Source: Pelagomonas calceolata
Taxonomy: Eukaryota > Sar > Pelagophyceae > Pelagomonadales > Pelagomonadaceae
Assembly: GCA_918797485.1 (NCBI GenBank)
Contig: CAKKNE010000003.1
Coordinates: forward strand, 2,418,001-2,482,000
Length of the DNA: 64,000 nucleotides
Reading direction: 5' to 3'
Positions within the stretch are counted from its first letter, which is position 1. The number at the start of each line of letters is the position of its first letter. Shown one piece after another: positions 1 through 64,000 of the stretch. The position numbers were made by a program, and so were the translations under genes. Below the pieces are notes generated by a model. That model was not told where the DNA came from and searched no databases. It was given only the letters and a program-made list of their open reading frames with translations.

Positions 1-130
1 CCAAGTAGCTTCTACAGAGCCGCACAGCCGCCAAGCTCAGTTCCGAACACCCCACACAAAAACACGAGGAATTCCATCACAGCCAGGTGGACGACGGCAG
101 GTCGAGACGGTCGACGGGCGCTACAGGTGC

Positions 131-158
131 TTGCTAGCGTCCTGTCAGACACTAGCAA
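131..158. repeat. CTAG palindrome, copy 1
   Basis: A 28-bp inverted repeat: the left arm TTGCTAGCGTC and right arm GACACTAGCAA pair at 10 of 11 positions. It belongs to the dispersed family described in the findings. It lies downstream of the ankyrin gene; whatever gene it might serve lies to the left of the window. Confidence 0.75.
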
Positions 159-328
159 TCACGCGGGAGCGGGAGGGGTACGGGGAACCCTGCGACGTAA
201 CTAGCCTCAGCCTCACGCGTCTCTTCAGTTGCTTTGCTTAGAGCTAGGCCGCCTAGCTACCCGGCCGCCGCGGGGCTGCTTCCGTCGAGAGCTCTTCACA
301 ATCATCAAACAACATAGCTTTACACTAC

Positions 329-1009
329 TCAGTAGTAGGCCGCGTGGAGCCAGAACTCAAGGACTTTCCGGACGAGTTCCGGCGGGAGAAGAGGCGTTTC
401 GAGGATCGACGCGATCCGCACGACGTGGGCTTGAGCGTATCTCTGGAATCCGCCGGCGTTTCTGACTCGTACGATGTACGGGTCCGTGTTATCTGTGGGT
501 ATCTCAGCGCCCGCGCGGAGAAATAAAGGCCACGTACGGCGAGGCCCTTCTTTGAGTGCAACGCGGAAAGGCGTATACCCGCTCCAGTCTCTTACATGAG
601 GAGAAGCGCCTGCGGCCAGGAGCACTTCGACGCAATTTGCACGGCTGTCCCTGCCAGCCGCAACGTGCAGTGCTGTGGTATAACCGTTTTTTGACGCAGC
701 ATCGAGATTAACGCCGCTTTGAACTAGCCACGACACCAATTCGACACTTCCACTTATAGCCGCATAGTGAAGTGGCGTGAGCCCAACAATATCGGTCGCT
801 TCCAAATTTGCCCCGGCGTCGCGAAGCAGCATGATGCAGGCCTCATGGTCGCGCGTAGCGCATTCAACATTTCGGCACAAGACATGCAGAGGTGTTCTTT
901 CCCAATCCTCATCGATATTATCGACTGTATCTGGCGGCACATCTTCCGCAAGCAACCGCCGGAGCGTCTCGACGTCAGCGTCGCGTGCGGCATCGTGTAT
1001 GGGTGCCAT
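329..1009 (-). CDS. Ankyrin-repeat protein
   Basis: About 226 residues from the internal start MAPIHDAARDADVETL, a typical opening for ankyrin proteins of this kind. Four to five ankyrin repeats follow, recognisable by TPLHVLCRN, TPLHYAAISGSVELV, TALHVAAG and a last diverged unit. The C-terminus LPPELVRKVLEFW followed by HAAYY resembles the tail of many algal ankyrin proteins, probably a short helix capping the stack. The open frame continues upstream to 1204 with a hydrophobic start, but that part contains a duplicated segment (SLWSDPLAPR and LSWSDPMAP, a direct repeat of about 24 bp some 90 bp apart) and looks like 5' leader. Function is protein binding; the partner is unknown. Confidence 0.75.
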   Translation of the reverse strand: MAPIHDAARDADVETLRRLLAEDVPPDTVDNIDEDWERTPLHVLCRNVECATRDHEACIMLLRDAGANLEATDIVGLTPLHYAAISGSVELVSWLVQSGVNLDAASKNGYTTALHVAAGRDSRANCVEVLLAAGASPHVRDWSGYTPFRVALKEGPRRTWPLFLRAGAEIPTDNTDPYIVRVRNAGGFQRYAQAHVVRIASILETPLLPPELVRKVLEFWLHAAYY

Positions 1010-1249
1010 AGGGTCAGACCAAGAGAGCAGCTCCCGGAGGAGGGCAGAATCGGCTCGCCCGGGGGGCTGAGGGTACCCTCGGCTGCGAGGCGCGAGCGGG
1101 TCAGACCACAGAGAGCAGCTCTTGAGGGTCAGCCAAGAGAGCGGCCGTTGAGAGGCGCTATTTATGGACAGCGCAGCGAAGACGAGCAGCCAGAGACCAT
1201 GCAATTGCGGTGCGCCGCCGTAGCTGCCTATGCGGCGTTCTATTAGTTT

Positions 1250-2141
1250 GTATTAATAGCCCAGCCCCCATTGTCTGTCCGTGAAGTTAGTGTAACTAGG
1301 GTATCTCAGCGATCTCTCTGGCAACGGACGGCGACAGCCACAGGTACCTCCTCACGGATCTCTACAAAAAAATTCCCAAAAAGCCGAGTATGAATGCATA
1401 GGGGCGTAAATTCCTTATTAAATTTTGGGACAAGACACTGGCCCGGCCAGAAATGACCGCAGAAACGGCCCCAGCAGCCCCAACCAGCCTGTGCGCTGGC
1501 ACGATGGTCCCTCCGCATCCACTCTTGGGTCAGGCAGCGTTTTTATGCTCGAGTTCGTCGCACAAGGCATGCCACCAAAAACCGGTCTGTGTGCGGCGGT
1601 CGCCGCGGCCGGCGTAAAGCGTCCTCACGGATGGAAGTGAACGTCGGAAGGGCCTTGCCCCCTGCCCGCGGCGACCTCGACGACTTGGTTACGTCGCTGG
1701 TGCATGAGGGCGCGCGGTGGGCGGCTCCACGCACGGCTCGGCGCGCGGTCTTCGGACTTGGAGTAGCTAGACGCGCTACTTGGTTTCGTCACGCTGCTCC
1801 TATTGTGACGCGGGGACGCCATGCGTTTACGGAAGCCCGGAAGAGTACACGGATCGTGGCGGGCGCCGCGGCGACGATTCGCGGCCGCGATCACCCCGTC
1901 GCTCGTGAGTGGGACGCCACCCTCGTCGATTCCGTGCGGCGTCTCGTCCGACCTCACGGGCCCGTCGTATCCCGGCGCTGCGCCTCATTCGCGTCCCGGC
2001 GCGTCCGCGTCGGGCCCCTTGCAGCTGTCCGCCAGTGTGTGTGTTAATATGCCTAATTTAAGTTACATTCCACCATTACACTACACCAAGCCCAAACTAA
2101 TAGACCCGCCGTACCGGCCAGTGACACTGCCGTCCGCGGGG
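1250..2141. other. Intergenic region without a convincing gene
   Basis: Several overlapping Arg-rich frames are open on both strands here, the longest at 1589-2047 on the plus strand, but none shows a domain, a signal sequence or a coding-like composition. I see no gene I can support. Confidence 0.5.
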
Positions 2142-2165
2142 GCTAGCGGCGTGTAAGACACTAGC
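2142..2165. repeat. CTAG palindrome, copy 2
   Basis: 24 bp starting GCTAGCGGC and ending GACACTAGC. It ends 3 bp before the ATG at 2168, the closest of all copies to a possible start. Confidence 0.8.
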
Positions 2166-2570
2166 AAATGGAGCAAGCTTACCCGCTCCATCTGGGCGGG
2201 AGGATTTTGGTTCCTCGTGTGTTTGATAGGCGCGATCTGCGGCTTCATCGGCGCGCACATCTACAACTCGTGCCTCGTGCTGGTCTACGTCGTCTTCGCG
2301 TGGGTCTGGGTCGCGGGACTGATCCTCAACATCATCGTGGTCACGATCTTCTTCTTCGCGAACCGGCACGAGTTCTCGTGGGTCGAGGGCAGCTTCACCG
2401 CGTGGTACATCGCGTTCATGGTGTGGTCGCTGATACTGCTCGTGGTGAGAGTATACATCGCGGGCTTCGTGCACAAGTTCTTCAACGCGCTGCAGTCCGT
2501 CGGCGACGACCGCGCGAAGGAGCTCGGGGAGCACTCGAACTACGACCAGAAGTGCGTCGTGGTCCCGTAG
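2166..2570 (+). CDS. Small membrane protein, three predicted TM segments
   Basis: The coding frame reads IWAGGFWFLVCLIGAICGF and on through three hydrophobic segments (about 2205-2270, 2275-2350 and 2400-2465), then a charged tail ending DQKCVVVP. I do not recognise the family. Start problem: the ATG at 2168 is in a different frame, and the TM frame has no ATG between the stop at 2154 and the first TM segment (only GTG at 2217). Either an upstream exon is spliced on, or the start is non-AUG, or there is a frame error. Palindrome copy 2 sits directly in front. A partly cysteine-containing C-terminus could be lipidated, but that is a guess. Confidence 0.5.
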   Translation, partial: KWSKLTRSIWAGGFWFLVCLIGAICGFIGAHIYNSCLVLVYVVFAWVWVAGLILNIIVVTIFFFANRHEFSWVEGSFTAWYIAFMVWSLILLVVRVYIAGFVHKFFNALQSVGDDRAKELGEHSNYDQKCVVVP

Positions 2571-2642
2571 CAAAGTCACGTCGTCGACGGCGTAAGTACT
2601 TCAGAGACTGTACTAGATATGTCAAGAGATACAACAAAGAAG

Positions 2643-3158
2643 TTACAAATCCGGCAAGCCCACGCATCCCGCGCGCAGGTAGTCGCGCACGAGCAGCCCC
2701 GTGACGTCGTGGCCGTCGTCGACGTGCTTCCACGCCTCCGCGCGCGCGTCCCACCGGTAGGTCTGCGCGCCGCTTACGGGCGAGAGGAGGCTCACTGTCC
2801 GGGCGTCGTCGTTGGGCGCGAGCGTGAACGCGCCGCGGCTCGCACCGAGGTCGACGACGACGACGCCGCCCTCGCGCGACGTCGCCACGCCGTCGAGGCC
2901 CGCGAAGGCGGCGGCGACGCGGTCGGCGAGGCGCGCCGCGCGCTCCAAGAATCGCGCGGGGTCGTCGTCGTCAACAACTGCGGCTCGCTTCGGCGCCGCC
3001 GTCGGCCGCCGCCGCCGGCGCTCGCGCTTCCGCTTCGGATCTGCAATGGCGGGCATGGCGGCCGGCGGCCCGCGGGCGGCCGTCGCAAGGGTCCGGCGCA
3101 TCGATGCGCCGCCAGAGCGCGCCGCCACGCACCGCACAAATCGGGCTGTGGCGTGCAT
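2643..3158 (-). CDS. FXN: Frataxin, mitochondrial
   Basis: 171 residues, or 152 if the second methionine (MRRTLATAARG) starts the protein; either way the N-terminus is Arg/Ala-rich like a mitochondrial presequence. The C-terminal 105 residues match frataxin/CyaY: an N-terminal helix with acidic residues (DDDDPARFLERAARLADRV), the sheet with FTLAPNDDARTVSLLSPVSG in place of the family's NKQTPNKQIWLSSPxSG, then YRWDARAEAWKHV and a final helix. Frataxin acts in the mitochondrial iron-sulfur cluster assembly complex as an iron-related activator of the cysteine desulfurase. The acidic ridge seems lighter than in animal proteins. No introns are needed. Confidence 0.85.
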   Translation of the reverse strand: MHATARFVRCVAARSGGASMRRTLATAARGPPAAMPAIADPKRKRERRRRRPTAAPKRAAVVDDDDPARFLERAARLADRVAAAFAGLDGVATSREGGVVVVDLGASRGAFTLAPNDDARTVSLLSPVSGAQTYRWDARAEAWKHVDDGHDVTGLLVRDYLRAGCVGLPDL

Positions 3159-3580
3159 CCTCGCGCGAAGCGATGCACAGGAGATGCAGAACGCTGCTGA
3201 AGCGATGCCAGGCGACCAGCTACGTGTGTGCTCTCGCGATAGTTGGCCAACCGACGGCTGTCTTACGCAAAGAGGCCTCTTACACTAGTGTGTGTGTTGT
3301 TATGCCCCTGCGAAAACGAGGCTTGCTGCCCCTCACAGCCTCAGGAGGACGCCAACGGGAAGCTTGCGCGATCTTGGTCGGAGGGCGGTTCTTCCGTTCC
3401 CCCGTCGGCCGCGTGCCTACGCTTGCTCGACGGCGTGGCGGTGTCGATTCCTCACCCCGATGCCGGCGCCGAGCTCCTGAGTGCGGGCATGTCACAAGTA
3501 CGACCGCGCGACCGAACGGGCAATTGTAACTCACGTTGTTCTTAAGCCTACGAACGAGCTTTATCGAAGCAGTAACTTGC

Positions 3581-4303
3581 TCAGGCTCTACGGTAACGGA
3601 GATCAAAATGCCGCGCCACCCATAAAGCCTCCTGCTCCGCTTCGAACGCGACCGCCGCCGCAACCTGTGCCGCCGTCGGGGCAACGGGCAACGGGAATCG
3701 CGACGCTGGCTCGATGCGGACGCTGTCGCCCTCGTCGCCCAGCGAGACCGCCCAGCAGTACTCCTCTTCTAGGCCCGTCGCCATCACGCCCAGCCGCTCG
3801 CCGTTCTTGAAGACGGTTAGGGTGCCGGTGTCGAGGTCGAGCAGCAGGCCGATGGCGTCGCCCCGCCTCGCGTCCTGGCTCCCGGGCCAGCCCTGCCCTG
3901 GCAGGGGATTCCCTGGCCAGGGATGGCCGCCGTAGTAGTCTCTCCGCTCAACGAAGTCAGGACAGGTCTCCGGCGCTTTGGCGCCGGGGTAGCGCAGCCC
4001 ATCGCGCGCGGAGTAGAAGCAGTGGCCGTCGACATCGTACGAGTACCCTCGGTTCTCGACATCGTAGCCTGGCCGGATCAAGCCGAAGTGCACACGTACA
4101 CGGTGACGTAAGATCGTGAAGGCCGCGTAGTGCCGTCCGCTACGCATCGGGACGGCGCTCGCAGCGGTGAGGGGGACCCCACGGGCATGAAATGAGTCAT
4201 TTTCAATTCTCGTCGCCACCCCGCCGCGCTGCGACAGATCGATGAACGGGTGCGAGCGCGAGAAGATCGCCGCCGGCCTCTGCACCTCGTGCATGCGCCG
4301 CAA
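3581..4303 (-). CDS. SPRY-domain protein
   Basis: 240 residues. The middle and C-terminal parts read as a SPRY/B30.2 fold: HYAAFTILRH, FGLIRPGYD, then GDAIGLLLDLDTGTLTVFKNGERLGVM and YCWAVSLGDEGDSVRI, the last two being the classic SPRY core strands. A loop rich in Gly and Pro (residues about 125-145) is an insertion. The C-terminus is a helix (AAQVAAAVAFEAEQEALW). Such domains bind protein partners; nothing here indicates which. The next gene on this strand is frataxin, 420 bp downstream. Confidence 0.75.
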   Translation of the reverse strand: MRRMHEVQRPAAIFSRSHPFIDLSQRGGVATRIENDSFHARGVPLTAASAVPMRSGRHYAAFTILRHRVRVHFGLIRPGYDVENRGYSYDVDGHCFYSARDGLRYPGAKAPETCPDFVERRDYYGGHPWPGNPLPGQGWPGSQDARRGDAIGLLLDLDTGTLTVFKNGERLGVMATGLEEEYCWAVSLGDEGDSVRIEPASRFPLPVAPTAAQVAAAVAFEAEQEALWVARHFDLRYRRA

Positions 4304-4642
4304 CCACTACTTGATAGTAGCAGCCTAGCCTAGCCACGATTCTGGCGTTGTGCGCGCGCGCCGCCCCTAGCCACCCCGCGCACCCCGGGCTGCTCGCAAC
4401 GTGCAGCGCCGCCCCTGTTGGCCCGGAAATGAGAGTTGCCCGCGTGAAAAATAGCCCAGAACACGCTGAGCACGGCCTTCAGCCTGGGGCTGCCCTGAAC
4501 GCTGCCGCGGCGCGCCGCCGGCCGGTTTTCCACGCAGGAGCTCGGTGCGCCGAGGGCCACAACGGCATGCTGGGCGAGTAGGCGATGCGTCCTGGGCGTC
4601 CTCGCACTTCAACGGGTCGAGCGCCGCGGAGCCTGGACGCTG

Positions 4643-4666
4643 GCTAGTGTCTTACTGCATGCTAGC
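4643..4666. repeat. CTAG palindrome, copy 3
   Basis: 24 bp starting GCTAGTGTCTTAC and ending GCTAGC, 220 bp upstream of the helicase ATG at 4887. Confidence 0.8.
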
Positions 4667-4690
4667 TCGAATTTTTACGGTCGAAAAAAG

Positions 4691-4835
4691 AGGCCGTCGC
4701 GCATCTAATCGCACCACATAACACCGTACTTTGCTCGCAATTCCTAAGAGGCCGCGACGAGTTCTAATCGCACCACATCGAGCCAAGAGCACTTCACGAG
4801 CTCGCAATTCCTAAGAGGCCGACAACTTGGCATCG
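4691..4835. repeat. Tandem repeat of about 60 bp, 2.5 copies
   Basis: Units begin AGGCCG, contain TCTAATCGCACCACAT and end GCTCGCAATTCCTAAG. Copies at about 4691-4748 and 4749-4815, then a partial one. They fill the space in front of the helicase gene, between palindrome copy 3 and the ATG. A second small duplication, AGCTGTACACAGGAC twice, follows at 4855-4884. Confidence 0.8.
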
Positions 4836-4886
4836 TACCACAGCCATTCAGCCAGCTGTACACAGGACAGCTGTACACAGGACGCC

Positions 4887-7016
4887 ATGCGCCAATCGCG
4901 AGACAGCCGCAAGGCCTACCGTAGGAACAAGCAACAACAAGCCGTCGACGCCAAGGCCGCGGACGAGGCCAAATACTTCTGGCAGTGCGTGGACAGGGGC
5001 GGCGCCGCGCCGCCGCTCGCCGGCGCGCGCGAGTTGTTTGGGCAGCAGTCGACGGGCATCAATTTTGCGCAGTACGAGAAGATCCCCGTGACGCGCGGCA
5101 AGGGCACGCCGTCGAACAAAGAGATCGCGCCTTTACAATCTTTTAGGGACGTGAACGGCGTGCCGCCGTGGCTCAAGGCGACGCTTACGGGTAAAGACCG
5201 GTTGAACTACGAGACGCCGACGCCCATCCAGAAGCACACGATCCCGCTGGCCCTCGCGGGCCACGACGTCGTCGCGACGGCGCAGACGGGCAGCGGCAAG
5301 ACCGTCGCGTTTTTGCTGCCTTGTTTAACCGCGGCGAGCGCCGCGGCGAAAGAAAGAAGGAAGGCCAATCAGAAGGGCCCGGCGACGCCCTCGACCTTAG
5401 TCCTGGCACCTACGAGGGAACTCGCGACGCAGATCGCCGAGGAGTGCGCGAAGTTGTGCTTCGACGCCCCAAGACAGCAAAAGAACTGGTGCGTCTGCTG
5501 CTACGGCGGGGCCAACGCGCGGCCGCAATTGTCATTTCTGGCGAGAGGTGTCGAGGTCCTCGTGGCGACGCCGGGTCGACTCGTTGATTTCCTCGAGAGG
5601 TCGACGCAGCGCGGGCCCCTCGTCGACCTATCGAACGTGCGCTTCGCGGTGCTAGACGAGGCCGACCGCATGCTCGACATGGGCTTCGAACCGCAACTGA
5701 AAAGGATCGTGGCCTACCTGCCGTCGTCGCTCCAGCGGCAGACGCTCATGTTCTCGGCGACCTTTTCGCAAGCGGTGAAGGGTGTGGCGCAGACGTACTT
5801 GGACGGGAGTCGACTGGCGGAAGTCACGGTGGGGCGGGTCGGGTCGTCCGTGGCGAGCATCTCGCAGTTCCTGGTCGAGGCGCCGCGGAGCGGCCGGAAG
5901 CAGGACAAGTTCCCTTTGTTAAGGGACGTGTTGGTGCCCAATGAAAAAACGATAGTGTTCGTGCAACGAAAGCGGGACACGGCCTGGGTCTGTAGAGAGT
6001 TAAGAAAGAAGCTGAACGTGCGGGCCGAGGACATTCACGGGGACCGGAACCAGTCGCAGCGCGAAGCGGCGCTCGCGGCCTTCAAGGCCGGGCGCTGCGA
6101 CGTGCTTTGTGCTACGGACGTCGCCGCACGAGGGTTAGATGTGACGGACGTGCAACACGTCGTACAGTTCGACCTGCCACAAGATGAATTTGATACCTAC
6201 GTCCATAGGATCGGCCGGACGGGCCGGGCGGGGAAGACGGGGCGGGCGACGGCGTTTTTCGTGCCTGGCTACGAGACGAACCGCGGGAACCAGGATCTAC
6301 ACCGCGATTTGGTGCGGTTGTTCAAGGAGAACAAGCAGCCTTTACCATCGTGGTTCCTCGACACGCAGAACCCGCGCTCGGCGAAGAATAATGGTCATGT
6401 GGATGCGAAGCGGGCGGGCTCGTACGGCGACCGCGGCGGTGACCGCGGCGGCAACGGCTACGCGGACCGCGGCGGAAAGGGCGGCGGGCGCGGCGGCGGT
6501 CGCGGCAAGGGTTCTGATGGCGGGCGCGGCGGCCGCGGCGGCTTCGACGGCGGCCGGGGCGGCGGCCGGGGCAAGGGCAAGGGCGGCAAAGGCGGCAAAG
6601 GGCGCGAGCGCCGCTACGACGACGAGGCGCCGCTGCCTGGCACGCGCGCCGAGGCCATCCAGCGCGAGCGCGCGGCCAAGGCCAAGGCCAAGGCGCAGGA
6701 GCCCGAGCAGCCGGCCTTCCGCAACCACCGTGAGTACATCGCCTGGCTCACGAAGCAGAAGGAGGCGCAGGAGAAGCGCGACGCGGCGCCGCCGCCGGCA
6801 CCGCGCCAGAAGAAAAACGGCGCGCCGCCGCCGCCGCCGCCGTCCTTCGTCGAGAACGGCAAGGGGCGCGGCGGGCGCGGCGGCGGCCGCGGGCGCGGCG
6901 GGCGGGGCCGCGGCGGGAAGGGTGGCCGCGGCGACGCGAAGAAGAAGGTCGAGGTCATCGACGTGACGGCGCCGGCGAAGTCCCGGCGGCGCGGCAGCAG
7001 GAAGGGTGCCGAGTGA
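4887..7016 (+). CDS. DEAD-box ATP-dependent RNA helicase, DDX3/Ded1 type
   Basis: 709 residues from the ATG at 4887 (MRQSRDSRKAYRR). Q motif NYETPTPIQ, motif I AQTGSGKT (about residue 131), Ia PTRELA, motif II VLDEADRML (about 256), III SAT, IV-V including GLDV, and VI HRIGRTGR (about 440) are all intact, so the enzyme should be active. The order and the N-terminal INFAQYEKIPV stretch resemble the Ded1/DDX3 subgroup, which unwinds mRNA 5' leaders for translation initiation. The C-terminal 220 residues are low-complexity RGG/GGR repeats with poly-Pro runs, typical of RNA-binding, condensate-forming tails. Near the end KKKVEVIDVTAP looks like a SUMO-interacting motif. An in-frame TTG upstream is probably not used. 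Confidence 0.9.
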   Translation: MRQSRDSRKAYRRNKQQQAVDAKAADEAKYFWQCVDRGGAAPPLAGARELFGQQSTGINFAQYEKIPVTRGKGTPSNKEIAPLQSFRDVNGVPPWLKATLTGKDRLNYETPTPIQKHTIPLALAGHDVVATAQTGSGKTVAFLLPCLTAASAAAKERRKANQKGPATPSTLVLAPTRELATQIAEECAKLCFDAPRQQKNWCVCCYGGANARPQLSFLARGVEVLVATPGRLVDFLERSTQRGPLVDLSNVRFAVLDEADRMLDMGFEPQLKRIVAYLPSSLQRQTLMFSATFSQAVKGVAQTYLDGSRLAEVTVGRVGSSVASISQFLVEAPRSGRKQDKFPLLRDVLVPNEKTIVFVQRKRDTAWVCRELRKKLNVRAEDIHGDRNQSQREAALAAFKAGRCDVLCATDVAARGLDVTDVQHVVQFDLPQDEFDTYVHRIGRTGRAGKTGRATAFFVPGYETNRGNQDLHRDLVRLFKENKQPLPSWFLDTQNPRSAKNNGHVDAKRAGSYGDRGGDRGGNGYADRGGKGGGRGGGRGKGSDGGRGGRGGFDGGRGGGRGKGKGGKGGKGRERRYDDEAPLPGTRAEAIQRERAAKAKAKAQEPEQPAFRNHREYIAWLTKQKEAQEKRDAAPPPAPRQKKNGAPPPPPPSFVENGKGRGGRGGGRGRGGRGRGGKGGRGDAKKKVEVIDVTAPAKSRRRGSRKGAE

Positions 7017-7060
7017 AGTGGTCATAAGTTCGTTTCGTTTTTAGACAGATAGATACAGGT

Positions 7061-8266
7061 TCAATAAACCTCCACGTGGTACCGCTTCTCCTTGCGGAGC
7101 GCCTTGATCCACGTCTTGAAGTCGAGGCCCCGCGCGACCGCCGCTTGTTCAAGAGCCGCCTCGATGCCCGGCTGCATGCCCTTGAGGCCGCACAAGTAGA
7201 GGTGGGCGCCGCCCGCGAGGCGCTCGAAGAGCTCGTCCGCGCGCTCCGTGAGCCGCTCCTGGACGTACATCTTCCCTCCAGTGGAAGTGGTCTGCTCCCT
7301 TGAAATCGCGAGTGTGAGCTCGAACTGGCCCGGCTTGTTCGCCGCGGCCTGCTCCCAGAGCTCCGGGTACAACACCGAGTCCGACGTCGGCCCGCCGAAC
7401 AATAACCAGGCCCGGCCCTCGAACGCCGCCGCCGCGGGCGTCCTTTCAATAAAGAGACGCTGAATGAACCCCCGGAAGGGCGCGACGCCCGTGCCCGTCG
7501 CGACCATGATGATGTCGGCCTCGTCGTCGTCGGGCAGGAGCATGCCTTTCCCGACGGCGCCCGTGATTTTCACGGAGGCGCCGGGCTTGGAGTCGCACAG
7601 AAAGTTCGAGCAGACGCCCTTCTTCGCTGGGTCCTCCGCACCGGTCTCGGGGTCCACATAAACGGCTCTACGGACGCAGAGCGACACGGACGTGCCGCCG
7701 CCGTCGTCCCCGTACCGCGACGACGCGATGGAGTAGAGCCGCTGCTGGTGGGGCTTGCCCGTCTTCGCATCAATGCCGGGCGGCAGCACGCCTATTGATT
7801 GGCCCTCGACGTAGGGCAGCCGCCCGCCCGTCTGCAGGGCCACGTGGCAGATCTCGCCCGGCGCGTCCGGGCCGATGGCGCGCTTCACGCTCATGACCGT
7901 GCTCTCGAGCGGCTGCGTCGGCTTGAACTTCGAGGCCGGCGTCTGCGGGTACTCGAGGAACGTGAGCTCGGGGCCCGGCGCGGCCGCGGCCGGTGCTGGT
8001 ACCGCCGCCGCATTTGAGGAGTAGATGGGCACGTCCGTGCGCTGGGCGAGCTCCTGCTCGAGCGCCGCGATCTTCTCGGCGTAGGACGCGTAGACCTCCT
8101 CCTTGGCCTTGCGCACGCTCTCGAGCTTGAGCGCGTGCTGCGCGGCGATCATGTCGGCCATCGCGTCGGCGGCGTCGAACTTCAGGGAGGTGCCGCCTTT
8201 GGAGAGGGACGGCGGCGGCTGCAACGCGCTGGCGAGCCCCGCAAGCGCGACGAGGAGACGCATCAT
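7061..8266 (-). CDS. petH: Ferredoxin-NADP+ reductase, plastid-targeted
   Basis: About 401 residues from MMRLLVALAGLASALQPP, a signal peptide with a stramenopile-type plastid junction. FAD site RLYSIASS, CSNFLCD, NADP site ATGTGVAPFRGF, YLCGLKGM and the canonical C-terminus YHVEVY are all present, so this is a photosynthetic FNR passing electrons from ferredoxin to NADP+. Between the targeting region and the catalytic core lies about 60 residues of charged helix (from FDAADAMADMIAAQHALK to IAALEQELAQRT), a likely coiled coil not usual in plant FNR; it may attach the enzyme to a partner or membrane. The gene ends 45 bp from the convergent helicase gene. In-frame starts at 8296 and 8263 are alternatives. 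Confidence 0.92.
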   Translation of the reverse strand: MMRLLVALAGLASALQPPPSLSKGGTSLKFDAADAMADMIAAQHALKLESVRKAKEEVYASYAEKIAALEQELAQRTDVPIYSSNAAAVPAPAAAAPGPELTFLEYPQTPASKFKPTQPLESTVMSVKRAIGPDAPGEICHVALQTGGRLPYVEGQSIGVLPPGIDAKTGKPHQQRLYSIASSRYGDDGGGTSVSLCVRRAVYVDPETGAEDPAKKGVCSNFLCDSKPGASVKITGAVGKGMLLPDDDEADIIMVATGTGVAPFRGFIQRLFIERTPAAAAFEGRAWLLFGGPTSDSVLYPELWEQAAANKPGQFELTLAISREQTTSTGGKMYVQERLTERADELFERLAGGAHLYLCGLKGMQPGIEAALEQAAVARGLDFKTWIKALRKEKRYHVEVY

Positions 8267-8474
8267 AGCTGAGAGCGTCCTAATGTGCCGCGCCACGGCT
8301 TACAAGCAGCAAATATCAAGGCGTTCTCTCGCTGTGTTTTGAAAGCTGATGGTATGGTATAGGTATAGGTAAGGGGTAAGGTATAGATAGGGACGCTTGG
8401 AGTTCAACGAATGACTTTAGCCTAGACATAGGGAGGGAGAGGGGTGCGACAGGGAGAAGACAGACAGGACGAGC

Positions 8475-9075
8475 TCAGGACCACGGGCACGACGCGCAGA
8501 CGGCCGGCCGGAAGATCCAGAGGATGATCGCCGCGATGACGGCAGACGTCGGGATGGTCAGGATCCAGGACACGAGGATCTTCCCGAGCATGGACCACTG
8601 GACGTGCTTGCAGCCGAGCGAGGCCAGCGCGACGGCCGTCACGGCGCCGATCTGGCAGTGAGTGGTAGAAACGGGCTGCTCCTGGATGGTGGCGATGACG
8701 ACGGACAGCGTCGAGCCGAACTCGATGCACCAGGCCGTGTGGAAGTCGACCGTCGCGATCTTGGACCCGACGGTGCGGATCACGCGCCAGCCGAGCGACC
8801 AGACGCCGAGCAGCACGAAGAAGCCGCCCACGGCCATGATCCAGACCTGTGTGGAAATCGGCCAGTGAGTTAGGTTATCTGAGCAGACGCAGCTACGGAG
8901 ACAACATCGCGTCGATGGCGTGGGGCGCCCGAAATTTGATTTCCACACAGATCCAGACGGGCGTCTCCGGCTGGTCGCACGAGTCGAGGCCGTTCTGGTA
9001 CGTGCCGAGCGTCGCCGAGAAGGCCGCCGTCGCGTTCGCCGTGTCGTTCGCGCCGTGGGCGAAGGACTGGACCCA
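8475..9075 (-). pseudogene. C-terminal half of a PiT-type phosphate transporter, 5' truncated
   Basis: Two exons encode only the second half of a PHO4/PiT transporter. Exon A (about 9075-8959) has the signature FAHGANDTANATAAFSATLG; after an intron at 8958-8847, exon B reads VWIMAVGGFFVLLGVWSLGW and on through four to five TM segments with QPVSTTHCQIGA, the second PiT signature. In-frame joining at the intron gives TPVWIMAVGG. No N-terminal half is found between here and the divergent CFAP52 gene; the reading frame hits a stop at about 9110. PiT proteins co-transport phosphate with Na+ or H+ and need both halves, so this is probably a truncated duplicate, or the 5' exons are unrecognised. Confidence 0.65.
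8839..8958 (-). mobile_element. Introner element forming an intron (best-preserved copy)
   Basis: A 104-bp element at 8847-8950 with perfect 13-bp terminal inverted repeats (CTGTGTGGAAATC at 8847-8859, GATTTCCACACAG at 8938-8950) and a perfect 8-bp target duplication (ATCCAGAC at 8839-8846 and 8951-8958; GTCTGGAT in the gene's sense). Spliced as an intron of 112 nt, the donor GT is the first two bases of the duplicated target and the acceptor CAG is the end of the inverted repeat, so removal restores the pre-insertion reading frame exactly. It holds the shared core CGTCGATGGCGT at about 8910. No protein is encoded; it must be mobilised by another enzyme. Confidence 0.9.
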
Positions 9076-9709
9076 CAGTCGAGCTCGAATCGGCCGGGTT
9101 TTCTAGGCCTCCCAGATATCGATGATATTGATACCTGGTGGGAACTCCCGACGACCTTCGGAGCCGTGGCATCGGCAGCTGGCGAGCCCATCACCCGCGG
9201 GCGCGCGACGACCGCGAACAGCGCAATGTGCTCAGTTAGACCCAGCCACAGGTAACGCACCTCCCATCGGCTAGAAAAGCCCACGTGAAGACCTGAGACC
9301 AAGCGGATTACTTAAACTCTAGGATAAATCGGAAAGGAAAGCAACCAGGACACAGAGCTGCCCAGGCAACGCTGGGAGATGGATCCCCCGCCGCGGACCG
9401 CCGGGCGACCCTGTACGCGGATGAACGCAGAAATAGTGTAGCTACGCTACAGGGGCAACGCCGCGGACGTCACGGTCGACCAGGTCGTCTGGCCCCACGG
9501 TAAGCGTAGAGCACGAGCTCGTGCGCCGCTTGAGGCGAGCCTGCTACGGTGCGAGGACTACTGAGACTGCTGCGGCTTGTCGGGTTTTTACTACAAGCTA
9601 CGCTACATTATGCCATAGCGCGACCGGCGGGGCAGCTAACGAAAAGCGCCGGCCCCAGCGCGTCCAAGGGAGCAGCAGTGCGAAGGGGGCAGCGACCGGG
9701 GCACCGACC

Positions 9710-11758
9710 ATGGCGCTCGCCGACGACGCCGTCACCCTGAAACTCGACGGGCTCATCGGCTTCTCGGGAGACGTGCCCGGCGGCCTCAAAGTTGTCAGGA
9801 GCCCGAACCTGCCGGGCGACCGCGAGTGGCTCGTCTACCCGCTGGGCTCGCAAGTCGTCGTGCGGCAGTCGGGGACGTCGCGGGGCAAGTCGAATCTCAC
9901 GTTCCTCACGGGCCACAACGACGACGTGAGCTGCGTCTGCGTTTCTCGAGATGGGAGGACGCTCGTGACGGGCCAGACGGCGGTCCAGGGGGTGATGTCG
10001 GATGTCTTAGTCTGGGATTTGGCCGAGGCCTGCGAGTGTGCTTTGAGTGGTGATTCGCAGGGCGGCGAACGCGCTCTCAAACATCGCCTGAGGCAGCACA
10101 AGTCCGGCGTCCAGGCCGTGGCCATCAACTGCAACGACACCTTTTTAGCGACGTTGGGCGGTAGAGATGACAACGCTCTGGTGATTTGGGATTTAGATTC
10201 GGGAGAAGCGATCTGCGGCCAACCGGCGGCCGCCGAAAGTGGCTTGGCCATGGCTTGGTTGAGAGAAAACCCCGATCGAGTCGTGACCTGCGGCGCGCGC
10301 CACCTACGGGTCTGGGTCGTCGACGTGTCTTTACCCAAGCTCCATCCGATGGACGCGATAACTGGTGCCCTGAAGAGAATCATGATCTCCGTCACGATCG
10401 GGAGTGGCGACGAGTTCGCTTACGTGGGGACGACGACGGGAGAAGTCCTGAAGTTCTCCATCGATAGAGATGGGATCCAGGGCCCGAACGACCCCGACCG
10501 CACGAGACCGCGCTACCGCGAGATTTCTAGAGCTAAATGTAGTCAAGGCGTGACCGCTATTATGCTCCTGATTAATCCGGACAACGGCCGAGACACGATT
10601 GTCGTCGGTGGTGGTGATGGTTCCATCGCTTTATTCTCCGAGAATTTGAAACCGATCGGGGGCAAAAAAGAAACTTTAATGGGTGGCGTGACGTCCATTG
10701 CGGCGTCGGAAGATGATGCGGACGTGTTCACGGCGTCTACGGTCGAAGGTAATAGATACCGCATTGCCGTGAAGCCCTGGCAGGCGGACCTGATGACTAC
10801 TGCTCATGTGGGCGTCGTGAAGGATTGTTGCTTCGCGCCGAATTTCAGCGGTATTTTCGTCACTTGTTCGGCGGGCGGCGACATCAGAGTCTGGAACACG
10901 CAGAAACGCGTCGAGTTGTTGAGAATCAGAGTGCCCAACCTCGAATGTAACGCTATATTAGTTAGCAGTGGAGGCGATTCCATCATTTCAGGATGGTCCG
11001 ACGGTCGTGTTAGAGCTTTTCTGCCAGAAACAGGTAAGTTAAAGTTCGTCATCAACGACGCGCACACGAAGTTACCCAATGATAAGGACAACAACGGCTG
11101 CACCGCGCTCGCCATCGTGCCCAACGAACGACCTTCGGGTAGCTACGTGCTCATGACGGGCGGTGGCGACGGGAGAGTGCGAGCCTGGCGCGTCACCTCA
11201 TCCCACCAGGCCATGCTCTTCTCGATCAAGGACCATAGGAAGAGTGTGACTGCCATCAAAGTCGCTCCCGATGGGCAGACGGCCATCTCCGCTTCCGCCG
11301 ATGGTTCCTGCCTCTGCTTCGAGCTCGATCCCGCGCCGGGCGCGCCTCCACTCAAGAGATTTTCGTTGTTGGAGTCGAACATCTTTTGTGATGTGGCGTG
11401 GCACCCCGACGGGACCGGGTGCTTGACGGCCGGTAGCAACTTCAAGCTGACGTACTGGGACGGGTTGGATGGGGAGAACGTCCGATGTGTGGACGGGTCG
11501 CACACGGCGTGGATGACGACGCTGGACGTCGACCCCGAGCACGGCGCGTACTACGTGACGGGAAGTGGCGACTCCACGGTGAAGGTCTGGTCCTACGACG
11601 AGGGCGTGGCGACGGCCGAGGGCGTGGCCCACTCGAAAGCCGTGAACGCCGTGCGCATCTCGCCGGACCAGAAATGCGCCGTCAGTGTTGGAGACGAGGG
11701 CGCCGTCGCGGTCTGGTCGTTAGTCGGGGCGAAGCCCGGCGACATGGCCCAGGACTGA
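9710..11758 (+). CDS. CFAP52: CFAP52/WDR16, axonemal WD40 protein
   Basis: 682 residues from MALADDAVTLKLDGLIGFSG, the usual opening of this family. Two consecutive WD40 propellers follow; clear units include GHNDDVSCVCVSRDG, VLVWDL, VIWDLDSG, FVTCSAGGDIRVWN, GGGDGRVRAW and YVTGSGDSTVKVWSYD. The length matches CFAP52 (about 620 in animals) with modest insertions. The protein sits inside the doublet microtubules at the inner junction between A and B tubules, so the organism builds motile flagella at some stage, in agreement with CFAP61 at 28.6-32.3 kb. The open frame extends upstream to 9521 but only as low-complexity leader. Confidence 0.92.
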   Translation: MALADDAVTLKLDGLIGFSGDVPGGLKVVRSPNLPGDREWLVYPLGSQVVVRQSGTSRGKSNLTFLTGHNDDVSCVCVSRDGRTLVTGQTAVQGVMSDVLVWDLAEACECALSGDSQGGERALKHRLRQHKSGVQAVAINCNDTFLATLGGRDDNALVIWDLDSGEAICGQPAAAESGLAMAWLRENPDRVVTCGARHLRVWVVDVSLPKLHPMDAITGALKRIMISVTIGSGDEFAYVGTTTGEVLKFSIDRDGIQGPNDPDRTRPRYREISRAKCSQGVTAIMLLINPDNGRDTIVVGGGDGSIALFSENLKPIGGKKETLMGGVTSIAASEDDADVFTASTVEGNRYRIAVKPWQADLMTTAHVGVVKDCCFAPNFSGIFVTCSAGGDIRVWNTQKRVELLRIRVPNLECNAILVSSGGDSIISGWSDGRVRAFLPETGKLKFVINDAHTKLPNDKDNNGCTALAIVPNERPSGSYVLMTGGGDGRVRAWRVTSSHQAMLFSIKDHRKSVTAIKVAPDGQTAISASADGSCLCFELDPAPGAPPLKRFSLLESNIFCDVAWHPDGTGCLTAGSNFKLTYWDGLDGENVRCVDGSHTAWMTTLDVDPEHGAYYVTGSGDSTVKVWSYDEGVATAEGVAHSKAVNAVRISPDQKCAVSVGDEGAVAVWSLVGAKPGDMAQD

Positions 11759-12160
11759 AGAAGAATTGCCCTTCTCCCCCGGGGGTAAGCATGACCATTT
11801 CAAGTTCGGTACCTATCGCCTCTAGTACGCCACCGGCACGCCGTCGCAGCGCGTCGCCGGGGCGTCTTCGGCAGGGTACTTCGGTGCGATTGATCCCGCC
11901 CGTCGCAGAACCGCTGAAGGACCGTGCCAGGAGCCCCCGGAAGTCTGCGCTGGGGCGGCCACCCCGCACGAACTCAGAGGGCTTGCAAGCTTGGCGGCGC
12001 GGCGCCTGCGCGCGGCTCATTTATCGTCGCGGCGCGTCACGAAACCGCCTCGTTACTGCTGTAAGCGCTGCGAGCAGAAAATTCCATCAATAGGGCTGCC
12101 CATTTTTTGCACTGCGAGCGGCAGCAGCGGCGCAACTCCGGCGCGCAGACCACCAATACT
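11759..12160. other. Intergenic spacer
   Basis: 400 bp with no supportable gene. The motif GGGCTGCCC occurs at 12093-12101, 60 bp before the next start. Confidence 0.5.
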
Positions 12161-13528
12161 ATGGGCAGGACCCGAAGCAGGGGCCGCAAGCACCCGCGCC
12201 GGCGCAACTGCTCGGCGGCCTGCTGCCTGCTGCCCTTCACGCCTTTGTTGGGTTACTGGTACTGGTACTACCGCGGCCCGCACCGCCACCACATCCACCA
12301 ACAAAGACTCAGGGGCATCACCGCGCACTCCCACCGCAACACGTCCGTGCTCTTCGAGCAGGACCATACTTACCGTAGAAAGCCCTTCGCCGTCGCTACA
12401 CTACTAACAACAGCACCTTCCGCAAAAAACGACGGCTGGACGCCTCGCAGCGTCGGCAAGAAAGAACAAGGAGACATGTGTCCTAGATCGAAGGCGGTCT
12501 GTGCGGTGTTGGTGCTGGCGGACTCGGTACGACGCTTGGGTGGGTTGGGTGACACCTATGATTTCGTCGCTCTTGTCGATAGGGAGACGCCCCTACCATT
12601 GTATGAATCACTGGTCAAACATAACATTGTCATAGAGCAGATGCTGTTCGGGCCGCATAGACATGTCTTCGACTCGTATTTATTGTTGCGGAAGTTATAT
12701 ATCTTCAAGATGGATCAGTACCTTCGCGTGTTATTGCTGGACATCGATGGTGTGGTAACTGGAAGTTTACGATTTCTCTTCGAGGCACCTCTCCAATGCG
12801 ACAAGAAGCTCATCGCCCCATCCACCGACAGGTACGGCGCCTGTAACGTGGTAGACCACCATATCACGTGCCAGCAGGGCAACCATGCGGAATTAATTGC
12901 GCAGCAGACGTCGGGCACTCCCGTATTAACGGCTTATTTGCTGGCCGTGCCCTCGAAAGATACGTTCTACGACATCGGCCAGGAACTAGACAAGCTGTGT
13001 GGTGGGCATAGAGTTTGTGATCGGAAACGGATCCATAGGGTGGGGTGGGGCGACCGAAGTCAACCGCATAATTGGGCCACACGAAATAGTGAAGAGGAGC
13101 CGTCCTGGGCGTCGATGGGCGCCGGTTTTAGTGATCAGGGCTTCGTCGAGTACTTTTTTGGCCTGGAACGGCGGACCGCGAAGCTCGTGTCGAAGTGGAG
13201 CTGTCCTCGAAGACTACATTATTTACACTTCAACGTGCCCCCGAAGCCCTGGCAGTGCCCCGACTCGCCGAAATGCGATTCTGGTATTGCCATGTCCTGG
13301 GACGCGCCGAAGGAAACTAGAAGTTTTGGCGGCCACCACTGCGCCAAGGACTGGTGGTGGCAGTTTGCTGCGGCCCGCCCCCGGTTGAAACCATTTGGAT
13401 GTGCGGCGCACTGCCTGCGGGCGTTGGATGCGTCCTCGGAAAAGCTGAACATGAACTGGCACGGCTACGCGTCCATGCCGCGCTGCGACCACCTCTGGGA
13501 GGACCCCTATTCCGCGGGAGGCGATTAA
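12161..13528 (+). CDS. GT8-like glycosyltransferase, type II membrane protein
   Basis: 455 residues from MGRTRSRGRKHPRRRN: a basic cytosolic tip, then a hydrophobic stretch (CSAACCLLPFTPLLGYWYWYY) likely to be a signal anchor, then the luminal domain. The nucleotide-sugar fold is indicated by YDFVALVDRETPL, RKLYIFKMDQYLRVLLLDIDGVV with the metal-binding DxD (DID), and further on a Gly/Trp-rich acceptor region. The pattern LYxFxMxxYxRVLxLDxD is that of glycogenin-like family 8 enzymes. The C-terminal part is rich in Cys and Trp, suggesting disulfides in the Golgi lumen. The sugar and acceptor cannot be told from sequence. Confidence 0.7.
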   Translation: MGRTRSRGRKHPRRRNCSAACCLLPFTPLLGYWYWYYRGPHRHHIHQQRLRGITAHSHRNTSVLFEQDHTYRRKPFAVATLLTTAPSAKNDGWTPRSVGKKEQGDMCPRSKAVCAVLVLADSVRRLGGLGDTYDFVALVDRETPLPLYESLVKHNIVIEQMLFGPHRHVFDSYLLLRKLYIFKMDQYLRVLLLDIDGVVTGSLRFLFEAPLQCDKKLIAPSTDRYGACNVVDHHITCQQGNHAELIAQQTSGTPVLTAYLLAVPSKDTFYDIGQELDKLCGGHRVCDRKRIHRVGWGDRSQPHNWATRNSEEEPSWASMGAGFSDQGFVEYFFGLERRTAKLVSKWSCPRRLHYLHFNVPPKPWQCPDSPKCDSGIAMSWDAPKETRSFGGHHCAKDWWWQFAAARPRLKPFGCAAHCLRALDASSEKLNMNWHGYASMPRCDHLWEDPYSAGGD

Positions 13529-13586
13529 TGTAATACTAACACGCACGGGGACAGGGGGTAGGCGCTGCTCTCACGCGGGGCGCGCT

Positions 13587-15537
13587 CTAGGCAATGGTGC
13601 AGAACGAAGAGGACTTCTTGGGCGCCGCCTTCTCCTGGTACTGCAATAACCACACAACCTCCTCCTGGTACTTCGTTTCGCTGACGTACAACCAGGACGC
13701 CTCCGGGAACATGCCTGGATCCACCACAATATCCGGTAAATCGGGGAACGTCCCAATTTCATCAGGATCTTCCACATTCAGCGAGTTGCCCGGGGCGAAG
13801 GGCGGCGCTTCTTGTGAGCCCTCGATCGTGTCGGGGTCCGGGTCGTTGCGTAGGACCGACCAGTTGAGTGAGGAGAAGAACGCGTGCGCCGCGACGTTCT
13901 TACAGAGTCGTTGCTCGGGATCTTTCTGCAGCAACTTTGATAGTAAGTCCTTCAACTCACCAGAAAAGTAGGGAGGGTACTCCACACTCATCTCGAGCGT
14001 CGCTTGATTGGCCGACGCGACCGCGTCGCCCTCGTACGTCTTCCGCGCTTCCGCCGTGCGAAAGGGCGACGTCCCACTTACAAGCTCATAGAGCAGGCAC
14101 CCGAAGGACCACCAGTCGACCTCCGTCCCGTACTTGTGACCCTGGAGCATCTCGGGCGCGAGGTATCCCGGAGTACCAGCTACACCCTTTTGAGGTATCA
14201 AAGCCGCCAAGCCCAGGTCCGACAAACGACAACGACCGTCGCCATCGACCAGAATGTTCTCGGGCTTCAGGTCGCGATAGACAAACCCCGCGTCATGTAA
14301 TGCCTCGAGGCCGAGCAACGTCCGTGCCGCGTAGTACCGCGCCGCTTCCTCCGGGAATCTTCTGGAAGGTGCTCTGTCTAGATGAAATGATAAATCCCCA
14401 CCAGTCATCAGATCCAGCACCAGACACAACGCTGACGAACTTTGAAAGGCGTAAATCAACGACACGATGAACGGCGAGTCCGCAACCACAGGATGCGTCA
14501 GACACGCATGCTCGGCGTCACACAAAACTTTAGCCTTCTTCTTCGTGACGTGCTTCAGGTCCATCTCCTTGAGGGCGTACATCTTGCCCGTCCGCAGCGT
14601 CTTGCAGCCCTTCACCAAACCAAAGCCGCCCTTGCCCATGACTCGGATGGTCTCAAAGTCCTCTTCACAAGGTTTGGCTTCGACCTGGGTCTTGAGGTAC
14701 CCTAGGTAGGCGTAGAGGTCCGGGTTCGCGTCTCTACACAAAAAGCAGGGTAAAGCTACTTTCTCGCAGAACGCGAGCATGAGGTCCTCGATTATGTTGA
14801 ATTGGTCTTGGAACGGCGCGTCCTTGGCGATCAACGAGGCGCCGTGGACGAGGGGCAGCTTGTCCCTGCGTGGTTTTATGTTTGCCGCGTCGCGTCGACG
14901 GCGTGCGGTGGGAGCGTCTCGAAGCGCGGCCCGAGACGCCATCGACGCGGCACGCGCGACGACGCGCGACGCCATCGACGCGGGACGCAAATGAGTGTTG
15001 TACTGTCGAGACGCCGCGCCGGTACCGCGAAATAATCGACGTCTCCCGCCGGAAGGACGGCGCCTTCGACGGCCGCGCCAAGCGCCCTTCGAGGCCCAAT
15101 AAGGCGGCATCCTGCACGTGCGTCTTGTACAGCGTCGCGTCCGCCGTAGAAGGCCGCGGCGCCCTCCTCAGATCGCAGGGCAGGTCCCGTTCAACACGCG
15201 CGTCGTTGCCGAAGTAGGTACCCATGATGGACTCATAAAGCGCCGCGTCGTTCTTCGTTTTGAGGAGAGCGACATCAACTAAGAAGTGCGCCGCCGCCCG
15301 CACCGCGCCGCCGCCCTGAACAAACGTCGAGGCCCACCGCGAGAACATGCGCAGGCCCAACGGCCCCTTCAGGATCGCCTCCATGGTCAATAGACCGGCG
15401 TCGTCGGCGCGGCCCAGGAAGGCGTCGAGCTCCTCACATGAGTGCTGGGGGAAGGCGCACTGCGGGCTCGGCTCGGCGCAGCCGCTCAGCGCGTCGGCGA
15501 GGTTCACCGTCGTCGCGAAGTCGTCGATGCCCATCAT
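13587..15537 (-). CDS. GRK-like kinase: RGS-type domain, AGC kinase, CaaX box
   Basis: Two exons, 15537-15041 and 14865-13587, joined in phase (FRRET then DKLPLV) give 591 residues. Residues about 30-220 form an all-helical domain interrupted by the intron and resembling the RGS homology domain of G-protein-coupled receptor kinases. The kinase domain (about 235-500) has the glycine loop GKGGFGLV, ALKEMD, catalytic YRDLKPENIL, metal-binding SDLGLA (DLG where most kinases have DFG), GTPGYLAPE and DWWSFGCLLYE. An AGC C-tail follows. The protein ends SSSFCTIA, a CaaX-type prenylation box as in several animal GRKs. The presumed role is phosphorylation of active receptors at a membrane. DLG is typical of GRKs, which supports the call. 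Confidence 0.85.
14866..15040 (-). mobile_element. Introner-derived intron in the GRK-like gene
   Basis: 175 nt, GT...AG (donor GTCGATT, acceptor ACCACGCAG). In the gene's sense it holds CGTCGATGGCGT twice and a CGTCGACGCGACGCGG tail. Terminal repeats and target duplication are eroded. If it is not removed the frame reads through as an Arg/Ala-rich peptide, which explains the long open frame up to 15110. Confidence 0.75.
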
Positions 15538-15696
15538 GGTGCCTTGTGACGGCAGCCCGCGGGCCGCTGTTTCGGCTTATGTACCTTGTGGGCAGCCTCG
15601 TTGTCGAGGCTAGTGGCGCTATCGTTGCATGGCGATGATTCTTGTGTGGGGTTTCGGGATTGCTGTGTCGGGCGAGGACTCTGTCCGGGCACGGTT

Positions 15697-15720
15697 TCTA
15701 GTGTCTTGCATGCCGCTAGC
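15697..15720. repeat. CTAG palindrome, copy 4
   Basis: 24 bp, TCTAGTGTCTTG to GCCGCTAGC, in the divergent promoter of the GRK-like gene (160 bp) and the CAX gene (229 bp). Confidence 0.8.
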
Positions 15721-15948
15721 CCTCGATTCTGAATCGCGCTGCGCGCTTGCTATCTCTGGCGCGAGCTGCTGATTCGCTTGCTGATTCGCTGTTCTAATCA
15801 CCGCACCAGCACGCCGCTTGAGTTTCACGCGCTGGCGTAGCCTACCTGGCAAGACAGCGAGCCAGCCACCCCTTTGCCGCACCGCGCGTACCCGCAGCGG
15901 TGCGCGCCGGCAGCTAGAACTGCGTTCAACAACACCTAAACACGTAAA

Positions 15949-17403
15949 ATGAGCGAGCGCACGCATTTGAAAGTGGACACGAGCCAAGTGCCCGACGCGG
16001 GCAGCACCGAGTCGCTCCGCAATTTAGGCGGCCAGGACACGCCGTCGACGCGCGAGAAGAAGCGTCGGTGGAGGAAGAAGTTACTGTATCTCGTAGCAGC
16101 AAAGCAGTTCCTCGAGCAGAAGAAGCTCCAGCCTCTAGGTTGGAAGGCCGGGTCGATGGCATTGATCAAGAGCACGTGGCTGAATTGGTTATTTCTGTTT
16201 GTAGTCGTGCTACCCTTCGTCCAAGGGAGAGAAGGCGCGCGCTTCGCGTTTGGTTCGATCGCGCTGCTACCTTTGGCTACTTTACTAGGTGATGTGACGG
16301 AAAAAGTAGCTTATCACACGACAGACACCATCGGAGGCTTGTTGAATGCGACCTTCGGCAACGCCACGGAGGTCATCGTGTCTATATTTGCGATGCGGCT
16401 CGGGTTGATCGACGTGGTCCAGTCGTCATTACTAGGCTCGGTACTCTCAAATATGCTCCTGGTGTTAGGAACGGCCTTCGTCGCGGCGGGCATGAAGAAA
16501 AAAGTAGCCAAATTCAACCGATTGGCGGCGTCGGCGAACACTTCATTACTGCTAGTGGTTGTTCTGGCTATCGCGGTACCCGCCGTCCTCAGCGCGTCCC
16601 AAGAGATCGAAAAACCCGAACTCAAGGCCTTCTCCCACGGCGTCGCCGTCATCATGTTGCTACTATATGGCCTCTACCTCTTCTTCCAGCTGTCGTCGCA
16701 CGCGTACATCTTTGAGGACGACGAGGACGCAAGCCCGAAGTCTCCCAGCCGAAGGGCGCGCGGCGAGGCCGGCTTCCAGCAGGTCGTGCTGGCGGCGGCG
16801 CACGCCAATAGGTTACCGCCCTTCGACGGGTCCTATCCCGAGTTGGAAGAAGATGACGACGACGAGTTCGTGTTGGCGCCGAACGTGGCCATTGCGTGGT
16901 TAGCTTTGTTGACTCTATTGATATCGTTACTCTCGAAGGTCATTTGCGACGCGATCGAGGGGGCAGCGTTAGCTTGGAATCTGCCGAGGGCCTTTGTGGG
17001 ATTTGTGCTCCTACCGATCGTGGGCAACGCCGCCGAGCACGCCACGGCCATCGGCATGGCCTACCGCGAGAAGCTCGACCTAGCCATCGCCGTCGCTCTC
17101 GGTTCGTCGACGCAGATCGCCTTATTCGTCATACCACTCATGGTCGTCATCGGCTGGCTCCTACCAGGCTTGGATAACGACATGACCTTGGACTTTCCTC
17201 CGTTCGAGACGACGGTGACGATGCTGTCGGTTATTATCGTCGCGTTTCAAGTCCAAGTGGGGGAGGTCACGTACTTGTCGGGCTTCGTGCTGGTGGTCGC
17301 CTACGTGATCATCGCGCTGAGCTTCGTGTATTTACATAGGAAAGTGGAGATGATCCCGGTGCCGGGCGACCCCGTGCGGCGCGCCCTCCGCGGGTCTTAT
17401 TGA
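15949..17403 (+). CDS. CAX-type Ca2+/H+ antiporter
   Basis: 484 residues. A basic cytosolic N-terminus of about 70 residues precedes around 11 TM segments in two blocks separated by an acidic loop (DDEDASPKSP and LEEDDDDEF). Both signature repeats are present: GNATEVIVSIFAM in the first half and GNAAEHATAIGMAY in the second, containing the paired glutamates and asparagines that bind Ca2+. Order and length match vacuolar Ca2+/H+ exchangers (VCX1/CAX), which use the proton gradient to load Ca2+ into the vacuole. No intron is needed. Confidence 0.92.
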   Translation: MSERTHLKVDTSQVPDAGSTESLRNLGGQDTPSTREKKRRWRKKLLYLVAAKQFLEQKKLQPLGWKAGSMALIKSTWLNWLFLFVVVLPFVQGREGARFAFGSIALLPLATLLGDVTEKVAYHTTDTIGGLLNATFGNATEVIVSIFAMRLGLIDVVQSSLLGSVLSNMLLVLGTAFVAAGMKKKVAKFNRLAASANTSLLLVVVLAIAVPAVLSASQEIEKPELKAFSHGVAVIMLLLYGLYLFFQLSSHAYIFEDDEDASPKSPSRRARGEAGFQQVVLAAAHANRLPPFDGSYPELEEDDDDEFVLAPNVAIAWLALLTLLISLLSKVICDAIEGAALAWNLPRAFVGFVLLPIVGNAAEHATAIGMAYREKLDLAIAVALGSSTQIALFVIPLMVVIGWLLPGLDNDMTLDFPPFETTVTMLSVIIVAFQVQVGEVTYLSGFVLVVAYVIIALSFVYLHRKVEMIPVPGDPVRRALRGSY

Positions 17404-17830
17404 GCCGGGCCCGGCTCCCAAGTATAACTATGATGTTGAACCAACTTAGTGTTTCTGTTGCGGTGCTAGGACTCGTGGGCGGAGCGACGGCGCGCCGGTC
17501 GCGGTTTTCTCGGGAACGGCCGATCCTGCGTGTGATCCGGCTCCGAGCCGTCGGGCGGCGCCGGGAGACTTCCCAGGGGGCCCGGACACGTCGCGGGCCG
17601 AGCGTGCGGGGCGCGAACCTTGTCATTCTCATCAGCTTTTGGATCCAAAAGCATTCGCGAGCGGCGCACAAATCGACGCGAGCCGCTGCCTCTGCCACCC
17701 GGCCGAAGCCATGCGGCCACAGGGCGAAGCAATTGCCACCGGGATTCTCGGTACGCGTGATGGGCTGGCTCAGCCAGGTGAGTTTGCAGCAAGTGCCACA
17801 GGGCTGCCCCGGTAGACCGCAGCGCCCGTG
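17404..17830. other. Spacer with a perfect palindrome
   Basis: No gene seen. An 18-bp perfect palindrome centred on GGATCC lies at 17635-17652 (GCTTTTGGATCCAAAAGC). GGGCTGCCCC lies at 17801-17810, 21 bp before the next ATG. Confidence 0.6.
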
Positions 17831-18916
17831 ATGGCCGCCGAAGCGCCTGCCGCCGCCGACGCGACCCGCGAAGAAGTGAAGGCCGCCGAACCGCCTGCCG
17901 CCGCCGACGCGACCCGCGATGCCGAGCAGCCGCCTGCAACCGGGTCGAGCGGGACCGCGGCCCTCGAGGCGTTGAAGGACCTGCCGCCCGGTATCAATGG
18001 CGTGGCCCTCGGCTGCGCGGCCTTCGCCAACTTACTGCATGTGCTCTACCCGAACCCTGTAGTGGTCGTCGCCGCCTCAATGTCAGCAACGTTATGGCTC
18101 CTCTTCCTCGCGTCGAGACTGGCCGCGCCGCACCGTATCCTCGAGGAGGCCGCGAAACCGCGCGCGTTTTTCACGTATGGCGCCTGGGAGATGGCCTTCG
18201 CGTTCTCCTGGGCGCGGCTGCTACTACCCTGCGAGTTTGGAGCCTACGCCGCCGGCTTGCTCCAGCTCATTGTGATGATTGTCTTCCTAAAAACCTGCTG
18301 GAAGGAGGGCGCGGCGCCGGAGCCGTACTGGAACCCCGTGTGCATGTCGTGTGCCGCCACTACCATCGTCGCGGCGCCGTGCCTGGGCGCCCGCCACTGG
18401 CTGCCCATGGGGTCGTTCGCGCTTGCTCTTCTGATCTGCGTCATAATAGCGCCGCCGGAGGCGTATGCCGTTTTACGGGATGTAAAAGTGAGCCCCCACG
18501 CGGACGTGGCTTTACTTGCGGCGCCGTGCAGCATCTCGGCGGCAGCCTTTGCGGCGATGAAGGCGTCACGGGAGATTGTCTTGTGGACCCCGGCCTGGGA
18601 CGCCTGGGTCGGCGGCGTCCTCGCGGGCCTTGCGACGCTCTACGCGTTTTTTACCGTCTGCGCGGTCGGGCGGCGCCGCGCCACCATCAAGCCCTTCTCG
18701 CTCGTCTGGGCCACGATGACCTTTCCCTCGGCCATCACCTGCGTCGTCTGGCTCCAGTACGCCCCCAACGTGTACTTGCTCTGGGCGGCGCGCGCCGTCG
18801 CGGTGGTCGATCTTGTATTTATCTTCGCGGTCGTGGCCGGGTGCGGGCGCCTCGCCGTCGACGAGTGGCGGAAGCGGCGGGCTGCTCCAGAATTATCGTT
18901 GAGTCGTGTTGTGTAA
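17831..18916 (+). CDS. TDT family (TehA/SLAC1-like) transporter
   Basis: 361 residues from the ATG at 17831. The first 45 residues contain a duplicated Ala-rich unit (PAAADATREEVKAAE then PAAADATRDAEQ). About ten TM segments follow, with LPPGINGVALGCAAFANLL and the FFTYGAWEMAFAFSW region resembling tellurite-resistance/dicarboxylate and SLAC1 anion channels. Members move malate, other organic anions, nitrate or chloride; the substrate cannot be assigned here. The C-terminus is short and basic. Confidence 0.7.
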   Translation: MAAEAPAAADATREEVKAAEPPAAADATRDAEQPPATGSSGTAALEALKDLPPGINGVALGCAAFANLLHVLYPNPVVVVAASMSATLWLLFLASRLAAPHRILEEAAKPRAFFTYGAWEMAFAFSWARLLLPCEFGAYAAGLLQLIVMIVFLKTCWKEGAAPEPYWNPVCMSCAATTIVAAPCLGARHWLPMGSFALALLICVIIAPPEAYAVLRDVKVSPHADVALLAAPCSISAAAFAAMKASREIVLWTPAWDAWVGGVLAGLATLYAFFTVCAVGRRRATIKPFSLVWATMTFPSAITCVVWLQYAPNVYLLWAARAVAVVDLVFIFAVVAGCGRLAVDEWRKRRAAPELSLSRVV

Positions 18917-19238
18917 TCGCGTTCGTTTGTCTCTTTTTTTTTCCCGTGTTTTTGGGTTTTGCTGGCTGCGAGGCGTCTTAGTACGTGCATATGGGGTGAG
19001 AGGAGTCCCTCGAGAGGTGCTTGGGCAGGGTGGCTCGATTCTTGTCGGAGTGGTAGGCCAGTGCCATCCTCGGATCGAGCCTCCGCCGCGGCCGCGGTGC
19101 GGTCCGAAGACAAGAAGAGCTGTGATTCGGGCCCTCTGTGACCTGTTATCAAAAGCCAGCCGAAACGCGGCGATCGCGCGAGCTCCAGAGCTCAGGATTC
19201 ACAAAACCGTCCAGCAGACAATTTGTTAATACGCGCGC

Positions 19239-19622
19239 ATGGCCGTACCTACGCTTTTCGCGAGCCGCCTCGCAACAATCATGGGCCGCCGCGGCGCCAA
19301 GAAACTCGTCGCTGGGACGCGCGCCGTCCGCGGCGCGTCGGCGGCGGTCCTTGGCGCCCGCGCGCTCTCGAAGGGCGCGTCGTCCCGCGCGCACTCGACG
19401 GCCGCGTCGCACGAGGCGCCGTTCTGCCTGGCCAGCCCGCCACCGGCCGACCCGGAGGCGCTCCGCAGCCGCTGGCGCGAGGAAGCGCTGAGCCTCCTCG
19501 CGACGCCGTCGACGTCTCCGGACGACGACCGGAGCCGCTGGCGCGAACAGTGCCTCGCCATCGCGGGCGGCGCGGAGGCGCCGCCGCGCGACTCGCACGA
19601 GCTCGGCGGCTACTTCTCCTGA
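19239..19622 (+). CDS. Small protein with organelle-type N-terminus
   Basis: 127 residues. MAVPTLFASRLATIMGRRGAK and the following stretch are basic, Ala-rich and almost free of acidic residues, like a mitochondrial presequence. The C-terminal half has two similar units, RSRWREEALSLLA and RSRWREQCLAIAG, separated by an acidic linker. I do not recognise it. The antisense frame is also open, but its composition is less plausible. Confidence 0.5.
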   Translation: MAVPTLFASRLATIMGRRGAKKLVAGTRAVRGASAAVLGARALSKGASSRAHSTAASHEAPFCLASPPPADPEALRSRWREEALSLLATPSTSPDDDRSRWREQCLAIAGGAEAPPRDSHELGGYFS

Positions 19623-19757
19623 GTCGCCGCGTTGTCCCTCCCGCTTTTCTGTGTCCGACGGCTCTAAGCATAGCTACTGTTCTTTTTTGATGATCAACGC
19701 GACGAGTGCCACCTGCGATTGAGGCGACGTCGTCATCAGCCCGCGGTCTGCTCGTTT

Positions 19758-19781
19758 GCTAGTGTCTTACATGCCGCTAGC
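19758..19781. repeat. CTAG palindrome, copy 5 (closest to consensus)
   Basis: 24 bp, GCTAGTGTCTTAC then ATGC then CGCTAGC, 218 bp upstream of the DnaJ start. Confidence 0.85.
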
Positions 19782-19998
19782 CCTAGCGTTCAAGCTTTCG
19801 CAGGCCAGCCTGCTCCACTATCCAGCTTCCAGCCGGAAGCGCAAGCGGAGAGGCTCTTATTTGTGCCTGTCCTCGCTGCGAGACATCGAAGAAGCGGCGC
19901 GAACGCGTCCTATAGCCAAAACCCAGGAGGCCCTCTGCCAGCGGATACGAAGTCCCTGCGCGCGCACGCCGTCAGAGACCACAAAAAGGCGTCTGACC

Positions 19999-20688
19999 AT
20001 GCGCCTGCTCTACCACCTAGCGCTGCTGCTCGGCGCCGCCGCCGGCGACCACTACCACACGCTCGGCCTGCGGCGGCGCGCGTCGCAAAAACAAATTAAG
20101 AAGGCGTACCGCGACCTCGCGAAGCAGCATCACCCGGACAAGGGCGGCGACCCCGAGAAGTTCGCCGCCGTGGCCGCGGCGTACGAGGTCCTGGGCGATG
20201 AAGTGAAACGAAGACGCTACGACAATGAGAGAATAGGCGCGCAGCACGGCTTTGGGGGAGGCGGCGGCTTCCACGCGGACCCGCCGGGCTTCCACAGCTA
20301 CCGGCCGCAGCAGCGGTTTGTGTTTGTACGAAGAAATGGGAGGATGTACCGCGTGCCGCTCGACGACTACGATAATTTCGAGCGAAGTTATCAAGCGCAA
20401 GGATTGGATTCGAGCGTCTCGCTGCAGATGGTCGCGCTTGGATTATTAGCGGCGTTCTTCTACTTCTCGTCGGCGGTCGCGGCGGACGTGAACGGGACGG
20501 GCGTGCCCCAGCGGCGGCGCGGCGGCTACGAGGCGGACGAGGACGAGGACGACGACGCGCCGCCACCATTGCTGAACGCGGGGTCGTCCATCCGCCTGCT
20601 CAAGGCCGAGTGCGCGCGCCGCGGCCTGTCCACCGAAGGGTGCGCGGAGAAAGGCGATCTCCTGCGGCTGCTCGGGATACCTGTCTAA
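19999..20688 (+). CDS. ER-type DnaJ protein with SAP-like tail
   Basis: 229 residues from [16 protein letters not shown], a signal peptide; an in-frame extension to 19756 is probably leader. The J domain follows at once ([20 protein letters not shown], then HHPDKGG with the HPD that stimulates Hsp70, then [14 protein letters not shown]). Next come a Gly-rich linker, one TM segment ([19 protein letters not shown]), an acidic stretch and a C-terminal SAP/ARMET-like helix pair ([18 protein letters not shown], then KGDLLRLLG). The J domain would face the ER lumen and recruit BiP. A similar C-terminal module occurs at the N-terminus of the Deg protease at 39-40 kb. Confidence 0.85.
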
Positions 20689-20708
20689 GTGAATTGTTGT
20701 TGCATTGC

Positions 20709-21050
20709 TTATGCCCCCGGGCTGCTCGGCGGCGTCTCGCGGGCGCGGAGCGCGGCTTGCGCGCATCGCAGGCATCGCTCAATGTAAGTTGTCAGCGGAT
20801 GGGCGCCGCCGAGCACGCGCCGCGCAGTCCGTTCAATTTCCTCGAGCGTCGTTACAGCCTTTCGGAGATCGTCGAGCGTGGCGGCCGGGTCCTCGTAGAG
20901 CGACCTCGCGTAAATTGCCCGCGTCTTGAGCGTGATCTCATTATTCTCTCCGAGGACACGTCGCGCCACGGGCAACATTATGCGCAACAATGCCTTGGCT
21001 TCTTCGAAGCGCTGTAGATGAAGAAGAGACGACGCGTAAGACGCCGAGCG
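20709..21050 (-). pseudogene. C-terminal TPR fragment of a MYND-RINGv-TPR family gene
   Basis: The frame reads LHLQRFEEAKALLRIMLPV, ARRVLGENNEITLKTRAIYA, then DLRKAVTTLEEIERTARRVL and ends RARETPPSSPGA with a proper stop. This is the tail of the kinesin-light-chain-like TPR proteins that I remember as a large pelagophyte family with an N-terminal MYND finger and RINGv domain. Upstream of about 21050 the similarity stops and no N-terminal part is present. The N-terminal parts of related genes occur alone at 32.6 and 34.3 kb. Confidence 0.65.
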
Positions 21051-21266
21051 CCTGGAGCGGGAGCAGGCGCCCTTCCGGCCGTTCCCGCCGCTGTGGATTC
21101 GCTTTTTACGGGTGGTCGCGGCGGCTTTATTCGTGGTGATGATCCAGGCGGACTGGACGCAACGAAAACTGCGCGACTACTTCCTGCGGCCGCTCGCACG
21201 CATCACGAACCGCATGTCACCACGCGGCTACCAGACTTACGACTGGGAGGAGTAATACACAACAAC

Positions 21267-23693
21267 TTACTGAGGCGGGCCGGGCGGCCGCCCCTTCCCC
21301 CAGCAGTCCCAGCCCTGGAACGACTTGGCCGCGAAGCGGTCGAGGTCGATGGTCTGCCCACACCACCGCAGCTTTCTGTAGAGCTGGACGAGCTCCCATG
21401 GCACGCCGCGGCGCTCACATTCCTTCTCGTTTCTGCAGTTTGTGAGCTCCGACACAAATCGTCCATCCGCAAAGGCCAGATCGACCAATAAAAGCTCCGC
21501 GTCGCCGTGCGGTTTCAAAGCAGAGGCCAGGACGTCGGCCATCTCGCCAGGACGCCGCGGCGAGGTCGATTCAAAAGCCGCCCACCGCGGTCCAGAAGAG
21601 GTCATCGTCCCCACGGAGTGCTTCTGCAGCGACACGCGCGCCGTCGACCCGAACGCGTGCGTGCCGTTCTTCCAGCTCCGCGGGTTCGAGGGGAAGTTCG
21701 TCTCGCGCCACTCGACGCCGTAGCCCACACTCTCCAAATCGAGGAACGTCCATAGTAAATATTGATGGTAGTCCACGACGATGCGCGGTAGTAACAAAAC
21801 GCGGCCCGTGTACGCCGCCAACGCTAATAATACAGCCACTCTAGCTTTCGCTATCCTACCGTTGTGGTAGCCGTCCCGCTCGCAGAGCGAGATGCCGTTC
21901 AGGGGAGAACCATCTAAAGCCAGGTACTTCGTGCGGCCGTCGTGCGCCGAGGGGCCGTAATAACTAGGCGTCCCCGGGGGAGTACCGAGCCCGTGCCAGC
22001 CGCCCAGCTCCTTGGCGTGGATCTTCTTGCCCTCCTGCGAATCCAGGGGCATATTCCCCAACGTGTGGACGAAGGCCGTGTCCTGTGTTATTATAGGGTG
22101 CGTCGACGCGACGCCCATGTGATTATCAATAAACGCCCAGGCCGCCGGGTTCTGTGGCTTCGGTATTTTGGGAGCGTCGCGCCACTCCTTGGCGACGGGC
22201 TGCGTCGGCTTCATGCGGTGCCACGTCAACAAATTGTGGAACAACAGCTGGTCGTGCTTGTGGGGCTTGAGGCGCATTTCTTCCAGTAACCCAGAAAAGA
22301 ACTCCCTAGAAGCGTCCGTCGCGCGCGCGGCGTAAACCCCAATATTCGTGGAGGTGGGGTTGTTCTGGTGCGCCGCCACGTACAGATCTAAGTCCTCGAG
22401 CGGCGCCCGGCGCGACTCCTGATAAGTGACGACGTCGCGGTGCGCGGCGCTCCACAATACATCAATGGATTTCGTGAACCACACGTCGGCCTCGAAGAAC
22501 ACAAAGTCGTAGTTGTGCTGCACGAACCAGAGCGAGGCCTTGAACTTGGCCCCCTGCACAACCTCGACGAGCGCGTTCGACACGCCCTTCATCTTGCCGG
22601 CCGCCTGGACGCCGCTCGTTTGTGCCGCGCCGGCGAACGCCGCGCTGATGCTGCCCGCGGCGCAGGCGCGCGTCGTCTTTTGATCAAGCGCGACGACGAC
22701 GAGCTTCTCGAAGCCGGCGACGTGCCGCGCCATGTGCGCGACGTCGAAGAGCATGTCGTGCGCGTACTTTTTGTCCATCATCGTCCAGGCCAGGCGCCTG
22801 CTGAGCGGCGCCGCGAGGACCGTGGCGCCCGGCACGGCGCCCTCCGAGGAAACGGCGGCCTGCAGGCGGTCGTCGAGCGACGTCAAGCGCGACGCCTCCA
22901 GCGCCCGCCGCGTCTTTTCGGGGTCCTTGGAGATTTGCACGGCGCCGTCGTCGGAGGCCGTCGCCGCGAGCCACCACCGTCGCGACGGCGCCGCGGCCGG
23001 CGCGGCCGGCGCGACGAGCCGCTCGAGAACGCGCTTGCGGAACGCGGCGCCGCCGTCCGAATCTAGTGAAAGCGTGTCCGAGATCTCGCCCGGCGGCCGA
23101 TGCAGCGGGTAGGCCTCGTAGGCGCCGCGCATGCGCGACGACGCGCAGGAGTAGTCGTAGGCCGAGCAGTCGACCTGCGTCATCCACGACGGGCGCTGGC
23201 CCGGGGGATAGGTGACTGGCGCGCCCGGTGCTTTTTGAACGTTCACGTGCCTGAACGGGCCCGTCCTTTTAACCAATGGCCTCGTGGCGCTCGCCCGGAG
23301 CGCCGCCTCGGCTTGCGCCGCCCGGCGCTCGGCCGCCTTCGCGCGCGCATCGCTCGCCTGCTCCCGCGCTTCGGCCGCCGCCGCCGCGGCGTCGGCGGCC
23401 TGGGCCCGCGCCCGCAGCGCCTGGTTCAGCTCGTTGCGCGTCGAGGCCGTGTGCCGCACCTCGTGCAGCGCGTGGTCGGCGTCCGCGGCCTTCGCCTCGG
23501 CGTCGCGAGCCCTTGCGTCGGCGGCGCGCAGCGCGCGCAGCGCCTCCGCGGATGTGCTCTCGGCGGATTCCCACTCGTTGTGCGTCTGCTGGCGCACCGC
23601 TACCACCAGAGCGCCCACCAGGAGGACGGCGGCCAGGGCCTTGAGCGGCGCTTTGTTGTGCCATGGCTGCGGCTTGCCGCGGTGTCGTCGCAT
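21267..23693 (-). CDS. GT77-like nucleotide-sugar glycosyltransferase, type II membrane protein
   Basis: 808 residues. A basic tip and one TM segment (LKALAAVLLVGALVVAV) are followed by about 110 residues of Ala/Glu/Arg coiled coil, then a catalytic region: KLVVVALDQKTTRAC, YDFVFFEADVWFTKSIDVLW with the DVW metal site, NNPTSTNIGVYAARAT, and HDQLLFHNLL. This matches the nucleotide-diphospho-sugar transferase fold of plant and algal arabinosyl/xylosyltransferases (GT77). About 300 further C-terminal residues (ISLCERDGYHNGRIAKARVAV, then LLLPRIVVDYHQYLL) resemble the extra C-terminal domain of such enzymes. The likely site is the Golgi; product unknown, perhaps a cell-surface polysaccharide or hydroxyproline glycan. 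Confidence 0.8.
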   Translation of the reverse strand: MRRHRGKPQPWHNKAPLKALAAVLLVGALVVAVRQQTHNEWESAESTSAEALRALRAADARARDAEAKAADADHALHEVRHTASTRNELNQALRARAQAADAAAAAAEAREQASDARAKAAERRAAQAEAALRASATRPLVKRTGPFRHVNVQKAPGAPVTYPPGQRPSWMTQVDCSAYDYSCASSRMRGAYEAYPLHRPPGEISDTLSLDSDGGAAFRKRVLERLVAPAAPAAAPSRRWWLAATASDDGAVQISKDPEKTRRALEASRLTSLDDRLQAAVSSEGAVPGATVLAAPLSRRLAWTMMDKKYAHDMLFDVAHMARHVAGFEKLVVVALDQKTTRACAAGSISAAFAGAAQTSGVQAAGKMKGVSNALVEVVQGAKFKASLWFVQHNYDFVFFEADVWFTKSIDVLWSAAHRDVVTYQESRRAPLEDLDLYVAAHQNNPTSTNIGVYAARATDASREFFSGLLEEMRLKPHKHDQLLFHNLLTWHRMKPTQPVAKEWRDAPKIPKPQNPAAWAFIDNHMGVASTHPIITQDTAFVHTLGNMPLDSQEGKKIHAKELGGWHGLGTPPGTPSYYGPSAHDGRTKYLALDGSPLNGISLCERDGYHNGRIAKARVAVLLALAAYTGRVLLLPRIVVDYHQYLLWTFLDLESVGYGVEWRETNFPSNPRSWKNGTHAFGSTARVSLQKHSVGTMTSSGPRWAAFESTSPRRPGEMADVLASALKPHGDAELLLVDLAFADGRFVSELTNCRNEKECERRGVPWELVQLYRKLRWCGQTIDLDRFAAKSFQGWDCWGKGRPPGPPQ

Positions 23694-23869
23694 TTTTTTT
23701 TAATTGCTGCTTGGACTAGCTTTGCATCAAATGCTGCCCCTTGCTATTTTGTTTGTTTCTCCTTGCAACTACGCCGTCGCAAGGGTTAGTCTAGCGTCCG
23801 TGATCGCTTAAATAAACAAAAATAGCTGCCCTTGCGGCTGCCCTTGATTTTTCGGCCGGTTTGTAGCTA

Positions 23870-23891
23870 GCTAGTGTGTTACAGCAGCTAG
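23870..23891. repeat. CTAG palindrome, copy 6
   Basis: 22 bp, GCTAGTGTGTTAC to CAGCTAG, between the divergent GT77-like gene (177 bp) and RCC1 gene (149 bp). Two GCTGCCCTT motifs lie at 23825 and 23837. Confidence 0.75.
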
Positions 23892-24039
23892 GTCTCGCGG
23901 ATTAAAGGGACGTCGTGTCCTGGAGTTAGCACGGCGCAGCCGCCACAGGGTTTACTTTACTGGAGATTCATCGTATCAATCACGAGGAAGAGCTGCGCCG
24001 CCGACGAGCATCGCTGCGGTAGCAACCACTGACTGCAGC

Positions 24040-25278
24040 ATGCTCGCCGCCACCACGCGCGTCGCCGCGCGCTCGACAGCGATCGCGGTCCGCCGCGCGT
24101 CCACGTCCTCGAGCGTCTGCCTGACCTGGGGCGAGGGCACGCACGGCGAACTAGGCCACTACCCCTTCGTCACGTCCGGGCTCATGAAGCAGTATTTGGA
24201 GCTGACTCCAAGACAACTCGAGGGTGTCGACTTTCGCGACATCGCCTGCGGCACGAACCACACGTTAGCGGTGGACGGTTCTGGAAAGGTCTGGTCCTGG
24301 GGCAAGGGTGAGAACGGCAAGCTGGGCCACGGCGACGACGCCGACCGACACAAGCCTGAGATGCTACAGGGCTTCGCGGGCGTCGAGATCGTGAAGGTCG
24401 CCTGCGGCGAAAGTCATTCATTAGCATTGGACAAGGACGGCCGGTGCTACGCGTGGGGCTGGGGCGGGTCCTGGGTCTCGGGCGGCGGCCACCTGGGGCA
24501 AGGTTCGCGGGACCACGTCTTCGAACCTACTCTGATCGAAGGCGCGTTGGAGGAAGCTCCAGTCACCTCGATCTCCGCGGGCGAGGCCCACTCGGTCTTC
24601 CTCACGTCCGATGGGGAAGTGTGGACCTGCGGCGCGGGCGAGCACGGTAGGAATGGCAACGGTGGGAGTTCTGACGTCCTGAAGCCGGAACCGGTCACGG
24701 CGCTCGACGACGTGGAGATTGTCGAAGCCCAAGCCGGTTCGGCCTTCACGGTCACGAGGTGTTCGGAAGGCTTAGTCCGAGTCTGGGGCCGCAACGACCA
24801 GGGCCAGCTCGGTTTAGGTGGGGGCCTGGCGATGGACGTCTACGCGCTCGAGGACTTACCTATAATAGTGGAACGGGACGACGTGCCGTTGCAGGCGACA
24901 GCGGTGGCTGCTGGTCATTCTCATGTGGCCGTCGTGTCTACCGATGCCGAACTGCTACAGTGGGGCGCGAAGCTCGCGCTGGGCCCCGCGCCGCACTTGT
25001 TCGAGGAGGAGGGCGGCAGGGTCCCTTTGCCAAAGCGCGTCTGGTGCGGCGGCGGCTACACTTTGGTCGAGTCGACCGACGGCGTGCTGTACTCCTTCGG
25101 CCAGGGCGGCTCGAAATGTTTGGGTCATGGCGACAAGGCGCGCGAGCCGCACCCGAAGAAGGTCGAGGCTTTGTCAGGCTTTTCGGCTTCGACGGTCGCG
25201 TGCGGCTTCCGGCACGCGGCGGCGCTCGGGTCGTGGGACCCGTGGGCGTCGCCGCCTCCCGCAACAGATGCGAAGTAA
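24040..25278 (+). CDS. RCC1-repeat protein, probably mitochondrial
   Basis: 412 residues. The first 30 (MLAATTRVAARSTAIAVRRA) are a likely mitochondrial presequence. Six to seven RCC1 blades follow with repeated W(S)WG, GELGHY, GENGKLGHGD, VACGESHSLAL, ISAGEAHSVFL, VWGRNDQGQLGLGG and VACGFRHAAAL. The whole protein is one beta-propeller without extra domains. Mitochondrial RCC1-like proteins such as RCC1L act in mitoribosome assembly or fusion, but which of these applies cannot be told. Confidence 0.85.
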   Translation: MLAATTRVAARSTAIAVRRASTSSSVCLTWGEGTHGELGHYPFVTSGLMKQYLELTPRQLEGVDFRDIACGTNHTLAVDGSGKVWSWGKGENGKLGHGDDADRHKPEMLQGFAGVEIVKVACGESHSLALDKDGRCYAWGWGGSWVSGGGHLGQGSRDHVFEPTLIEGALEEAPVTSISAGEAHSVFLTSDGEVWTCGAGEHGRNGNGGSSDVLKPEPVTALDDVEIVEAQAGSAFTVTRCSEGLVRVWGRNDQGQLGLGGGLAMDVYALEDLPIIVERDDVPLQATAVAAGHSHVAVVSTDAELLQWGAKLALGPAPHLFEEEGGRVPLPKRVWCGGGYTLVESTDGVLYSFGQGGSKCLGHGDKAREPHPKKVEALSGFSASTVACGFRHAAALGSWDPWASPPPATDAK

Positions 25279-25430
25279 TAGTTTCTCTTAGTTCTACCAC
25301 TGCGGGAACACCAGTGAGACACGGGTTTTCCAGAGAGCTCTTGTGCGAGGCCCTCAATAACAGACCAGTTTCTTGCTTTAAGAGCTTTTTAGAGCTCCCT
25401 CTTGAGCGTCGCAAAGCGAGCCTGTCGTGA

Positions 25431-26216
25431 AACTGCATCCGGGACCCCCAAATAGACACAATCCCCAAAGTTGAGCAATTTTACCCGGCGTTCGAGACCG
25501 ACCTGTTCTTCGTCGTGACGGAGGACGGCGAAGAGACGCGCATTCCGGCGTGCGCGGCCGTCCTGAAAATCAACTGCACGATGATCCAGGACCTGCCCGA
25601 GGCGGGCGACGTCCCGGTGCTCGGCGACCACTCGGCGCGGACGGTCGTGCAATTTTTGGCGCTCTGTTATCCCTTCCTTGGTCCACGGACAAAAACGCCG
25701 GCCGATTTCGCGTTCGACGACATCTCCGGGATCGCCCGATTTGCCCACTGGTGCGGCGCTCAGAACATCATTGATCAACTCGGTCACGAGCTCGGGGCGA
25801 GGGCTGTTGGGTTGGAACTAGCGGCCCGGCAAGGATATAAAGCCCCAAAGTCCGTCAAGAAGGAGCTGTTTATGACCGCATTTATTCTGGGGGACTTGGG
25901 CCGGCCCGTGCTATTTCTAGATTATGCACTCGAGTGGCCGGAATTCTTCTTTAGCTTGAACACGGCCGAGCGCGCGCCGTTCATTAAGTACGCGGGCCCC
26001 GTTTTCGAGCAATTCATCAGGCGGGCCGCGGACAAATTGCGCGAAGGGAGTTGTTCTCCGGCGCTTCTGGGCCTCTTTGAAAGGGTCGCCCTCTACCTGC
26101 TCCACCAGAGAGAGCTCCACCCTGACGCGGGCCTGGTCGTTCCGCGATCGGACGACGGGCTCGACGCCGAATTTGAAAACGTGCTCGCGTCGCAATCGGA
26201 CGACGACGGCGCATAA
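25431..26216 (+). CDS. BTB/POZ-like protein, start unresolved
   Basis: The open frame encodes PKVEQFYPAFETDLFFVV, then IPACAAVLKINCTMIQDLPE, SARTVVQFLALCYPF and DDISGIARFAHWCGAQNIID. This order of strand, hydrophobic helix and late helix resembles a BTB fold, where such proteins act as cullin-3 adaptors or oligomerise. A helical C-terminal half follows (ALLGLFERVALYLLHQREL) and an acidic end. No in-frame ATG exists between the stop at 25428 and the domain; the first internal ATG (25581) would delete a third of it. A non-AUG start, or a 5' exon joined at an AG such as the one at 25454, is needed. The similarity is by pattern only. Confidence 0.5.
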   Translation, partial: NCIRDPQIDTIPKVEQFYPAFETDLFFVVTEDGEETRIPACAAVLKINCTMIQDLPEAGDVPVLGDHSARTVVQFLALCYPFLGPRTKTPADFAFDDISGIARFAHWCGAQNIIDQLGHELGARAVGLELAARQGYKAPKSVKKELFMTAFILGDLGRPVLFLDYALEWPEFFFSLNTAERAPFIKYAGPVFEQFIRRAADKLREGSCSPALLGLFERVALYLLHQRELHPDAGLVVPRSDDGLDAEFENVLASQSDDDGA

Positions 26217-26332
26217 GTCTACTGTGTAAGATCTTGGATTTCACTAATGTGCCGCATGCGGTACCTTAGTCGAGTCCGCGAGAGAAATGGCACACGAAGC
26301 TTACAGGGTCGGGGACATGGGGAGGACGCCTA

Positions 26333-28180
26333 TTAGTCCGCGCGGAGCACGCCCGGGCACGACGCTGCCACGTAGCCCGCCGCGACGAGCGTCAAAAGCT
26401 CGGCTTGCCCCACGGATTTGCTAGAGACGATGGACCGGAAGGCGGACTCCATGGCCTTGGCGAACTCGGGCGGTTCGTCTTCGAAGGGCGCCTTCTTCAG
26501 CAACGACAGCAACAGCTTCTTCGCGGCGTCCGCGCGGATGTGGCCGACCAAGGCTTTGTTGCCGGGCCTCTCCATGCACGCCGTGAGGGAGTAGGTCGCG
26601 TCGTCTTCCGAGATGAGTTCGGCGGACGCCGCTAAGGTATCTAAGACGTACTGCTCCGCGGCTGGTGGTAAGGCGGGCAAGCGCGAGCTTCGGGAATGAA
26701 ATCCAGCCAATTGCGCAAACAACAACAACCAGGCGAAGATGGCCGGGTCCTCGGGCGGCGCCTCGACGACTTGTAGAATACGCTGCACGAAGCCGCTGAG
26801 TTGCTTGCGGTAGTTGCCCGGGCCGAACCGCTCCTTGATGTGCGAGAGCACGAAGCGCCCGAGCGTCTGGCCCCAGACCTTGGGCTTGCCCCTACCTTCC
26901 AGCTTCAGGCGGTACATCTCGGCCGCGAACTCGCAGGTCCGGTTCAGGTCCCACGGTTTGTTGGCCTTGCCTTTTAAGTGTGTAAGCCAACTGTCGGGCG
27001 GCTTGATCGCGTCCGCGTCGACGAGCTCTCTATAAACAACATCGTAGGCCCGCTCCAGAAACTCGGCGTACTGCGCCGCGTCGATGTTTTCGACCCACTG
27101 GTCCGCCACCTGGAAGACGGCGTGCAGGAACTTCTCTTCATCCACGACTTTCGCGCCGCCACTATCTAAAGCAAAATCCTCCTCGAGAATACGGTTCTTC
27201 TCGGCGTCCGTGAGCGGATCATCGTCTAATCCTAAAGCAGCATACAACGCTAACAAACGAGAGTGCCAGGCCGCGTACTCGCTCCGATTCAAACCCTCGT
27301 CGCGGTCTTTGTCGTCATAGCGTAACGACGCGGCCCACCACTTCCCCAGGATATTCTCGACGCGCGGGTCCTCGCGGATCTTCTCCCTTTTGACCAAATT
27401 CTCGGGCGTATACAAGGCGAGGATGCCCTGGTTGCGCACGCGGCGCTTTTCAACTTCGGGCAGCTCCTCGAGCGACGCGAGGGCCTGCTCGGCCTGAACC
27501 CTTAAAGCTTCTAATCGTTTCTGCCGCCGTTCCTTGGCCGTGGCCCGGTCGAGCTCCATGCGGATGCGCGTCTCGGCGCCGAGCGCCCTTATGGATTCCC
27601 TCAATCTCTTCTCCGACTCCGACTCCCGCGGGGCGCCGCCGAGGTACATGGACGGCGTCCGGCGCCGTTGCGGCGGCGCCACCGTCGCACCGTCGGGCAA
27701 ATCCGCTGGCGCGTCCTTCTCCTTGGGCAGCGTGCCGCGGCGCGCGCGGCCCTCGCCCACGGCGTCGAGCGACGCCTTGTCCATCGTGCCGTTTGATAAT
27801 CTACTGGAGCCCTTGGCGAGGAGCGTGTCAATCGAGCCGTCTGATAGTCGGCTCGAGCCCTTGTCGCTGCCCTTCGACAAGCGGCTCGCGCCCTTGGCGA
27901 GGAGCGTGCGGCGCACGACCTCGCGGGCCGTCTTGCGCGCGGCCTTGGGCGTCTTCGGCGGCGCCGCGGCGGCGCCGCAGGTGCCGTGCGCGAGCGCGTC
28001 GAGCTGGCAGAAGCGCACGACCGCGGCCTTGGCCACCGTCCCATTCCCCGCCCCCAGGACGTCGAAGAGCGAGTCCTTGACGGCGACGCCGTGGCGCGCG
28101 GCCAGCTCGTCGCAGGCCGCGCGCGAGAGCTGGTCCGGCGCGGCCGCGAGGGCGCGCTCGACCGATGCCGCTGCTCCCAT
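26333..28180 (-). CDS. N-myristoylated EF-hand-like protein
   Basis: 615 residues starting MGAAASVERAL, a strong N-myristoylation site once Met is removed. Residues about 90-140 carry imperfect repeats (LLAKGASRLSKGSDKG, SSRLSDGSIDTLLAKG, SSRLSNGTMDKA). A charged coiled coil (about 190-260) is followed by EF-hand-like loops, DDKDRDEGLNRSEY and a weaker DSGGAKVVDEEKF, and then a helical region without known motif. It is probably a membrane-anchored calcium-responsive protein; enzymatic function is not visible. It ends 117 bp from the convergent BTB-like gene. Confidence 0.7.
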   Translation of the reverse strand: MGAAASVERALAAAPDQLSRAACDELAARHGVAVKDSLFDVLGAGNGTVAKAAVVRFCQLDALAHGTCGAAAAPPKTPKAARKTAREVVRRTLLAKGASRLSKGSDKGSSRLSDGSIDTLLAKGSSRLSNGTMDKASLDAVGEGRARRGTLPKEKDAPADLPDGATVAPPQRRRTPSMYLGGAPRESESEKRLRESIRALGAETRIRMELDRATAKERRQKRLEALRVQAEQALASLEELPEVEKRRVRNQGILALYTPENLVKREKIREDPRVENILGKWWAASLRYDDKDRDEGLNRSEYAAWHSRLLALYAALGLDDDPLTDAEKNRILEEDFALDSGGAKVVDEEKFLHAVFQVADQWVENIDAAQYAEFLERAYDVVYRELVDADAIKPPDSWLTHLKGKANKPWDLNRTCEFAAEMYRLKLEGRGKPKVWGQTLGRFVLSHIKERFGPGNYRKQLSGFVQRILQVVEAPPEDPAIFAWLLLFAQLAGFHSRSSRLPALPPAAEQYVLDTLAASAELISEDDATYSLTACMERPGNKALVGHIRADAAKKLLLSLLKKAPFEDEPPEFAKAMESAFRSIVSSKSVGQAELLTLVAAGYVAASCPGVLRAD

Positions 28181-28581
28181 TGTGTCTTATGTACGTCCGT
28201 CGCCGCGGCGATGGCGCGTGCCGGCCGGGGCGGTTGCGGGCGCCCTACTGCGCTGTGTCTCGCGTCGTGGCGGCACGGATGCGCCGCGCGGCAGCTAGGG
28301 GCAGCCTCGCATGCGCAGAGGAGGCTCATCGGTGCTAGTGCGTTTTCCGCGAGGCCGACGTGTCTCCGAGCCGTCCGGAGCCGTGGGTGCCACTCCTGAA
28401 CGTGCTGGGAATCGGCCTGGCACTTGCGACGCTAGCTAGGAGTTACCGATACTGGCTGCCCCAAGTCCAGCGCCCGAGGCAAAAGGGCTGCCCATACCCA
28501 GCCCTCGTGCGAGACAGCTCAAAACTTTCACGTGCTCCATCACTCCTGGCCGCACGGCCCACTGCTGCAAACACAAGCGCA

Positions 28582-31500
28582 ATGGAAGTCCGAAGGGCCA
28601 CCCCGGACGACAGCCCCGGCGTCGCGTCGCTCGTGACGCTGACGGGCGGCGCGGCGAAATATCGCAAGCGCTACGGGAACTATAATGTGGCTCAATTACT
28701 AGAGACGGGCTACCTCTGTATTTCAGCTGTTGAGGATGGCAAAATGAAGGCGTTTTTAGTGATTGGGGACGCGCCGCCGCGCTGCAAAGCGGCCGATGCC
28801 GAAAGTTGGGCTTCTACGTTTTGTGCGAATTATACGGAGGGTGGCGCGATTGGCACGTGTGCGTGGATTGATTTCTCTGCGGCACTTGATGCAGACACCG
28901 CTGCTACGCGAGCGTGTCTGACCTTCGCCGTCTCTACTCTAAAAGGTGTGGACCACTTGATTCTGGCGCGGCAGCCGGACAAGCGGTCGCCGGAAGCGCC
29001 TCCCGAGCTAGCCGAGCTGTTTGATGTGCTCGAGCCGTCGCCCGAGCCGCTCCTAGCAAACTCGGACTTAGCGTACTGTCCTCGGACGAAACTCGCCCCG
29101 ACGCTGTCAGTGAGGGGCGCCTGCGTCGAGGACTCCGATGATTTGCTGCCGATCTTCCAGTCGCAATCTGAAGTCCTCGCGGAGCACTTCGGGGACTTCT
29201 TCCTCGCGGAAATTATTGAAAATGCGGATGAAAACAACAAGCAGCTCGTCGCCGTCGCCGACGACCACGCGGTCGGATTACTAAGTGCCTCCACAGACAT
29301 TGACGTCGCGACGCTCGGCGCGTGCTTCGAGCTCCAGCCCTTCGGGAACCTCGTCAAGGGCTCCTCGACGGAGGGTCAAGTACCGTCCGAGCAACCGGCC
29401 GATGCGCCGGCGGCCGCGCCCGCGCCGGCCGCCTTCGCCGCCGAGGAGGAGGTGGCCGTCGAGTCAAACTGCATGGCCGTGACGCTCTTCTGCCTGGACG
29501 CGCAGCACGAGTCGCGAGCGGCGGACTTCTTCGCGGCCATGTTCCAGTTGTGGCCGGACAAAAAGTACTGCGTCGTCACGGCGCCGCCGACGGTACAAAG
29601 AGCTGCATTTCTGGACGCCTTCGTGTCCATCCCGCCGAGGGCGGGCTCGACCTTTGCCCATACACTCTATTTATTGCATCGCGACGCGTTGCTCGCACCT
29701 TCTTCTTTAAGTGTGAGGCGCTACGACCCGTCACTACATGCCGAGGGCGCCGCCGCGTTAATTGGAGACGTCTCGTCGTTCGCGATTGATGCAGACACGA
29801 AGATGGAGGACAACCCGCCGACGGCGGCCTTTGTTGCGCTCATGAACGAGCAAGTCGTCGCCGTTGTTGATCTCTCGCGTAAAGGCGCCTCGACGGATGC
29901 TATCGACTGGTACAAGGCGAACTATGATATTGAGGCCTACGTGCCCTTTGAGCGCCACCGCGCGCGGGCCCAGGCCGTGCTAACAGATATGGTCGTGAAC
30001 CCGATATTTGCCACGTTCGGGCGCTACGTGCTGAAGGAGGCGATGCGTTTGTACGAGAAGACTTTATTATATCACGAGGCTCCTTCATCAGACGTGGTGC
30101 CTCTGCACGTCCTCGAGACGCTGGTGCCCGTGCCGGCGCGGTGGCGCGCGACGCCCAATCCCGGGGATGAGCTGCTCGGACGGAAGCGCGGCGACGAGGT
30201 ACCGGGCGGCACTTTATTGCACTACTTCGCGCGGCGCCTCGCGTCGGACCCGCGGCTTGTTCTTTCCCGGCGTCCCTTTTGACGCGCCATCGACCCCCAC
30301 GCCATCGAACCACGCCACCCCAACGCCATCGACGCGACGCGGTACCAACGGTCGATATACACAGGAGGTAAACGCGCGGATTGTTGTGATAGGGCTGAGC
30401 ACCTGCGCCGTCGGCATGCTCAAGGCCCTATTGCTCTCGTCGACGGCGAACGTCAAGCGCGTCACGCTGATCAGCGAGCCTGGTATCTCTCGCGCTTCGG
30501 GTGTGGTTGTCGACGAGGACTACCCCGAGCCTTTTGAGTTCGAGGCGCTCGGTCTGGGGCAGCGGCTGCGCGTCATCAAAGCTAGAGCAGTGGCCGTCGA
30601 CGCCGAGGCCAAGGTTGTACAATTGCCCGACGGCGCGTTAGTGCCGTACGACATTCTGGTGCTGGCCCACGGCCTCCAGGAAAGCGCGCAGCGGGACCTC
30701 GTTACGAAAGCGGGCAAGGAGCTCCTGCCCGACGCGAGCGACCTTGCCGATTGGAACTCGCCCGAGGTCGATATTGTGGCGGAGCTCACCAAGGTCCCGT
30801 CAGATATGGAGGAGGAGGCCACGGATTTATCTGGCTTCGTGTCGCTGTCCTCGGACAACGCCTCGGACGAGCTGGCCGACGCGGTGTCGAAACTCGGGGA
30901 GGGCTCCGTGGTTATTGTGGGCGGCGGCTTAGATGCCCTAGCCGCGGCCCGGCGCCTCCTGGATTTGGGGGTGGCCGCGTCCAACATCAAAATAGCCTGC
31001 GAGAATGATCAATTGGAGCCGCTCGGCGATCAAGTCATCGACCGCGTCGTTCAGCAGTCTATGGAAGTGGCCGTCGAGTACGGGCTGAAATTCGCCGAGC
31101 TGGTACGAGACAATGGCGCTCTCAGCGCGGCGCGGTTCGCGCGGCCGGTGCAACAGGACGACGCGCCGGCGCCGGCGCCTCCACAAGAGGACGACGTCGA
31201 GGCGTGGGTCGAGCGGCCCGCGACGCCCCCGCCGGAAATCGTGGATTTGAAGTGTGGCCTTGTCGTCGGCGCGTCGACGCCCGCTGTCGCGGCGAACGCG
31301 GCGGCGCTGACGGACTACCCGCTGACGGTCGATTCAACGTTCAAGACCTGCGACGACAGCATCTACGCCGCGGGCCGCCACGTCGCGGGCCAGGAGCGGT
31401 TCAACTCCCTCGAGCTCGGCGCGTGCCTGGCCCAGAGCCTGCTGGCGCGGCTCACGGATTCCAGCGTCGAGGCGCCGGACTTTCGCAAGGCACGGGCCGT

Positions 31501-32275
31501 GTCGGCGACGCTGCCGGGCGGGCTGTTCTACTGCCGCGCGGCGCTTCCCACCGTGCCGGTCGACGCGACCGCGCTGCCGACGGGGATGCTGGGCAACGAC
31601 GAGGTGCGCGGTCCGCGTCCTTTTTTTTGCCTTCCCGGTAGTCGCTACGCCGAGTATGCTGCTCTTCCGCCTGCGAGAGAGAGAGAGCCGACCGCTTACT
31701 GACCGTCACGCTTGACGCCATCGACGCAGGCCCAGGCTCTGCTCGAGAAGAGCTCCGGCGTGCACGCGCTGCGCGACCTCGCCGCGGCGCGGGACAAGTA
31801 CTCCATCCTCAAAGTCGACGGTTCGGGACTGCTCTGCGAGATCATTTATCTCGGGAAAGCGCCCGTCGAGCCGCGGAACCTCGCGGCGGTCGTCGGCCGG
31901 CAAGAGGCCCATTTAAACGGCGCGTGGGCGGCCTACGAGCGCGGCGTCGTCGACGACTGGGTCGCCTTCCTGCGGGAGGACTGGTGCTCGGCCGTGCGGC
32001 ACGACCGCTTCCAGGGCCTGCACGACGCTCTGAGCAAGATGATCCGCGAGGACGAGTTCGGCCGGGATTTGATACAGCAATTGGTCGGCGAGGCGGACGC
32101 GGGCCGCGACGCGGAGGCGATCCGGCAGCTGCGGGAAAAGGCCGTCGGCGTCGGCGGCGGCAACCTGCCGGAGAAGACGCGGAAATTGCTGGAGGGGGCC
32201 GTGCTGGGGTATCTGCGGAAGAACCGGGGGTTGTTGCCGCGGTTCTCGCTGGTGGAGCGGGAGGCGGCGGCCTAG
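28582..32275 (+). CDS. CFAP61: CFAP61, radial-spoke/axoneme protein
   Basis: Three exons, 28582-30198, 30365-31603 and 31730-32275, all joined in phase 0, give 1133 residues (human about 1237). The N-terminal acyltransferase-like domain has the family stretch EDSDDLLPIFQSQSEVL and FFLAEIIENADENNKQLVAV. The C-terminal part is a Rossmann FAD/NAD-like fold: RIVVIGLSTCAVGML, ISEPGISRASGVVVDEDYPE, and VVIVGGGLDALAAARRL with a GxGxxA-like loop. The end contains a helical domain. CFAP61 is part of the calmodulin- and spoke-associated complex at the base of radial spokes. Both introns interrupt the frame directly after GACGAG and are introner-derived. Confidence 0.88.
30199..30364 (+). mobile_element. 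Introner-derived intron 1 of CFAP61
   Basis: 166 nt with three copies of the ACGCCATCGACG core (about 30285, 30300, 30325). Flanks look like a decayed 8-bp target duplication: GAGGTACC at 30196-30203 and GAGGTAAA at 30365-30372. Because the duplicated target contains GAG|GT, splicing at either ACACAG or the next GAG (30367) keeps the frame; the latter restores the original exon exactly. Confidence 0.75.
31604..31729 (+). mobile_element. Introner-derived intron 2 of CFAP61
   Basis: 126 nt, donor GTGCGCGG, ending GACGCCATCGACGCAG, so the shared core itself forms the acceptor. It holds an 8-bp T run, a GAGAGAGAGAGAG tract about 55 nt before the acceptor, and no pyrimidine tract. Confidence 0.7.
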
Positions 32276-32394
32276 TTTTTCTTGTTGGGGGAGTAAGTTG
32301 AGCGCTCGGGCGATTCCTCTACGTCCTGCCCGGTTGAGCTGTGCCGTGGCGCCAGGACGCGCTCTAGAAGAAATGCAAACCATAGTCGTTTTTA

Positions 32395-32613
32395 TTACTT
32401 TTGTGCATCTTGCGATGGCCTCGCAGACGCGTCGGCGAGCGTCTTGGCGAGCTCCGCCCGCTCTTGGGCGAGTTTCGCGCGCGCCGTCCGAAACGCGTCC
32501 TGGACGCTTACGGCCCCGCGCCCCGATTAATATCCGTCGAGTTCCTCCACCGTGCAGCCCAAGGCCTTGGCGAGTTCCTCGCATGAAATCTCGTCGTCGT
32601 CGTCGGAAGCCAT
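32395..32613 (-). CDS. Possible small gene with one internal stop or a mini-intron
   Basis: The frame opens MASDDDDEISCEELAKALG, runs 28 codons to a TAA at 32527-32529, and continues in the same frame as a well-formed charged helix (VQDAFRTARAKLAQERAEL, then AKTLADASARPSQDAQK) to a stop at 32395-32397. A 51-nt GT...AG segment spanning the TAA (GTGGAG to GTCCAG) would remove it in frame. It could be a short gene with a very small intron or a decayed gene. It lies directly downstream of the minus-strand MYND fragment and antisense to nothing. Confidence 0.35.
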
Positions 32614-32639
32614 CGTCTCGCGGGCGCGGAGCGCGTCTC

Positions 32640-32785
32640 GCGCGTCTTGCAATATCTGGTCTTGCACCTACTACACCTTTTCTTGTGGTCGTGGGCCAGT
32701 GGAGCGGCGCAGGCGGCGCAATTTGTGAGGATCATTTTGCGTTGGCGGGGTCTGTGAGGGGTCGCGGCGGCGGCGTGTGTGGGCG
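32640..32785 (-). pseudogene. Truncated MYND finger copy with its 5' leader
   Basis: Reads MILTNCAACAAPLAHDHKKR then CSRCKTRYCKT and then loses similarity. The first half of a MYND zinc finger is present (CxxC, CxxCxxxYC). About 40 bp before the ATG also match the plus-strand copy at 34.3 kb, so leader and coding start were duplicated together. The two copies are inverted and 1.6 kb apart. Confidence 0.65.
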
Positions 32786-32789
32786 CGAG

Positions 32790-34310
32790 AAACCCGTTTT
32801 GCTGCTTTTACTTTTCACGCGCGACGCGACCTAGAGCTGTTTGAACGTCGTTCGGTTCGCTATTCGTCCAAAGAGATTGATGGGACACTTACTGGGGGCC
32901 GAAAAAATTAATTTCTTGATGTCGCGATTTTGACGACGCCGCCATGACGGCCGCGTCGGTGGAATCCAGTCGATTCGTGGTCCTGAGGTCTCCCTGGGGT
33001 CGCTTTTGGTCGGTACTATTCACGTGCAATCGCCTACGCCGCATGCGTGAGCGCTTCCATCGGTGGATTCCTATGAGGACAGGTGCTCAGCTCCCTACAT
33101 GTCTCCACCATGATCCTCCAAAGTTTTGGATCAAGAGCTCTCTCAAGAGCCCCAAGAACCAGCGCATGCGGCCTAGGCGACTACCCGACCCCAGACCTCT
33201 CTCGGAGGGAGTCCGAGAGCCGATCTGCATCCGAAAAAAGTAAATAATTTGGGCCCGATGGCGCCCCGTTCCCGTCAAAAACGTCAATTACCCGAGGGCC
33301 CCCAGTAGCCGCCGTAGCGGTCTCGTTGGACCCCATACTACCCCAGCGATAGTCAATTACAAGTATATGACATCTACATTATAAGAAGGGTACTTTTGGC
33401 TGCCCACGCTTGGGGCGTGAACATCTTTATCTGGACCTCGCGCAAGTCAGTCGATCGTGAAACAAACGATCTCTCCAAGGTCCATGGTGATGGTACACGG
33501 GCTGATGGTCGCAGGTCCAAATAATTCGGCCCAATTAGCCAGATCGTGGGCTCGCGAGACCAACGAGCCGCGCCGAGCATCTTTGGGTCTCGGAGCAATG
33601 TAGTACACAGTCAAGCTGGTTAGCTGGCCCGTCCCACAACCAAAGCGCCTGAAACGCAAATTTATTTCACAACTCACGGGTCTGGGGCCAATTCAGTGCC
33701 CCGCGTACGCACCGTCGTCCGCGGAGAACGGGCAGGTCGGTCGATCGTGAATAGAACAACGGCGTTATGGTCCATCTGGAAGGTATCGTCGCCGATACTC
33801 GCGGGTGCAGGTTCTGAATCCATCTTCGCAAAAACTTGGGGGCGCCGAGTCGACGAATCGGGAGGCTCTAACGGAGCACCTATCATAGCTCATAGTCGCT
33901 GAGGCGGCTATGATGGAATCTACCACCAACAAACGGAAGGAAACGAACATAAACGCGAGAGTTGTCTAGTAGAATTCTTCTCCCGCCTTCCGAGCGCGGG
34001 CCGTCGGCTCCGGTTCCGTCGAGTGTGTATGAAAACTGGGCTGGAGTTGATATAATGTACTATCTGGACGATAGATGGCGGCGTCAATCGTTGGTGTAAT
34101 TTGGCAAGCCGTAAGACTTATCCGTGAATGTCGCGGGCGGTGCCTTCCGGGAGGCGCGAGGGTATGTTCCCGCGCCCCTACGCTGAAATCTTTGGTCGCG
34201 GCGAACGACTAGGATGTGTTCTGAATTTGGGTCATTCTTTTGACGCTATCGGAGCGTATCTTTGAATTTGCTAGTAAGTCGCTACGCTAGCTAACTCTAC
34301 CAGAGCAATT
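32790..34310. other. Gene-poor, lower-GC stretch with a decayed coding-like duplication
   Basis: 1.5 kb, visibly richer in A/T than the surroundings. On the minus strand two related segments about 295 bp apart (near 33745-33800 and 33450-33505) translate to similar short strings (FQMDHNAVVLFTIDRPA; TITMDLGEIVCFTID). In DNA both contain GTCGATCGTGAA and TGGTCCAT. They look like a tandem duplication inside an old, broken gene or element. I cannot name the family. Near 34270-34291 a GCTAGTAAG...GCTAGC string may be a decayed palindrome copy. Confidence 0.5.
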
Positions 34311-34346
34311 CCCGCCGCCGCGACCCTCAGACCCCGCCAAAGCAAG

Positions 34347-34730
34347 ATGATCCTCACAACTTGCGCCGCCTGCGCCGCCCCACTGGCCCACACCGCGCCG
34401 CGATGTATTAGATGCCACACGAGATACTGTAACAAAACTTGCCAGCATGACCACTGGCGCCGCGGTCACAAGCAGATGTGTAAAAAAATACACCGCGGCG
34501 GCAACGCCGAGCAATACCACGCCAACAAAAAATATAAGGAGGCCGTCGCGGTCGCGGTCGAGAAATGCGCGGACGACACGAAGGGCCAGACGTGCTACAT
34601 TTGTACGCAGGCGCTCCATTGGAAAACGAAGGAGGGCCTCGTGCGCGGGTGTGCGTGCCGCGGGACGGCGGGCTTCGCGCATGTTTCTTGTCTGGCGGAG
34701 CAGGCGAAGATTTTGATGGACGAGGCCGAA
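34347..34730 (+). pseudogene. MYND-RINGv fragment (N-terminal part of a MYND-RINGv-TPR family gene)
   Basis: Starts MILTTCAACAAPLAHTAPR, complete MYND finger (CxxC, CIRCHTRYCNKTCQ, HWRRGHKQMC), then a RINGv-like domain (CYICTQALHWKTKEGLV, CACRGTAGFAHVSC, LAEQAKILMDEAE). At DEAE the family would continue into the second RING half and TPRs; instead the DNA changes to a U2 snRNA 3' half, and the frame ends at 34775 inside it. Expression as a short zinc-finger protein of 142 residues is possible because the frame is intact. Confidence 0.65.
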
Positions 34731-34844
34731 TGCCTTGGAATACTTATCACTCGCATTTTTGGGATTAGGGGGTGACGCGTCGCTTGCGTACCGTCCTCCC
34801 ACCGATGTCCACGGCCTTGCACCACCGCCGTGTGACGTCAACCC
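34731..34844 (+). pseudogene. 3' half of a divergent U2 snRNA
   Basis: Aligns without gaps to 38704-38817 of the full U2 gene: TTGGAATACTTATCACTCG, an Sm-like site CATTTTTGGG, and both 3' stem-loops. In stem-loop III the pair TGC/GCA has become CGC/GCG, and in stem-loop IV CTAG/CTAG has become CACGG/CCGTG, so both arms changed together. The U2 5' half with the branch-point recognition sequence is absent; MYND-RINGv coding sequence is fused in its place. Confidence 0.75.
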
Positions 34845-34899
34845 AAGGTACTACCCTTGTAAAACATTTTTTTTTGGCTTTAATTATTTTGACTCTGGA

Positions 34900-34921
34900 G
34901 CTAGCGGCGCGAGGCACTAGC
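34900..34921. repeat. CTAG palindrome, copy 7
   Basis: 22 bp, GCTAGCGGCGCGAGG to CACTAGC, 298 bp upstream of the DENR start and 56 bp after the U2-like segment. Confidence 0.7.
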
Positions 34922-35218
34922 AGACAAGCCGCTGGAGAGCAGCACCATTGCACGGCTGTACTCCTAACGCAAACGAGCAATTCCTCGTGAGCGATCGTCT
35001 GCGCGTCGCACCGACGTCGTTGGAGCACGCTACGATACCGCCGTGCGTCTCCGGCCGCGCACAGCCGCACCCCACCCGAGACAGCGATCCCACTCACGCC
35101 GCAAAGCGTGCGGTTGAGCAGCGAAATTCGGACCGGGTCGCGTCGATAGCGTACAAGCCACCTCCATACCGCGCGCAAGTCTAACCAACCGCAGCCTCCG
35201 CGGGGCCGAGAGACCGTC

Positions 35219-36537
35219 ATGGCGTCATACGACGAAGCCCTCCAAAAGATGTACAGCGACCGCCTCACGCGCTTCTACCGGAACTACGACGAGGCCAAGG
35301 TCGCGAGCGTCCCAAGCCGTGCGGAAATCAAAATGAACCAGTGGCCCGCGCGAGCGCCGAGTGACGACTCGCGTCGATGGCGTGTCAGCTCTACCATCAC
35401 GGGAAAGAGCTCCCGACGCGGCGCGGCGATGGCGTGAAGCGGGGCCCGCGTCGCGTCGATGGCGTTCGGGGTGGCCCGCGTCGACGCCTAGACGTCGTCG
35501 GCGTGAGGATGACAGAGAGATGGAGAGAGAGAAACCAGAACAGGATGTTTCGAGAGACGTGGATGACAGAGAGAAGGAGAGAGAGGGAGATCAGAACAGC
35601 CATAGAACTCCACGCCACACTCAGGTCCCGACGCTCCTCCAAAAGTACAAAGGCAAAGAAGAGCAGCTCCTCGCGGCCATGGTCAAGAAGTACGGCCCCG
35701 AGCCCGAGCCCGAGGACGACGCCGCCGACGCGGCGGCGACGGACGAGGAGGACGACGAGCACCCGCGCGTCGCGCCGGGCAAGAACGCCGACGGCGCCGA
35801 CGACGACGAGGAGCTGGCGCAGCCGGCGCCCGAGGAGCCGTTTGTGCGCGGCGTCCGTTGTTTCTTCGACGCGGCGCGGCGATGGCGTGAAGCAGCCCGC
35901 GTCGACGCCTAGATGTCGTCGCGGCGCGGCGATGGCGTGAAGCCGGGCCCGCCTCGCGTCGACGGCGTCCGGGATGGCTCGGGTAGGGTGAAGAGAGATG
36001 GGAGGAGAGAGAGAGAGAGCGATAAAAACGCGCAGGGAATCCGACGGCGAGGACAAGGTCCCGATCTACTGCCCCTTGAACGGCCTTCCGCCGGAGTACT
36101 GCGAGTACTACCCCGACTACGACAAGACGCGGCCCTGGATCGCCGAGCACTGCCCCCATTTACTAAAGGGCGAGGACGAGGCCGGCGACGTCGGCAAGAA
36201 GGGCAAGCGCGGCGGCGGCGTCATCAAGAAGAAGACCATCAGCGCCGACAAGCAGAAGGTCATCATCTCGAAGGAGGTGCGGAACAAGAAGAAGGCCGTG
36301 ACGAGCGTCGAGGGCCTCGAGACCTTCTCCGTCAAGCTCAAGGACGCGGCCAAGGTCTTCGGGAAGAAGTTCGCGGCCTCGTCGTCGGTCAAGGAGAAGG
36401 ACAGCGGCGGCCAGGAGATCGTCATCCAGGGCGACGTCATCTGGGACCTGCCCGCGCTGCTCGAGAAGGAGTACAAGATCCCGAAGTCCAAGATCTTCGA
36501 GCGCGAGAAGGGCGGCAAGCTGTCGAAGGTGCGGTAA
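35219..36537 (+). CDS. DENR: DENR/TMA22, density-regulated protein with SUI1 domain
   Basis: Three exons, 35219-35308, 35625-35839 and 36036-36537, give 268 residues (human 198). The N-terminal extension (YSDRLTRFYRNYDEAKVASV joined to PTLLQKYKGKEEQLLAAMVKKY) is a helical module I know from other stramenopile proteins; a long acidic linker follows. The DENR core then reads PIYCPLNGLPPEYCEYYPDY with the zinc-type CxxC-like positions (one Cys is Asn), and the SUI1 fold VTSVEGLETFSVKLKDAAK, FGKKFAASSSV and IVIQGDVIWDLPALLEK. With MCT1 it recycles 40S subunits and drives reinitiation. Exon joints restore ASVPTLLQ and EEPESDGED. All introns are introner-derived. Confidence 0.88.
35309..35624 (+). 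mobile_element. Introner-derived intron 1 of DENR
   Basis: 316 nt. A decayed target duplication, GTCCCAAG at 35309-35316 and GTCCCGAC at 35625-35632, supplies the donor GT exactly as in the PiT copy. The element starts CCGTGCGGAAATCAAA, close to the PiT repeat CTGTGTGGAAATCAAA. It holds the core CGTCGATGGCGT and variants at about 35372, 35425 and 35454, and an internally duplicated GATGACAGAGAGA-rich tract (about 35507-35600) before the acceptor. Confidence 0.85.
35840..36035 (+). mobile_element. Introner-derived intron 2 of DENR
   Basis: 196 nt, donor GTTTGTG, acceptor ACGCGCAG, phase 2. Contains GGCGATGGCGTGAAGC twice (about 35877 and 35926), CGTCGACGCCTAGA shared with intron 1, and a GAGAGAGAGAGAG tract 20 nt before the acceptor. 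Confidence 0.8.
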
Positions 36538-36539
36538 GG

Positions 36540-36598
36540 TTCTTTGAGTTATCACGGTCGCGGCGATGGCGTGGGGGTTCGGAAAAACACAAATCCTC
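36540..36598. repeat. Stray introner core in the DENR-UBC9 convergent spacer
   Basis: GTCGCGGCGATGGCGTGGGG at about 36558-36577 matches the core of the neighbouring introns, outside any predicted intron. It may be the end of a decayed copy in an untranslated region. Confidence 0.5.
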
Positions 36599-37405
36599 TT
36601 ACTCGATGACGACCACGTCGTCGTCGTCGTCCGGCAGCGGCCGCTTCCGGTACTTGTCCGCCTCCTGCCTCAGGCGCCGCTCGTAGGCCGGCCGGTTCCG
36701 CTCGTAGAGCGTCTGGACCTCGGGCCGCGCGCCGGCGGGGAACGGGTTGTCCAGCAGCTCCTGGATCGCGCACAGAATTTGCTTGATCGTGATCGACGGC
36801 GACCACTGGCCGTGCCACGTCCCGTCGGGCTCGTTCAGCAGATTGAGGCAGATGCGCCCGCTGCTCCAGACGTTCAGGTGCCAGAAGACCTGTGCGTAAA
36901 ACAAAATTTCACGGCGCATTCGTGCTGAGTCGTCGCGTCGACCTCCACGCCAGACGCGCCGGCTCACTGGTTGATTTGTGCACGGTTCTTCGACCTCGCC
37001 CGGCCGCGACACGAACTTGACGACCGGCGCCGTCGCGGGGTAGTCGCTGGAGAACTCCATCGTGAGGTTGAACTCGCAGCCCTCCCACCTGCACGCGCGT
37101 GGCGTCGTCATCAGGGTGCGTCGCGGCGATGGCGTGACGGTGGGTAGCACGTCTCGCGTGCGCCGTGCGGGGACGCCGTCGTGCCGACAAGACGTCGAGA
37201 CACGACCCGATACGAGTATGAGAAGGCACCGCGGACGCGGAAACGCGTACATCGTGTCCTTCTTGCCCGGGATGACGACGTCCCAGTTCAGGAGGTCCGT
37301 CGACCCGTCGGCCTTGCTCCGAGGCCGCGCGACGAAGCCGATGGGGTGGTCCTTGCGCCAGCTGCGCCGTTCCTCGCGGAGGCGTCCTTCGGCTATGCCG
37401 GCCAT
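36599..37405 (-). CDS. UBC9: UBC9, SUMO-conjugating E2 enzyme
   Basis: Three exons, 37405-37251, 37088-36995 and 36889-36599, give 179 residues. MAGIAEGRLREERRSWRKDH and PIGFVARP match UBC9 strongly, then NWDVVIPGKKD, WEGCEFNLTMEFSSDYPATAP, and after the active site SGRICLNLL the diagnostic ITIKQILCAIQELLDNP. The catalytic Cys is present. The usual HPN motif reads HLN. The C-terminus DDDDDVVVIE is an extension that looks like a SUMO-interacting motif. The second exon's end is uncertain: a donor at 36994 (used here) or one at 37013 both keep phase; the first fits the introner pattern, the second leaves a shorter loop closer to other UBC9s. Confidence 0.85.
   Translation of the reverse strand: MAGIAEGRLREERRSWRKDHPIGFVARPRSKADGSTDLLNWDVVIPGKKDTMYAFPRPRCLLILVSGRVSTSCRHDGVPARRTRDVLPTVTPSPRRTLMTTPRACRWEGCEFNLTMEFSSDYPATAPVVKFVSRPGEVEEPCTNQPVSRRVWRGGRRDDSARMRREILFYAQVFWHLNVWSSGRICLNLLNEPDGTWHGQWSPSITIKQILCAIQELLDNPFPAGARPEVQTLYERNRPAYERRLRQEADKYRKRPLPDDDDDVVVIE
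36890..36994 (-). mobile_element. Introner-derived intron 2 of UBC9
   Basis: 105 nt. After GTCGAAGAA the sequence CCGTGCACAAATCAACCAGTG closely follows the start of DENR intron 1 (CCGTGCGGAAATC, then AACCAGTG). The core is degraded (GCGTCTGGCGTGG). The acceptor is CGCACAG. Confidence 0.65.
37089..37250 (-). mobile_element. Introner-derived intron 1 of UBC9
   Basis: 162 nt, donor GTACGCG, acceptor GCGTGCAG, phase 2. It carries CACGCCATCGCCGCGACGC at about 37120-37138, the complement of the core variant GGCGATGGCGT. Confidence 0.75.
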
Positions 37406-38620
37406 TTTTTCGCGGCTCTCGCTCTGGTTCGCCGCGGTCTTCGCGGCGCTGCTGGTGGTTCGCGCCGCGTCGGGCGGGCTGGGTCTTAGCGCGCGAGCGC
37501 TGCGGTCGTTGCAACTGTGCCTGTTGCTGTTCTGCCGGCTACAGCGGCCGCCCGGCTTTTGAGTCTCGCCAGAGGGCGCGCGCAGTACTGGGCGCAGCGA
37601 TGGCACTTCACTTCGCCTCGCGCGCACCTCGACGGGTCGGCGTGGGCGGTTTTTTGGTCGGCGGTCGTGGGCCAAACCAGCGCGATACGTACTAGCTCTA
37701 GGCTCGCGCTGATGTTTCAAGATTGTTTTGCTTTGCTTAGAGCTAGGAACCGACTCCGGGGAAAACCCTCCGGCTCTCATACGCCGTCGCCCCGAGTGTT
37801 CTCAGCTCGGAGGCGACGACGGTGACGACGGCGAGGGGGAAGCAGGCCGGAAGACGCCGGAAGGAGGATGCGGAGGATACCGCGGCGGAGGAACCTTCCG
37901 GATACTGCCATACGAGGCCGAAGAAGACGACGAGGATGAACGAATTGCGTCAGACGCGGGGCGCCGCCGCGGCGGGCGCCTCGACGTCTTCGTCGCGCGG
38001 CGGGGTCGCCCAGGGGATCGCAGAGTAGCAGCACCCGGCGACAGCCAGTATCAAGAACAAAAGCAAGACGATGAGGTGGGCCGGGAGGGTCATGTCGTGT
38101 GCGCCGCAGCCGTCGCCGGCTGGACTCTTTTGTCTTTTGTCGTAACGGCGTCTCGCTGAAGCAAGCGCGGCGGCGGCGCAGGGCTGTCCGGTGCTAACAG
38201 CTTCTCCGTGCTGACAATCCTTTCGGCTGCTGGCGCGCGGCGGCGGCGCGGCGGTTAGACTTCGCGACGTAAACGCAGCGGACCGCAAAGCAAAAAGCAA
38301 GCTCGCGGCCGAGCGGAAACAGCCAAGCGCGAAGGGGCAGCCAAGCGCGTGGCGCGGCGCAGACCAGCGCGTGCTGGGGGCAGCCCTTGGGCTCCTCCCG
38401 ACTCCGGGCGCGGCAGGCTGCCGCGCACGAGCACAAGGCCGCCGGGGCAGCCCCACGGCGGTATGCAGGGCCGAAAAATGGGACGCGGCGGCCTCGGGGA
38501 GCCCAAGCTCGCGCCAGCTGCCGCCTTTTTGCCGCTCCCTCGCCCGGATCGTAAAATTGACGCGAAAGTGTCATGGCCTGGGGGGCGCTAAACCGCGATT
38601 CGTCGGCCGAGCGACTAAGC
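37406..38620. other. Long spacer between UBC9 and the U2 gene
   Basis: No well-supported gene. A possible 47-residue membrane peptide is noted separately. The 20-bp string TTGCTTTGCTTAGAGCTAGG at 37729-37748 also occurs at 230-249. GC-rich segments with GGGGCAGCC recur at about 38337, 38379 and 38442, capable of pairing with GGCTGCC nearby. Confidence 0.5.
37950..38093 (-). CDS. Possible 47-residue single-TM peptide
   Basis: MTLPAHLIVLLLFLILAVAG then CCYSAIPWATPP and an acidic/Ala tail. One clear TM segment with two cysteines at its end. It may be complete, or an exon of a longer gene whose acidic/Pro-rich continuation lies in another frame at 37800-37950. Nothing confirms expression. Confidence 0.3.
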   Translation of the reverse strand: MTLPAHLIVLLLFLILAVAGCCYSAIPWATPPRDEDVEAPAAAAPRV

Positions 38621-38627
38621 GCTCTCT

Positions 38628-38818
38628 CACCTTTCTCGGCCTTTTGGCTAAGATCAAGTGTAGTATCTGTTCTTATCAGTGTGATAACTGATATCCTTAG
38701 CACTGCTTTGGAATTCTTATCACTCGTATTTTTATGATCCGATGGTGATGCTCTGCTTGCAGACGTCCTGTCACAGATGTCCTAGTGCCTTGCACAACCG
38801 CCTAGTGACGTCGACCCC
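38628..38818 (+). ncRNA. U2: U2 spliceosomal snRNA
   Basis: Begins ACCTTTCTCGGCCTTTTGG and continues CTAAGATCAAGTGTAGTATC, nearly identical to U2 of other eukaryotes. The branch-point recognition sequence GTAGTA is at 38660-38665. Stem-loop IIa (ATCAGTGTGATAACTGAT) follows, then the Sm site ATTTTTA at 38728-38734, stem-loop III with the CTGC-TT-GCAG hairpin, and stem-loop IV (CTAG...CTAG) around a TTGCAC loop for the U2A'/U2B'' proteins. The length of about 190 nt is standard. U2 pairs with intron branch sites, here mostly introner-derived introns. The ends are estimated to within a few bases. Confidence 0.93.
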
Positions 38819-38859
38819 TCCCCTCTCTCCTCTCTCTCTCATCCACCACGTACGCCTCG

Positions 38860-39066
38860 ACGCGTCGTCGATCACGGCGGCTCCGGAGCTTGCTTGTCGC
38901 GCGAACCGCGGCCGTCGCGCGAAAAACGCTGGCGTGGCCACTGGCCGGGCCGCGGCGGCGGCATACCGGTGGAGGAAAATCGCGTCGATCGCGGAGGCTC
39001 CGGCGCTCGCGGCGACGGCGTACTGGCCCCGGTCGCGCGCGGACCGCCGTCGCGCGAAAAACGAAC
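38860..39066. repeat. Two-copy degenerate tandem repeat downstream of U2
   Basis: CGTCGATCACGGCGGCTCCGG (38864 on) to CCGTCGCGCGAAAAACG (ending about 38930), repeated as CGTCGATCGCGGAGGCTCCGG to CCGTCGCGCGAAAAACG (38984-39066). The period is about 120-135 bp with insertions. There is no gene between U2 and the end of the protease gene at 39155. Confidence 0.65.
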
Positions 39067-39154
39067 CTACCCCACCGATACGCCGTCGCCGCACGGAAGT
39101 ACTGCTTTGTTTCATTGAATTAACCCACAGAAGACCCCCCCGGAGAGAGAGACA

Positions 39155-40477
39155 CTAGCGCAGCTGCGCCCGGTCCACGGTCTTCACGCGCACCGTCTCG
39201 AGCTTCGACGCGTCCGCGCCCCGCATCACCCGCAAGACCACATCAGAGCCGATCTCCGTCTCCTCGACGAGCGCTAGTAAATCCTCGACCGTCCTGACAG
39301 CGACACCGTTCACCTCCGTGATCAGGTCCCCTAAAAATAATTGGCCGGCCTTGCGCATGCAGCCCGTGAGGCCGGCCTCGCCGCCCGGTGTATTGGGAGG
39401 CGCCTCCATGACCAGCACACCCTCCAGCGGCGTGCCCAACCTTTGGGCTAATCCGCGCGTCATCTGATCGTCAGCCACCGTGATGCCCATGCTCGGTCTC
39501 AACATCCTGCCATACCGGATGAGCTGGTTCACGATTCTCCTAACCGTGTCTACGGGAATCGCAAACCCAATTCCGGCCGACGCGCCGCTCGGACTGTATA
39601 TAGCGGTATTGACACCGACCAGCCTTCCTTTCGCATCTAGCAGCGGACCGCCCGAGTTACCAGGGTTAATGGAAGCGTCGGTCTGGACGCAGCCCTTGAT
39701 CGGCCGACCCGCGACGCCTTGGACTTCCCTTCCGACCGCCGAGACAATACCCTGCGTTAAGGTCGAGTCCAGCCCAAAGGGGTTGCCGATCGCGAACACG
39801 CTCTGCCCTACAAGTAACTCGGACGAACTGCCGACGGTGATGGGCCTCAGGACCGACTTCGGCGCGCGCACCTTGAGGACCGCAATATCTTTTTCGGGCT
39901 CCGCGCCGACTAGCGTCGCCTCGTAGGCGTTCATACTACCATCACCTAAGCCAATACCAGTCACGGTCGCCTTCTGGGCCTGCTGGATGACGTGGTAGTT
40001 CGTGACGATGTGGCCTTGGTCGTCCCACACAAATCCCGAGCCGGACCCCTGGGGCACGACCTCGCCGCGCATCGTTAACGGGCCCGCACTCCGCACGACA
40101 GACGTCTGGATGAAGGCTACGGACGGCGAGACTCGTTCGAAGAGCTTGACGGTGTTCCGTTCTCCGGCACTCAATCCAGCGAGCGCGGTGTTGCCCTCCT
40201 CCGTGTAGTCGCCGCGCAACGCGGCTTGCAACCTAGCTACTAATTCACTCTTCTCCAAGCAATCCCGGAAGTCGACGCCTCGTTCTGTTAACAATCTCTT
40301 GAGCTCTGAAGTCGTGAAGTCCGAGACACTTCTAGCTCCACCTCTCGTCGAGTGGAGGCGGTGGACCGGCTTCGACTTGTTGAGGAGCCGCCCGAAGCCA
40401 GGAACAACAAATCCGAGCGGCCGCTGCGCCAGCGACGCCGTGAGGACTGTCCTGAGAGGGGTAGCGAGCCTCATCAT
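39155..40477 (-). CDS. Deg/HtrA serine protease with N-terminal SAP-like motif and C-terminal PDZ
   Basis: 440 residues. An organelle-type N-terminus (MMRLATPLRTVLTASLAQRP) is followed by a SAP-like helix pair (TTSELKRLLTERGVDFRDC, EKSELVARLQAAL). The trypsin-like domain holds the full triad: VTNYHVI (His), KDIAVLKV (Asp) and GNSGGPLL (Ser), plus GNPFGLD. One PDZ domain follows (GVLVMEAPPNTPGGEAGL, then GDLITEVNGVAV). The plan is that of plastid Deg1-type proteases that degrade damaged thylakoid proteins; the SAP-like piece is unusual. Localisation to plastid or mitochondrion is not settled. Confidence 0.88.
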   Translation of the reverse strand: MMRLATPLRTVLTASLAQRPLGFVVPGFGRLLNKSKPVHRLHSTRGGARSVSDFTTSELKRLLTERGVDFRDCLEKSELVARLQAALRGDYTEEGNTALAGLSAGERNTVKLFERVSPSVAFIQTSVVRSAGPLTMRGEVVPQGSGSGFVWDDQGHIVTNYHVIQQAQKATVTGIGLGDGSMNAYEATLVGAEPEKDIAVLKVRAPKSVLRPITVGSSSELLVGQSVFAIGNPFGLDSTLTQGIVSAVGREVQGVAGRPIKGCVQTDASINPGNSGGPLLDAKGRLVGVNTAIYSPSGASAGIGFAIPVDTVRRIVNQLIRYGRMLRPSMGITVADDQMTRGLAQRLGTPLEGVLVMEAPPNTPGGEAGLTGCMRKAGQLFLGDLITEVNGVAVRTVEDLLALVEETEIGSDVVLRVMRGADASKLETVRVKTVDRAQLR

Positions 40478-40617
40478 CGACTGGCGGTTTCTCTGGTGCT
40501 GCGCGTCGGCACCGCTTCTCGGCGTCGATTTATGCGGCTTTCTGGAGTGTGTTTTTGGCCTGGCCGCGTCTGACTGCGGCCTGAGGTTGTGTGGCTGGAA
40601 TGAGCTCTGTGCTTTTG

Positions 40618-40637
40618 GCTAGTGTCTCACGGCTAGC
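40618..40637. repeat. CTAG palindrome, copy 8
   Basis: 20 bp, GCTAGTGTCTCACGGCTAGC, 141 bp upstream of the Deg protease start. Confidence 0.75.
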
Positions 40638-40760
40638 TAGTTCTTTGGAGCTCCATCGAAGTCGACCCACGGAGCAATCAGATCACACGCCCAGAACCCC
40701 GGCCTCGAAGCATCGCTGGTCTGCCACACCCAAAGAGCTACTAGGAATCGTTTGGTGGTG

Positions 40761-41050
40761 CCACCGTCCGGCAAAAGGACCGTCGTGAGGCTGCCCAATC
40801 ATCGTACCGCGAGCGTAGCACGCCGTTTCGCGGTACCGGGTTGCTGCGGCACGCGTTACCGCTCTGGCTGCCCGGCGACGTAAGGGTAGGCCGCCGCACT
40901 GTGGTACTGGGGGCTGCACTGCTACGCCGTCGCCGCAGCTAAGCCATCGTTGACAGCCACCGTCCTGTGGCAAAAGCGCACGGCAAGGACCATCGCACGT
41001 CAGGCTGCCAACCTAGGTTGCCGTACCGCGGTACCGGATTGCCGCGGCGA
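40761..41050. repeat. Direct repeat of about 90 bp, spaced about 197 bp
   Basis: CCACCGTCCGGCAAAAGGACCG (40761 on) with GAGGCTGCC, CGTACCGCG and GCGGTACCGGGTTGC-type blocks is repeated from 40958 with CCACCGTCCTGTGGCAAAAG, CAGGCTGCC, CGTACCGCG and GCGGTACCGGATTGC. It fills the divergent promoter between the Deg protease and the next plus-strand gene. Confidence 0.65.
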
Positions 41051-41107
41051 AACGCGGTGCTCTAGGTCAGCCCTACACCACAACACAAAAACAACAAGCA
41101 AAAAAGG

Positions 41108-42586
41108 ATGGCCGCCATCATCCGAGGAAGAAGAGACGCCCTCGCGAAACTCGAACTCGAGTTCACCGTGGGTCGAGATACACCCTTCGCGCCGCACCCT
41201 GATATTGAAAGTAGATGGGCCGATTTGATGGCCCACATGTGGCTCTCGGAAGAGGAACGGTTGTCGTATATTCGCGAGCTGCGCGAGCGCAAGGCGGCGC
41301 GTAAGTTGGAGCATAAAGCTAAAAGAGGCGATAGCGCGGCGTCGGCTCAGGTCGAGGCAAAAAAGGAGAAGGAACGGGCCGCGCTGGAGGCGGCGCAGGC
41401 GAAGGCCCAGGCTTCTATTGACGAGTCCCTGCGGAATTTACGAAGAAGGTTGTACGCTTACGACGTGAAGGGCGAGGGGTATGTGGAATGTGCGCCGGCT
41501 CGCAACGCATGTAGGGGAGAGGGCCTGAGTATTGCTATAGACGGCGACGCGCGCGACCGCTGTCTTATTAAAGACGTCATCAAGACGGCTGAAAGAGCGG
41601 CCAGACGACGGGAGCAGCCGCGCGACGTCGAGTGTGTCAAAAGTACGACGGAGCCGCTGCCGTCGGTCGCGGACCTGCGGAAGGCCTTCTACGACGCGGA
41701 CGTCGACGGCCACGGCTGTTTACCGGCGGATCGAGTGCAAAGGAGGTGGCGGGACCTCTGCGGGAGCGCGGCGGACCCCGCGGTCATCGCGAAGGCCTCC
41801 AACGCGCGCGGCCAGATCACTCTGATAACTCTAGAGGACGCCATCGCATCAACAGGGCGCCGGCCCAAGGCGTCGGCGGCGTCGCGCTCCGTCACGTCGG
41901 CTCTGGTAAACTCGGCGCGCCGGCCTACTTCCAAACCGGACTCGTCCGAGGCGTCCTCCTCGGCGCCGGAACAGGCGCCTGAGGCTCCGCCGCCGTTACC
42001 ACGGCGCCGCGAGATCATCGTCGTGCGGGATGAAGAAAGGGACGCCGAGGCGGCGCGATTGCGCTTGCTGGGCGACGACGCGCCGGCCGAGCCGCCGGCG
42101 ATGCCGGACGCCCCTGCTTTTTGCACCTTGCGCGGCGCCGAGCGCGACTGCCGCTTCTTCACGACGGGCGTCATCTCTAACACGTCTTCTGGCTTCGTCG
42201 ACCTCACGTCTGAGAGGAGGGATGACGAGGACGCTTTTTTCGACCTGCGCCTGGGCGTCGCGTTTGGAGATAACGAGCCTGCAGACCCTTCACTAACTTG
42301 CACGCTCCGCTACCGCGGCGCGGCCCGCGATTTGTGTGTGCCGGTCCTCGGCGGCGACGGCGGACCGTGCAGAGCGCCGGTGATCCGCATCGCGCGGGCC
42401 GCGGCGCCCCTGAAGATCGCCGTTTTTGGGAGAGACGGAGCGCCGCTCGCGACGGCGGCGCTCGATTTGAACGCACTGACGGGCGAGAAGCTCCAGCGCG
42501 TGGTCCTGCGCGCGGCGCCTGCTTTTAGTGGGGCGCGCGCGCTCGGGGTCGTTTTTGAGGCGGAGGCGATTCATAATACACAGTGA
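41108..42586 (+). CDS. Unknown protein with coiled coil, EF-hand-like loops and C2-like end
   Basis: 492 residues. The N-terminal helix-rich part includes a Lys/Glu/Ala coiled coil (about 55-110). Two weak EF-hand loops, YDVKGEGYVECAP and DADVDGHGCLPADRV, follow, then a Ser/Pro-rich linker. From about 330 the sequence is beta-rich (FCTLRGAERDCRFFTTGVIS, FFDLRLGVAFGD, LTCTLRYRG, LKIAVFGRDGAPLATAALDL), which resembles a C2-type sandwich. I do not recognise the whole. A calcium-linked membrane or cytoskeletal role is a guess. Confidence 0.6.
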   Translation: MAAIIRGRRDALAKLELEFTVGRDTPFAPHPDIESRWADLMAHMWLSEEERLSYIRELRERKAARKLEHKAKRGDSAASAQVEAKKEKERAALEAAQAKAQASIDESLRNLRRRLYAYDVKGEGYVECAPARNACRGEGLSIAIDGDARDRCLIKDVIKTAERAARRREQPRDVECVKSTTEPLPSVADLRKAFYDADVDGHGCLPADRVQRRWRDLCGSAADPAVIAKASNARGQITLITLEDAIASTGRRPKASAASRSVTSALVNSARRPTSKPDSSEASSSAPEQAPEAPPPLPRRREIIVVRDEERDAEAARLRLLGDDAPAEPPAMPDAPAFCTLRGAERDCRFFTTGVISNTSSGFVDLTSERRDDEDAFFDLRLGVAFGDNEPADPSLTCTLRYRGAARDLCVPVLGGDGGPCRAPVIRIARAAAPLKIAVFGRDGAPLATAALDLNALTGEKLQRVVLRAAPAFSGARALGVVFEAEAIHNTQ

Positions 42587-42598
42587 TTCACTTACTAT

Positions 42599-43927
42599 CT
42601 ATTTCCTCGCCTTCTTCTTCGGGCGCTCGTGGCAGCCCGGGAATTCCTGGCGCATGTGCTTGCAGGTGCCGTTAATGGTACCGGACTTGCGCACGAAGGA
42701 CATGCAGTTGCACGACGTCGGGGTGACCCGGTACACCGAGCCCACCGTGCTGCCCTGGACGAGCCGGCACTGCTCGTCGCCGCCATCGATCGGCGGCCGA
42801 TCGCGGCGGAACGTGATCGAAACGCGCGTGCAGGTGCGCGGCTTGAGCTTGTGCCGCCACCACTCGTTCGTCGGCGGCATGAGCGCGTAGAGCGAGCCGT
42901 CGGCGAGCTCGATGTCCTCGATCTCGACCGGGCCGCCCGCGCCCCGGTAGTGCTTGCTCGGCTTCATGGTGAGCGGCCGGGAGTGCTGCGGGTTGGCGTA
43001 GAGCGAGAGGCAGACGATCGGCGACGACGGGTCCTGCTCCTCGTCGGTGTGCGCGCCGATGCCCTTCCGATAGGACCTGCCGCGCTCCGGGGGCGCCCGG
43101 CCTTCTCGCGTGGCCGCGGCCACCTTCGCCTCGTAGTCGTCGCGGAGGATCCGGTCGAGCTCATCGTCAACCTTATAAATCTGCACGACGGCGTAGTCAA
43201 AGGGCTTGGGGAGCCCGAGGAGCCGCACGATGCGCTCGCCTATCAGCCAGATCTGCTGGTTCGTGGCCGTGCCGCGCTCGTCCCCCGGCCGTACGTCCCA
43301 CTCACCTCGCCGCTCGTCCACGCTATACCGTAGCCTATACGACCTGCCCAGGCATCGACCCGCGCACCACTGCTTGGTCGTCCCCCACTTCACGCCGAGC
43401 CCCTCGCCGCCCTCGGACTTGGGCCGCGTCAGCCAGCCGAAGAGCTGCCGGCACCCGGCCTCGTCCAGAATTCGCTCGTCAGCCGCGTAGTAATGAACGA
43501 GCAGCTCGCGCTTTTGGCCTCCGGGGCCCTTCTTGTCGAGCACGCTCTCCTCTCGCGTCAAGGTCGGCCGGAGTAGCGTCGACTCGGCGGGCGGCGGCGA
43601 CGGTGGTGGCGGCGGCGGTGGCGGCGGCGATGGCGCCGGCCCGCGGCGGCTGCTGAAGAACGCCAGGAAGTCCTCGTCGTCGTCGTCCGCCGGGCGCGGT
43701 GCCACTGGCGACTCAGTGATGCGCGGCGCGGGCGCCAGGGGTGCCACCCACGCCATGGCAGCGCTCGAAGGCGTTGCCGCGACGCCGCGAACCGTGGCGC
43801 CAGTCAGATCGATGCCGCCGCCGCTGACGCGTGGCTCCGGGCGTCGCTCGCCGTCCGAATCGCCGGTCATATCAATAAATGACTGCTCGTCGTCGGAGGA
43901 GTCGCGCAGGTCCGTGATGTGCTGCAT
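42599..43927 (-). CDS. AlkB-like 2-oxoglutarate/Fe(II) dioxygenase fused to a SWIM-type zinc finger
   Basis: 442 residues from MQHITDLRDSSDDEQ (an in-frame Met at 44059 would add 44). A disordered N-terminal part includes SFIDMTGD and GIDLTGA, which look like SUMO-interacting motifs, and a long Pro run. The dioxygenase core has YSVDERRGEWDV, IGAHTDEEQDPSSPIVCLSL with the iron-binding HxD, a later WWRHKLKPRT supplying the distal His, and RVSITFR for 2-oxoglutarate. The C-terminus VTPTSCNCMSFVRKSG then TCKHMRQEF fits CxC...CxH, a SWIM finger. AlkB enzymes remove methyl groups from nucleic acid bases or proteins. The SWIM fusion suggests DNA or RNA targeting. Confidence 0.8.
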   Translation of the reverse strand: MQHITDLRDSSDDEQSFIDMTGDSDGERRPEPRVSGGGIDLTGATVRGVAATPSSAAMAWVAPLAPAPRITESPVAPRPADDDDEDFLAFFSSRRGPAPSPPPPPPPPPSPPPAESTLLRPTLTREESVLDKKGPGGQKRELLVHYYAADERILDEAGCRQLFGWLTRPKSEGGEGLGVKWGTTKQWCAGRCLGRSYRLRYSVDERRGEWDVRPGDERGTATNQQIWLIGERIVRLLGLPKPFDYAVVQIYKVDDELDRILRDDYEAKVAAATREGRAPPERGRSYRKGIGAHTDEEQDPSSPIVCLSLYANPQHSRPLTMKPSKHYRGAGGPVEIEDIELADGSLYALMPPTNEWWRHKLKPRTCTRVSITFRRDRPPIDGGDEQCRLVQGSTVGSVYRVTPTSCNCMSFVRKSGTINGTCKHMRQEFPGCHERPKKKARK

Positions 43928-44068
43928 GGTCGCGACTGCAGATGTCGTGCGCAGCGCGGTTTCTTGCACGCGTTCGAAAAATTCACAAATACGGCCAGCG
44001 TAGATATACTCAGAATGCAAATTTGTGCGCACTACACTGTGTTTATCAATGAATTCCAAAAAATCACA

Positions 44069-44092
44069 GCTAGCGGCATGTAAGACACTAGA
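44069..44092. repeat. CTAG palindrome, copy 9
   Basis: 24 bp, GCTAGCGGCATG to GACACTAGA, 169 bp upstream of the small plastid-type gene and 142 bp from the AlkB start. Confidence 0.8.
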
Positions 44093-44260
44093 AAACGCTT
44101 GGTCTTGCCTTTGCGTGCGACGTGTTGCGTGGCAAGCTTGCTAAAGTCACCCGTTTAACAGCTCATCGAAGCATCAAAGCGAGACCGCCACGCATTGCAG
44201 CCTGCGAGCGACCAGCACCAGCGCCACACCAGAGAGCTGCAACCTCAGCCGTGCACAAGC

Positions 44261-44667
44261 ATGCGACGAACACTCATCGCACTGCTCGCGTGCGGCGCAA
44301 CCGCCCTGCAGCCCAGCACACAACCTCACCGACGAAACCGCGTCGCGCGGCCGTCGAGCGCCGACGGCGACATTGGAGTATCGCTCGAGGACATGAATAG
44401 TCCCGGCGCCAAAATAGCACAGCTCAAGAAGGAGATGGACGAAGCGCAGAAGGCCCGAACCGGTGCGGACGAGATTCATCGTTGTTTAGTGCTTCGTCGC
44501 GCCGTCGCGACCTCGCGTCGTCGCACGCGAAGCAATTATCGATTTCCGCGCAGGCGGGCGACATCGACACGGTCGTCGAACTGATGGGCACGCTGCTCAG
44601 CCTGGAGGGCGCCTACGAGAGCGAGGCGGGCGAGGACGAGTCTCCGCCGGGGCCGTGCGCGGACTAA
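44261..44667 (+). CDS. Small secreted or plastid-type protein, frame change unresolved
   Basis: Starts MRRTLIALLACGATALQPST, a signal peptide with a plastid-type ALQP site, then a helix (GAKIAQLKKEMDEAQKART). From about 44480 the coding-like frame is a different one: SSHAKQLSISAQAGDIDTVV, then ELMGTLLSLEGAYESEAGED, ending at 44667. The first frame continues as an Arg-rich string to 44584, which looks non-coding. A short intron or a frameshift near 44460-44500 is needed; no canonical GT-AG pair I tried joins the two frames convincingly. Family unknown. Confidence 0.45.
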
Positions 44668-44765
44668 GTTTTAGGCTTCTATGCGTATCTTCACTTCGTA
44701 GCCGCGGAAACCCGTCCACGACCATGCCCTACGCACCCCGGGAGCGGCTCCGAGGGCTCCGCATT

Positions 44766-44789
44766 GCTAGCGGCGTGTAAGACACTAGG
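44766..44789. repeat. CTAG palindrome, copy 10
   Basis: 24 bp, GCTAGCGGCGTG to GACACTAGG, 199 bp upstream of the ZRANB3-like gene. Confidence 0.8.
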
Positions 44790-44987
44790 CATCCGCCGCA
44801 AGCGCGCGGCACCGCTCCATCTGAGGACGCTGCGCGCAACGGGGCTTCTAGGGATCGATTCCTGCGAGCGCTAAAGATCAGGCAGCCGTCCCAGCGCAAC
44901 TGCAACCGCTGCGACGCCGCAACGCCATAACACAGCCGGAGAGCGCATTCCTGATTTAAACTCAGACGGCAGACGCGCGGCACAAGG

Positions 44988-47900
44988 ATGGCAACAACCC
45001 TCGCCCCGCGCGCGCCCTTCGACGCAAAAAAAGCCGCAGCAGCCATGGACGCGAAGCTCCTCCCCTTCCAGAAGGAAGGCGTCGCGTTCGGCCGGCAAGT
45101 CAAAGGACGGGTCCTGATAGCGGACGAGATGGGCTGCGGCAAGTCGGCCCAGGCCATCCGATTATGTTTAGAATACGCGGACGAGGCGCCCGTATTAATC
45201 GTGTGTCCCGCGTCGTTACGCTACACGTGGGCGCACGAAATTGAAAAATGGCTCCCGACACTAGCGCCCTCCGAAGTCTCCATCGCGAAGGGTCGAGCGG
45301 ATCGCGAGGCCGTCGCGCGAAAAGGCGTCCGCTTCGTGATCGTGACCTATTCATTGTTCACGGAGAGCTCGCAAGTTGCAAGTGCTGTGAGACAACGAAA
45401 ATTCAGAGTTGTGGTGGTGGACGAGTCCCATTCGTTGCGGACGCGGGACTCGCAGCGCACGAAACTATTACTGCCGATCATGAAAAATGCTTCTCGGTTG
45501 CTACTGCTGTCGGGCACGCCGGCACTCGCAAGACCAGTAGAGCTCTACGCCCAGGTCCACGCCTTGGATGAGAAGGAGTTCGGCACCTACTCCGCGTATA
45601 CGAAGCGCTACTGTAATGCGAGACGGGGCCGCTTCGGCTGGGACGTGACTGGTTGTAGCAACGCGCAAGAATTGCACTCAAAACTGGCCAAGGTCATGGT
45701 GCGGCGCCTGAAGCGCGACGTGTTGTCGCAGTTACCGCTTGTGTCAGTGTGGAAACCAACCAGGGAGTGTGGGGCGCGTCGATGGCGTCAAGGCGAGAGA
45801 CTCAGTCGACGCGGTCGAGACGCGCGTGGCCTGGCCAAGCGCCTCGACGGTGTAGTGGCGCGTCGATGGCGTGAAGCAGGGCGCACGTCGCGTCGATGGC
45901 GTCTGGGTCGGCCCGCAGCGATGGCTGGACGCCGTCGACACGCCGCCACCGCGAGAGAAAAGGCCATCGACGCGACACAACACAAAAACGAAACGCAGGC
46001 GCAAGCGCCGCCAGCTCGTCGCCGTCGAGGCCGTTGATAAGAAAGCTCTCGACGAATCGAAGAAGGCCTGTTCGTCACTCGGAGACGCCTCTCGAGCCAT
46101 CGCAAATGCCTCGAACGAGGACGCGTGGGAAAAGCGAGGTGAGAAGCAAGTGGCATTGGGCGACGCGTGGCAGAAGTCGGGCCTCGCGAAAGCCTCAGCG
46201 GTGGCCGCCTACGCTCTAGATTTGCTACAAAACCAGGGAACGAAAATACTGGTCTTTGCCCACCACAAGGCCGTGATGGACGCGCTCGAACAAAACTTGG
46301 TGCGAGGTCTGAAGGGCGCCAAGGCCATGATGCGCATCGATGGGACGACGCCGCCGCGGGAACGCCAACGATTGGTGGAGGCCTTCCAGAACAATCCTGG
46401 AACTAGATTAGCTTTGCTCAGCGTGACGGCCGCCGGGACTGGTTTAACATTAACGGCGGCCTCGGCCGTATTATTCGCGGAGCTCCACTGGACGCCTGGT
46501 GTACTAGTGCAGGCCGAGGACCGAGCGCATCGCATCGGCCAGCACGCCTCGGTGAACGTGCATTACTTAGTATTGAAAGACGAAAGTCAGTCGGTGGACA
46601 TGGCGCTCTGGCGGGCCATCGGCAACAAGGTTAAAGTCGTCGGCAAGACCATCGATGGGATGGAGAAGGCGTCGCTAGGCGCGACGGCGGCGACGGCGCC
46701 GCGTTCGGAACAGGACGCGCTCGTGTCGTTCTTTGATCAGGAAGGGGCCCGGGCGCAACAAGTCGCCAAGGCGGATATTCGGTCGTTCTTCGCTCCGAAA
46801 AAGAAGAAGGCCCCTCCACCAGAATTAGATGATGCTGCGCTGATCCGCGCGACCGAGGCGGCCGAGCGCGCCGCGGCGGCGCCAAAACCGAAGCGCTACG
46901 ACCCGCGCACGCTCCTCGCGGCGCCGGCGCCCGCGCCCCCGAAGAAGCGGCGCTCCTCCGAGGGCTCGGGCTCCGCTGCCGACCCGCTCGACCTCTGCCT
47001 CTCGTCGGACGACGAGAAGGAGGATCAGCGCTGGCCCTGCTCGGCCTGCACGTTCGCCAATGACTCGAAGCGCACGACGTGCGAGATCTGCGCGACGCCG
47101 CGGGTGCGGGCGAGCTCGTCCTCGACGGCGGCGGTGCCACGGCGGTCCTCCGCCTCGTCAACATCCTCATCACCGTTGACGACGCGCTACGCGTTCAGCG
47201 TGTCGGCCAACACGGGCCGCGTGTCGGCCTTTTCTTCGCGTGAGGGCGCTCCTTTCGCGCGGCTCATGGACGCCTTTGATCCCGCGGTTCTAGTTGATGG
47301 CGAGGGCCGGCTATTACCTTTATCGGCCGACGACCTCGGGTTGGACGATGATGATGATGCGAGGGCGGTCAAGAAGTTCGTGGCGGCGTGGCGCTCTTTG
47401 AGAGCCGTGGACCGCCAGACTTTATCAGGAGACGAATTGCTGGAGGAGGCGCTCGACGTCGAACTTAGGAAAAGGCGCGCCTCGTCTTCGGACAAGTGCT
47501 TCGACCGCGGCGTCGCGCGGCCGCGGAAGCGGGCCCGCGCCGACGGTGATGAGGACGACGATAAGAGAGCGTGCCCCTGGTGCGAGAAGCCGCTGCCATC
47601 GGACGCGCCGGACGGTTCTTTTTGTGATTGGGCGTGCGCGTCCGAGCATAAATTACGAAAGCCGAACAACTCCCAGGCGTCACGGTCGCAGTTATTTGCT
47701 TTAGAACACGGCGTCTGCACGGCTTGTGGTTTGGACGCGCACGCTTTGTACAGACGCGTCAAAGCATTAACGCCGCCGGAGCGCTTCCAGGTGCTCATGG
47801 CGACGCCGGGCTTTGCCCCTCGCGGCAAGAAGGACCGCCGGTTAGATACTTGTCTGGAATGCGACTACTGGCAGGCCGACCACATCATACCCGTCGCGGA

Positions 47901-48063
47901 GGGCGGCGGCTGCTGTAGTCTGGACAACTTTCGGACATTGTGCACGCCGTGCCACCAGAAGGAGACGAATGCCCTGCGCCAGCGCCTCGTCGCGCGGAAG
48001 AACGCGGCGGCGGCGGCGGGGACGCGGGACCTGCGGTCGTTCTTCGCTGTTACGGGGAAGTGA
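44988..48063 (+). CDS. ZRANB3-like SNF2 annealing helicase/HNH endonuclease
   Basis: Two exons, 44988-45742 and 45999-48063, give 939 residues. SNF2 motor: [12 protein letters not shown] (Walker A), [10 protein letters not shown] (DESH box), [10 protein letters not shown], then after the joint LSQLPLVRKRRQL the second lobe with [39 protein letters not shown] and [11 protein letters not shown]. Then a PCNA-binding box ([13 protein letters not shown]), an NZF zinc finger ([20 protein letters not shown]), and a C-terminal HNH nuclease ([28 protein letters not shown]). The end [11 protein letters not shown] looks like a second PCNA box. This is the full animal ZRANB3 plan: fork-remodelling helicase recruited by PCNA and ubiquitin chains, with structure-specific nuclease activity. 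Confidence 0.9.
45743..45998 (+). mobile_element. Introner-derived intron of the ZRANB3-like gene
   Basis: 256 nt, donor GTCAGTGTGGAAACC (compare GTGTGGAAATC in the PiT copy), acceptor GAAACGCAG, phase 2. The core CGTCGATGGCGT occurs at about 45779, 45862 and 45892, with blocks GGCGTGAAGCAGGGC and GTCTGGGTCGGCCCGC shared with DENR introns. Its size and triple core suggest two elements, one inside the other, or an internal duplication. Confidence 0.8.
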
Positions 48064-48496
48064 GTGTTTGTGTAATGTTCCTGGTTTAACTTTCTGTGGT
48101 ACCTGTCGCGTCGATAACCGTAGCCGTCAGTGGAGCCGGACCTGCGGCCCGCGGGTCCTGTTTTTTTTTTTGGCCCTCCTTTCGAGGCCTCGGGAGTCGT
48201 ATCAGACGGGCTCTTAGCCCTCGCGGCGGCCTCGAGAGGTATCTTGTCATCTTGCCAGCTCGTGTTCTGCCTCGCCACACACTAGACAGCGGCCGGCCGG
48301 CTCTCCCGCATCCACCCGAGGTGCAGCCCGATTGCGCTCCTTTGACCCCATCCCTGGGACCGCACAGCCTCCAGCGGCTCCACAAAGGCCCCAGCTCCCG
48401 ACCTCCCAGAAGATTGGGGCTGCGCGACCTCAAAAAGCTCCTCCGTGAAACAGTCTCCCAGAGACGGGACTTGCCGCGCCGACACAGCCAACCAGC
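48064..48496. other. Spacer
   Basis: No gene seen. It contains an 11-T run at 48161-48171 and GGGGCTGCGCG at 48416, 80 bp upstream of the next start. Confidence 0.5.
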
Positions 48497-49165
48497 ATGT
48501 CCGAGCTCTCCGTCTCCCCGCCCCGCTCGCCGCGGTCGCCGCGGAGCGTCGGCTCGCGCAGCGTGACCATTTCATTGGACAGCCCGAAGGCGTCGCACAC
48601 GGTCAAGCTCTCGCTGCCGGCGTCCATGGACGCCGAGCCCGTGGCGCGCGTCGCCGAGCACTTCGCCAAAAGTTATAATGAAGCCCACCCCGGCGAGCCG
48701 CCCATCAAGCCCAACCGTCTCCGATTGTCGTCCGACGCCGACCGTCGATTAGTAGATTTGAAGTCTCCGGTTGGCGCCGCGGTGAAGGATGGCAGCGCCT
48801 ACACGTTCTCGGAGCAGGAAATCGAGCAGCAGGCGTCGCCTCAAGAGCAAACACCCCCGCCGCTGCCGCCGCGGGAACTACCATTCCCGCGGCGCTGCCG
48901 CGTCGTCGGCCGCGGGCTGGTGCTGCGGGCCTCGCCGGAGACGATCGCCGATAGGTTGGCCGAGTTCCCCTTCGGCGCGGAGGTGGTCGTAAGGGAAGCG
49001 CGCGCGCTCGCGGACGGCTCCGTGCGCGTGCGCTGCGCGCCCGAGGCGCTCCTGCCGGGCGGCGCGGCGCCGGTGGTGTACGACGAGACGGGCCGCTGGC
49101 CCTGCGACGGCTGGGCGCCGGGCCGCGTACTCGCAGAGCTCTCGGGCGAGCCGTTCCGGTTGTAG
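48497..49165 (+). CDS. Unknown protein, Ser/Pro-rich start and two small beta domains
   Basis: 222 residues. MSELSVSPPRSPRSPRSVGS is a phosphorylation-prone tip. Residues about 22-105 (SVTISLDSPKASHTVKLSLP, MDAEPVARVAEHFAKSY, RLRLSSDADRRLVDLKSP) have the strand-helix-strand look of a ubiquitin-like fold. After a Pro linker, residues 130-222 are beta-rich with GRGLVLRASPETIADRLAEF and FGAEVVVREARALADGSVRV, reminiscent of an SH3-like repeat domain. I do not recognise the family. Confidence 0.6.
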   Translation: MSELSVSPPRSPRSPRSVGSRSVTISLDSPKASHTVKLSLPASMDAEPVARVAEHFAKSYNEAHPGEPPIKPNRLRLSSDADRRLVDLKSPVGAAVKDGSAYTFSEQEIEQQASPQEQTPPPLPPRELPFPRRCRVVGRGLVLRASPETIADRLAEFPFGAEVVVREARALADGSVRVRCAPEALLPGGAAPVVYDETGRWPCDGWAPGRVLAELSGEPFRL

Positions 49166-49256
49166 CCTCCCGCCATGCGTCTATAGAAGGTTTGCATTTT
49201 AACTTCTCCTCGTTGCGGTCTAGGACTAGCGACGCGTGCACACAGCTGCGTGCACC

Positions 49257-49279
49257 GCTAGCGCCAGTAAGACACTAGA
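49257..49279. repeat. CTAG palindrome, copy 11
   Basis: 23 bp, GCTAGCGCCAG to GACACTAGA, 123 bp upstream of the methyltransferase start. Confidence 0.75.
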
Positions 49280-49401
49280 AACAAAGGCACCGAGCTACAT
49301 CGCCCGCAGCGGTGCAAAAATCGGCGCTGCGTGGCACGTTACAAAGGCAAACAGTCTCCACGCATCAGTGCGTGCGTGCTGCCGAGGAAGCTGGCCTGCG
49401 G

Positions 49402-50682
49402 ATGCTGCTCGCCATGCTGCTGCTGCGGCAGGCCGCGGCGCTGCAGCGCTGCACGCCGTCGCTGCGGCGCACCGTTACGCGCATGGCCGCATCGAAGAGC
49501 GTGACAATCAAGCGCGGCAAGGCGCGATTATTCAGGGACGGCAACCCTCTCGTCTACGGTGGCGCGGTCGAGCGGACGAGCGGGGACGTGAGTAGGGGAG
49601 ACGCCGTCGAGGTCGTGGATGGCGCCGGGAACAACATCGGCTGGGGCTTCTACAACCCGGACTCGATGTATAGAGTAAGACTGCTGCCCGGTCCGATGCA
49701 GGACGATCCAATGCAAGCTGTCCGATCATTGATCGAGACCGCTTGTGAACGGCGGAGCGCACTGAACCTACCCAGTGAAGCCACGTCCGCCTTCCGCCTC
49801 ATTAATTCCGAGGGCGACGGGTTGAGTGGCCTGACGGTCGACGCGTACGGCGCTCATTTAGTCTGTAGTATAAGTGCCGCCTGGGCCGAGGCGCGACGTG
49901 TTGAGATCACGGCGGCGCTGGAGGAAAGCTACTCCACATTAATCGGTGAAAAGCCGCAAATCATCTGGCGCCCCGCCGTCGCTCGGTTAAGGAGCGAGGG
50001 CCTAGAGATAGAAGCGGACGACGACGCTGACAATGACGCCGTCGAGGCTACAGAATCAAGTCTCGTCTACGAGGTGGATGTGTGGGGCCAGAAGACGGGC
50101 TTTTACTGCGACCAGAGAGATAATCGAAATTTCCTCGCGCCGCTCTGTGCCGGGAAGCGCGTCTTGGATTTGTACTGCTACTCCGGGGGCTTCGCTTTGT
50201 CCGCGGCGAAACATGGCGCATCACAATGCCTCGGCGTCGACTCGAGTCGGAGAGCCGTCGAGCTCGCCCAACGCAATGCCGAGAGGAACGCGCTTGATGG
50301 AATCTGTAGCTTTGTTTCGAGCGACGTGTCTGCGTTTCTGAATGCCAACACTGATGAATACGATGTGGTGGTCTGCGACCCCCCGAAGCTCGCGCCGTCG
50401 GTACGAGATTTACCTCGCGCAAAACGGAAGTACCAGAAGATCAACGCTCTGGCACTAAACGCGGTCAAGCCCGGCGGCCTTTTGCTGACGTGTTCTTGTT
50501 CTTCTGCCATGACGACCTCCGAGGGCGCGTTTCTCGCCATGTTGAGGGAGGCCTCCAAAGACGCGGGCAAGCGCCTGACGGTCCTGCGGACGGCCGGCGC
50601 GGCGGCGGACCACGTCCTGCACCCGGCGTTTCCCGAGGGGGCGTACCTCACGGCGGCGCTCGTGCAGGTCGTGGACCGGTAG
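49402..50682 (+). CDS. RlmI-like rRNA cytosine-5 methyltransferase, organelle-targeted
   Basis: 426 residues from MLLAMLLLRQAAALQRC, a signal peptide with a plastid-type ALQ junction. A PUA-type RNA-binding domain (VTIKRGKARLFRDGNPLVYG, then VSRGDAVEVVDGAGN) is followed by the family-specific middle domain (FRLINSEGDGLSGLTVDAYG) and a class I SAM methyltransferase fold: VLDLYCYSGGFALSAA at about residue 254, LGVDSSRRAVELAQ, then the catalytic CDPPKLAP. Bacterial RlmI makes m5C1962 in 23S rRNA; here the target is probably plastid ribosomal RNA. Length equals the bacterial enzyme plus the targeting region. Confidence 0.85.
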   Translation: MLLAMLLLRQAAALQRCTPSLRRTVTRMAASKSVTIKRGKARLFRDGNPLVYGGAVERTSGDVSRGDAVEVVDGAGNNIGWGFYNPDSMYRVRLLPGPMQDDPMQAVRSLIETACERRSALNLPSEATSAFRLINSEGDGLSGLTVDAYGAHLVCSISAAWAEARRVEITAALEESYSTLIGEKPQIIWRPAVARLRSEGLEIEADDDADNDAVEATESSLVYEVDVWGQKTGFYCDQRDNRNFLAPLCAGKRVLDLYCYSGGFALSAAKHGASQCLGVDSSRRAVELAQRNAERNALDGICSFVSSDVSAFLNANTDEYDVVVCDPPKLAPSVRDLPRAKRKYQKINALALNAVKPGGLLLTCSCSSAMTTSEGAFLAMLREASKDAGKRLTVLRTAGAAADHVLHPAFPEGAYLTAALVQVVDR

Positions 50683-50919
50683 CGTGTGTAATAGGTCCCT
50701 GGGTTTTCTGTACCGGTGCTGGACGACTGATTGAGTGGATTCCAGAAGCTCTCTATTTCTAGTAAGTCACGGGTTTTTCAATTTAAGTTCGGCCGCGGTT
50801 TACGCCACGCCGCTATTCTCGGACACAACACGCCGCGAGCGCGGTCTCTCTGACCCCAAGTCAACCGCGCCTGCGCGAAACTCGGACGGGAGCGGCACTG
50901 GGTTTATAGTAACTTTAAA

Positions 50920-51543
50920 ATGGCTAGCCTACCGGTCGGCACCGCGGTGAAACTGCAGGGCCTTAGCAACGCGGATTACAACGGGAAGAAAGGAATCATA
51001 GCGGTAACGGCGAAGGAACTCGCAGACAGGGGCCGCGTCGCGGTCATCGTCGACGGCACGACGCTGTCGTTTAAGCGGGTCAACGTCCGGCGCCATTTTC
51101 CGTCTGACGACTCGGACGAGTCGGACGAAGCTCCTGGGTCCGACGACGAGGCGCCGCCGCCGCCGAAGCGGGCCAAGTCGGCGGCGGGCGGCGTCTTCGC
51201 GCTCTCGATCCTGACGGGCTGGAGCAGCATCGAGACGTCGACGATCGTGGGCGTGTACGCGACGTGGGCCGAGGTGATAGCCAAGGCGAAGCAAATTCTC
51301 GAGAAGGGGAACGGCTACGGAGAGAATTTCTGGTGTACGGAAGAGAACGGGGGCTACCGCGAGGTGTACTCCGACGAGGAATACGAAGGCGAAGGCTTCG
51401 AGGACAAGACCGACACCGCCAAGGAGCCGAGCGGCGAGCGGTACGACGTCACGGTCGAGCTCGCGACGGCTCAGCACTGCGAGGGCGCCAAGGGCAACAT
51501 GATCCTCGTGGCCCAGCGGCTGAGCGGTGTCGCGCTGGCGTGA
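50920..51543 (+). CDS. Unknown protein with SH3-like N-terminal domain
   Basis: 207 residues. PVGTAVKLQGLSNADYNGKK and RVAVIVDGTTLSFKRVNVRR form a small barrel-like unit that I have seen repeatedly in stramenopile proteins fused to ankyrin or MYND domains. An acidic linker with a basic PPPPKRAKS (possible nuclear signal) follows. The C-terminal part (FALSILTGWSSIETSTIVGV, WAEVIAKAKQIL, FWCTEENGGYREVY) has no recognised family. Confidence 0.6.
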   Translation: MASLPVGTAVKLQGLSNADYNGKKGIIAVTAKELADRGRVAVIVDGTTLSFKRVNVRRHFPSDDSDESDEAPGSDDEAPPPPKRAKSAAGGVFALSILTGWSSIETSTIVGVYATWAEVIAKAKQILEKGNGYGENFWCTEENGGYREVYSDEEYEGEGFEDKTDTAKEPSGERYDVTVELATAQHCEGAKGNMILVAQRLSGVALA

Positions 51544-51603
51544 GCTGGTCGCGACGACGTGACGACGACGGAGAGACTTCGCGATAGTAATTGATTCAGT
51601 CCT

Positions 51604-51622
51604 GCTAGTGTCCATACCTAGC
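51604..51622. repeat. CTAG palindrome, copy 12
   Basis: 19 bp, GCTAGTGTCCATACCTAGC, 74 bp upstream of the FKBP start. Confidence 0.7.
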
Positions 51623-51695
51623 GCCCCGATCCTGGCTTGGCTGCTCTTGCACGAGCTGTGCAGAGTGCGATACGCACCAGCAGTGCTCGACAAGC

Positions 51696-52280
51696 ATGCG
51701 TGGCCTCCTCTGCCTCGCGCTGGCAACCACAACCGCATTCGTGCCGCCGACCACAAGGCAGCAGCTCCAATTGCATGCGACCACCCCCTCGGGCATCGTC
51801 TACGAGGACATCGAGGTCGGCGAGGGCAAGACGGCCAACGCCGGCGATTACGTGTCCGTCATCTACGAAACTAGATTAAATGGCAAGGTCATCGACGCGA
51901 CGGGCGGCGGCGAGGCGAAGGTCATGAGCACGGGCGTCCAGGGCGCGGGCGACCGCCCCTGGGCCCAGTTCGCGGTGGGCAAGGGGAAGGTCATCAAGGG
52001 CTGGGACGAGACGGTCCAGACGATGCGCGTCGGGGGGAAGCGGAAGCTGACGCTGCCGGCGGAGCTCGCGTACGGCGACGAGGGCTCGCCCGACGGCGTC
52101 ATCCCGCCGGGCGCGTCCGTGGATTTTACCATTGAGCTGACGTCCGTCGACTCGGACTCGGGCATCATCGGGGCCGTGGGCGGCACCTTCGCGTTGTTGG
52201 CCGCTTTGATCGCGGCGAACGGCGTCGCGCTCCAGCTCACGGGCCACGAGCTGAGGGAGTACCTGGCTGGTACTGTTTAA
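51696..52280 (+). CDS. FKBP-type peptidyl-prolyl isomerase, plastid-targeted, with C-terminal TM
   Basis: 194 residues. MRGLLCLALATTTAFVPP is a signal peptide with the AF-type junction used for import into secondary plastids. The FKBP domain reads GIVYEDIEVGEGKTANAGDY, VSVIYETRLNGKVIDA, FAVGKGKVIKGWDE, then RKLTLPAELAYGDEG and GASVDFTIEL. Most active-site positions (Y, D, F, V-I, W, Y) can be matched, so isomerase activity is plausible. A C-terminal hydrophobic helix (GIIGAVGGTFALLAALIAA) would anchor it in a plastid membrane. Confidence 0.88.
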   Translation: MRGLLCLALATTTAFVPPTTRQQLQLHATTPSGIVYEDIEVGEGKTANAGDYVSVIYETRLNGKVIDATGGGEAKVMSTGVQGAGDRPWAQFAVGKGKVIKGWDETVQTMRVGGKRKLTLPAELAYGDEGSPDGVIPPGASVDFTIELTSVDSDSGIIGAVGGTFALLAALIAANGVALQLTGHELREYLAGTV

Positions 52281-52286
52281 GTCTAT

Positions 52287-53177
52287 TTACCCTAACCAGC
52301 CGTGGTCCGTGCAGTACTGCGTGAGGACGTCGTAGAGCGCCAGCGTCACGCCGAACTGCGGCGCGCTTCTCAAAACGCGCTCGAAGCCGCCCGAGAAGAG
52401 CACGTCGGGCCCTTCCTCATTATACACACTGTGCGCGACGTCGCCGACGGACGGTAAGCCGCCGTCGGCGAAGGCGCGCTCGAGCTGCCGCGTCTTGATG
52501 ACGTCAAGAGGGGTGGTCAAGAACGCCGCCGGCGCGGCGCTCAACAAGCCGGCAAGAAACAACGATGGCGCGCCCTGCAGATGGAGCACTTCCGGCAAGA
52601 ATACCTTGGCGTGCGCGTAGGTCGGGAACAGGATCGCGGAGAACGACGCGTCGCGCATGGCACATGCTAAAGCGCCCGTCGATAAACCGGAAACGCCGAG
52701 CGCGCGTATTACTTCAAAGCAATTGCCCGCGTTCGTGGTTTGCAACCGAACTTTCACGCATTCCAGCGGGTTGGTCACGATTACTTGACAAGCACCAGCA
52801 CAAACGCCCGCGGCAAGCTCGCCCGCGAAAGATAATGAGCCAAACGACGCCCTTAATGCAGAGCGCGCGGCGTCGTTCACCGTCAGCTTGATGGCCTTTT
52901 CCGGTGCCACTCCCGCGACCTGGACGCCCAAGCCTCGAAAGACGCTCAGCGGGCCGTCCCGCTGAATGTAGTGCACCAAAGTTGCTGGAAGGCTCAGCCC
53001 GGCGAACGCCTTCTTCCCTTCGGCAGTCTGGCGCTGCGTCTTCACGAAGTCGACGGGGTAGACAGCGGCGGCGCCGGACGCGCCCGCCGTAAAACCAATA
53101 GCCGTGTGCGTCGCCCAGAGCGGCGCGACGAGTCCCACGGCGGACGGCACGAGCAGCGCGGCGAGTGCGCGACGCAT
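52287..53177 (-). CDS. Mitochondrial carrier, aspartate/glutamate-carrier-like
   Basis: 296 residues from MRRALAALLVPSAVGLV; the frame extends upstream to 53375 as leader. Three carrier repeats are recognisable by PVDFVKTQRQ, NPLECVKVRLQ and TPLDVIKTRQ, the Px[DE]xx[KR] signatures. APEKAIKLTVND and FGVTLALYDVL are typical of the Aralar/citrin aspartate-glutamate carriers, but the N-terminal EF-hand domain of animal versions is missing, as in fungal and many protist forms. The third repeat has RQLER instead of RLQ. It exchanges small metabolites across the inner mitochondrial membrane. Confidence 0.85.
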   Translation of the reverse strand: MRRALAALLVPSAVGLVAPLWATHTAIGFTAGASGAAAVYPVDFVKTQRQTAEGKKAFAGLSLPATLVHYIQRDGPLSVFRGLGVQVAGVAPEKAIKLTVNDAARSALRASFGSLSFAGELAAGVCAGACQVIVTNPLECVKVRLQTTNAGNCFEVIRALGVSGLSTGALACAMRDASFSAILFPTYAHAKVFLPEVLHLQGAPSLFLAGLLSAAPAAFLTTPLDVIKTRQLERAFADGGLPSVGDVAHSVYNEEGPDVLFSGGFERVLRSAPQFGVTLALYDVLTQYCTDHGWLG

Positions 53178-53667
53178 TATGGACACGTCACGCGACGAGC
53201 GCTCGAATTCGTGGTGTGCGGCACGGCGACGGCGTGCGGGAACGCAGGTGACGCTGTTACGGCTGCACGACTTGGCGGGCTCTCTGCTGCAGGTGCTGCA
53301 CAGTGAGTTTGGTGGGCTTTGAAGTTGTCGTAAGCTGGTCGAACTTTCTCCACAGGGTTCGTGCGTCGGGCACAACTTGTTTTTGCAGCGTAAACGAAAT
53401 TATGTTGTGGTTTTGATTCGTTCTTAGTGAGAGCGCGGGACTCCGTGGCATCAGAGGCTAGTGCGAAGCTAGTGGACGTCAACATCAGAGAAACGCGCGA
53501 CAATCAAGCGGAAGGAGCATAAGAGGCGTCTTCATCCGGCGGTGCAACCGGAACGTCCACGACGGGGGCTGATTCTGGACCTCGGGCCGCGGCAGACGCG
53601 TTGACCACAGAACTTGTCAAAAAGGACTCTAAGAAGGACCACAGAAGAAGGCCGACATGAGAGCAAA
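53178..53667. other. Spacer upstream of the carrier gene
   Basis: No gene seen. GGCACGGCGACGGCGTGCGGG at about 53220 is a weak introner-core variant near a CGCAGGTGACG string. GCTAGTGCGAAGCTAGTGG at 53457 may be a decayed member of the CTAG palindrome family. Confidence 0.45.
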
Positions 53668-55230
53668 TTAGATCCTTAGCGTGAACCCCCGCTCGAGCGC
53701 CTCGATGTCGCGCGCCCGCCGCCGCGGGGGCTTCCGCAGCTTCAGCATGACGCCGTTCATGAGGTGGCCTGGCGGCATGGGCGCCGGCCGCCGTTCCGGC
53801 GACCGCCGCTTCGCGGGCGCGGGCGCCGGCGCGCCCGCGATCAGTGGCGGCGGCGGTCGCGCCTCGAGGATTCGTGGAGGCGACTTGTAGATCGCGTCTG
53901 TGGCGTGCCGTACGGCATCAGCGTTCGACGTCCGCGGCCGCGCGCCGGCGGTCCGCGGCCGCCGCCGACGCTTCGGGGGCGACGGCGGCGGCGGCGCCGC
54001 GTCCTCGGCTATCCTCCTCGCGGCTTGCTCCGCCTCGCGTTCGTCGATCCACCTTCTGACACCATCCCACAATCTCGACCCATACCCCAGCTGCGACGGC
54101 GTCGACGCGACGATGCCCTCTATATAACTTGCGTCCGAGGCGCGGTTCCGCATCGCGGCCGCTGACCGCGGCCGCCGCTTCTTCCGCTTCCCTTTTTTGG
54201 TGGGCGACTTGTTCTCGCGGACCGCGCCCGCCGAGAACGGCCGCGGCCGCGGTTTCCGTTTTTCAGCTTGTTGCTTCCGGAGCGGCTTCTCGCCCGCTCC
54301 TTCATTCGCGTTCATGTCCAGGCGCCGCGGCGCGGGCAGCTCCTTGCGCTCGTGTATCGCCGTCAGGTTGAAGACGCCGTCGGTGGCGTCCTCTTCCGTT
54401 GCTGGCTCCGGCTCCGGCTCTGGTTCGGCCGGTTCCGAAGGCGGGGAGGCCGTCGCGCCGCCGTCCACTCCAGGTTCGTCAGGAGCGTCGGGAGCGACGG
54501 CCCGGACGAGCGCCGGTTGTACATTCTCCTCGCGGTCGCCGTCGTCGTAGGCGATAGCATAAGAACCGTCCTCGTTCACACCATCAACCTTGCCGGGGAA
54601 CCACTCGTCGTCGCCGCCGAAGCGCGCCTCTACAACATCACCGACCGCCAACAAAGGCTTCCCTTTCCGCGCCGAGCGGCCCCGCACCGCCGCCTGTAAG
54701 ACTGAAGCGGCCTTGTCGTTGGTAGAGAAGGCGTCTACCACATCTTCGGCTTCGACGTCCTTCTCGAGGTGGAAGTCCTCGCGGTACGCGTCGGCGATGG
54801 CCGCCGCGACCTCGCCGGGGGCCGCGACCACCGGCTCCGGCGCGGCAGCCGGCTCCTCCGGCGCGGCGGCCGGCTCCTCCGGCACGGCGGCCGGCTCCTC
54901 CTCCTCGTCGTCGATGATGCCGTCCAGGAGGTCGCCTAGACCATCATCTAATTCAGCATCGAGGTGCGCCATCTCGTTGGACACTTCAATCCCCGGCTCC
55001 GGTTCCGGGTCCGGCGCGTCGAGGATGCCGTCCAGCAGGTCGGCCATGCTGCTCTCTTCCTCAGCCGGCTCTTTCACTCTTATCTCCGCTTCTGTTGCAT
55101 CGGCTCGGAAATCTCCATCTTCGTAATCGAGCTCGATGCCCTTATTTGTTACTGCTCTTACAACAGCGTTGTACCACTCGCCGTCTTCCGGCCAGAGGGC
55201 CTCGACCTGCTGGCCTGGGACGAGCGGCAT
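53668..55230 (-). CDS. Protein with two Tudor-like domains and an IQ motif
   Basis: 520 residues. Tudor-like barrel 1 at residues 1-55 (GQQVEALWPEDGEWYNAVVR, GIELDYEDGDFRAD), an acidic linker with three PEEPAAA units, an IQ calmodulin-binding motif (AASVLQAAVRGRSARKGK), and Tudor-like barrel 2 (VGDVVEARFGGDDEWFPGKV, YAIAYDDGDREENV). The second half is basic and disordered with nuclear-type clusters (KKGKRKKRRPRS, PKRRRRPR). Tudor barrels of this YEDGD type occur in many algal proteins of uncertain function and bind methylated Lys/Arg in animals. The IQ motif suggests calmodulin control. Confidence 0.75.
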   Translation of the reverse strand: MPLVPGQQVEALWPEDGEWYNAVVRAVTNKGIELDYEDGDFRADATEAEIRVKEPAEEESSMADLLDGILDAPDPEPEPGIEVSNEMAHLDAELDDGLGDLLDGIIDDEEEEPAAVPEEPAAAPEEPAAAPEPVVAAPGEVAAAIADAYREDFHLEKDVEAEDVVDAFSTNDKAASVLQAAVRGRSARKGKPLLAVGDVVEARFGGDDEWFPGKVDGVNEDGSYAIAYDDGDREENVQPALVRAVAPDAPDEPGVDGGATASPPSEPAEPEPEPEPATEEDATDGVFNLTAIHERKELPAPRRLDMNANEGAGEKPLRKQQAEKRKPRPRPFSAGAVRENKSPTKKGKRKKRRPRSAAAMRNRASDASYIEGIVASTPSQLGYGSRLWDGVRRWIDEREAEQAARRIAEDAAPPPPSPPKRRRRPRTAGARPRTSNADAVRHATDAIYKSPPRILEARPPPPLIAGAPAPAPAKRRSPERRPAPMPPGHLMNGVMLKLRKPPRRRARDIEALERGFTLRI

Positions 55231-55564
55231 CCTTGCAGTGTCGCGGCGGCGGCGTCCGGTCCCGAACGGCTGCCCCGCGGGCGCGCGGCGCGTCGACAGA
55301 TGCTGTGGTTATGTGGTGCTGCCTCGGGCAGCGTTTTCGGCGGTGCACGCGGCGGCAGCGCGACGTATGGTGTCGTTCACCGCCGTCCCGTCGACGGGTC
55401 GCGTGTTTGTGCCGAGTTTGGGACGCCCAAAGTGCGATGTGCGCTCGGCAAACCGGCTGAAGCCTAGTGGCCCGCCTACTAGCCCGGGGCCGGCGGCCAT
55501 TGACCTAGGTGATACGATAGAAATTAGGAAGAAGACAGAGCGAAAAGTCCTGGAATGAAAGATT
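55231..55564. other. Spacer
   Basis: Region between two minus-strand genes; nothing recognisable. Confidence 0.4.
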
Positions 55565-56734
55565 CTAACTTGACCGGCACAGTTGCTCGCTTCCGCAGCA
55601 TTTCTCGGTGGTCGGCTCGGGATACTCGCTCCCGACGTCCCTCCACGCGCCTTGTACACGCGTCCCGTAGTGCACCTTGTACACGTCGAGCGGCGCATCT
55701 TTGAATTTATCGAGGGCTTCCCGAACCGCCTCCGTAATCCAGGCGTCCCGGTTCCCGAAGGCGCCGCCGCCGAGACTTGTTAGATAGACGGCCTGGCGGC
55801 GCCCCGCGTCGCGGGCCTTCAACGCACCAACAGCAAGCGTCGCTTCGTACGCCGCTCGCAACACCAGTCGCGCGAAGGGCTCCCACTCGGCCGACCGCGC
55901 CGCGCGCCCGTAGGCCACGGGCAGCGCCGACGCGTAGACCTGGCAGACGCGGTGCGTGTGCGGCGGCCGCGCCTGCGTGTTCCAGTGGACGCCGACCCGC
56001 AGCGCGGCCTCCGCCTCTTCAATAAGTTGCGGCGACGCATTTAGTGTGAGCGCGAGGTCCTTGATGGAAGACGACGACGACGGCATCGCGTAGCCGTTCT
56101 GCATCGTCCAGTAGCACTCGTCCGTATTCCCCAGCACGCGGCCGACGTCCGCCAGCAAATCGATCTGCGTGTCGCCCTGCCCCGTTTCATTGACGAGGTG
56201 GTTCCGGAAGACCGTGCCCCCCGGGCACGCCAGGGCGCACTTGGGGCCTTGCGTCGGATCGTTGCAGTAGAAGGCGATGCCCTCCCGTGGACTGACGCCC
56301 GGGCCGACCATCTCCAGCGCATTGAATTGCGAGGCGGCCTGGAAGACGGCGCCGGCGTTCCGCTCGTCGAGGATCAATGGCTCGACGCCGGTCGGCGTGG
56401 GCAGATGCTTAAAGCGCAAGCCCCCAGTTTCGCCATCGCCGAGCTCCGTGCGCAGCTCCGCTAACGAGGGCGTGGACCAGCGGCCCACGAAATGTCGTTT
56501 AAACTTCGGCGCGCCGTCGACGCACAGGACCTCGCCCTCCATGCGAAACTTTGCCCGATTCTCGCGGTAGGAGCTGCCCTCCCGGAAGCCGAAGAGCTCC
56601 TCGAACCATAATATGCTCGATGCTCCCGCCGGCATGTCGCTCCAGAACTGGCGCTGCCCCCTGTAGCGCGGCGCACGCAGCGTTTTGGCTCGGCGCAGCG
56701 TGTGTACGACTTGTGCGCGGATGGCGCAGGACAT
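55565..56734 (-). CDS. Conserved protein of unknown function
   Basis: 389 residues from MSCAIRAQVVHTLRRAKTLR, or 356 from a later Met (MPAGASSILWFEELFGF). The longest frame reaches 56884 and would overlap the upstream HflX gene by 4 bp, so a later start is preferred. ILWFEELFGFREGSSYRENR, FNALEMVGPGVSPREGIAFY, TQGPKCALACPGGTVFRNH, and VYLTSLGGGAFGNRDAWI look like conserved blocks of a scattered, uncharacterised family with a macrodomain-like end; I remember similar strings from microbial and viral genomes but cannot name it. No targeting signal is certain. Confidence 0.65.
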   Translation of the reverse strand: MSCAIRAQVVHTLRRAKTLRAPRYRGQRQFWSDMPAGASSILWFEELFGFREGSSYRENRAKFRMEGEVLCVDGAPKFKRHFVGRWSTPSLAELRTELGDGETGGLRFKHLPTPTGVEPLILDERNAGAVFQAASQFNALEMVGPGVSPREGIAFYCNDPTQGPKCALACPGGTVFRNHLVNETGQGDTQIDLLADVGRVLGNTDECYWTMQNGYAMPSSSSSIKDLALTLNASPQLIEEAEAALRVGVHWNTQARPPHTHRVCQVYASALPVAYGRAARSAEWEPFARLVLRAAYEATLAVGALKARDAGRRQAVYLTSLGGGAFGNRDAWITEAVREALDKFKDAPLDVYKVHYGTRVQGAWRDVGSEYPEPTTEKCCGSEQLCRSS

Positions 56735-56880
56735 GTACCGGGCGCCTTCCAATGGTGCGGCGCTCTGGGCAGCGGTGTGGCGCCAAGATTGTGCAAATCG
56801 CACTGGAAGACTGGAACTCTCCTCACGCCCGCATACGCGCGCGAGCAAGGCGTCGTGAATAGTAGGAATAACATATACAC

Positions 56881-58611
56881 TCACTTACTCTTGTACGGCC
56901 GCAATCTACCGGCGAGGTCCCAGGGCACCGCCGCGACCAAGTCGGTGGCCGCGTCGCCATGAGCCTCGGAAAACACCCGACCGCGATTTAGAATTTCGTC
57001 CCGCACGCCGCCATACGACGCATCATCATAAGGTAGGGTCACGCGCACGTCCAGCAACGCGTCCGCGAGAATGCCCGCAAGCTGCTCTCTCAAATAACCT
57101 AAATCTCCAGCCGCAGCAGACCCGACGGCCACGTTCTTCGAGACGGCCGCCTTCTCTCTTAAGGAAGAGGAATCATGCATGGCGTCCAACTTGTTGTAGA
57201 AGACGAGCTTCGGGGTCCCTCGACATCCGAGCGCGTCCAGCTCTTCGTCGACGACCTGGCACCTCGCGCGGATGATATGGCGAGGCGCCGACGCGTCGAC
57301 GACGTGCACGATGACGGCCGCATTGCTGACCTCTTCTAACGTGGCTCGGAACGCGGCGACGACTTGCGCCGGGAGCTTGGACACAAACCCGACCGTGTCC
57401 GTGACGAGGGCCGTCTGGTCCGCGACTTGGACTCTACGAGTCAACGGATCTAGCGTCGCGAAGACCTTGTCGTCCACACTAAAGCGATTGTCCTCGTCGT
57501 CCGCGTCCAAGGATTCGACTTCTTCATTTACGAGTGCCGCTAGGAGTGACGACTTGCCCGCGTTCGTGTAGCCAACTAGCGCCACCGTCGGCGCGCCCTG
57601 CCTCGCTCGTCGCCTCCTCTGTAAATCGCGATGCGTCTCGAGCGCCCGTATTTTTCTGTTCAAGCGAGCCGCTCGGTCGCGCATCGTCTTCTGGTCCACG
57701 TCCATCGTTCTACGTCGCTCCTGTTTGTTCGTGCCCAGGGAACCGCCCGTTTCGCGCTCGTCGTCGATGCCGCGGAACAGACCGCCCTGCCGCGGCGTCT
57801 GATACAGTGTTAACGCAAGAGCTACTTGCAAACGTCCCGACCTAGTAGTAGCTCGCTTCGCGAAGATATCTAACACGACAGCGGTCCGATCCAACACTCG
57901 GACAGCCACAACAGGAGACTCCCCTCTCCTCCGCAGCTTCCTATCCTCCTGGTTGATCTTCGCCCGAGCCGCCGCCTGCGATAGATAGGGCGACTCCTGG
58001 CGCAACTCAAAAACCCGAGCCTGCTTCTCCAAAGCTTTCTTTTTTTTGTCAATTTTTTTCGACCGCGGTTGGAGCTCGTCCCTGGAGGCCACTTGCAGCC
58101 GTTTCTCGAGGTTCTTCTGCTGGTCCGGCGTGAGCTCGTCGTCGAAGACGACCGCTACTTCTTCGGCGCCCTCTTCTACTAATTCTTCAATCGCTTCTCG
58201 GATTCTATCTACGCCTTGCGCATCGGTGTACGTCTGCGGGTCGGGCTGCCGCAGTCGTCGTCGTAGTGGTTGACCTACAATGTGTAGACCGGCGCCTTTG
58301 GCGAGCTCGGCGAGTTCGCTGACGGAGGCGTCAAAATCTAAAGCGGCGCCGGGCAGGTCGACGCCGACGAGGAGCGTGGCGGCGCCCTCGACGTTGGGTA
58401 TGTCGGCGTAGCTCGCCGCGAGGTCCGCGTCGGCGACGAAGGCGTACGGGTCGTCGTCGGCTTTTTTTGGGCTGCTTTGTAATTCAAATGAATCTCCTTT
58501 GGAGCTGGCGCGGCGCAGGGGCGTACTCAATGCGAATTTTTGAGTTGCGGGCGGCAAGAGGGCGTTACATAGATGTACTAGACCGAGTACTGCAACGAAT
58601 AGACGCCACAT
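56881..58611 (-). CDS. hflX: HflX-type ribosome-associated GTPase, plastid-targeted
   Basis: 576 residues from MWRLFVAVLGLVHLCNALLP, a signal peptide with plastid-type junction. The HflX N-terminal domain is followed by a long Lys/Arg coiled coil and the signature region GRLQVALALTLYQTPR (family: QVELAQLxYxLPR), RRRTMDVDQKTMRDR, and the G domain: GYTNAGKSSLL (G1), TLDPLTRRV (G2), DTVGFVSKLP (G3), NKLD (G4). HflX splits stalled or stress-inactivated ribosomes; here plastid ribosomes are the likely target. The frame upstream of 58611 is leader. Confidence 0.88.
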   Translation of the reverse strand: MWRLFVAVLGLVHLCNALLPPATQKFALSTPLRRASSKGDSFELQSSPKKADDDPYAFVADADLAASYADIPNVEGAATLLVGVDLPGAALDFDASVSELAELAKGAGLHIVGQPLRRRLRQPDPQTYTDAQGVDRIREAIEELVEEGAEEVAVVFDDELTPDQQKNLEKRLQVASRDELQPRSKKIDKKKKALEKQARVFELRQESPYLSQAAARAKINQEDRKLRRRGESPVVAVRVLDRTAVVLDIFAKRATTRSGRLQVALALTLYQTPRQGGLFRGIDDERETGGSLGTNKQERRRTMDVDQKTMRDRAARLNRKIRALETHRDLQRRRRARQGAPTVALVGYTNAGKSSLLAALVNEEVESLDADDEDNRFSVDDKVFATLDPLTRRVQVADQTALVTDTVGFVSKLPAQVVAAFRATLEEVSNAAVIVHVVDASAPRHIIRARCQVVDEELDALGCRGTPKLVFYNKLDAMHDSSSLREKAAVSKNVAVGSAAAGDLGYLREQLAGILADALLDVRVTLPYDDASYGGVRDEILNRGRVFSEAHGDAATDLVAAVPWDLAGRLRPYKSK

Positions 58612-58657
58612 CGTGTCGGAGAACACGAGCCAGTGCTTGCGTCGGCATGCGCCACTA

Positions 58658-58680
58658 TCTAGCGGTCGTAAGACACTAGG
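58658..58680. repeat. CTAG palindrome, copy 13
   Basis: 23 bp, TCTAGCGGTCG to GACACTAGG, 47 bp upstream of the HflX start. Confidence 0.75.
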
Positions 58681-58716
58681 AATCACAATAGAGGTATGCG
58701 CCCGCCGCCGATGAAT

Positions 58717-58903
58717 CGGCGACGCGCGGTGACTCCCCCCAGGGGCTCCGCCCACTAGTTCTAGCACCGTAACATCAAGCGAGAGGTATGTAAGAGGTAT
58801 GCTGTTATGAAAGACGCGGCACGCGCCGGCGACGCGCGGTGTCTCCTCCCCAGCCCTGGGCTGGGGCGCCGCCCACGAGTCCCAGCACCGTAACGACAAA
58901 AAC
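58717..58903. repeat. Two-copy tandem repeat, period about 110 bp
   Basis: CGGCGACGCGCGGTG with CTCCGCCCAC, AG and CAGCACCGTAAC-type blocks at 58717-58785 and again at 58827-58903 (CGGCGACGCGCGGTG, GCCGCCCACGAG, CAGCACCGTAACGAC). It lies between HflX and the next minus-strand gene. Confidence 0.7.
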
Positions 58904-58952
58904 GAGCGGCACGCCGCCGACGCGAGTGCACGAGAGACTACTTAGCGAAACC

Positions 58953-59660
58953 CTACTCGTCCGCGTCGCGGTCCAGGTCGAACTCCTGGAAGTCGTCGTC
59001 GTCCCACTCGTCCGAGTCCTCGTCCCAGGACTCCTCCTCGACGGACCCCTCCTCCTCGTCCGTCTCCTCGTCCTCGCCGTCGTCCTCGTCCTCCGCCTCC
59101 TGTTGCGCCTGCCGCATCCGCGCCTCGGCTTCCGATTTCAGCGCCGTCAGCCGCGACAGCTGATCCTCAACGAGGCGCATCTTCTGCGCGAGCAGCTCCT
59201 TCTGCTTCGCGACGGTAGCGGCGATCTCGCGCACCTGCGCCTGCCGCGCCTCCTCCTCGTCCCGCTCCGCGGTACTATCGGCTTGCTCGTCGCGCACCGC
59301 GTCCTCGTCCGGCATCATCATGTCGTCGTCGTCTTCGCTCTCATAATCGTCCTCGTACTCGCCGTCCGACGACTCTTGGGCCCCTTTGCAGAGGTCCCAC
59401 ATCTCTTTGAGGAGGTCGCGCCGTTTCGCGAGGTGCACTTGGTCGTCCTCCGGTGATCCCGAGCGGGGATCGTTGTCGAGGATCGCCATCCTAATCCCAA
59501 TCCGCAACAATTCCGGCCTTAATGGTTCGTCGACGACCATGTCTTTTAGTACTGCGCGGTCCGGTTCCTCCAGCACGCCCTTCATGCGGCTCACGGCGCG
59601 CAGCAACGCAATTAGCACGAGCTTCGTCGACTGGGCGTCGAGGGGCTGGGGCTCGCCCAT
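58953..59660 (-). CDS. Acidic coiled-coil protein
   Basis: 235 residues. The N-terminal third (TKLVLIALLRAVSRMKGVLE, PDRAVLKDMVVDEPLRPELL) is helical and could be a small folded domain. An acidic patch (SSDGEYEDDYESEDDDD), a coiled coil (about 130-190, VAKQKELLAQKMRLVEDQLS) and a very acidic tail (EETDEEEGSVEEESWDEDSD) follow. I do not recognise it. The composition fits a histone- or ribosome-interacting chaperone or a nuclear scaffold, which is speculation. Confidence 0.6.
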   Translation of the reverse strand: MGEPQPLDAQSTKLVLIALLRAVSRMKGVLEEPDRAVLKDMVVDEPLRPELLRIGIRMAILDNDPRSGSPEDDQVHLAKRRDLLKEMWDLCKGAQESSDGEYEDDYESEDDDDMMMPDEDAVRDEQADSTAERDEEEARQAQVREIAATVAKQKELLAQKMRLVEDQLSRLTALKSEAEARMRQAQQEAEDEDDGEDEETDEEEGSVEEESWDEDSDEWDDDDFQEFDLDRDADE

Positions 59661-60030
59661 GGTGGCGTGGTGCTGGGGCAGCGCTGCCCTCGATTAATTG
59701 GCGCGCGCGAGGCCCAAACATCTCAAAACTCGAAATTTCGGGGCCGCCATGGCCGCGAGCGAGCCAACTGCCTTTCGATCGGTCTTGAGTGTCCGCTGAG
59801 CCCTCCGCGCGCGCTAATCGCCGCGTTCCTTTTGCCTGAAAAACCCGAGGCCTAGCTTGTCGACAGCTTGCTTGGGCGACAAAACGGCGCATATTTGAGG
59901 CCACACGGGCGGTGCCGAGCCCTCCTGACACTCATTGCTCGGCTGCGACTACTGCCGCGACTCGTGACGCGCAGCTGAGGCACACTCTCCCACACTTGTG
60001 AGAGCACACTGAGGCACGCGGAGCGAAACC

Positions 60031-61629
60031 ATGCGCTGCCACTACGAGGTCCTAGGAGTAGAGAAAGACGCCGACGACGCGCAGCTCAAGAAGGCCTACC
60101 GGAAGCTCGCCCTGAAATTGCATCCGGACAAAAACGTGGGAGACGCGTCGGCCGCGGAAAAGTTTAAGGAACTCAATGCTTCGTATGAAACGCTGACGGA
60201 CGCGACGGAGCGACGATGGTACGACGACCATCGAGATGATATATTAGCTGGTAGGGACTTGAATGATTCCTCATCCGACGACGACTTCAGAGAGAGAAAA
60301 GGGACGAGACTCAAAAAGCGGGAGGTCAATTTGTGGCCCTACTTCAATTCGAACGCCTTCGATGGGTTTGAGGGTCCTCAAGGCTTCTACGCGGTTTATG
60401 GAGATGCCTTCCGGCAAGTCGAGGAGTCGGAAGAACGAAGTGCGGACGAGCCTGAGATGAGATGTGACTTCGGCGACGCTTCGTCGGAGTGGGAGGCCGT
60501 CAAGGCCTTCTACGACAAATTTGTCGACTTTCAAAGTCAAAGATCATTCTCGGCTTACGACAAGTATCGAGCGTCGACGGACGAGGGCCGAAGGATGCGC
60601 CGCGCGGTCGACCAGGAGAATGCCAGACATAGGAGACAAGCGAAGAGTACTTATCAAGACATGGTGCGGCAATTAGCATTATTTGTAAGGAAGCGGGACC
60701 CGCGCGTCAAAAAACGTATGGAGGACGTGGCGAGGGAACGGGAGGCGAAAAGAGCCGCAGCAGAGGCGCTGAAGTTGAAAAAACGCCAGGAGAACCTCGA
60801 AGCGCGGCGGAAGTGGCGCGAGCAGGGCCCCGTGGACGACGGCTACGAGGCGCGCCAGGGCGTCACGCTCGCGGATCTGGACGATAAAAAGGAGAAGGCT
60901 ACTACTACTATATACTCATGTGCCGCGTGCAAGAAGACCTTCAAATCGGAAAAGCAGTACGCGAACCACTGCCTTTCGAAAGCTCATAAAAAGAAGGCTG
61001 GTAGCTCTGCGCCGCCGCCTCCGCCGCCGCAGAAGCCGCGTGTCGACTCGTTCGATGTGGGATTCTTTTCCGCTACAAGTAACGACGCGGCGATCGCCGC
61101 GGCGCTCGAGTCTGATGATGACGAGGAGGACGTCGACGCCGTCTTTGATGGTGGCGACCCCGACGCCATCGCCGCCATGAAGGACCGCCTCGAGGCCGCG
61201 GCGGCGGCGGCGGAGGCCGATGCCGCCAGCCTGTGGACCGCCGACGCCGCCGAAGACGACGACGCGACGTCCTCGGACTCAGACGGCGCGTTCGTGAACC
61301 CCTTCGCGGCCGCGGCGGCCGACACGTCGGACGAGGACGACACGTCGGCGACGTCGAGCGACTCGGAGGTCGAGGCGCCGGCGCCGGCGCCGCCGCCGGC
61401 GCGGAAGCCGCGCCGGCGCAAGGACAAGGACAAGGCGGCGACGGCGCCGCCGCCGCCGCCGCCGCCCCAGCAGAAGAAGAAGAAGGGCAAGAAGGGCCGG
61501 CGGGGCGCGGCCTCGGACGACGACGTCCCGGCGATGGCGTGCACGGGCTGCGGCGCGACGTTTCCCTCGCGGTCGAAGCTGTTCGCGCACCTCAAGGCGA
61601 ATCCTGGGCATGCGAAGCTGAAGAAGTAA
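60031..61629 (+). CDS. DNAJC21: DNAJC21/JJJ1, ribosome-biogenesis J protein
   Basis: 532 residues. The J domain is at the very N-terminus ([29 protein letters not shown] with HPD). The family-specific middle follows: [32 protein letters not shown] and [20 protein letters not shown], where animals have WxxFxTxxSFxWxDxY. Two C2H2 fingers of the JJJ1/DNAJC21 kind are present, [20 protein letters not shown] and near the end [20 protein letters not shown]. The region between is acidic and low in complexity. The protein recruits Hsp70 to recycle factors from late pre-60S ribosomes in the cytosol. Confidence 0.92.
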
Positions 61630-62006
61630 GATGTCTGTTGTGTAGTCATCGAGCTGGTGTCGCGTCGGTGGCGTTGAGGCAATCTGGAAGTTCGAGCGGA
61701 GCTATTGTTACGGTGCTAGGACTACTCTGGAAGCTGAGAGAGCTAGCGTATAGCCTCTAGCACATCGAGCCGACAGCCAAAAAAGTCGAGCTGTACGCTC
61801 GTAGCTGCATTAGCAGTCATTGTCACACAATCGAGTAGCGCCCACGAAGCCTTGCAACACGCGAAACGAGCAACCGCTGCGAAACGTGCTGTTCCACCGA
61901 TTCACCAAAAATAGCCAAATATAACCTGAGCTGCCCGTGCGCGGCGCAGCGATACTAATCGGCCAGCCGGCACGCCATCGCGGCGCCGCGCAGCGCTGCG
62001 GACACG
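61630..62006. other. Spacer
   Basis: No gene seen. GTGTCGCGTCGGTGGCGTTG at about 61659 resembles the introner core, just past the DNAJC21 stop. A GAGAGAGCTAGCG...CTCTAGC hairpin-like string lies at 61737-61760. Confidence 0.45.
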
Positions 62007-63936
62007 ATGGATTGCTCGAAGGTGCTCCTGCCCTGCGTCGCGCTCTTAGCCATTGGAGGGTTCCTCACGTCGCAGCAAAAAATCCGCGAGGCCGCCGCGA
62101 CCGATATAGAATACGTGCGCCACGAGATTAGGGAGGAGGTCCACGGCCTCGAGTCGTGGTTAAGGCACCCGCACTCGAAGCACCACCCCGCGGCTGTGGA
62201 TGACGCGGGGCCCGCGGCCTGGCGCGACCTGGGGCGAGATGTCGACCTGTTCCTGAAGCGCGTCGAACGGTTGGAGGCTTCCAACCTGGAGACGCTCAAA
62301 ACTCAAATCAAGCAAGACGAGAAAAAGCTGCGAGTAGCAGAACACCGGGACCAGACGACCCATAAGACGCACACCCGCCACAACGCCAAGCCCGGCAAAC
62401 TTATTTGTGATGGCAAATCGATCCAGCACGAGATCATCTACTGGAAGGACGTCCCGGGGGACATGACGTATGAATCTCCGATCACGCCGCACCACGCAAA
62501 TCACGATCAAAAATACTTGACGTTCGAGTATGACGCGGGCGGCTGGAATAATGTTAGGATGGGCGTCGAATGCGTCGTCGTGTTTGCCCATGCGACGGGA
62601 CGGACTCTTGTAGCCCCCCCGGCCCAGAACTTGTACTTGCTCGGGGCGCCGAACCCGCACTCGCAGAAGCGCAAGTTGGGATTCAACGACTTCTTCGTCA
62701 CGGACCGTCAGTGCTCAGAGTCGTCGACGGCGCCTTCACGGGACCGCGGCGCCTCGACGGCGTGGTCGCGTCGATGGCGTCGACGCGATGCCACGCCGCC
62801 TCGACGCCGTCGACGCGGCCGCATGAGAGTCTACGCGTCTCGCGAGAGAGTCGCCATCGACGCGGCCGCATGCGAGTGTCGCGACGGTATCAAACACAGG
62901 CCTCGAAGCCCAAGAAGGCATGCACATGATTTCCATGGAGGAGTTTCTGAAAAGACAGCAGTCGGAAGTGGAGATCTGGCGAAGGCCCAACGCGACGGAC
63001 TTCTGGGGCCAGAAGCTCTGGAGATATCTCAAAAAAAGTGCGGACGTCAAGCCGGAGTACTCCGGGCAAGTCGTGGCCATGGGCCGCTTAAATCCGACAG
63101 CCGAGACGAAGGCCAAGGACGCGGAAGCGCTCAAGAAGCAAGCCGCGGGTCGGAAAGTGGCCGCATATGATTCGAAAGCCCAAAACGCGCGGCACGTTCA
63201 CTTTCCCGCTGGTGGGAAGCATCGCCTGCTGAACCACTTTTATGCGTTCGGTTTTTTTGGAGATCCGCAGCAGCGCAGCTTCTATCGGCGACTCATACGA
63301 GACAGCATGAGATACAGGGACGAGATCCAGTGCGCCGGGGCGCGAGTCGTGGATGCTGTGAGAGCACACTCTAGAAGATTAGGCAATGATGGCACGTTCT
63401 ACGCCCTACATATAAGAAGGGGCGACTTCCAGTTCAAGGCTGTCAAAATTTCTGCGGGCGAGATCGTCGAGAACCTGCGCGGGAATAGTATCATCCCGAG
63501 AGGCGCCTTGGTGTATCTGGCTACCGACGACCCCGACGGCGTCTGCAAGGGCTGCTGGGCGAACAAGAAACCTTGTAAAGATCAACTCGGAGTCGAGGGC
63601 TGTCCCAAGGACGCGTCGTGGGACGCCTTTGTGAGGAACGGGTGGCACGTTACGGTACTCAGAAACTACACGGAAGCTACCCACGGCACGAATCCGAACT
63701 ACTTCGGCATGGTCGATAGCATCGTGTGTGCCCGGGCCGCCGTCTTCGCCGGGACTTGGTTTAGCACCTTTACGGGCTATATTCACCGCTTGAGAGGGTA
63801 TCATGGGTTGGGCGAGGAGACATATTATCATTCTACCGGCAAGGTCGACCTGGCGCGGTCGCCCAAAAGTATAGGGTCGGGCTACTCGCGCGAGTGGCGG
63901 ATCGGCTGGACGGACGACGGCGGGGCGAATATCTAA
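62007..63936 (+). CDS. O-fucosyltransferase-like glycosyltransferase, type II membrane protein
   Basis: Two exons, 62007-62706 and 62900-63936, give 578 residues; the joint reads FFVTDRLEAQEGMHMISMEEF. A short N-terminal signal anchor (LLPCVALLAIGGFLT) and a coiled-coil stem (about 25-110) precede the catalytic region: YLTFEYDAGGWNNVRMGVEC, VVFAHATGRTLVAPP, then after the joint LNHFYAFGFF, FYALHIRRGDFQF with the HxRRGD that binds GDP-fucose, ALVYLATDD, and the last block MVDSIVCARAAVFAGTWFST plus FTGYIHRLRGYHG. The motif order matches the GDP-fucose O-fucosyltransferase superfamily in the ER or Golgi. The acceptor is unknown. Confidence 0.82.
62707..62899 (+). mobile_element. Introner-derived intron of the O-fucosyltransferase-like gene
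   Basis: 193 nt, donor GTCAGTGCTC, acceptor AAACACAG, phase 1. It holds CGTCGATGGCGTCGACGCG at 62768 and the complementary CGCCATCGACGCGGCCGCATG at 62851, with GCGGCCGCATG(A/C)GAGT repeated at 62816 and 62862, so the interior is an inverted or duplicated arrangement of the core. Confidence 0.8.
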
Positions 63937-64000
63937 GGTTACTAGGTGTGGTTTTGTTTGGCGCGGCGATAGCGCCTGGCATCAGGCTTACTGGAGGGGT

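Follow-up and report, generated by a model that had tools for sequence, protein, structure and literature searches.

Introner elements with 8-bp target duplications in Pelagomonas calceolata and a duplication-free lineage with a shared donor sequence

Introners with terminal inverted repeats (TIRs) and target-site duplications (TSDs) were reportedly described in Aureococcus and Micromonas by Huff et al. in 2016, and Verhelst et al. are said to be the authors of the reverse-splicing proposal for Micromonas. The spread of introners in some algae has been argued to be DNA transposition, and that of fungal and, earlier, Micromonas introners to be reverse splicing. The excerpts available from Gozashti et al. 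(2022) distinguish TSD and non-TSD introner families with several ways of splice-site recruitment (PMC9860276). In the relevant sections of other reports, reverse splicing is proposed for Micromonas introners (PMC3879977), direct and inverted repeats are given for Amoebophrya introners (PMC7789003), and the seamless, TSD-less spread of fungal introner-like elements and stwintrons is contrasted with the algal DNA mechanism (PMC8469720, PMC12403724). For P. calceolata, the main text of the genome paper describes a 32.4-Mb assembly of six nuclear contigs plus plastid and mitochondrion, large duplicated ends common to contigs 1/5 and 3/6, 16,667 genes with 0.45 introns per gene (therefore about 7,500 introns), and an Introner Element length peak at ∼210 bp, which is compared with Aureococcus (PMC9481584).

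The window copy and its host gene

The window analyzed here is a stretch of 64,000 nucleotides of the P. calceolata genome; the features of its introner are listed in Table 1. Both 8-bp flanks of the element read ATCCAGAC (GTCTGGAT on the coding minus strand). A screen of the window for perfect 12-base inverted arms with starts 40–420 bp apart gave 47 pairs, and the element was the only one with an 8/8 flanking direct repeat. The element length, inverted ends and target duplication given in a preliminary description were all confirmed on re-measurement, the ends and the duplication being perfect.

Table 1. Features of the introner and its host in the window
Feature	Position	Strand	Remarks
C-terminal fragment of PHO4 phosphate transporter, intron host	8475..9102	-	Stop precedes in PHO4 frame at 9103-9105
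Introner element, 104 bp, 13-bp perfect TIRs	8847..8950	-	Coding strand: A end first, B end last; family matches elsewhere
Upstream target-duplication copy GTCTGGAT, donor GT source, inside predicted intron	8951..8958	-	GT/GC at equivalent place in 54/54 confident TSD copies elsewhere
Downstream target-duplication copy GTCTGGAT, stays in exon	8839..8846	-	
Predicted intron, 112 nt, GT...CACACAG	8847..8958	-	Runs 8958->8847; GT from upstream flank, CAG from element end
Branch-point-like CCTAACTCAC in B end	8865..8874	-	Complement reads GTGAGTTAGG; CTAACTCAC belongs to B-end search pattern

Cutting out the predicted intron joined ...ETPVWIMAVGG... in frame, as had been proposed, and the joined protein matched Pfam PHO4 with an E value of 1.8e-39 over profile positions 212–350 of 350. 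With the element retained, a stop lies inside it in the PHO4 frame; one other frame, of 275 amino acids (8475–9302), is open through the element, and the upstream exon there falls outside the PHO4 frame. At 37% identity, a full-length PHO4 paralogue runs uninterrupted across the insertion site. Removal of the segment from mRNA is predicted from this continuity of frame and protein. When the window intron was folded alone as RNA, the 8-nt donor was unpaired and adjacent to a 13-bp stem that runs up to the acceptor (z -2.56; equal stability in 2/200 shuffles).

The host gene had been described as looking like half a gene, and this holds: the sequence upstream of the host exon to about 9720 contains no coding-like frame (best 6 per 120-nt step vs. 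23 in the exon), and a whole-genome PHO4 search found no isolated N-terminal half. The other PHO4 matches are a full-length locus at C1, two pieces at C5 and a C-terminal piece at C1; the full-length locus and the two pieces at C5 are apparently one duplicated region. That C-terminal piece (C1:2247700-2247966) is a second C-terminal-only match, and the same 3-kb locus holds an introner of 71 bp with an 8/8 TSD. Located in a gene fragment, the window copy may itself be under no selection. It is a shorter form of the family, and the suggestion that it is recent is plausible from its perfect ends; against it, the best full-length relative among the candidates scored in a DNA search of the assembly is 91% identical.

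Several side observations were made in the window. We take CCTAACTCAC in the B end to resemble a branch-point motif, and the same bases are donor-like (GTGAGTTAGG) on the other strand; despite this, the frame-fitting donor lies in the duplication for both orientations. At 36890–36985 lies a further copy of this type, diverged and probably older, with ends recognizable at 3 and 4 mismatches; the reading frame hosting it, presumably that of a ubiquitin-conjugating enzyme as judged from the translation, is open through the copy. A lone degenerate B-like end at 45745 (2 mismatches to the first 15 bases), with no partner end identified, lies in what we assume to be a helicase gene.

Copy number, target duplications and splice sites of the family

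A 27-base B-end pattern (up to 3 mismatches) gave 718 matches in the assembly (32,445,274 bases, 8 contigs), duplicated chromosome ends being counted twice, and the reversed-pattern control gave 0. With the element as query, a DNA search in which 40 of 447 candidates were scored gave 57 matches at E ≤ 10, of which the weakest are no better than chance; matches recur in the contig pairs 3/6 and 1/5 noted above for their duplicated ends (C3:118777 with C6:3790639; C1:369345 with C5:369261). Copies of similar sequence, with inverted ends common to the family, interrupt many unrelated gene positions. If most copies are introns, the family could be near a tenth of all introns of this alga.

Within the fetched loci, where copies were sampled by likeness to the window element rather than at random, 92 elements could be paired. 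The duplication length is 8 bp, with 33 of the 92 at 8/8 and 68 at 6/8 or better, which bears out the expectation that a genome search would reveal further copies with 8-bp duplications. A codon model built from 17 reading frames of the window served to call coding strands from the flanks (right strand for 105 of 107 240-nt fragments, by resubstitution); the call was confident for 69 elements and not for the other 23. Copies with a TSD of at least 6/8 and a confident coding strand form class 1 (n = 54, 56 to 204 bp long, 14 of them at 199–204). The window copy is not among the 54 and was checked separately.

The preliminary description derived the donor from the duplicated target and the acceptor from the element end, and every class-1 copy is built in this way: the upstream 8-mer opens with GT (39) or GC (15) on the coding strand, and the 3′ end is AG. 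On the opposite strand GT/GC occurs at the same place in 21/54. The remaining 14 TSD copies, without a confident strand, all have GT/GC at one or both ends. Removal of the 8-mer together with the element left the frame continuous in all 48 decidable class-1 copies (6 unsure), vs. none of 50 when the element alone was removed (4 unsure); all four alternative cuts gave 0. As a separate observation, GC donors at 15/54 are a high share by the usual yardstick for spliceosomal introns.

Either orientation can be used, as was anticipated, because both inverted ends carry the same acceptor: among the 38 class-1 copies with both ends typed, 19 are AB and 19 BA, the other 16 having an end outside the A and B types. 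Perfect 8/8 duplications were found in 26 of the 54, and these are 26 different words. Both results bear on an account in which every copy spread by reverse splicing only and the 8-bp duplications are incidental. Such an account would accommodate the GTCGAGAG lineage described below, which is seamless, in frame and has a single donor; however, reverse splicing gives neither duplications nor mixed orientation. We regard it as extremely improbable and as largely refuted, being contradicted by the locus-specific duplications and the two orientations.

Anatomy, copy number, duplications, donor position and frame were read directly from the assembly, and the window copy is very probably a non-autonomous DNA transposon (MITE) of this large introner family, in which the TSD and the element ends give the predicted intron. 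A transposase acting in trans would insert the element into an exon and duplicate 8 bp. The upstream duplicate would then serve as donor (GT or GC) and the element end as acceptor (CACACAG), and splicing would remove the element plus one duplicate and restore the original message. Exonic copies without a GT/GC donor would presumably be purged, limiting survival in exons to duplications that start with GT or GC.

We searched for an autonomous element carrying the family ends and found none with MULE, hAT and KDZ profiles. The MULE profile PF10551 gave 0 hits in the assembly, and the KDZ search gave 0 hits as well, a result that is uninformative because no control responded. For hAT (PF05699) the only matches at E ≤ 0.01 were two ORFs on the minus strand (L098:1396-3162 and L099:922-3204). 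With regard to membership among hAT MITEs, the 8-bp TSD agrees, and no paired match to the family ends was found around the two ORFs in the stretches covered, which stop short of the ORF ends. At L099:549 a possible end with 2 mismatches was discarded, as it was single-copy in the pattern search, with one control hit. In the viral contigs, three exact family patterns gave no match.

A duplication-free lineage with a shared donor

A recurrent 8-mer was seen among the TSD-poor copies. Exact matches to GTCGAGAG or GTCAAGAG followed by the B end CTGTGTGGAAATCA number 16 (13 and 3, respectively; control 0), and four further sites keep the donor 8-mer with one mismatch in the B end. These copies are referred to as class 2. 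Three loci that carry GTCGAGAG (L043, L069, and L097) were dropped since they have no 3′ end within 2 mismatches, and L005 and L012 were merged with L003 and L007. The 15 class-2 introns with a readable 3′ end represent 14 independent sites, L007 and L008 being paralogous genes; for the other flank pairs the best similarity had an E value of 0.007 in DNA and 0.2 in protein.

Removing the 8-mer plus the element keeps the frame in 15/15. Past the junction, the L094 frame meets a stop after about 30 residues; in L055 and L096 the stops of the joined frame come close to the end of the stretch. Pfam was searched with the joined peptides of nine of the 15 introns, each from a different gene, and seven matched. 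In five of them (MMR_HSR1 GTPase, ABC transporter, ion channel, PARP, and M32 peptidase) the match clearly spans the junction near residue 50, the M32 peptide aligning 100 residues on 100 profile positions. The pirin match starts about four residues before the junction, and in GH31 the junction lies between two domains; the joined peptides of L010 and L096 had no Pfam match. No target duplication surrounds the class-2 unit, the agreement between exon suffix and prefix being at most 1 nt in the 15 introns. The last base of exon 1 is G in 10/15 class-2 vs. 14/54 class-1 introns (p 0.006), and exon 2 begins with G in 14/15, the second base being free. These borders resemble the G/G proto-splice site.

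At the position of GAGAAAATATCG in class-2 cores, TSD copies show GAGACAACATCG or other variants. The comparison set comprised the 48 copies whose core could be read (14 class 2, 30 TSD, and 4 neither), L086 and L095 lying outside it. The linked core substitutions are present in 14/14 class-2 and 0/30 TSD copies (Fisher 9e-12; without paralogues 12/12, Fisher 9e-11). FastTree placed the 14 class-2 cores in a clade that holds no other copy, with a support of 0.27 over about 70 nt; we give this clade no weight, and the argument for a lineage rests on the linked substitutions. Its boundary is not perfectly clean. The diagnostic core pattern has 23 genomic matches, 16 with donor GTCRAGAG, and in four of the other seven (L100, L101, L104, and L105) the donor is closely related to it. 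In L103 the diagnostic core is partial, with donor GTCGCGAT and a 5/8 duplication; L011 has the pattern with donor GTCGGCAC and degraded ends; and L102 has it without a GTCGAGAG-like donor and looks recombinant. Three of the four copies assigned to neither group carry the class-2 substitutions wholly or partly (L011, L104, and L103).

The account we favor, and consider probable, is that the duplicated 8-mer of one insertion, GTCGAGAG, joined the mobile unit, after which the whole intron spread seamlessly and without TSD to at least 14 independent sites; DNA transposition would thereby have given way to copying of the intron itself, probably through reverse splicing. The founder would be a class-1 insertion whose intron, including its donor, became the copied unit through reverse splicing or a similar RNA-based route; it would be a GGAGAAAATATCG copy flanked on either side by GTCGAGAG. 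This reading is based on the 8-mer being intronic by frame, of TSD length, donor-starting, and traveling with an element lineage.

The same copies could in principle have arisen by ordinary DNA transposition, with duplications since decayed and an 8-mer shared by convergence or target preference. Copies with partly decayed duplications do exist, L004 agrees with the 8-mer at 5/8 places, and L103 combines a partial core with a different donor and a 5/8 duplication. However, mean core identity is 97.2% in class 2 (14 rows including paralogues) vs. 92.0% in 13 perfect-duplication class-1 copies; class-2 cores are thus the more alike, yet no class-2 duplication has been kept, so loss of an old duplication does not explain them. 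Of 75 exact GT-N6-B-end matches, 9 have GTCGAGAG and 3 have GTCAAGAG, and in 20,000 sets made by column resampling of the other 63 no 8-mer occurred more than 6 times; among 23 A-end matches GTCGAGAG occurs 0 times and GTCGAGTG once. The frame places the 8-mer inside the intron, and it goes together with the linked substitutions. We consider decay with a convergent or preferred 8-mer unlikely.

A third explanation is that the GTCGAGAG lineage moves as DNA, either carrying its flank along without duplication, for which the coupling sequences of Tn916 are an analogue, or through a transposase that cuts a changed end. Both the missing duplication and the donor-derived flank would then be explained without RNA. 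This requires a mechanism unfamiliar for eukaryotic TIR elements, among which we know of none for flank-carrying, duplication-free mobility, and the GT that opens the flank coincides exactly with the first bases of the intron, only one base of the flank varying across the 14 independent sites. We hold movement as DNA to be possible but doubtful. The sense-only orientation of the lineage does not discriminate, because antisense copies would be purged.

Another donor 8-mer, GTACGCGG, is present at three B ends (C3:174161, C3:592084, and C6:3735284), one pair of which is probably a duplicated chromosome end. These sites are possibly a second small captured-donor group.

Comparison with described introners

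Intron-level spread from a captured donor would mean that one family shows both modes of copying, in which the donor from a single DNA insertion traces the later intron-level copies. A switch in copying mode is directly testable in a cultured alga and bears on the origin of new introns. In the titles, abstracts and text sections searched, mostly of open-access papers, no report of a captured-donor lineage was found.

The published intron length peak of ∼210 bp comes from the same genome (main text of PMC9481584), and the 203-bp form of the family plus 8 gives 211 bp. Like the Aureococcus and Micromonas introners in the excerpts from PMC9860276, the family consists of short repeated introns with TIRs, its 8-bp TSD is as in the Aureococcus sp. 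example, and, as in families described there, the TSD supplies one splice site and the element the other, leaving the message length unchanged. Unlike those introners, compared here by description and not by sequence, it has a daughter lineage with a fixed donor and no TSD. In seamless, TSD-less insertion and in its inverted ends class 2 resembles the fungal introner-like elements and stwintrons of the sections cited above, and it shares sense orientation with the Micromonas reverse-splicing case (PMC3879977). In contrast to the fungal families, for which those sections describe no TSD copies, class 2 is nested in a TSD-making DNA-transposon family and its donor is TSD-derived in look. We concluded that the window copy belongs to a type already described, the DNA-transposon-type introner, and that the proposed captured-donor lineage is the new part.
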